From positions 1 through 27,978 of the forward strand of contig JAUXWS010000010.1 in NCBI GenBank assembly GCA_030685015.1: DNA of 27,978 bases. The letters run 5' to 3'. How positions within the stretch are numbered: the stretch's first letter is position 1; each line of letters begins with the position of its first letter. The notes under the pieces are model-generated. The model was not told the DNA's origin and did not search any database. It was given only the letters and a program-made list of their open reading frames with translations. Of the stretch, positions 1-27,978 are shown piece after piece. The position numbers and the translations under genes are program-made. Source of the DNA: a bacterium (GTDB lineage: Bacteria; CAIWAD01).

Positions 1-931
1 GGTGGCCGGGTAGTTTGGATGCCCGTCAATGACCCATCGCTATCGGAATCACCGTCGATATCGATATCGATATCGATATCGAGTTCCCGGCTTCCCATCG
101 GACCTCGATCCCGATCCCGATCCTGCCGCGGTGGCCGGGAGGATTGGATGCCCGTCAAAGACTCATCGCTATCGGAATCACAGTCGGTATCGATATCGAT
201 ATCGATATCGATACCGAGCTCTCGGCTTCCCATCTGATCTCGATCCCGATCCCGATAGCGATCCCGATCTCCACCTCTGCCGCGGTGGCCGGGTAGTTTA
301 GATGCCCGTCGATGACTCATCGCTATCGGTATCGCTATCGCTATCGATATCGAACTCTTGGCCTTCCAGCGGACCTCGATCCCGATAGCGATCCCGATCC
401 CGATCCTGCCGCGGTGGCCGGGTAGTTTGGATGCCCGTCAATGACCCATCGCTATCGGAATCACCGTCGATATCGATATCGATATCGATATCGAGTTCCC
501 GGCTTCCCATCGGACCTCGATCCCGATCCCGATCCCAATTCTGCCATGGTGGCCGAGAGGATTGGAAGCCCGTCGAGGACCCATCGCTATCGGAATCACA
601 GTCGATATCGATATCGATATCGATATCGAGTTCTCGTCTTCCCATCGAACCTCGATCCCGATCCCGATCCCGATAGCGATCCCGATCCCAATACTGCCAT
701 GGTGGCCGAGAGGATTGGAAGCCCGTCGCGGACCCATCGCTATCGGAATCACAGTCGATATCGATATCGATATCGATATCGAGTTCTCGGCTTCCCATCG
801 GACCTCGATCCCGATCCCGATCGCGATGACACCAAGCGCCCCGCACGATCCATCGCTATCGCTTTCGAGAGATCGGCTTCCCATCGGACCTCGATCCCGA
901 TCCCGATGACAGCAAGCGCCCCGCACGATCC
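1..931. repeat. Minisatellite of GATATC/GATCCC hexamer modules
   Basis: Imperfect tandem units, all in the same orientation, start with GGTGGCCG at 1, 130, 284, 413, 548 and 701, giving lengths of 129, 154, 129, 135 and 153 bp and a last shorter part. Each full unit has a unique part (GGTGGCCG..., then a CATCGCTATCGG-like stretch), a run of about four GATATC hexamers, a linker reading CTTCCCATCGGACCTC, and a run of GATCCC hexamers. Units 1 and 4 are almost identical, and units 2 and 5 share the longer GATCCC/GATAGC part, which hints at a higher-order duplication. Reading frames through it give only dipeptide repeats (Ile-Ser, Arg-Tyr, Asp-Ile), with no start signals, so I regard it as non-coding. 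The GATATC runs are self-complementary and could form hairpins. The region has no gene and lies downstream of the minus-strand porin-like gene. Confidence 0.9.
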
Positions 932-945
932 GTGCGGGGCGCTTG
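913..945 (-). terminator. Strong hairpin behind the porin-like gene
   Basis: A perfect 15-bp inverted repeat (CAAGCGCCCCGCACG at 913-927 and its complement at 931-945) with a 3-base loop lies 25 bases beyond the stop codon of the minus-strand porin-like gene. Position and stability fit a transcription terminator or a 3'-end stabilising hairpin. There is no clear T-tract on the minus strand after it, so a classic intrinsic terminator is not proven. Confidence 0.6.
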
Positions 946-969
946 GCTTGATAAGCTGCGGACGGAGGG

Positions 970-2193
970 CTAGAAGCCCGCCGTGAACATGAGATACATC
1001 CAGCTCTGGGCGTCGCCGCCCGGCGCGATGTTGTCCGTGGGCGTGAACATGCTGTAGCCCAGGTTGACGCCGAAGTTGCCCATTTTCTTGGCCAGGCTGA
1101 AGTCGAATTCGCTGCCCAGATCCGTGTTCCCCTCGAAGCCCGTGTCCTCGACAAAGCTGAACATGTGGTAGTCCAGCTTGTAGGCCAGGCCCAGGGGCAG
1201 GCTGCCCCAGAAGTTGACCTGGATGTCGTTCAAGCCCGCCGTGGAGCCGCTGTAGACGGGGCCGGCGATGTCCATGTAGCCGTGGAACTTGTGCGCAGTC
1301 GGGTACAGCTCCTGCCACTCCGTCATGTCGCCTGAGGTGTCGCGGCCGCTCATGCTCTCGTAGCCGAAGCCCACCTTGTCCAGCCAGCCCAGGCCCAGCT
1401 CCCAGCTGGCGTCCAGGCCGTACATCATGCCGGCATAGTCCATGTCGGCGGCACCCTGCTCATTCGTGCCCATCTGGGTGCCGAAGTTGAAGTTGACGCC
1501 CAGCTTGTCGAAGTAGGTGTTGTCGTAGTGCAGGCCGATGGTGCTGCGCACGTTCTTCTTTTCGGCCGCGTTCTCGCCGAAGTCGTCGTTGTGGTAGAAG
1601 AGGTCGATGCGCCGGCCCAGGATGTTGGCGAAGTAGAGGCCCCAGGCCGTCTGGTCCATGTTGGCCGCCGCCATCTCGTTCACCTTGAGGCCGTAGAAGT
1701 GGATGCCCACCAGGTCCAGGCCCGTGTAGCCCAGCTTCCACCCCTCGAAGGAGCGGCCCACGTTGTTCCAGTCCACGGCGCCGAAGAAGCGCTGGTCGGC
1801 CATGGGCATCTCGAAGCGGCCGGCCTTGATCTCCAGGCCGGAGAGCTCCTGGCAGGCCCAGGTGAAGTAGCCCTGGTGCAGGCCCAGCTTGCTGTCCTCG
1901 GCCAGGGTGCCGCTGCTGCCGTGGCTGCCTCCCACCGTGCGGCTGTCCTGGGCCTGGATGTGGATCTTAAGCCCTTCCTGCGGGGTGACGGTGGCGCCCA
2001 GGCGCGTGCGCAGCACGGCCTTGTTGTAGGCGTCCACGTCGCTGTCGAATGGGGGTACGAACTTGCCATGAGCAGGGCTCCAGACAAAATTGCTGTTCTC
2101 CATGCGATAGCGGACCTGGCCGTCGAAGGCCACGTCCGCGGCCTGGGCCAGGGTGGCCAGGGCCAGGACGGACAGCATCAATCCTTGCTTCAT
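970..2193 (-). CDS. Porin-like outer-membrane beta-barrel protein (alginate-export type)
   Basis: The protein has 407 residues. It begins with a clear Sec signal peptide (MKQGLMLSVLALATLAQA, predicted cleavage before Ala-Asp). The mature part alternates polar and hydrophobic residues with many Tyr, Phe, Trp and Gly, as in beta-barrels, and ends with FTAGF, a terminal Phe typical of BAM substrates. The segment around 'RFEMPMADQRFFGAVDWNN' resembles barrels of the alginate-export/porin type, which form passive channels in the outer membrane; the substrate cannot be told. The start is supported by GGAGG eight bases upstream on the minus strand. It is a single gene with its own candidate promoter at 2433-2461 and a hairpin behind it. 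Beta-barrel character is fairly sure; the family name is less so. Confidence 0.8.
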   Translation of the reverse strand: MKQGLMLSVLALATLAQAADVAFDGQVRYRMENSNFVWSPAHGKFVPPFDSDVDAYNKAVLRTRLGATVTPQEGLKIHIQAQDSRTVGGSHGSSGTLAEDSKLGLHQGYFTWACQELSGLEIKAGRFEMPMADQRFFGAVDWNNVGRSFEGWKLGYTGLDLVGIHFYGLKVNEMAAANMDQTAWGLYFANILGRRIDLFYHNDDFGENAAEKKNVRSTIGLHYDNTYFDKLGVNFNFGTQMGTNEQGAADMDYAGMMYGLDASWELGLGWLDKVGFGYESMSGRDTSGDMTEWQELYPTAHKFHGYMDIAGPVYSGSTAGLNDIQVNFWGSLPLGLAYKLDYHMFSFVEDTGFEGNTDLGSEFDFSLAKKMGNFGVNLGYSMFTPTDNIAPGGDAQSWMYLMFTAGF

Positions 2194-2213
2194 TAGTGAG
2201 TCCTCCAGTTGGA

Positions 2214-2254
2214 TTGGGGTGTTGCACGATCGTCGGTTTGGGGTGTCGCACGAT
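2214..2254 (-). promoter_or_regulatory. Two 17-bp direct repeats upstream of the porin-like gene
   Basis: Read on the plus strand, TTGGGGTGTTGCACGAT (2214-2230) and TTGGGGTGTCGCACGAT (2238-2254) differ at one base and are 24 bp apart start to start. They lie 21-61 bases upstream of the porin-like start codon, inside its leader if the promoter at 2433-2461 is right. Paired same-face sites suggest an operator or an RNA-level element. The binding protein is unknown. Confidence 0.45.
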
Positions 2255-2277
2255 TCCGGCGGGATGCGTGAGAGCGG

Positions 2278-2321
2278 AAAGACCCGGCCGAAGGGGGCGC
2301 GGGGGCCGTTCGGCGGGTCTT
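2278..2321 (-). terminator. Leader hairpin or terminator between the reductase and porin-like genes
   Basis: AAGACCCG-G-CCGAA (2279-2292) pairs with TTCGG-CGGGTCTT (2309-2321), a 13-bp stem with one bulged base. On the minus strand the hairpin is followed by TCTTTCC, a short T-rich tail. It could end the reductase transcript, or attenuate the porin-like gene if that gene is transcribed from the promoter at 2433-2461. Confidence 0.45.
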
Positions 2322-2432
2322 GGAGAAATGCCTTGTCCAGGGTGTCCTGGGCGCACTCATAGGCTTCCGGTGTTGGACTGACTTGGCTTGGCGACGGGGC
2401 CGGCGGCCCCTGCCGCTGCTCAACCCGCGTTA

Positions 2433-2461
2433 AAATTAGGTTAAGGGCGAGAGCGTGTCAA
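2433..2461 (-). promoter_or_regulatory. Candidate sigma-70-type promoter for the porin-like gene
   Basis: On the minus strand a perfect TTGACA (2461-2456) is followed after 17 bases by TAATTT (2438-2433). It sits in the only AT-rich patch of the 298-bp gap between the reductase stop and the porin-like start. It would give a leader of about 230 nt. The -10 box is a weak match, so confidence is moderate. Apart from this, the hairpin and the direct repeats, I see nothing in the gap. Confidence 0.45.
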
Positions 2462-2491
2462 CAGGACGAGCGCGGTCCCCATGGCCTGCGC

Positions 2492-3577
2492 TCATTCCTT
2501 GAAGAGCGAGGTCCAGGCCTCCGCTGCCAGGCGGGGCCTGGCGAGCAGGGCGAGGTTCTCCTCGATGTGTTCGCGGCTCTTCATCCCCACCAGCGCCGCG
2601 CCCAGGCCCTCGGTCGAGAGCACCACCTGCAGCGCCTGTTGGGCGGGGGACAGGCCCGGCATGCGCTCGCGAAAGTAGGCGGGCAGCCCGCTGGTGAGCT
2701 GGCCCTGGCCCAGGCTGAGCAGGCCACAGAGCCATACCCCCTCGTCGGCGGCCAGGTGGCGCAGGTCGCGGCCGCCGGAGCGCAGGTTGAGCAGGTCCAG
2801 GGCGGCCAGGCTGTAGGGCAGTTGCAGGGCGCGCAGGCCGTGCTCCCCGCCGCCCGCCGCCTGGCGGGCCAGGGCCAGCAGCTCGGCCAGATCAAGAATG
2901 GATTGGCCTTCCGCCTTGGCGCGGAAGCCCTCGAGGCTGCAGATGCCGTAAGCGCCGATGAGACCCTCGCCGCGCAGCTCCTCGCAGGCGACGAAAGCGT
3001 TGAGCAGCACGGCGCGCCAGCGCTCCCGCGGCCAGACCTTGAGTCCCGTCTCGGGGGCGTCCAGCATGAGCAGGTCGAAGGAGGCCAGCCCGCACAGGCG
3101 GCGGGCCATCTCCAGCTGGTGGCGCAGCCAGGCCGGATGCAGGCTCCAGACCTGCCCCACCAGATCCTCCCGCGTGAGGCCGGTGGCGGGCAGGATCTCC
3201 CGCTCGAGCAGGACGGCCGGCTCCTCCTCCTTGCGGTCGAAGGCCAGCCAGCCGGCATGGGTGGCCACCACCAGCTCCTCGCGGCGCAGCGAGCCCCTCC
3301 CCAGCGCGCGCTGCAAGGCGCGCCCCACGGACGCCTGGCTGCGGCGGTGGCGGTAGGCGGGGCTGGTGTCGAGCAGGTTGAGGCCCCCCGCCAGCACCTG
3401 CTCGAGGGCGCGCTCGAGCTTGGAGTCGACGATGTTCTTCACTTCGCCGGGCAGGCTGCCCCAGCCCAGGCGGGAGACGCTCCAGCCGGGACCGGGAGCC
3501 CAGGCGCCCTCCGGCAGACGGGCCGCGCAGCGCGCGGCGGTGGCCACGGGGCAGGCCAAACCGCTCCACTGGCTCAT
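2492..3577 (-). CDS. Aldo/keto reductase-like protein with altered catalytic residues
   Basis: The 361-residue protein aligns by eye with TIM-barrel aldo/keto reductases of the group with 'DTxxxYRHxxSE' and 'HPxxLRxQxExxxxxLGL' motifs. Visible are 'NLLDTSPAYRHRRSQASVG' (residues 67-85), 'SLHPAWLRHQLEMARRLCGL' (145-164) and, near the C-terminus, a 'GLGAALVGMKSREHIEENL' segment typical of the cofactor-binding end. Asp70 and Tyr75 of the usual Asp-Tyr-Lys-His tetrad are present, but the Lys of the 'ATK' motif is His107 and the His of 'LHNPE' is Asp173. Normal NAD(P)H-dependent carbonyl reduction is therefore doubtful. The start at 3577 has GGAAGG upstream; the open frame runs further upstream only across the dipeptidase gene on the other strand. 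The gene is divergent from the dipeptidase cluster. Confidence 0.8.
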   Translation of the reverse strand: MSQWSGLACPVATAARCAARLPEGAWAPGPGWSVSRLGWGSLPGEVKNIVDSKLERALEQVLAGGLNLLDTSPAYRHRRSQASVGRALQRALGRGSLRREELVVATHAGWLAFDRKEEEPAVLLEREILPATGLTREDLVGQVWSLHPAWLRHQLEMARRLCGLASFDLLMLDAPETGLKVWPRERWRAVLLNAFVACEELRGEGLIGAYGICSLEGFRAKAEGQSILDLAELLALARQAAGGGEHGLRALQLPYSLAALDLLNLRSGGRDLRHLAADEGVWLCGLLSLGQGQLTSGLPAYFRERMPGLSPAQQALQVVLSTEGLGAALVGMKSREHIEENLALLARPRLAAEAWTSLFKE

Positions 3578-3593
3578 CGGGACCTTCCGGGAT

Positions 3594-3633
3594 TGTGGTA
3601 CTTTCCTCCGCCGACGTGAGACAAGGTACCACA
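3594..3633. promoter_or_regulatory. Divergent intergenic region with inverted repeat and extended -10-like motif
   Basis: The 69-bp gap between the divergent reductase and dipeptidase genes has an 8-bp perfect inverted repeat, TGTGGTAC (3594-3601) and GTACCACA (3626-3633), separated by 24 bases. The left arm overlaps TGGTACTTT (3596-3604), which reads as an extended -10 element (TGn plus TACTTT) about 45 bases before the dipeptidase start. A shared operator or simply a promoter are both possible. Confidence 0.35.
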
Positions 3634-3646
3634 CAAGGGGGGCGGC

Positions 3647-5026
3647 ATGGACGCGGTGATGGCCAGGCTGGACGCAAGGCGCGACGAGCACCTGGAGGAG
3701 CTGAGGCGCCTGCTCGCCTTCCCCTCCGTCTCCACGGATCCGCAGTGCAAGGAGGCGGTGCGGGACTGCGCCCTCCACCTGCGCGACCAGCTGCTGGCCA
3801 TGGGCCTGGCCGACGCCCGCCTGCACGAGACGCCCGGCCATCCCATCCTCACCGCCTCCTGGCGGCAGCGGCCCGGCGCCCCCACCGTCCTCGTCTACGG
3901 CCACTACGACGTGCAGCCGGTGGATCCGCTCGAGCTGTGGACCCACCCGCCCTTCGCCGCCACCCTGGTGGGGGACCGTCTGGTGGCGCGCGGCGTGGCC
4001 GACGACAAGGGCCAGGTCTTCTGCCACCTCAAGGCGCTGGAGGCCCTGCTGGCCGAGGAGGGTGGCCTGCCCCTCAACGTCGTCCTGCTCATCGAGGGGG
4101 AGGAGGAGATCGGCAGCCCCAACCTGGGTCCCTTCCTGGCGGCCAACCGCGACCTGCTCGCCGCCGACTGCGCTGTCATCAGCGATACGGCCATGTTCGC
4201 CGAGGGCCGCCCCGGCATCACCTACGGATTGAAGGGCCTGGCCTACCTGGAGCTGGAGCTGGAGGGCCCCTCCCTCGACCTGCACAGCGGCAGCTTCGGC
4301 GGACCGGTGGTCAACCCGCTCAATGTGATGGCCGATCTGCTCGCCTCCCTCAAGGACGGGCAGGGCCGCGTCGCCGTGCCCGGCTTCTACGACAAGGTGC
4401 TGCCCCTCTCCGCCGAGGAGCGCCGCGCCTTCGCCGCCCTTGAGTTCGACGAGGCCGCCTTCCGCGCCTCCCTGGCCGTGGACGGGCTGCGCCCGGAGGA
4501 GGGCTGGACGCCGCTCGAGCATCTGTGGGCGCGCCCCACCTGCGACGTCAACGGCTTCATGGGCGGCTTCACGGGAGAGGGGGCCAAGACCGTCCTGCCC
4601 GCCCGCGCCGCCGCCAAGGTGAGCTTCCGCCTCGTGCCCGACCAGGATCCGGCCGAGGTGGCCGACCTGGTCGAGGCCCATTGGCGCCGCCGCCTGCCGG
4701 CCGGCGTCCGCTTGACGGTCAAGCGCCACCACGCCGGCAAGCCCGTGCTGACGCCCATCGACCATCCGGCCGTGCGGGCCGGGATGGCCGCCCTCGAGCG
4801 CGGCTTCGGGGCCAAGCCCGTCTACATGAGGGAAGGCGGCTCCATCCCCATCGTCGCCTCCTTCGACGAGGTGCTCGGGCTCAAGACCGTGCTGATGGGC
4901 TTCGGCCTGCCCGACAGCCGCTGCCACAGCCCCAACGAGAATCTCAGCCTGGCCAACATTTTCGGCGGGATGAAGGCGGCGGCCTGGTTCTACCGGCTGC
5001 TGCCGGGACAGATGGGGACGGCATGA
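3647..5026 (+). CDS. M20-family metallodipeptidase
   Basis: The protein has 459 residues, the usual length for M20 dipeptidases of the carnosinase/Dug1 group, which hydrolyse dipeptides with two zinc or manganese ions in the cytoplasm. Visible metal and catalytic motifs are 'GHYDVQP' (His86, with Asp88), 'VADDKG' (Asp119 bridging), 'EGEEEIGS' (Glu153 as general base, Glu154 as ligand), 'ISDT' (Asp180) and 'CHSPNE' (His427). The lid-domain segment 'LDLHSGSFGGPVVNP' with its conserved His is also present. All key residues are intact and no signal peptide is seen. AAGGGGGG lies 4 bases before the chosen ATG. Its last bases overlap the next ATG (ATGA), so it may be co-transcribed with the efflux genes, though no functional link is obvious. 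Confidence 0.95.
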   Translation: MDAVMARLDARRDEHLEELRRLLAFPSVSTDPQCKEAVRDCALHLRDQLLAMGLADARLHETPGHPILTASWRQRPGAPTVLVYGHYDVQPVDPLELWTHPPFAATLVGDRLVARGVADDKGQVFCHLKALEALLAEEGGLPLNVVLLIEGEEEIGSPNLGPFLAANRDLLAADCAVISDTAMFAEGRPGITYGLKGLAYLELELEGPSLDLHSGSFGGPVVNPLNVMADLLASLKDGQGRVAVPGFYDKVLPLSAEERRAFAALEFDEAAFRASLAVDGLRPEEGWTPLEHLWARPTCDVNGFMGGFTGEGAKTVLPARAAAKVSFRLVPDQDPAEVADLVEAHWRRRLPAGVRLTVKRHHAGKPVLTPIDHPAVRAGMAALERGFGAKPVYMREGGSIPIVASFDEVLGLKTVLMGFGLPDSRCHSPNENLSLANIFGGMKAAAWFYRLLPGQMGTA

Positions 5027-6465
5027 GTGTAGCAGCCTGTCGGACTTGGCCACTTGGCGGTCTTCATCGCCCCAACCGGTCCGGATTTTCCGCAATTTTC
5101 TTGAACAGACCACCAGTATGCCCCGCGAAAATTCCGAAAAACCGGCCTCGATTTGGGCGCGAATCCCATCCAAAGCCCAAGCCCGACAGGCTGCCTGCCC
5201 CCATCGCCCGCGCGGCCCGGCGCCCTGCCGCCCGCTGGCTGGTGTTCGCCGGGCTGCTGGCAATCCTGTGGGGCTGCCGCGGGGAGGAGGGGGCCAGCGT
5301 GCCGGTGCGGCGCGGCCCCTTCGAGGTGCGCCTGGTCGAGGCGGGCAGCATCTCCGCCCTTCATTCCACCACCATCGACGTGCCCGCCCTGCGCATGAAC
5401 ATGCAGATCCTCTGGCTGGTGGAGGAGGGGAGCAGCGTCGAAGCGGGCGACACCCTGGTCAGGTTCGACGCCACCGAGGCGCGCAAGCAGGTGGAGGAGA
5501 AGGAGGCCGGCCTCGACATCGCGCTGGCGGCCCTGCGCAAGGGCGAGGCCGAGCACGAGTCGGAGATGGCCTCGCTCAAGAGCACCCTCACCTATGACAG
5601 CATCTCCTGGCGCCTGTCGCGCTTGCAGGCCGACCGTTCCCGCTGGGAGAGCGAGGTGGCCCGCCAGGAGGCGGAGCTGCAGTTCCACCAGTCCACCCTG
5701 GCGCTGGAGAAGTCGCTGGCGCGGAGCCGGGCCCAGGAGACGATCGGCCGCGAAAGCCTGGGCAGCCTGGAACTGAAGGTGGCGCAGGCCCGCGCCGAGC
5801 TGGCCACGGCGCGCCAGTCCCTTGAGCAGATGGTCATCCGTGCCCCCCAGCGCGGCATGGTCGTCTATCTGCCCATCTGGAAAGGCGACCGCATGGGCAA
5901 GGTCAAGGCGGGCGACACGCCCTGGCGCGGCTCCTCCATTCTCGAGCTGCCCGACTTCGACACCATGCTGGTGGATCTGCGCGTCAACGAGGTGGACGTG
6001 GGCCTGGTCAAGGTGGGGGATTCCTGCGGCGTGGCGCTGGACGCCTGGCCGGACCGCCGCTTCAGCGGCCGCGTGCTGGACATGGGCGTCCTGGCCAGCG
6101 AGCGGGACGACGAGAGCGGGATCAAGGCTTTCGACCTGCGCGTGCGCCTCGACCAGTCCGACCCCATCCTCAAACCGGGCATGAACGCCCGCGCCACCAT
6201 TTTTGGCTTCCGCGAGGAGGACGCCCTCACCGTGCCGGTGGAGGCCCTGCACCAGGACGAGGCCGGCTGGCACGTCTGGCTTGCCGGCAAGGACGGGGCG
6301 CGGCGGCAAGCGATCGAGCCGGGGCCGGGCGACGGCGACCGTGTCCTGGTGCAATCCGGCCTGGCGGAGGGAGACGCCGTGCTGCTGGGAGGGCAGGAAC
6401 GGCGCACCCCCGGCGCCAGGAGCTCCGCACCGCCCCCGGCGACGGCGGGGGGCGGGCGGCCGTGA
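5023..6465 (+). CDS. Efflux adaptor lipoprotein (MacA/HlyD family)
   Basis: The core has the order typical of periplasmic adaptors: a lipoyl half ('EAGDTLVRFDATEARKQ'), a long coiled coil of about 120 residues rich in Glu, Arg, Leu and Ala, the second lipoyl half ('MVIRAPQRGMVVYLP'), a beta-barrel ('MLVDLRVNEVDVGLVKVGD') and a membrane-proximal part ('LKPGMNARATI'). Such proteins link an inner-membrane ABC permease to TolC. A lipoprotein signal (LVFAGLLAILWGC) puts the lipidated Cys at residue 85 from the ATG at 5023, which overlaps the dipeptidase stop as ATGA. The 84-residue lead is abnormal: most of it is translated MITE sequence. A GTG at 5242 is an alternative start but leaves a very short signal. 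It overlaps the permease gene by GTGA. The function is fairly sure, the start is not. Confidence 0.85.
   Translation: MSVAACRTWPLGGLHRPNRSGFSAIFLNRPPVCPAKIPKNRPRFGRESHPKPKPDRLPAPIARAARRPAARWLVFAGLLAILWGCRGEEGASVPVRRGPFEVRLVEAGSISALHSTTIDVPALRMNMQILWLVEEGSSVEAGDTLVRFDATEARKQVEEKEAGLDIALAALRKGEAEHESEMASLKSTLTYDSISWRLSRLQADRSRWESEVARQEAELQFHQSTLALEKSLARSRAQETIGRESLGSLELKVAQARAELATARQSLEQMVIRAPQRGMVVYLPIWKGDRMGKVKAGDTPWRGSSILELPDFDTMLVDLRVNEVDVGLVKVGDSCGVALDAWPDRRFSGRVLDMGVLASERDDESGIKAFDLRVRLDQSDPILKPGMNARATIFGFREEDALTVPVEALHQDEAGWHVWLAGKDGARRQAIEPGPGDGDRVLVQSGLAEGDAVLLGGQERRTPGARSSAPPPATAGGGRP
5032..5194. mobile_element. 163-bp MITE-like palindromic element
   Basis: Terminal inverted repeats of 18 bp with one mismatch enclose the element: GCAGCCTGTCGGACTTGG at 5032-5049 and CCAAGCCCGACAGGCTGC at 5177-5194. 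A second imperfect inverted repeat lies inside (5083-5100 against 5127-5144, about 15 of 18 matching), so the whole element can fold into a long hairpin. It is visibly richer in A and T than its neighbours and carries no gene. I see no obvious target-site duplication. It lies just inside the 5' end of the adaptor reading frame. Confidence 0.7.
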
Positions 6466-7739
6466 TCCCCGGGTCCCGCGTCCTGCTGCTCTCCTGGCGC
6501 GAGGGCCGCCGCAGCCTGGCGGGACACAAACTGCGCACGGCCCTCACCATGTTGGGCATGATCTTCGGCGTGGGGGCGGTCATCGCCATGCTGGCCATTG
6601 GCGAGGGGGCGCGCCGCCAGGCCCTCGAGCGCCTCAAGCGCCTGGGGGCGGAGAACATCCTGATCGAGGCCCTGCCCGCCGACCAGATTCCCCCCGAGGA
6701 CAGGCCGCTCAACTCGCCCGGCCTGCAACGCCGGGACATGGCGGCCATCCTCGGCCTCTTGCCCGACGCCCGGGCCAGCGCCAGCCTCAAGCGTGAGCTG
6801 CCCCTCCAACTGGGGCGCCGCCGGCTGAAGGGACCCGTGCGCGGCGTGGACGAGGATTACCTGGACCTCTTTCCCGGCCTGGCCGTGCGGGGCCGGCCCC
6901 TCGCCGCCCACGACGGGCGCCACGCCTCCCGCGTCTGCCTGCTCAGCGCCACGGCCCAGGCGCAATTGGGCGGCGGCGACGGACTGCTGGGCCGCCAGGT
7001 CAAGCTGGGCGGCGAGTGGTACCAGGTGGTGGGCGTCATGGCCAGCGCGCCCGAGGGCGGCGCCGCCCAGGGCGGCCCCTCCAGCCAGGAAGCAGGCGGA
7101 AACAAGGGGGTGGAGGGCGGCGAGGATCCGGTCCTCGCCTGGATTCCTTTCGCCACCATGGCGACCCGCCATGCCCCGGAGGGGCGCGCCGGGCGGGTGG
7201 ACCAGGTGGTGGTGCGCGCCGCCTCCGCCGAGCGGGTGGCCGAGACGGCCCGCCTGGTGCGGGCGGTGATCGAGCGGCGGCACCTGGGAGCGCGCGACAC
7301 GCGCCTGACCGTTCCCCTGGAGCTGATCCGCCAGCAGCAGGCCACCCAGCGCATGTTCAACCTGGTGATGGGGGCCATCGCCTCCATCTCCCTCATCGTG
7401 GGCGGCATCGGCATCATGAACATCATGCTGGCGGGCGTGCTGGAACGGACGCGGGAGATCGGCGTGCGCCGGGCGCTGGGCGCCACCGCCGCCGAGGTGG
7501 AGCTGCAGTTCCTGGTGGAGGCTGTTCTCATCTCGGTGGGGGGCGGCCTGGCCGGCATTGCCCTGGGTCTTGCCCTCGCCCGGGGGATCAGCGGCCTGGC
7601 GGGCTGGGAGACGGCCGTCCAGCCCTGGAGCGTGGCCCTCGCCTTCGGCGTCTCCGTCCTCATCGGCCTCGCCTTCGGCCTGATGCCGGCCCGCAGCGCC
7701 GCCCGCCTGGACCCCATCGAGGCCCTCCGCCATGAGTAG
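6462..7739 (+). CDS. MacB/FtsX-type ABC transporter permease
   Basis: The protein has 425 residues. An N-terminal membrane segment (about residues 27-48, 'TALTMLGMIFGVGAVIAMLA') is followed by a periplasmic MacB-PCD-type domain (about 50-290) and three C-terminal membrane segments with the FtsX signature ('SLIVGGIGIMNIMLAGVLER' and 'TREIGVRRALGA'). These permeases act as mechanotransmitters driven by a cytoplasmic ATPase and pass substrates such as peptides, lipids or macrolides to the adaptor and TolC. No Walker motifs are present here and no ATPase gene lies in the cluster, so the ATPase must be encoded elsewhere. GTG start, overlapping the adaptor stop by four bases; eight bases overlap the TolC-family gene. 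The substrate is unknown. Confidence 0.9.
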   Translation: MIPGSRVLLLSWREGRRSLAGHKLRTALTMLGMIFGVGAVIAMLAIGEGARRQALERLKRLGAENILIEALPADQIPPEDRPLNSPGLQRRDMAAILGLLPDARASASLKRELPLQLGRRRLKGPVRGVDEDYLDLFPGLAVRGRPLAAHDGRHASRVCLLSATAQAQLGGGDGLLGRQVKLGGEWYQVVGVMASAPEGGAAQGGPSSQEAGGNKGVEGGEDPVLAWIPFATMATRHAPEGRAGRVDQVVVRAASAERVAETARLVRAVIERRHLGARDTRLTVPLELIRQQQATQRMFNLVMGAIASISLIVGGIGIMNIMLAGVLERTREIGVRRALGATAAEVELQFLVEAVLISVGGGLAGIALGLALARGISGLAGWETAVQPWSVALAFGVSVLIGLAFGLMPARSAARLDPIEALRHE

Positions 7740-9279
7740 TCGGAGTGTCTTCAGCATCCTCCTCGTCCTGCTGGGCCTCCAGGCCGGCCGCCTGCCCGCG
7801 GAGGAGCAGGAGACCCACCCCCCGCCCGCGGGCCTGCTCGATCTTGAAGAGGCCTTGGCCCGTGCCCTGGCCGGCCACCGCGAGGTGGAGGGAGCCCGTC
7901 TGGCGTTGCTCGAATCCCGCCTGGCCCGCGAGGCGGCGCGCTTGCGCCTCACCCCCCGTCTCACCCTCACCCTGCGCGCCCCCTCCATCATCGATTCGCG
8001 CAACGAGACCTGGACCGCCCAGGGGGATTCCCTGCGCCTCGTCTGGGTGGACTGGAACCAGCGGCGGGAGAGCGGCGGCCTGGCCCTCAACCAGGAGCTG
8101 CCCCTGGGCACGCGCCTGGGCCTCTCCGCCGACACCTGGCATCGCCGTTCCGACACGGGCAGCTTCGACGAGGAGTACGGCGGCGCCTGGTCGGCGCGTG
8201 TCCGCCAGAGCCTGCTGCCCCGTTCCCTGCTCCTGGGCGACCTGGTCGAGAGCGGGCGGGAGGCGGAGCAGGCCGGATTGGAAGCCCTCGAACAGCTGGC
8301 GGACTTCCGCCACCGCGTCGCCCTTGCCTTTCTCGCCCTGCTGCAGCGGCAGGAGGGCATGGCCCTGGCCCGCCAGGACCTGAGCGTCTCCCGGGGCAAC
8401 CTGGAGCGGGCCGCCTCCCGCTTCGAGGCCGGCCTCATCGCCGAGAGCGACTATCTCAAGGTGGAGCTGGACGACCTGCGCCTGCGTGCCTCCTTCCAGA
8501 CGGATTCCCTGGCGACCGTGCTGGCGGGGCGCGATTTCATGCGCCTGCTGGGGGGGACCGAGGCGACGGCCCCGCCCCTGGATCCCCGCCTGCCCGCCGC
8601 AGCCGGGCCGCAGGACCGCGCCGCCCTGGCCGCCTTGCTCGCGGCGGGCAACGCCGGGTTGGCCCGCCAGCGGCTGGAGAGCCTCAAGGCGCGCCGGGAG
8701 CAGCGCCGCGCCCGGGTGGACCGCCTGCCCGAGCTGGAGCTGGACGCCGCCTGGACCTGGCGCGAGGAGGGCGGGAACTGGCTGTGGCGGCCCGACGAGC
8801 CGGTCCTCGACCGCTCCATCAGCCTCGATCTCAGCTGGCCCCTCCTGGCCGGGGGCGAGCGCGGGCGGGCCCTCCGCAGCGCCGGGATCCACCTGCGGCG
8901 CCAGGAGTTGCGTCTGCGCGAGCTGGAGGAGAGTCTGGCCGCGACCCTGGAGCAGTTCTGGTTGCGAAGCGAGGAGCTGCGCCTGCAGGCACCGCTGCTG
9001 GAGCGCCAGCTGGAGCTGGCCGAGCGGGACGCCGCAATCAGCCGGGAGCGCTTCGCCGCCGGCCAGATCACCAGCCAGGACCTGATTGACGCCGACCGCG
9101 CCCTCTCCCGCGCCCGCCTGCAGGCGCTGGAGATGCGCGTGGCCCAGGTCCGCGTCCGCCTCGACCTGGAACGGCTGACCGGCCAGGACCGGGAGGCCGT
9201 GCGGCTCGTGCTGGAGGAACAGGCCATCGGACAGTATCCAGTGCCCAGTGGCCAGTGGCCACTGACCACTTATCACTGA
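7732..9279 (+). CDS. TolC-family outer-membrane efflux channel
   Basis: The protein has 515 residues with an N-terminal signal peptide ('SILLVLLGLQAGRLPA'). Two related halves follow, with the long amphipathic helices of outer-membrane efflux proteins: 'LDLEEALARALAGHREVEGA' opens the first half, 'ASRFEAGLIAESDYLKVELD' is the usual 'R...G..s..d.l' motif, and 'RERFAAGQITSQDLIDADRA' repeats it in the second half. It would form a trimeric channel through the outer membrane and complete the tripartite pump with the two genes upstream. The last roughly 17 residues are encoded by a heptamer repeat (9232-9287) and look like an accidental extension. The start overlaps the permease stop (ATGAGTAG). 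Confidence 0.9.
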   Translation: MSSRSVFSILLVLLGLQAGRLPAEEQETHPPPAGLLDLEEALARALAGHREVEGARLALLESRLAREAARLRLTPRLTLTLRAPSIIDSRNETWTAQGDSLRLVWVDWNQRRESGGLALNQELPLGTRLGLSADTWHRRSDTGSFDEEYGGAWSARVRQSLLPRSLLLGDLVESGREAEQAGLEALEQLADFRHRVALAFLALLQRQEGMALARQDLSVSRGNLERAASRFEAGLIAESDYLKVELDDLRLRASFQTDSLATVLAGRDFMRLLGGTEATAPPLDPRLPAAAGPQDRAALAALLAAGNAGLARQRLESLKARREQRRARVDRLPELELDAAWTWREEGGNWLWRPDEPVLDRSISLDLSWPLLAGGERGRALRSAGIHLRRQELRLRELEESLAATLEQFWLRSEELRLQAPLLERQLELAERDAAISRERFAAGQITSQDLIDADRALSRARLQALEMRVAQVRVRLDLERLTGQDREAVRLVLEEQAIGQYPVPSGQWPLTTYH

Positions 9280-9287
9280 CCACTGCC
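9232..9287. repeat. Eight tandem heptamers (STRR-like)
   Basis: Eight consecutive 7-base units can be read without interruption: CAGTATC, CAGTGCC, CAGTGGC, CAGTGGC, CACTGAC, CACTTAT, CACTGAC and CACTGCC. The first four are mainly CAGTGNC and the last four CACTNNC, so the two halves are near inverted copies and can pair. Short tandem heptamers of this kind are known from cyanobacteria and other genomes. The run covers the last TolC codons, the stop and the sequence before the next ATG. Confidence 0.8.
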
Positions 9288-9288
9288 C

Positions 9289-10086
9289 ATGCTGCCCGAC
9301 CTGCACCTGCATACCCCCCGCTGCCGGCACGCTGTCGGCGAGCCGGATGAATACGCCCAGGCAGCCTGGAAGGCCGGCCTGCGCCGCATCGTCTTCACCG
9401 ACCACGCCCCCCTCGACGACCGCATGGATCTGGTCCATCGCATGGCCTGCGCCGAACTGGAGGCCTATCATGACCAGATTCGCGCCCTGGCCGCGGCCTG
9501 GCGCGGGCGGCTCGAGATCGGAGTGGGGCTGGAGGTGGACTGGCTGGAGGGCTTCCAGGAGATCAACCGCGCCGTGGTGGGGGCGCGGGACTGGGACCTC
9601 TGCCTGGGCAGCGTCCATTTCATCCCGGGAGCGCAGGGCTGGGATTTCATCATCCGCTGCGCGCCGGAGCGCGAGTCGGCGGTGCTGGAAGCCTACTGGC
9701 AGGCCTGGGGCGACGCCGCGGCGAGCGGGCTTTTCCACGCCATGAGCCATCCCGACGTCTACCGGATGATCGAGCGGGAGCCCCTCCCCGGCGAACGCGA
9801 GCTGGCCTGCCGCGCCCTGGACCGCGCCGCGCGGGCCGGGGTGGCGGTGGAGTGCAACACCAGCCTCTTGCGCAAGGGCGCGGCCACCCTTTACCCCGCC
9901 CCCTGGCTGTTGGAGGAGGTGCTGGCGCGCGGCATGCCCCTCACCAGCGCCTCCGATGCCCACCACCCGGAGCAGGCCGGGTCGGGCTTCGCCCTCCTGG
10001 CGGAGCTGGCCCGGCGGGATGCCCGCGTCTGCTTCACGGACTTTCGACAGGGAGTTCCCCGCCCCATCCCGACCCCGCGACTCTGA
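9289..10086 (+). CDS. PHP-domain phosphatase, histidinol-phosphatase (HisJ/HisK) type
   Basis: The 265-residue protein has the PHP metal-binding pattern: 'DLHLHTPRCRHA' (His6, His8), 'FTDHAP' (Asp38, His39), 'GLEVDW' (Glu82), 'GSVHFI' (His110), 'MSHPDV' (His154), and 'SASDAHH' (Asp223, His225). This fits the trinuclear-metal histidinol-phosphate phosphatases of the HisK type, the last but one step of histidine synthesis, but related PHP proteins act on other phosphates, and no his gene is near. It starts nine bases after the TolC stop. There is no ribosome-binding site, because the heptamer repeat fills that place; translation may depend on reinitiation after TolC. The gene is convergent with the Rrf2-type gene; the 69 bases between show no clear terminator. 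Confidence 0.85.
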   Translation: MLPDLHLHTPRCRHAVGEPDEYAQAAWKAGLRRIVFTDHAPLDDRMDLVHRMACAELEAYHDQIRALAAAWRGRLEIGVGLEVDWLEGFQEINRAVVGARDWDLCLGSVHFIPGAQGWDFIIRCAPERESAVLEAYWQAWGDAAASGLFHAMSHPDVYRMIEREPLPGERELACRALDRAARAGVAVECNTSLLRKGAATLYPAPWLLEEVLARGMPLTSASDAHHPEQAGSGFALLAELARRDARVCFTDFRQGVPRPIPTPRL

Positions 10087-10155
10087 ACGCAGGCGGGACG
10101 CGGAGGGTGTTGACCGCCGTGCCGGCCACCGCAGGACCCCACCCGGGCAGGAGGG

Positions 10156-10563
10156 TCAGAAGCGCGTGCCCTGCTGCAGGTCGGCCAGGGTGTGCTCGTA
10201 GATCATCTTCCGCACGCCCGCCAGCTGCGGCTCCCAGAGATGGTGCATGCAGCAGGGGTTCTGGTCGTCGCAGCTGGGGTAGCCCAGCACGCAGCGGTGG
10301 TAGTTGGCCAGGCCCTCCACCACCTCGACGATCTGATGGAGATGGATCTGGTCCAGGGGCCGCGCGATGCGGTAGCCCCCGCGCTTGCCCTGGGTGGAGC
10401 TGAGCAGGCCCGCCTGGCTGAGCTGGGTCATGAGGCGGGCCAGGTATTTATAGGGGATTTCCAGCTTCTCCGCCAGCCGGGCCACGGACATCAACTCGTC
10501 CGGCTGGCGGGCCATGTAGGACATGGCGCGGATGGCATACTCGGTGGTCTTGGACAGACGCAT
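10156..10563 (-). CDS. Rrf2-family transcriptional regulator with Fe-S-type cysteines
   Basis: The 135-residue protein has the Rrf2 winged-helix pattern: 'MRLSKTTEYAIRAMSYMA' at the start, the recognition region 'IPYKYLARLMTQLSQAGLL' (36-54) and the wing 'TQGKRGGYRIAR' (57-68). Cysteines 91, 98, 104 and 105 (C-x6-C-x5-CC) are placed as in the [Fe-S] cluster loop of IscR/NsrR-type members, so it may sense iron-sulfur status, oxygen or nitric oxide. The spacing is close to, but not the same as, the usual one. AGGAAG lies a few bases before the ATG. It is divergent from purL and may control its own gene or the purL operon. No matching operator could be identified. Confidence 0.92.
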   Translation of the reverse strand: MRLSKTTEYAIRAMSYMARQPDELMSVARLAEKLEIPYKYLARLMTQLSQAGLLSSTQGKRGGYRIARPLDQIHLHQIVEVVEGLANYHRCVLGYPSCDDQNPCCMHHLWEPQLAGVRKMIYEHTLADLQQGTRF

Positions 10564-10652
10564 GATCTTCCTGACATGAATGATGACGGCGCGGGGGCCG
10601 GACCACATCCAACCTCGGCCCCAAGGTAGCAGTTCGGGCCGGGCCGCGAGCT

Positions 10653-10661
10653 TGCTACATT
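10653..10661 (+). promoter_or_regulatory. Candidate extended -10 promoter for the purL operon
   Basis: TTGCTACATTCC (10652-10663) in the 145-bp rrf2/purL gap reads as an extended -10 element (TGC plus TACATT). It lies about 50 bases before the purL ATG and resembles the TGGTACTTTCC found at the same distance before the dipeptidase gene. A weak 6-bp inverted repeat (GTAGCA 10626-10631 and TGCTAC 10653-10658) overlaps it. No good -35 box is visible. Confidence 0.35.
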
Positions 10662-10708
10662 CCCCCTGCGGGCGTCGGACCCGCCCACAGCCAAGCAGGA
10701 AGGACGCC

Positions 10709-12949
10709 ATGCGGCAACGCGAGCCGGAGCCCACCCTTGACCATGCCCGGGAGCACGGGCTGACCGATGAGGAATTCGCCCGCATCCATGAGATCCTCGG
10801 TCGCGCCCCCAGCTGGGCGGAGCTGGGTGTCTACAGCGTGATGTGGTCCGAGCACTGCTCCTACAAGAACTCCATCGCCCGCCTCAAGACCCTGCCCCGC
10901 TCGGGCGGGCGCCTCCTGGTGGAGGCGGGGGAGGAGAACGCCGGCCTCGTGGACATCGGGGACGGCCTGGCCGTGGCCTTCAAGATCGAGAGCCACAACC
11001 ACCCCTCCGCCGTGGAGCCCTACCAGGGCGCCGCCACCGGAGTGGGCGGCATCATGCGCGACATCTTCACCATGGGCGCGCGCCCCATCTGCAGCCTCAA
11101 CTCGCTGCGCTTCCCCGCCCTCTCCCACGACACGACGCGCTGGCTGGTGGACGGCATCGTGCGCGGCATCGGCGACTACGGCAACTGCCTGGGCATTCCC
11201 ACGGTGGGCGGCGAGGTGCAGTTCGACGCCGCCTACAACGGCAATCCCCTGGTCAACGCCATGACGGTGGGCATCGTCCGCCACGACCAGACGGCCAGCG
11301 CCGTGGCGCGGGGGGCGGGCAACCCCGTCTTCCTGGTGGGCGCCTCCACCGGCCGCGACGGCATCCATGGCGCCACCTTCGCCAGCGTCGAGCTGTCGCA
11401 GGAGAGCGAGGAGAAGCGCTCCAGCGTCCAGGTGGGAGACCCCTTCTCCGAGAAGCTGCTGCTCGAGGCCACGCTGGAAATGATCCAGTCCGGCGATCTG
11501 GTGGGCATCCAGGACATGGGGGCGGCGGGGATCACCTGCTCCTGCAGCGAGATGAGCGCCAAGGGGGAGGCCGGCATCCGCATCGAGATCGAGCGGGTGC
11601 CCCAGCGCGAGAGCGGCATGACGGCCTACGAGGTGCTGCTCTCGGAATCCCAGGAGCGCATGCTGGTCGTGGTGAGCAAGGGGCGCGAGGAGACGGTGCG
11701 GCGCATCTGCGCGCGCTGGGACATCCACTGCGCCCAGATCGGGGAGGTGACGGACACGGGCCGCTTCGAAGTCTTCCACCACGGGGAGCGGGTGGTGGAC
11801 GTCCCCGCCCACTCGCTCGTCCTGGGCGGCGGCGCCCCCGTCTACCAGCGCGAATGGCGCGAGCCGGCCGACCACGCCCGGCACCGTGGGCGCGATCTGT
11901 CCACCGTGCCGCCGCCCGCCGATCTGGGCGCCGAACTGCTGGCCCTGCTGGCCCATGAGAATGTTTGCAGCCGGCGCTGGATCTACCGCCAGTACGACCA
12001 CATGATCGGCACCGCCACCGAGATCCGTCCCGGCGCCGACGCCGCCGTGGTGCGGATCAAGGGCACGGACAAGCGTCTGGCGGTGGCCGTCGACTGCAAT
12101 GCCCGCCTTGTGCAACTGGACCCGCGCCGCGGCGCCCGCGCCGCCGTGGCCGAGGCGGCCCGCAACATCGCCTGCGCCGGGGCCGTGCCGCTGGCCATCA
12201 CCAACTGCCTCAACTTCGGCAACCCCTACGATCCCGAGATCTATTGGCAGTTCCGCGAGGCGGTGGACGGCATGGGTGAGGCCTGTCGCGCCTTTGACAC
12301 GCCGGTGACGGGCGGCAACGTCAGCTTTTACAACGAAAGCCCGCACGGGGCCGTCCATCCAACTCCCGTCATCGGGATGGTGGGCCTGCTCGAGGGCGTG
12401 GAGCCCGTGCCCTCGGCCTTCCGCGGGGAGGACGAGCTGGTCCTTCTGGCGGGGAGGCCGGACAGTGCCCTGGGGGGCAGCCTCTTCCTTGAGCGGCGAC
12501 TGGGGGAACTGACCGGTGCCGTGCCCGAGGTGGACCTGGAGCACGAGTGCGCCCTGCAAGCCTTCCTGGCGGCGGCGGCGGCGGCCGGCCTGCTGCGCAG
12601 CGCCCACGACGTGTCCGAGGGCGGGCTGGCCGTCACCCTGGCCGAGGCCTGCCTGCTCGACGAGACGCGCCAGGTGGGCTGCACGGTCGACCTCGCGCCG
12701 CTGCTCGCGCCCGGACTGGACGCCCCGCGCCTCCTCTTCGCCGAGACGCCGGGGCTGGTCGTCCTCAGCGCGTTGCCCGAGCATCGGGCCGAGCTGGCCG
12801 ATCTGGCGCGGCGGCACGGCCTGCCCCTGCGCGAGATCGGCGCCACGGGCGGCGACCGCCTCCTGATCGAAGGCATGGTGGATCTGGCCGTGACGGGCAT
12901 GGCCGAAACCTGGTGGACCAGCCTGGAGCGCCGCCTGGAGCAATCATGA
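10709..12949 (+). CDS. purL: Phosphoribosylformylglycinamidine synthase, PurL subunit
   Basis: The 746-residue protein is the small form of PurL, which makes FGAM from FGAR, ATP and ammonia in purine synthesis together with PurS and the glutaminase PurQ. Signatures are 'SEHCSYKNS' near residue 50, '[20 protein letters not shown]' (about 93-112), '[17 protein letters not shown]', '[11 protein letters not shown]', '[17 protein letters not shown]', '[11 protein letters not shown]' and '[16 protein letters not shown]'. All ATP- and substrate-binding parts seem intact. AGGAAGGA lies 4 bases before the ATG at 10709, which settles the start against a longer in-frame extension. No purQ or purS gene is adjacent; instead the next gene is an envelope protein whose ATG overlaps the purL stop, an unusual context. 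Confidence 0.97.
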
Positions 12950-15900
12950 AAGCGGACCGGCCGAGCGCGGCGGAATTGCCTTCCCCCGGGGGCGGGCCCG
13001 TCGCGCCGGATGCCCCCGTGGCGGAGACGCCGCCGCCCCGCCGTCGCCGCCGCTGGCTGCGGCGCCTTTTCCTCAGCGCCCTGCTGGCCGCGGCCGTCCT
13101 GCTCCTCGGCGCCGCTGTTCTTCTGCAGGATCAGCGCGTGGGGCTCCTGCTGGGCGACCAGCTGGGCGCCGCCCTGGGCACGAGCGTCAGCCTGGACTTC
13201 GAGCGGCGCGGACTGCGCCATTGGGAGCTGCGCAACGTGGAAGTGGGCGGCGACAGCCTGGGCCGCCCGTTTCTGCAGGCCGCCCGCATCGGTTTCTACC
13301 CCCGTCCCGGCTTCATGCTTGAGAAGCGCCTGCGCCTGGACTCCCTGGTCGTGGCGGGCCTGACCCTCAACCTCAGCTGGCAGGACAGCCTGCTTCTCCC
13401 CGCCTGGCTGGATCTGGCGAACGAGGCGGGGGAGGACAGCAGCATGGCCGATCCCCTCCGCCACCTGCGCCTGTTGGCCGACAGGGGCTGGGTGGTGGAC
13501 TCCACCCGCCTCATCCTGCGCGACCTGCGCCTGACCCTGGCCGGCCATCAAGGCGGACGGCCCCTCGACCTGGCCAGTCCAACCTTCGGCCTTGACCTGC
13601 GCCTGCCCCGCCTGGAGCCGAATGCCCTGCGGGAGGTGGCCGCAGGCCGGGTGCCGCCCCAGCTGCTCGCCGGCATGCTGCTGGGCTGGTCCGGGCCATG
13701 GCAGGACGCCGCACCCGGCCTTGACCTGCGTCCCCTGCCCCTGCCGCCCGGCCTCCGGCAAGCCCTGGCCGCCACCGGCCTGGACATGGCCCGCGGCCCG
13801 GATCTGCTGCAGCAGATCGACCTGAGGCTGGACCTGGTCCGTGACACCCTGCACCTGGGCGCGAGCCTCGATCTGCGGCCGCGCGATCTCATCCTCAATT
13901 GGGAGGGCCGCGCCACGCCGCTGCCGGAGCGCTTCCGCACCTCCGTGGAACTGGCCTGGCCCGTCCGCGAGAATCCCCTGCGCGCCGACGCCGTGCTTGA
14001 TCTGCTGCTGGTGGGCGAGGGGCTGGCCACCGACGGACGCCTGGAGGCCGCCCTGCGGCAGGTCGAGGACGGCTGGGAGGCGCAGGCCGACTGGTCGCAG
14101 CGCTTGGCCCTCGACCTGGATCGCCTGGGCGAACTGGGCCGCGCTTTGGAGCTGCCGCCCCTGGGCGGCACCCTGGAGCTGGAACTGGGCGGCACCTTGC
14201 GCCTGACCCTGTCCGAGGATTTCGGCACGGGGCAGGGCGCCTGGGAGGAGGTCCTGCGCCTGACGGCGGCCCGCCTGGAGCTGCCCGCCGCGGGACTGGC
14301 CGCCGAGGGGCTGGTCCTGCGTCAGGAACTGCGCGGGGATCTCGAGCTGGCCCATCCCCTGCCGCGGCAACCCCGCCTGGAGCTGAGCGCCAGCCTGGAG
14401 CGCCTGCTCCTCGCCCAGCCCCCCTTCGACGATCCCCAAGGCCTCGAGCTGCGCCTGGTGGTGGCAGGGTCCGGTCCGCGCGACAGCCTGGAGCTGGCGG
14501 CGGACCTGTCGGTGGCATCGTGGCAGGGCGGACGCATCGACCTCAGCGCCAATGGCCGGCTGCCCTCCCTGGCGGACTGGGCGGAGGATCTGGCGGCCTG
14601 GCAGGAGCAGCCGCAGCGCTTCCAGGATCTCCCTCTGCGCCTGGACCTGGAGACGAGCCGCCTGTCCCTGGACGGCCTGGATCCATCCCTCGGCGGCGGG
14701 CTGCGCGTCGCGGCGCAGGTGGAGGCGGGACATGGCCTGCGCTTCCAACTGGAGGCGATCCCCGGCGACCTGCAACTGGACGCCGCCGGACGCCGCCTCG
14801 ACCTGCCCCTGCACCGGCTGGAGATCTCCGGCGGCGCCCGCCTGGGCGACCTGTTCGCTCCTGTCCCCTGGCCGGACACGCTGTGGGCCGAACTGCGGCC
14901 CGAGCCCCTGCCCGCGCTGCAACTGCGCCTGGGCCGGACAGCGGACGGCGCCCGCCTCAAGGTGGACTGGACCCGGCTGGACCTGCCCCGCCTGATCGCC
15001 CTGCTGCCGCTGGAGTGGCGCCCCAGCGGAGTGAGTGTCGAGGCGGCGACGGCCGGCGGCGCCGCCGATCTGCACCTGGGCCGCCAGGGCGAGCCCCTGG
15101 GTGGCGAGCTGCGCCTCACCGTGGCGGGCGGCCGCCTGCGCGTGCCGGGCTGGCTGGCCGATGATGTGGGAGGAGAGGCCGTCTGCCAGCTGGACACCCT
15201 GGGCGCCGATTGGAGCCTGGACCTGCAGCTGGCCAGCCTGCAGATGGCCGATCCCGCCTGGTCCTGGGAGGGGTTCAGCCTGGCCGGCGCGGGGCGCCTG
15301 GATCTTCCCCTCAGCCTGGCGCTGGGCGACAGCCTCTGGCTGGAGCCCGGCCGCGGCGGCGCCCTCGCCGCGGGAGGGGACCTGCGCCTGGGCCTCGCCT
15401 CGCTGGATCTGGCGGGCCTTGTCTCGGTCCGGCTGGACGACTGGCGTGGCACCAGGCCGGACCTGGTGACGATGGAGCTGGGCCTGGGCGGCCGCCGCCT
15501 GCTGCGGCCCTGGCCGGGGCTGCAAATGGGCGGGCGCGTGAACCTGACCCAGCGCCTGGAGCGCCGCCCGGACGGCCTCTACGCCGTGGTGGGCGATCTG
15601 GTATGCCGCATCGACTCCCTCGATTGGCGGCAGGAGGCCCGGGTGACGGAACTGGCGCTCGACCTGCCCTTCACCCAGGTCTTCGCCCTGGAACCGGCCT
15701 TCGCGCTGGCCAGCGACCGCCGGCGCCAGCCGGTGGATTGGAACTCCCTGCGCGGCTGGGACCGGCGGCAGCCCGATTTCGAGGCCGATCCCCAGCGCCG
15801 GGCCGCGCTGCGGCAAGGGCGGGGCTGGCCCCTGCGCATCGCCCGGGTCCGCTATGGCGAATGGTCGATGGAAGCCCTGAGCGCCGACCTGCGCATCGGG

Positions 15901-16443
15901 CAGGGCCGGCTCGACCTGCCCGAGTTCCGCTTCACGCTCTTGGGCGGAGGCGTGCGCGGCGCCATGGAGCTGGTGGGCCTGGACAACACCAGCTACGCCC
16001 TGGACTGCTCGTTGATCGGCCTGGACAGCCGCCATTTCGAGTTCGGCGGAGGGGCCGGCGGTGGCGGGGCCGCGCAGGGTCTGGTCAACGCCGTCCTGCA
16101 CCTGGAGGGCGCCGGCCTGGACCTCAGGTCGCTGGACCAGCTCCGCGGCCAGTTGCGCATGCCCGACCTGGACCGTCAGGTGACGCTCAACCTGCTGCGG
16201 GCGCTGGACGCCCAGGGCGTGGATCCCAGCATCGGCAAGGTGCGCCGCCTGCTGGAACTGCCCGGCTTCCGCTATCGCGTGGAGCGGGTCGACTTCGACG
16301 TCGCCCACGGCTTCGCCCGGCCGCGCGTGTCCTTGCGCAAGAGCCCCTTCTCGCCGCTGCCCGACGTCGCCATCCCCATGAGTCCGCTGCCCCTGGGCTT
16401 CATGATCCGCAACTTCGCCCTGGCCGAGGAGGAGACCCCGTGA
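12946..16443 (+). CDS. YdbH/AsmA-like inter-membrane lipid transport protein
   Basis: The protein has 1165 residues. A proline-rich cytoplasmic start and five Arg precede one membrane helix (about residues 41-62, '[19 protein letters not shown]'), so the rest is periplasmic. The body is made of repeated short amphipathic beta-strands with 'LDL', 'LRL' and 'LSG'-type patterns, as in the long beta-taco or groove proteins of the AsmA/TamB/YdbH group, which carry phospholipids between inner and outer membrane. The C-terminal part ('[12 protein letters not shown]', '[22 protein letters not shown]') is typical of YdbH-like (dicarboxylate-transport-type) ends. The YdbL/DUF1318-like gene directly behind it is the strongest support for YdbH rather than TamB or AsmA. 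GGAG lies six bases before the ATG, which overlaps the purL stop (ATGA). The family call is by pattern and context. Confidence 0.7.
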
Positions 16444-16958
16444 AACAGTGGCTGTGGCTGAGCCTGCTGGCCGGCGCCTGCTCCCTGCAGGCCCCCGAGA
16501 TCAAGGTGACGGGGGAACGCAGCCTGCTCGAGAAGCAGGTGCTGGGATCCTACCAGAGTTTCGGACGCGAGATGTGGATGGCGACCTCCCTGCGCGGCCT
16601 GCCCGACTCGATGGCAACGGCGGGGGAGCGGGAGAACCTGCTCAAGTCGATCCGCCGCCGGCGCTTCAACCAGGACGACCGCCTGCGGCTGCTGGCCGCC
16701 GGCCAGCTGGGCGAGAACCGGGACGGGCGCCTGGAGCTGCTGGCCGCGGATTTGCCGCCCGGATCCGAGCGCAGCCTGCTCGAACGCGTCGTGGAGCAGG
16801 ACAACCAGGACCGCGAGGTGCTGCTGGCCCGCCTGCGCCGTCTCTATCCGGAGCAGGATGCGGGCGAGCTGGCCCGCCTGTTCGCCGCCATCCAGCAGGA
16901 CGAGGCGCCCCGGGGCGCCCGCATCCAGCGGGCGGACGGCAGCTGGACGGCCAAATGA
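16440..16958 (+). CDS. YdbL/DUF1318-like lipoprotein
   Basis: The 172-residue protein starts with a short hydrophobic signal ending in 'LLAGAC', so Cys14 is probably lipidated (Ala at -3 is not the commonest residue). The region 'LAAGQLGENRDGRLELLA' followed by 'VVEQDNQDREVLLARL' and the C-terminal 'RADGSWTAK' matches the YdbL (DUF1318) pattern of 'GxxGExxdGyL', an Asn/Arg helix and a final 'dGxWxxK'. The N-terminal part after Cys ('SLQAPEIKVTGERSLLEKQ') could do the job of the small lipoprotein YnbE, which in E. coli is encoded between ydbH and ydbL. The GTG start overlaps the previous stop (GTGA) and has GAGGAGGAG five bases upstream. It is likely a periplasmic partner or chaperone of the YdbH-like protein. 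Confidence 0.7.
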   Translation: MKQWLWLSLLAGACSLQAPEIKVTGERSLLEKQVLGSYQSFGREMWMATSLRGLPDSMATAGERENLLKSIRRRRFNQDDRLRLLAAGQLGENRDGRLELLAADLPPGSERSLLERVVEQDNQDREVLLARLRRLYPEQDAGELARLFAAIQQDEAPRGARIQRADGSWTAK

Positions 16959-19900
16959 GCAGGAGTCGTCCAGTTCGGATGTTGTTCCCGCTGCTGCTGG
17001 CCGTGCTGCTGGGGGCGCTTTTCCCCGCCGCCGCCCAGCCCGACTGGCTGGGCGCCCCCGGTGGACGCAGCACCCTGGACACCCTGCTCGGTCCGCCGGG
17101 CCGGCCGCTGGGCGGGCGCGACGCCGAGCAGGATCCCGCCCTCTCCCCGGACGGCCGCTGGCTGGCCTACAGCTCTTTCGTGGATGGCAACTGGGACATC
17201 TGGCTGCGCGATCTCCAGGCCGGTCCCGGGGAGCGCCCCCGCCGCCTCACCCGCCACGTGGCGGTGGACCGCCGACCCCGGTTCGCGGCGGACGGCGCGG
17301 CCATCCTCTTCATCTCGGAACGGGAGGATGCCGCCGGCGACATCTGGGAGATCCCCCTGTCCCGCTGGCGGGGCGGGCGGACGGGGGAGGCGCGGCCCGT
17401 CCTGCGCCGACCCGGCGCCCAGGACCACCCCGTGCGCGATGGCGCCGGTGCCCTCTACTGGGACGAGGAGAGCCCGGGCGGCCGCCGCGTCATGCGCTGG
17501 GACGGCCGGACCACCGTGCGCGAGCTGGCCCGGCCCGCCTCCCTGCCCCGCCCCGGCCACGGCGGCCTTTACCTGCTCTCACTGGCGGACTCCCTGGAGA
17601 TGGTGGTGGAGTGGCTGCCGGACAGCCTGCTGGGCCAGGCCCGCCCCGCCACCCGGCGCAGCCAGGTCTGGCGTCCGTCCAGCGCCCTGCTGGACATGAT
17701 GCCGGGACCGGAGGGCGGCCTCTGGGCCATCACCCTCGAGGACGGCGCGGTGCGGCGGCCGGGCGAGGAGCTGGCCACGCCCAGCCAGCTGTGGCTGGTC
17801 AAGCCGGGAGCCGGCCAACCGCCCCGCCCCCTGCTCGAGCAGGGTCGCGCCCCACGCCAGCTTAGCGTGGCCGGGCGACGCCTGGTCTACACCGAGGACG
17901 AGCGCCCCGCCCTGCTCTGGCTGGAGGAGGCCGAAGGCCGCTTCCCGCTGGGTGGGGGCGGTTTCGATGACGCCACCGGGGGTCGTTCCGCCGGAACCTG
18001 GCTGGAGCTGGCCCGCCATCACGAGGGGCGCGAGCTGGGTCTTCCCCTGCTGCAGACGATCCAGGCGGCGTGGCCGGGCAGCCCGGCCGCCGACGAGGCA
18101 GCCCTGCGCGAGATGCGCCTGCGCATGGCCGCGGGCGGAGAACCCGGTCTCCTGCTGGCACGGCTGGACGAGCTGCGCGGCTGGATGAAGGGTCCCGAGG
18201 CGCGGGCCCGCCTGGCAGCCATGGCGCTTGAACTGGAGCTGCGCCGTCAAGCGGCCAGCGACGCGGCACCCCTGGAGGAGCTGGCCCGGCGCTGCCGGGA
18301 GGAGGGCCTGCCGGGCGCCGCCGCCGAGGCCCAGCTGGCCCGCGCCCGCTTCGAGCTGGATGCCGGCCGCCTGGAGCGCGCCCTGGGCGCCCTGCTGGAT
18401 CTGGAGACCCTGCCCGACACTCTGGCCGAGCGGGCGGACGGCCTGGCGCTCAAAGTGCGGGCCTATGAGCGGCTGGGGGAAAGCGAAGCGGCGCGAGGTG
18501 CCCTGGCCCGCCTGGCGATGGATCACGCCGACCGCCCCGAATTGCTCGCCGACTGGCTGCGGCGGGACCTCGCCGCCCTGGAGGGCCTGTCGGACGCCCG
18601 CGCCCGGCTGCGGCTGCGGGAGCGCCTGGCCGTGCTGGACGCCATTCCGCCGCTGCGCCTGGCCCTGACGGTGGAGCTGGCCCGGCGCGAGGCCGCCGCC
18701 GGACGCGACGGCCGCCTGGTGGCACGCGAGGACCTGCGTCTGGCCCTGGAGGAGGCGCCGGCCGCCCTCGTGCCCTTCCAGCGGCGCGCCTGGACCCAGG
18801 GCCAGGGCCTGCTGGCCGACCTGCGGCGCCAGGACGGGCAACTCGACGAAGCGCTGGCCGCCCTGCGCGGGGCGGACGATGCCCTGGCGGCGGTGGAGGA
18901 GCCGGCCCTGGCCGGCATCCTGCGCCTGCGGCGGATCAACTGGCTCTTGGAGCGGGCCGCCACCGCCGTGGCGGCGGCCGATTGGGAGGCGGCGGAGGCC
19001 GATGCCCGGTTGGCGCTTGCCCTCGACCCCGCCGAGTCCCGCGCCTGGCGCCTGCGGCTGGAGGCCCTCGCCCGCCTGGATCGCCTGGACGAGGTGGAGC
19101 TGATCCTGCGCCAGGGCCGCGCCAATGAGGGTCGGGGCGGCCCCCCCTTGCGGGGCGAGGCGCTGCGCCGGCGGGCGGTGGAGACCTGGGCCCTGGGCCT
19201 CCTGCTTTCCTGGCGGGCCGAATCACAACCGGCCCATCTGCCCGAATCCGACCTCCTGCTCGAGGAGGCCCTGGACCTGGACGACCGCCTCGCCGCCGCC
19301 TGCCTGACGCTCAGCTGGAATCTCAGCCGTGAGATCCATCTGGCGGCCGGCCGGCGGGGCGGACTGAAGGGCCTGCTGCGCGAACTGGGCCGCGGCCGCG
19401 AGGCGGTCAGCCGCCTCCGCCACCGCGGGGTGGGCCGCCTGGAGGATCCTGATGAGGAGTCCATGCGGGATCGGGCCATCCTGCTGGCCCAGCGCGGCTT
19501 GCGCTGGACGGATCCCGCCCGCGATCCCGACCTGGCGGCCGCCCTCGCCACCAACCTGGGCAACCTCTATTTCTCCCTGGGCGAGTTCGGGGCGCCCCAG
19601 GCCTGCCAGGCCTGGGAGCACCGGCTGTCCATCAGTCCCCGCTTCCGCCGGCCGGAGGAGCAGCTGCGCTTCCTCATCAACCTGGGCACCGCCCGGCAGT
19701 GGAGCGGCAATCTGGAGCAAGCCGCCCGCGATCTGGACAGCGCCCAGGTGCTCGCCGCCCGGCTGGGACTTCAACCCGAGCGCAGGGAACTGCTGGCCCG
19801 CCTTTCCATGCTGGCCGGCGAGCGCGGGCGGCCGGTGGAGGCACAGGCCTGGCTGCGGCAGTCCCTGGCCCTGGAGAGCGATCCCGGCCAGCGGGCCATC

Positions 19901-22900
19901 CTCTGGCGCAACCTGGCCATCATCCAGATGGAGCTGGGGGACGAGGAGGCCCCCGCCTCCCTCAACCAGGCCGCCCGCGAGGCGCAGGAGGGGCCCTGGC
20001 CCATGGAGCCGGCCCAGAACTGGCTGCGCGTGCAACTGCTGGGCCTCAGCGTGCCCCTCTGGAACTTCCCCGGCCTCTACACGGGGCAAGGCCGGCTGGA
20101 TTGGGGGGCGGCCGAGGAGGAGGCCCTCCGCCAATCCCTGCTGGACGACCTGAGCGGACGCCAGGGGGCGGTGGACCTGCGCCTGCGCGGCCTGCACGAC
20201 CGGCGGCGCCTCCTGCGCCGGCAGAAGGACGTGGACGGCATGCTCCGTCTGGATCTGGCCATCGCCCGCGAGCTGGCCGTCCTGGGCCGGTGGGAGGAGG
20301 CGGTCCGGCGCTGCGAGGAGACGGCGCGGGCGGCGCGGTCCGCCGTGCTGGGCGGGATCGAGGCGCGGGCCGTGGAAAGCGCGCTCAGCTTCCACCTGCT
20401 GGCTCGACCCACCAGTGAACAGGATGCGAAGGCCCTGGCCCGCCTCGACGCGTCGGCACCGCGGCTGCGGCATGCCATGGGGCAACTGCTGGAGGGCAGA
20501 ACCGTCCCGTTGACGGCCGAGCAACGCCTGCGCCTGGAGCTGCTGCGCATCCAGGATCTGGACGAGCAGGCGGGGCGGGCCGGTCCGGTGGACGGGCTGC
20601 TGCTGCGCTCGCGGGCCCTGCTCCTGCTGGAGGATCTGGAGGGCTGGCGGCGCAGCGCCGGCCTGACCTGGTCGAGGCGACAGCGCCTGGCCGTGGATCT
20701 GGCCTGGGCCCGCCTGCTCACCGGCACGGGGGATGCGGCGGCGGCGCGGGAGCGGCTGGCCGCCTGGCCGGTGGAGGAGCTGCCGCCCGAGGCCGCCCTG
20801 CTCACGGTCTGGGCGCGTTTGCAGTCGTCGCTGGCGCTGGGCCGCGCCGATGAGGCGGTGGAGGAGACGACCGCCCTGCGCCGGATCCTGCTCGATCTGC
20901 CGGCCGAGCCGGACGGCCTTGCCTCGGTGCGCCGCGCCGCCGTGGTCCTGGACGGCCTCGATCATCTGGCTGCCCGGGCGGGTGGATCGGCCGCCGCGGA
21001 GTCCGCCGCCTGGCGGGCCTGGTGGGAAGGGCGGCGGCTGTGGGAGCAGGCGGATCCGCCCTTTCCCGCCCAGAGCTGGACCAACGCCTGGGGCAACCTG
21101 CGCGCCGATCTGGCCGAGCGCGATCGGGCACTGGAGAAGCACTGGGCCGATCCGGGCGCGCCGGGCGAGGTCCGGCGGGCGGACTCCCTGCTCGCCGCCA
21201 CCCGCCAGGACATGCGCCAACGGGAGGATCGCCTCCGTCTCTGGTTGGAACCCACGCCGGATGCGGCGGCGGCCTGGCCCGCCTGGCGTGAGGAGGGGCT
21301 GAGCTGGGTCGGGGTGCAGGACAGCCTTGGTCCCTGGTTGCTCGCCGCCCCCGAGGTCCACCGCGTCTGCCGGACGGCCACCGTGCTGGCCGCCGATGAG
21401 GCAGCCGTGGTGGGCGGAGGCTCCCGCTTGCGGCCACCCACCGCCGCGCGCCGGGTGCCCGCCGCCGCCCTGCTCGATCCCACCGCCGCCGGCCTGGACG
21501 CCCGCGTGCTGGCCCTGGACGGCGTGCTGCGCCTCGTGCCGGGCGCCCCCCATGCCGCCTGGCTGGATTTCGACGGCCACCGCATCGCCCTGCGCGAGCT
21601 GATGGCCCTGGACCTGCCCGGCGAGCTGCTCGTCCTTGGCGAGGTGGATTGGCAATCGGCCCATCCCGCCGACTGGCGGGAAGGCTGGCTCATCCTGGAG
21701 CGCCTGCTGGCCCAGACCGGTCTGCGCCAGGCCCTTGTGCCGGAGCCAGGACGCGGCCAGCACGGCGCCCCGTTGGAGGACTTCGCCCTCACCCTGCTGG
21801 CCGACAGCCAGGTCGGCGTGCCGGAGGGCTGGTGGCGCATCGGCGCACCTCTTCTCTCGCCCACCGAGCGGCGGGCCGGGCAGCGACAGGGCATGGAGGA
21901 GCTGGTCCAGCTGGGCAACGAGTACCGGCGCCGCGGCGAGCACGACGCCGCCTGGCGTTCCTACCGGCGGGCCCTGCGCCTGGCCCTGCAGGTGGAGGAC
22001 CAGGAGAGCGCCGGCCGCCTGTTTCGGCTGGGGGCGGCCAGCGCCCTGGACGGCAGCCGCCCGGGCGAGGCCCTGGATGTGCTGCTCGAGGCCCTGGGCC
22101 GCACCGAGGGCGCCCACATCGATTGGGTTCGGTTGTCCCCCCGCTTGGTGCAACTGGCCGACCTGGCCGGTCGACCGGCCGCGGCGGACAGTCTCTGGCG
22201 CCGCCTGATCGTGGAGCAGCGGCCCCCGGCCGGCGGGGGGGAGGAAGCGGCCCCGCCCGCCCCGGCGGCGGCCGTGCGCGCCGCCTTCGAGGACCGCCTC
22301 CTGGCCCTGGAGCGGCGGGGCGGACGCGAGCGGGCGGCCGCGCTGGCCCGCGAGGCCCGTCTCATGCCAGAGGGGGAGGATCCCCGCCGCGCCCTCTTCC
22401 TCGCCCGCCTCTATCTGGACACCGAGGCGGCACGCCTGGCCTGGGACTGCCTGCAGACGCCGGAGTTGCGCTGGGCAGCCCTGGACTCGCTGGAAAGCCT
22501 CGATGCCCACGAGCTGCGCTCCATCATCGCCCTGCGCCTGGGTAATCTGACCGACGCCCGCCTCTGGATGGAGCGCGCGGCCTTGCTCGCCGCCTCCTCA
22601 GACCTGCCCGCCGGCCGTCTTGCCCTCCACCTGCAACGGCAGGCCGATCTCGCCTGGAGCCTGGGACAGTACGGGGAATGCGCCGCCTTCCTGGACCGGG
22701 CCGAGGCCGCCCTGCCCGCTGACGATCTGCAGCTGGCCCTGCTCCTGGCCAACACGCGGGGCCTGCTCGCCACCGAGCTGGAGGAGGCGGCGGCGGCGGA
22801 TGCCCACTTCGCCCGCGCCCAGGAGTTGGGCGTCGTGCTCCAGGATCCGCTCGAGTTGAGCGCCGTCTACAACAACATCTCCCGTCTCCACCAGCGCGGC

Positions 22901-24628
22901 GGACGCTGGGCGGAAGCGCTTGAGGACTGCCGGCGGGCCCTGGAGCAGGACAGCCTGTCCGGTTCCCGGCGCCGGGCCCTCGTCACGCAGCGCAACCGGG
23001 CCGCGGCGCTGCGTGGACTGCTCGCCCCCGATCTGCGCCTCCCCGAGGCCTGGACCGCCCTGCCCGAGGGCTTGCTGCGCCAGCGGCGGGCCTCGGGCGA
23101 GTTGTCGCGCCTGGAACGGGAGCTGGTCCGGGGCATGGCCGCGGCCGCCGCCCTGGGCGAGGAGCGTGAGGCCTGCCGGCTGGAACTGGAACTGGCGCTG
23201 CTCAGGCTGGATTTGGGCAATCCCGGGCAAGCCCTGCTGGCGGCGCAATCCTGCGCCGTGCGCGCCTCCCGCCTCTTCTTCCGCCGCGAGGCCCTGGAAG
23301 CAAGGCTGGCGGCCGGCCGGGCCCTCGTCCGGCTCAAACGCCTGCCGGCGGCGGAGGAGCTGCTGCAATCGGCCCTGGCGGAGGCGGAGGAGGAGACGGC
23401 CCGCCTCGCCCCCGTCCGCTTTGATCCGGGGCGTGGTCTGCTGCAGCGCCTGATCACGGACGAGCTGGTCGCCCTCTACGGGAGCGAGCGGCCCTGGGAG
23501 GCCCTGGCCGCCAGCGAGCGCGGCCGCAACCTGGGGCTGCAGGAGATGGTCGTGCGGCGCAGCGGGGACAGCCGCCTGGCCGCCCCGCGCGGCAAGGCGG
23601 ATCTGCAGAAGCTGCTGCGCGCCTCGCTCGAGCCGGACCAGGCCCTCCTGGGCTGGCACGTGGGCCGCGATAGGGCCTGGGGCTTCCTCTGGCAGTCCGG
23701 CGAACTGCGCTGCTGGCCCCTGGACGTGGCGCGGGACAGCCTGGGCATCCTGGCCGGCCTGCATCGCGGCCGCATCCTGGCCTTCCTCAGTCCGGAGGGG
23801 ACGGGCCGTCGCCTCGCCCACTGGCTGCTGCCGCCCGCATGGCAGACGGCGCCACCCCGGCGGGTCTGGCTGCTGCCCCAGGGCGAACTGCACGGCCTTG
23901 CCTTCGAAAGCCTGGTCCTGGCCGACGGCCGCTGGTGGGGCGAGACCACCGCCATCTGCCGGTCGGGCAGCCTGGCCGAGTTGGCCTACAGCGCCGGTCT
24001 GCCCGGCGGGACGAGTCCGGGGGCGGTGTGGAGCGACCCCCACGTGCCGGGGATGGACGCCCTGGAGTACACGGCCCTCGAGGTGGCCGAACTTGGACGG
24101 CTGCATCCCGCCGCCCGGCTGGCCGTGGGTGCGAAGGCCACTCCGGCGGACCTGCGGGGGGACGGCGCGGCCCGCCGTTTCCGGCATTTCGCCTGCCACG
24201 CCGTGCACGACCCGCGCAGCCCGGCTGAAAGCGCCTTGCTGCTCAGTCCCGCCCCGGGCAGCGACGGCCGCCTGGCCGCCCCCACCATCGCCGCCCTGGA
24301 CCTGCCGGCGGGCCTGACCGTCCTCTCCGCCTGCGAGACGGCCCTGGGCCGGGGCGGGGAGGAGGCGAGCGCCGGCCTGCCCCGCGCTTTCATGGCGGCG
24401 GGTTCACGCGGGGTGTTGGCCAGCTTGTGGAAAGTGGACGATCTCTCCACCGCCGTGCTGGTCAAGCATCTTTACCGGGGACTGGCGGAGGGTCGACCGG
24501 CCGATCTTGCCCTGCAGGAGGCCCAGCAGGCCGTGCGGCGCTGGGTGCATCCCCATCCCGCCCACTGGGCGGCCTTCTGCCTGACGGGACAGCCGCTGCC
24601 TGAACCACGGGTCGTCACTGGTCGATAA
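16955..24628 (+). CDS. Giant exported TolB-propeller/TPR/CHAT-domain putative protease
   Basis: The protein has 2557 residues. A Sec signal peptide (about 1-28, 'MLFPLLLAVLLGALFPAAA') is followed by TolB/PD40-like propeller blades (about 55-330; 'DPALSPDGRWLAYSSFVDG', 'AAILFISER'), helical TPR-like repeats (about 360-1400; clear at 855-1020), a degenerate CHAT domain (about 1460-1640), a second TPR-like array (about 1650-2200; 'LGNEYRRRGEHDAAWRSYRR') and a C-terminal CHAT domain (about 2220-2550). CHAT domains are caspase/separase-like cysteine proteases; here 'HFACHAVHD' supplies His2415 and 'LSACETALG' Cys2460, then 'GVLASLWKVDD' and a typical 'ALQEAQQAV' tail. The signal peptide suggests a periplasmic or surface place. 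Its ATG overlaps the YdbL-like stop (ATGA), so it is translated with the lipid-transport genes. Substrate and trigger are unknown. Confidence 0.9.
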   Translation: MSRSRPVRMLFPLLLAVLLGALFPAAAQPDWLGAPGGRSTLDTLLGPPGRPLGGRDAEQDPALSPDGRWLAYSSFVDGNWDIWLRDLQAGPGERPRRLTRHVAVDRRPRFAADGAAILFISEREDAAGDIWEIPLSRWRGGRTGEARPVLRRPGAQDHPVRDGAGALYWDEESPGGRRVMRWDGRTTVRELARPASLPRPGHGGLYLLSLADSLEMVVEWLPDSLLGQARPATRRSQVWRPSSALLDMMPGPEGGLWAITLEDGAVRRPGEELATPSQLWLVKPGAGQPPRPLLEQGRAPRQLSVAGRRLVYTEDERPALLWLEEAEGRFPLGGGGFDDATGGRSAGTWLELARHHEGRELGLPLLQTIQAAWPGSPAADEAALREMRLRMAAGGEPGLLLARLDELRGWMKGPEARARLAAMALELELRRQAASDAAPLEELARRCREEGLPGAAAEAQLARARFELDAGRLERALGALLDLETLPDTLAERADGLALKVRAYERLGESEAARGALARLAMDHADRPELLADWLRRDLAALEGLSDARARLRLRERLAVLDAIPPLRLALTVELARREAAAGRDGRLVAREDLRLALEEAPAALVPFQRRAWTQGQGLLADLRRQDGQLDEALAALRGADDALAAVEEPALAGILRLRRINWLLERAATAVAAADWEAAEADARLALALDPAESRAWRLRLEALARLDRLDEVELILRQGRANEGRGGPPLRGEALRRRAVETWALGLLLSWRAESQPAHLPESDLLLEEALDLDDRLAAACLTLSWNLSREIHLAAGRRGGLKGLLRELGRGREAVSRLRHRGVGRLEDPDEESMRDRAILLAQRGLRWTDPARDPDLAAALATNLGNLYFSLGEFGAPQACQAWEHRLSISPRFRRPEEQLRFLINLGTARQWSGNLEQAARDLDSAQVLAARLGLQPERRELLARLSMLAGERGRPVEAQAWLRQSLALESDPGQRAILWRNLAIIQMELGDEEAPASLNQAAREAQEGPWPMEPAQNWLRVQLLGLSVPLWNFPGLYTGQGRLDWGAAEEEALRQSLLDDLSGRQGAVDLRLRGLHDRRRLLRRQKDVDGMLRLDLAIARELAVLGRWEEAVRRCEETARAARSAVLGGIEARAVESALSFHLLARPTSEQDAKALARLDASAPRLRHAMGQLLEGRTVPLTAEQRLRLELLRIQDLDEQAGRAGPVDGLLLRSRALLLLEDLEGWRRSAGLTWSRRQRLAVDLAWARLLTGTGDAAAARERLAAWPVEELPPEAALLTVWARLQSSLALGRADEAVEETTALRRILLDLPAEPDGLASVRRAAVVLDGLDHLAARAGGSAAAESAAWRAWWEGRRLWEQADPPFPAQSWTNAWGNLRADLAERDRALEKHWADPGAPGEVRRADSLLAATRQDMRQREDRLRLWLEPTPDAAAAWPAWREEGLSWVGVQDSLGPWLLAAPEVHRVCRTATVLAADEAAVVGGGSRLRPPTAARRVPAAALLDPTAAGLDARVLALDGVLRLVPGAPHAAWLDFDGHRIALRELMALDLPGELLVLGEVDWQSAHPADWREGWLILERLLAQTGLRQALVPEPGRGQHGAPLEDFALTLLADSQVGVPEGWWRIGAPLLSPTERRAGQRQGMEELVQLGNEYRRRGEHDAAWRSYRRALRLALQVEDQESAGRLFRLGAASALDGSRPGEALDVLLEALGRTEGAHIDWVRLSPRLVQLADLAGRPAAADSLWRRLIVEQRPPAGGGEEAAPPAPAAAVRAAFEDRLLALERRGGRERAAALAREARLMPEGEDPRRALFLARLYLDTEAARLAWDCLQTPELRWAALDSLESLDAHELRSIIALRLGNLTDARLWMERAALLAASSDLPAGRLALHLQRQADLAWSLGQYGECAAFLDRAEAALPADDLQLALLLANTRGLLATELEEAAAADAHFARAQELGVVLQDPLELSAVYNNISRLHQRGGRWAEALEDCRRALEQDSLSGSRRRALVTQRNRAAALRGLLAPDLRLPEAWTALPEGLLRQRRASGELSRLERELVRGMAAAAALGEEREACRLELELALLRLDLGNPGQALLAAQSCAVRASRLFFRREALEARLAAGRALVRLKRLPAAEELLQSALAEAEEETARLAPVRFDPGRGLLQRLITDELVALYGSERPWEALAASERGRNLGLQEMVVRRSGDSRLAAPRGKADLQKLLRASLEPDQALLGWHVGRDRAWGFLWQSGELRCWPLDVARDSLGILAGLHRGRILAFLSPEGTGRRLAHWLLPPAWQTAPPRRVWLLPQGELHGLAFESLVLADGRWWGETTAICRSGSLAELAYSAGLPGGTSPGAVWSDPHVPGMDALEYTALEVAELGRLHPAARLAVGAKATPADLRGDGAARRFRHFACHAVHDPRSPAESALLLSPAPGSDGRLAAPTIAALDLPAGLTVLSACETALGRGGEEASAGLPRAFMAAGSRGVLASLWKVDDLSTAVLVKHLYRGLAEGRPADLALQEAQQAVRRWVHPHPAHWAAFCLTGQPLPEPRVVTGR

Positions 24629-24652
24629 AAGGGCCATGAAGGAGGAGTCCGC

Positions 24653-27325
24653 ATGTTCACGCGCCTGATCAAGCTGCTCGCCATGTTGCCCGTTCCCGTG
24701 CCCGCCATGCGCCAGGGTCTGGCCTGCGGCGTGCTGGGGCTAGTCTACCTGCGGCGCACGGAGCGGCTGGGGGAGGTGGCCACCCGCCTCCTGCGCGTGC
24801 TGGAGTACCGCGGCTACGATTCCACCGGCGGCGCCTTCCAGGACGGGGACCGTGTCACCCTGCTCAAGGCGCCGGGCGCCCCCAGCGAGATCTGCGCCGC
24901 CCTGGGCATGCCCCAGCAGGCCGGGCACATCTTCTGCGGCCAGGTGCGCTGGGCGACCTACGGGGCGGTGGACGAGCTGAACGCCCAGCCCCACGTCGTG
25001 CGTTGCCGGCGGCACATCTACGGCGCCCACAACGGCAACATCAGCAACAGCCCCCAACTCAAGGCGTGGCTGACCGAGCGTGGCCACGATGTGCGATCCG
25101 ACAACGACGGCGAGATGCTCGTCCACCTGATCGAGCACATCTACGACGATGAGCTGGCCAGCGGACGCCATGGCTCGCCGGAGGCGGCCATGAGGCAGGC
25201 CGTGGTGACGGCGGCGGGCCGGGTGGAAGGCGCCTACGCCGCCATCATCGTCATCCCGGAGACGGGCACCAGCTACGCCATCAAGGCGGGGTCCAGCCTT
25301 TACGCCGGCATCGGCGTGCTGGACGAGGCGGAGCCCAATCCTTTCTTCCTGGCGTCAAGCGACCTCACCGCCGTCCTGGGGCAGACCCGCATGATCCTGC
25401 CCCTGCGCCGTGGGCAGTTCGTCGAGTACCGCGCCGACTCCTACCAGGTCTACGCCTACGAGGAGATGGAGGTGGAGGACCCGCTACGCGGCCACGTGGT
25501 CCTCCAGCCGGGCGATCCCGTCGAGGTGACGCCGCGCTTCAGCCGGCTGCGCGTGGACGACATCGGCTTGCGGCCCGGCTTCACCTGGTTCATGGAGCAG
25601 GAGATCGCCGACGAGGTGGAGAGCGCCCGCCGCCTGGTGCGCTACCTGTCCAACGGCAGCCCGCGCCTCCAGCTTTTCCGCAGCGCCGGCGCCTCGGGCC
25701 GCCGCGTCATGAGCGCGGTGGAGGATGAGCTGATGGCCCTGACCGACGCCCCCACGCCGGAGGCCCTGCTTGATTCCTGCACCGGTCTCTTCGACAACGA
25801 CGCCCTCTGGGAGCTGTTCAACGAGCTGCCCGCCGAGATCCGCTCCGATCCCGCCTTCTACAGCGACGCCGGACCGCATCTGGCCTGGGCCCGGGAGCAT
25901 TTCCACGACCACCCGCGGCGGGAGCTGCTCCTCCTGGCCGATCTCTACCACGAGAACGACGAGATCAACGAGCTGACCACCCAGCTCTACCGCTTCGTCG
26001 AGGAGGCGCGGCGCACCCTCGAGCAGGGTGGCCAGATCTACGCCGTCTGCTCGGGGACCAGCTACAACGCGGCCCGCACCGGCGCCATGTTCTTCAATGA
26101 CCTGTGCGGCGTGAAGTTCGTGCCCCTGCTGCCGGGCGAGTATCGCAGCCAATACAACCACTCGATCACCGACCAGGATCTGCTGGTGACCATCTCCCAG
26201 AGCGGGGAGACGAAGGACGTGATCGACGTGGTGGACGACCTCAAGCACAAGGCGCCGCTGCTCAAGCACATCTGCGTGGTGAACAACCTCAACTCCACCC
26301 TCGCCCAGGAGAAGGCGGACATCGCCATCCCGCTGCGCTGCGGACCGGAGATCGCCGTGCCGGCGACCAAGAGCTTCATCAACCAGCTCACCATGCTCTA
26401 CGGCATGGCCCTCTACCTGGCGGCGGCGCGGGGGGGACGCGTGCGCGGCTCGGCCACGGGCTTCGAGGCCATCCTGGGCCGCCGCGAGCGCCTGGAGCAG
26501 ATTCCCGACCTGCTGGCGCGCACCTTGAGCGAGACGGCCGCCACGGTGGAGGAGGCCGCCGCCGTGCTCTACCAGGCCCCCAGCCTGCACATCCTGGCCA
26601 CCCGCATGTGGGGGGTGGCCCGCGAGGGGGCGCTCAAGATCCGCGAAGTCGTGCTCAACCATGCCGAGGGGATCGAGGCCACCGAGTTCAAGCACGGCCC
26701 CAACACCATCCTGGGCCTCAACACGGGCTTCGGCCTGGACCAGATCAAGGACTACACCCGCGCCCTGGGTGGTGAACTGGCCCGGCAGGTGACGCGGGAC
26801 GGCCTCGCCACCGATCCGGCGGCGCTGGCCGGCTGGTTGGAGCAGCTGGCCGGGCGGATCTTCCCACCGGTGGCGGCCAAGAACGGATCGGCCTGCCCCG
26901 CGGCGCTCTCCTCCACCTCCCACAACCAGGACGGCCAGGGCGTCTTCGCCAGCCTCTACCGGGACTACCCGCTCATCTACGTGACAGGTCCGGGCAAGCG
27001 GGACGTGGAGCTGACCATCACCCAGATCAACACGCACAAGATCCGCGGCGCCATGAGCATCGTCATCGCCGAGGAGGACGAGCACCTGCGCCGCGCCGCC
27101 TGCGAGCCGCCCATGGGGCATCGCGACTACAAGGGCATTTTCATCGCCCTGCCCCCCTCGGGCGACCTCATCACCACCACTTTCACCTCCATCCTGGTCC
27201 TCCAGCGGCTTGCCCTGCGCATGTGCGAGATGAAGATGGCCCTGCTCGACGGCCTGGGGGTGAGGGACCACGGCGTGCATCCCGACGCCCCCAAGAACGT
27301 CTCGAAGAGCATCACCGTGGACTGA
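24653..27325 (+). CDS. Divergent GlmS-like glutamine amidotransferase/SIS protein
   Basis: The 890-residue protein has the GlmS order: class II glutaminase (about 25-300), SIS-1 (about 460-620) and SIS-2 (about 640-890), against about 610 residues in E. coli GlmS, which makes glucosamine-6-phosphate from fructose-6-phosphate and glutamine. Conserved are 'LEYRGYDSTG', 'HNGNIS', 'SGTSYNA', 'SQSGET', 'ATKSF', 'FKHGP' and the C-terminal 'PKNVSKSITVD'. Odd points: the nucleophile Cys is residue 25 instead of 2; 'RWATHG' reads RWATYG and 'NAHPH' reads NAQPH, which is PurF-like; there are extra stretches of about 100 residues before SIS-1 and after 'KHGP'. AAGGAGGA six bases before the ATG at 24653 strongly fixes this start, 24 bases after the CHAT gene. 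It could be the cell's GlmS or a relative with another sugar substrate. Confidence 0.85.
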   Translation: MFTRLIKLLAMLPVPVPAMRQGLACGVLGLVYLRRTERLGEVATRLLRVLEYRGYDSTGGAFQDGDRVTLLKAPGAPSEICAALGMPQQAGHIFCGQVRWATYGAVDELNAQPHVVRCRRHIYGAHNGNISNSPQLKAWLTERGHDVRSDNDGEMLVHLIEHIYDDELASGRHGSPEAAMRQAVVTAAGRVEGAYAAIIVIPETGTSYAIKAGSSLYAGIGVLDEAEPNPFFLASSDLTAVLGQTRMILPLRRGQFVEYRADSYQVYAYEEMEVEDPLRGHVVLQPGDPVEVTPRFSRLRVDDIGLRPGFTWFMEQEIADEVESARRLVRYLSNGSPRLQLFRSAGASGRRVMSAVEDELMALTDAPTPEALLDSCTGLFDNDALWELFNELPAEIRSDPAFYSDAGPHLAWAREHFHDHPRRELLLLADLYHENDEINELTTQLYRFVEEARRTLEQGGQIYAVCSGTSYNAARTGAMFFNDLCGVKFVPLLPGEYRSQYNHSITDQDLLVTISQSGETKDVIDVVDDLKHKAPLLKHICVVNNLNSTLAQEKADIAIPLRCGPEIAVPATKSFINQLTMLYGMALYLAAARGGRVRGSATGFEAILGRRERLEQIPDLLARTLSETAATVEEAAAVLYQAPSLHILATRMWGVAREGALKIREVVLNHAEGIEATEFKHGPNTILGLNTGFGLDQIKDYTRALGGELARQVTRDGLATDPAALAGWLEQLAGRIFPPVAAKNGSACPAALSSTSHNQDGQGVFASLYRDYPLIYVTGPGKRDVELTITQINTHKIRGAMSIVIAEEDEHLRRAACEPPMGHRDYKGIFIALPPSGDLITTTFTSILVLQRLALRMCEMKMALLDGLGVRDHGVHPDAPKNVSKSITVD

Positions 27326-27336
27326 AGGCGCTCCCG

Positions 27337-27358
27337 CCTGTTCGCGGGCGGGAACAGG
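27337..27358 (+). terminator. Hairpin behind the GlmS-like gene
   Basis: CCTGTTC (27337-27343) pairs with GAACAGG (27352-27358), and the overlapping alternative TCCCGCC (27332-27338) pairs with GGCGGGA (27347-27353). The two stems exclude each other. The site is 11 bases after the GlmS-like stop. There is no T-tract, so a terminator role is only suggested. Confidence 0.35.
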
Positions 27359-27431
27359 GCGCTGGGCACCAGTTCAGACACCGCCACGCTCGCGGGCTGA
27401 GCCGCGGCGCGGCAAGGGGACGGGATCCGGC

Positions 27432-27978
27432 ATGGGCGCCTTGCATCTGGCCATCCTGCTTTTCGGCGCCGCCGGCCTGCTGGGGCGGGAGCTGGGGCTG
27501 GACCCCCTCGCCATCACGGCCGGACGCTCCCTGGTGGCGGGCCTGGCCCTGGGGCTTGTCCTGCTGGTGCGTAAGGAGCGGGAAGGGCGAGTCTGGCCCG
27601 GCTGGCGCTGGATGCTGGGGGCGGGCGCCCTGCTGGCCTTCCACTGGAGCTGCTTCTTCGACGCCGTGCAGCAGGGCGGGGTGCCGCTGGCCCTGCTCAG
27701 CTACGCCCTCTTTCCCGTCTTCAGCCTGTTCTTGGAGCGACTGGCGCCGCCGACGGGCCGTTCGCCCGCGGCCGCCCCGGGCCTCTCCCGCCAGGTGGCC
27801 CTGCTGGCGCTGCTGGGCGCGGGCCTTGTGCTGCTGGCGGGACCGGACCTGTTCGCCGCGGCGGGTCGCCTGCGCGGCCTGGCGGGCGGGCTGGCCGCCG
27901 GGGCCAGTTTCGCGCTGCTGGCCCGGGGCAACGCTGCCCGCGTCAGGCGGGAGGGAGCGCTGGCCCTGGCGGCGGCCC
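27432..27978 (+). CDS. EamA/DMT-superfamily transporter, 5' part only
   Basis: An open frame from ATG 27432 runs off the window end (182 complete codons). It translates into a membrane protein with hydrophobic helices 'LAILLFGAAGLLGRELGL', 'SLVAGLALGLVLLV', 'WMLGAGALLAFHWSCFF', 'GVPLALLSYALFPVFSLFL' and 'VALLALLGAGLVLLAGPDLF'. The pattern of paired helices, with 'ALLSYALFPVFS' after the third, is that of EamA-type transporters, which have ten helices and usually export small metabolites; substrate unknown. The helix count so far (about six) fits the first half. The ribosome-binding site is weak. Genes on both sides read in the same direction, but the 106-bp gap and the hairpin suggest a separate unit. 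Confidence 0.8.
   Translation, partial: MGALHLAILLFGAAGLLGRELGLDPLAITAGRSLVAGLALGLVLLVRKEREGRVWPGWRWMLGAGALLAFHWSCFFDAVQQGGVPLALLSYALFPVFSLFLERLAPPTGRSPAAAPGLSRQVALLALLGAGLVLLAGPDLFAAAGRLRGLAGGLAAGASFALLARGNAARVRREGALALAAA

Follow-up and report, generated by a model that had tools for sequence, protein, structure and literature searches.

A giant, predicted exported CHAT protein encoded with an AsmA-superfamily protein and a YdbL-type lipoprotein in several bacterial phyla

Results

Organization of the locus

The window, by which we mean the whole stretch of DNA analyzed, is a whole contig of 27,978 bases from a draft genome of 3.6 Mb. It carries an operon in the order AsmA-superfamily gene, YdbL-like (DUF1318) lipoprotein gene and CHAT gene, with products of 1165, 172 and 2557 aa; the last we call the giant. 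The flanking genes are purL (window 10580-12949) and a glmS-type gene (window 24653-27325). The features are as follows.

12946-12949: ATGA overlap of purL and the AsmA-like gene
12946..16443, + strand: AsmA-superfamily (DUF748/YhdP/AsmA-type) protein, 1165 aa, with a predicted N-terminal inner-membrane anchor and then a predicted beta-rich periplasmic part
15493..16440, + strand: C-terminal part of the AsmA-like protein (~residues 850-1165), found together with YdbL-subfamily genes and the giant
16440..16443, + strand: GTGA start/stop overlap of the AsmA-like gene and ydbL
16440..16958, + strand: YdbL-type (DUF1318) lipoprotein, 172 aa
16479..16481, + strand: codon of the subfamily-conserved lipobox Cys14
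16515..16553, + strand: subfamily signature ERSLLEKQVLGSY, residues 26-38
16955..16958, + strand: ATGA start/stop overlap of ydbL and the CHAT gene
16955..24628, + strand: giant, predicted exported PD40 propeller / TPR / pseudo-CHAT / TPR / CHAT protein, 2557 aa
16955..17038, + strand: signal-peptide-like N-terminus of the cleavable type
17102..17974, + strand: PD40 (TolB-like) beta-propeller, ~residues 50-340
21179..21847, + strand: degenerate middle CHAT domain, ~residues 1409-1631, without a His-Cys dyad
23615..24589, + strand: C-terminal CHAT domain, residues 2221-2545
24197..24199, + strand: predicted catalytic His2415
24332..24334, + strand: predicted catalytic Cys2460

A first-pass annotation of this DNA had claimed that the three genes are joined by 4-base overlaps (GTGA at 16440, ATGA at 16955), and direct reading of the sequence bears this out. 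The export or membrane signals that it had assigned to all three products were also recovered: an N-terminal helix in the AsmA-like protein, a lipobox Cys in the YdbL-like protein and a cleavable-type signal peptide in the CHAT protein. The further ATGA overlap with purL at 12946, read in the same way, is present here but is not general, and in locus L044, from the same genus, purL ends before the ATG of the AsmA gene. Upstream purL is found in L037 as well as L044, and L004 has a glmS-type gene after the giant. A 4-base ydbL/CHAT overlap (a start at -4) is available in about 17 of 48 giant-gene loci from several phyla, with Nitrotoga, Geobacter and Mcinerneyibacterium among them; hence, this coupling is more than chance.

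The first gene encodes a putative AsmA-superfamily protein

A Pfam search with the 1165-aa protein itself matched no family. Its relatives (n=36) gave 19 matches to DUF748, 15 to AsmA and 9 to YhdP, which makes the protein, through these relatives, a predicted member of the AsmA superfamily. A helix is predicted at residues 35-59, after a basic stretch, with long strands beyond it (model pLDDT 65). That low-confidence model did not establish an AsmA fold by structure search: the top rows (ApoB100, TonB-dependent receptors and LptD) were not discriminating. The first-pass annotation had called the protein YdbH-like. Its membership of the wider AsmA/YdbH group holds through the relatives, but the specific identity was not supported, with no detectable similarity to E. 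coli YdbH: hhalign in local mode returned 3% probability, and the YdbH model was unmatched.

C-terminal residues 850-1165 are 45% identical to their counterpart in genome G003. Of 27 genomes that carry the YdbL subfamily or the giant, 26 contain this C-terminal part, whether or not the genes are linked. Only the generic N-terminal AsmA part was matched in the 35 comparison genomes, save one that had the C-terminal part (1/35; p 3e-15). Since the lipoprotein YnbE is an interaction partner of YdbH in E. coli, co-conservation of the AsmA C-terminus and a partner lipoprotein would fit a contact at that end of the protein.

The second gene encodes a YdbL-type protein that is itself a predicted lipoprotein

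The 172-aa protein falls just below the Pfam cut-off for DUF1318 (PF07027; E 1.6e-5, 25.8 bits against 27), and its orthologues in G001, G002, G027 and G049 exceed it. A profile match to E. coli YdbL was obtained at E 3.8e-7, and the predicted structure, confident over residues 60-172, matches the E. coli YdbL crystal structure 28oj (E 3.4e-4, TM 0.79 over the target). Members of the subfamily share the lipobox Cys and, just past it, the signature E[RK][ST]xLExQ[VI]LG. The residue at lipobox position +2 was S, T, G or K in all 47 members with a readable lipobox and was never Asp. The E. coli Lol rule relates this residue to membrane sorting, and by that rule the YdbL-type lipoprotein is predicted to reside in the outer membrane. 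We do not claim a YnbE-YdbL fusion because the profile comparison (5% probability) aligned the signal/lipobox alone.

The giant carries two CHAT domains

The CHAT match of the giant is strong (PF12770; E 1.6e-46, 159.5 bits against a cut-off of 24), and PD40 and TPR were matched as well. Profile-profile comparison revealed a second CHAT domain in the middle of the protein at E 2e-30, with control segments at 0.3 to 0.6, and Pfam matches to the middle domain were obtained in relatives G124, G324, G108 and G261. The His-Cys dyad, including His2415 and Cys2460, is kept in 66 of 68 aligned C-terminal domains, a count in which some sequences appear twice. The exceptions are L059, which has Lys instead of His, and the C-terminal copy of G108 (L178), which has neither residue. 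In the middle domain, the dyad is kept in none of the 10 copies aligned at both sites. We conclude, on sequence grounds, that the two CHAT domains form a putative pseudoprotease-protease arrangement.

Several variants were observed. The giant at L039:8861-14308 (G049) ends after the dead middle CHAT domain, and a separate 488-aa CHAT protein is encoded on another contig of the same genome. Mcinerneyibacteriota-type loci (L071, L082 and L086) encode a giant with a lipoprotein-type signal and a shorter AsmA protein (~860 aa). Further CHAT proteins are present in the G108 genome (L178), and the window's own genome has a second, smaller one in a frame of 765 aa (G000:C20:2690-3121).

The three genes are co-inherited across phyla

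Relatives of the operon, isolates included, were found in KSB1, Calditrichota, Nitrospirota, Desulfobacterota, Pseudomonadota and Mcinerneyibacteriota, and the gene order is kept across phyla. A scan with the YdbL alignment, in which CHAT was not part of the query, yielded 80 loci from KSB1, Calditrichota, Nitrospira, Nitrotoga, Magnetococcales, Chromatiaceae, Desulfobacterota, Geobacter/Geomonas and Mcinerneyibacteriota. In 66 of them the giant lay downstream, on the same strand; if only the 76 loci with 600 bases or more of room are considered, the number is again 66. Since linked genes supplied the query, this linkage rate is biased. Thus the neighborhood on which the first-pass annotation had staked its proposal, a CHAT gene adjoining ydbL- and AsmA-type genes in relatives, recurs in several phyla.

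Do the genes also occur together when they are not neighbors? We asked this of 386 genomes, using the N-terminal 1400 aa of the giant (found in 23 genomes, with three short PD40-only matches set aside) and the YdbL subfamily at a threshold of E < 1e-45 (found in 24). Both the signature lipoprotein and the giant were present in 22 genomes, the giant alone in 1 (G358), YdbL alone in 2 and neither in 361. Fisher's test on these counts, a co-occurrence statistic of the kind that the first-pass annotation had suggested as a check, gave p 2e-32 by genome and p 3e-22 by family, where family totals are approximate; the test is not fully independent because query alignments A5 and A4 contain members of the sample. 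The genes were adjacent in 12 of the 22 genomes with both and unlinked in 10. As for the two genomes with YdbL and no giant match, the contig of G002 ends right after ydbL, and G372 has a diverged 2047-aa CHAT protein. DUF1318 genomes without the subfamily signature had no giant in this sample.

We obtained a similar result in the class of the distant carrier G027 (80 genomes). Both genes were present in the same 5 genomes, adjacent in all 5, and in none of the other 75 (p 4e-8), a test that is independent for 4 of the 5 carriers. One carrier, G450, is from a different genus, and the ten other members of that genus in the sample lack both genes. Because the three parts co-occur even when unlinked, a shared envelope function, and with it a functional link of AsmA, YdbL and the giant, is well supported. 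We consider it very likely that the three proteins work together.

G109 and G245, from one family, encode AsmA and YdbL-type proteins but no giant. The giant is therefore dispensable in those genomes, which suggests a core made up of the AsmA-YdbL bridge pair, with the giant as a further layer on top.

Accessory genes

Directly after the giant, roughly two dozen loci (Nitrospira, Nitrotoga, Geobacter, Desulfobacterota and Chromatiaceae) encode an SH3 protein and an M48 metallopeptidase, both exported; L113:18880-20289 and L065:18420-19963 are examples, with some 20 more loci. An M48 gene lies upstream of the AsmA gene in three Magnetococcales loci. In KSB1, a PMT_2-type glycosyltransferase gene sits between ydbL and the giant (L056:5683-7221, L092:10637-12196). 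The SH3/M48 genes of other phyla, the middle pseudo-CHAT domain and the lipoprotein nature of the YdbL protein itself are additions to the first-pass annotation.

Discussion

The closest known counterpart is the lipid-homeostasis locus ydbH-ynbE-ydbL of E. coli (PMC8593681), in which YdbH contacts the lipoprotein YnbE (PMC12977461). Both loci begin with an AsmA-superfamily gene that runs by a 4-base overlap into the gene of an outer-membrane lipoprotein, in our case a predicted one (ydbH/ynbE overlap by 4 bases as well), both include a DUF1318 protein in the operon, and the YdbL fold is matched. However, YnbE is missing here and the DUF1318 protein itself is a predicted lipoprotein, unlike E. 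coli YdbL; sequence comparison does not identify the AsmA protein as YdbH; and a giant CHAT protein is added, together with SH3/M48 in many phyla.

We propose that the AsmA protein and the lipoprotein form a trans-envelope bridge, and that the giant is its dedicated caspase-like regulator or quality-control protease in the periplasm; we give this about an even chance of being the full explanation. The AsmA-like protein would be anchored in the inner membrane and extend a lipid-binding groove across the periplasm. Its C-terminal part would meet the outer-membrane YdbL (DUF1318) lipoprotein, as YdbH meets YnbE in E. coli. With its propeller and TPR arrays the giant may dock onto the bridge. Its C-terminal CHAT domain would act as a conditional cysteine protease, and the dead CHAT domain in the middle would have a regulatory or binding role. 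We envisage that the giant exerts quality control, or carries out regulated cleavage, at the bridge, and that in many phyla it does so together with the M48 metallopeptidase encoded in the cluster. Phospholipid transport by the AsmA part is somewhat probable; cleavage of a protein of this pathway by the CHAT domain is rather less than an even prospect.

Might the giant instead be a non-proteolytic scaffold, in which propeller and TPR organize the bridge and the CHAT domains are binding modules? The middle CHAT domain is dead in every copy aligned at both sites (10/10), and repeat scaffold makes up most of the protein. However, retention of His and Cys in 66 of 68 C-terminal domains across phyla is not required by scaffolding alone, and we regard this alternative as unlikely.

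Ranking next, and also improbable, is the idea that the AsmA-like protein moves the YdbL-type lipoprotein, and perhaps the giant too, to the outer membrane or surface rather than phospholipids, which would make the giant a cargo or effector at the surface or in the periplasm. The AsmA-like protein GspN sets a precedent: Acinetobacter needs it to bring lipoproteins to the cell surface, by way of a motif just after the lipobox (PMC12802150). A conserved motif stands in the same place in members of the YdbL subfamily, and the giants of Mcinerneyibacteriota (L071, L082 and L086) are predicted lipoproteins. GspN of type II secretion and the protein described here would be alike as AsmA-like proteins working with lipoproteins. 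They differ in that our locus has no secretion genes nearby, and type II secretion genes do not recur beside the operon in relatives. The partner here is DUF1318, which points to a YdbH-type phospholipid locus.

TPR-CHAT effectors are known from immunity (Craspase; PMC9935389). Like Csx29 of Craspase, the giant has a TPR array followed by a caspase-like CHAT domain with a His-Cys dyad, and its distribution within a family is patchy. We wondered if it might be an envelope-damage or phage-defense effector that senses bridge loss and triggers cell death. Unlike Craspase, the giant is predicted to be exported, and it has a TolB-like propeller, two CHAT domains and envelope partners. Cas7-11 is not at the locus, whose neighbors are purL, AsmA-like, ydbL-like and glmS genes, and no Cas genes recur in relatives. 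The operon sits among housekeeping genes (purL, glmS), mobile or defense genes do not recur beside it in relatives, and the signal peptides place the giant outside the cytoplasm. PADLOC gave just a weak local match to BovA (E 3e-4), and we rejected assignment to a defense system. We judge this alternative very improbable. Least credible of all is that the genes are neighbors through common ancestry or common export needs and have no joint function: there are related carriers, and several families contribute more than one count, but against it stand the family-level Fisher p of 3e-22, the presence of the genes together even when unlinked, and the 5/5 versus 0/75 split within one class.

A trans-envelope bridge with a periplasmic caspase-like protease, the reading we prefer, recalls the protease BepA, in which a TPR part is joined to an M48 domain and which serves outer-membrane quality control (PMC8423444, PMC7950410). 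An exported M48 peptidase is encoded beside the operon in many relatives. In contrast to BepA, the main candidate protease here is the CHAT cysteine protease, and the M48 gene is separate and not in the window. Our literature search, outside which many subscription papers lay, found no link of CHAT to AsmA, DUF1318 or a PD40 periplasmic protein. We read the locus as a variant of the AsmA/YdbL envelope systems that has a fair chance of embodying a new mode of control. More tentatively still, a dedicated extracytoplasmic caspase-like protease system, with active and dead CHAT domains on a propeller/TPR scaffold, might control an AsmA-type lipid bridge via an outer-membrane DUF1318 lipoprotein. 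This would amount to regulated proteolysis of intermembrane lipid transport, widespread in diderm phyla.

Which further factors AsmA-family lipid bridges need has been stated as an open question (PMC12977461). The giant is a named candidate partner for such bridges, conserved over several phyla that include culturable Geomonas and Geobacter strains. Our proposal predicts that a caspase-type protease acts outside the cytoplasm on bacterial envelope assembly, and it offers a concrete account of how DUF1318 may act where YnbE is missing. Co-inheritance of the three genes points to an undescribed system that would build or police the outer membrane across distantly related Gram-negative-type bacteria.
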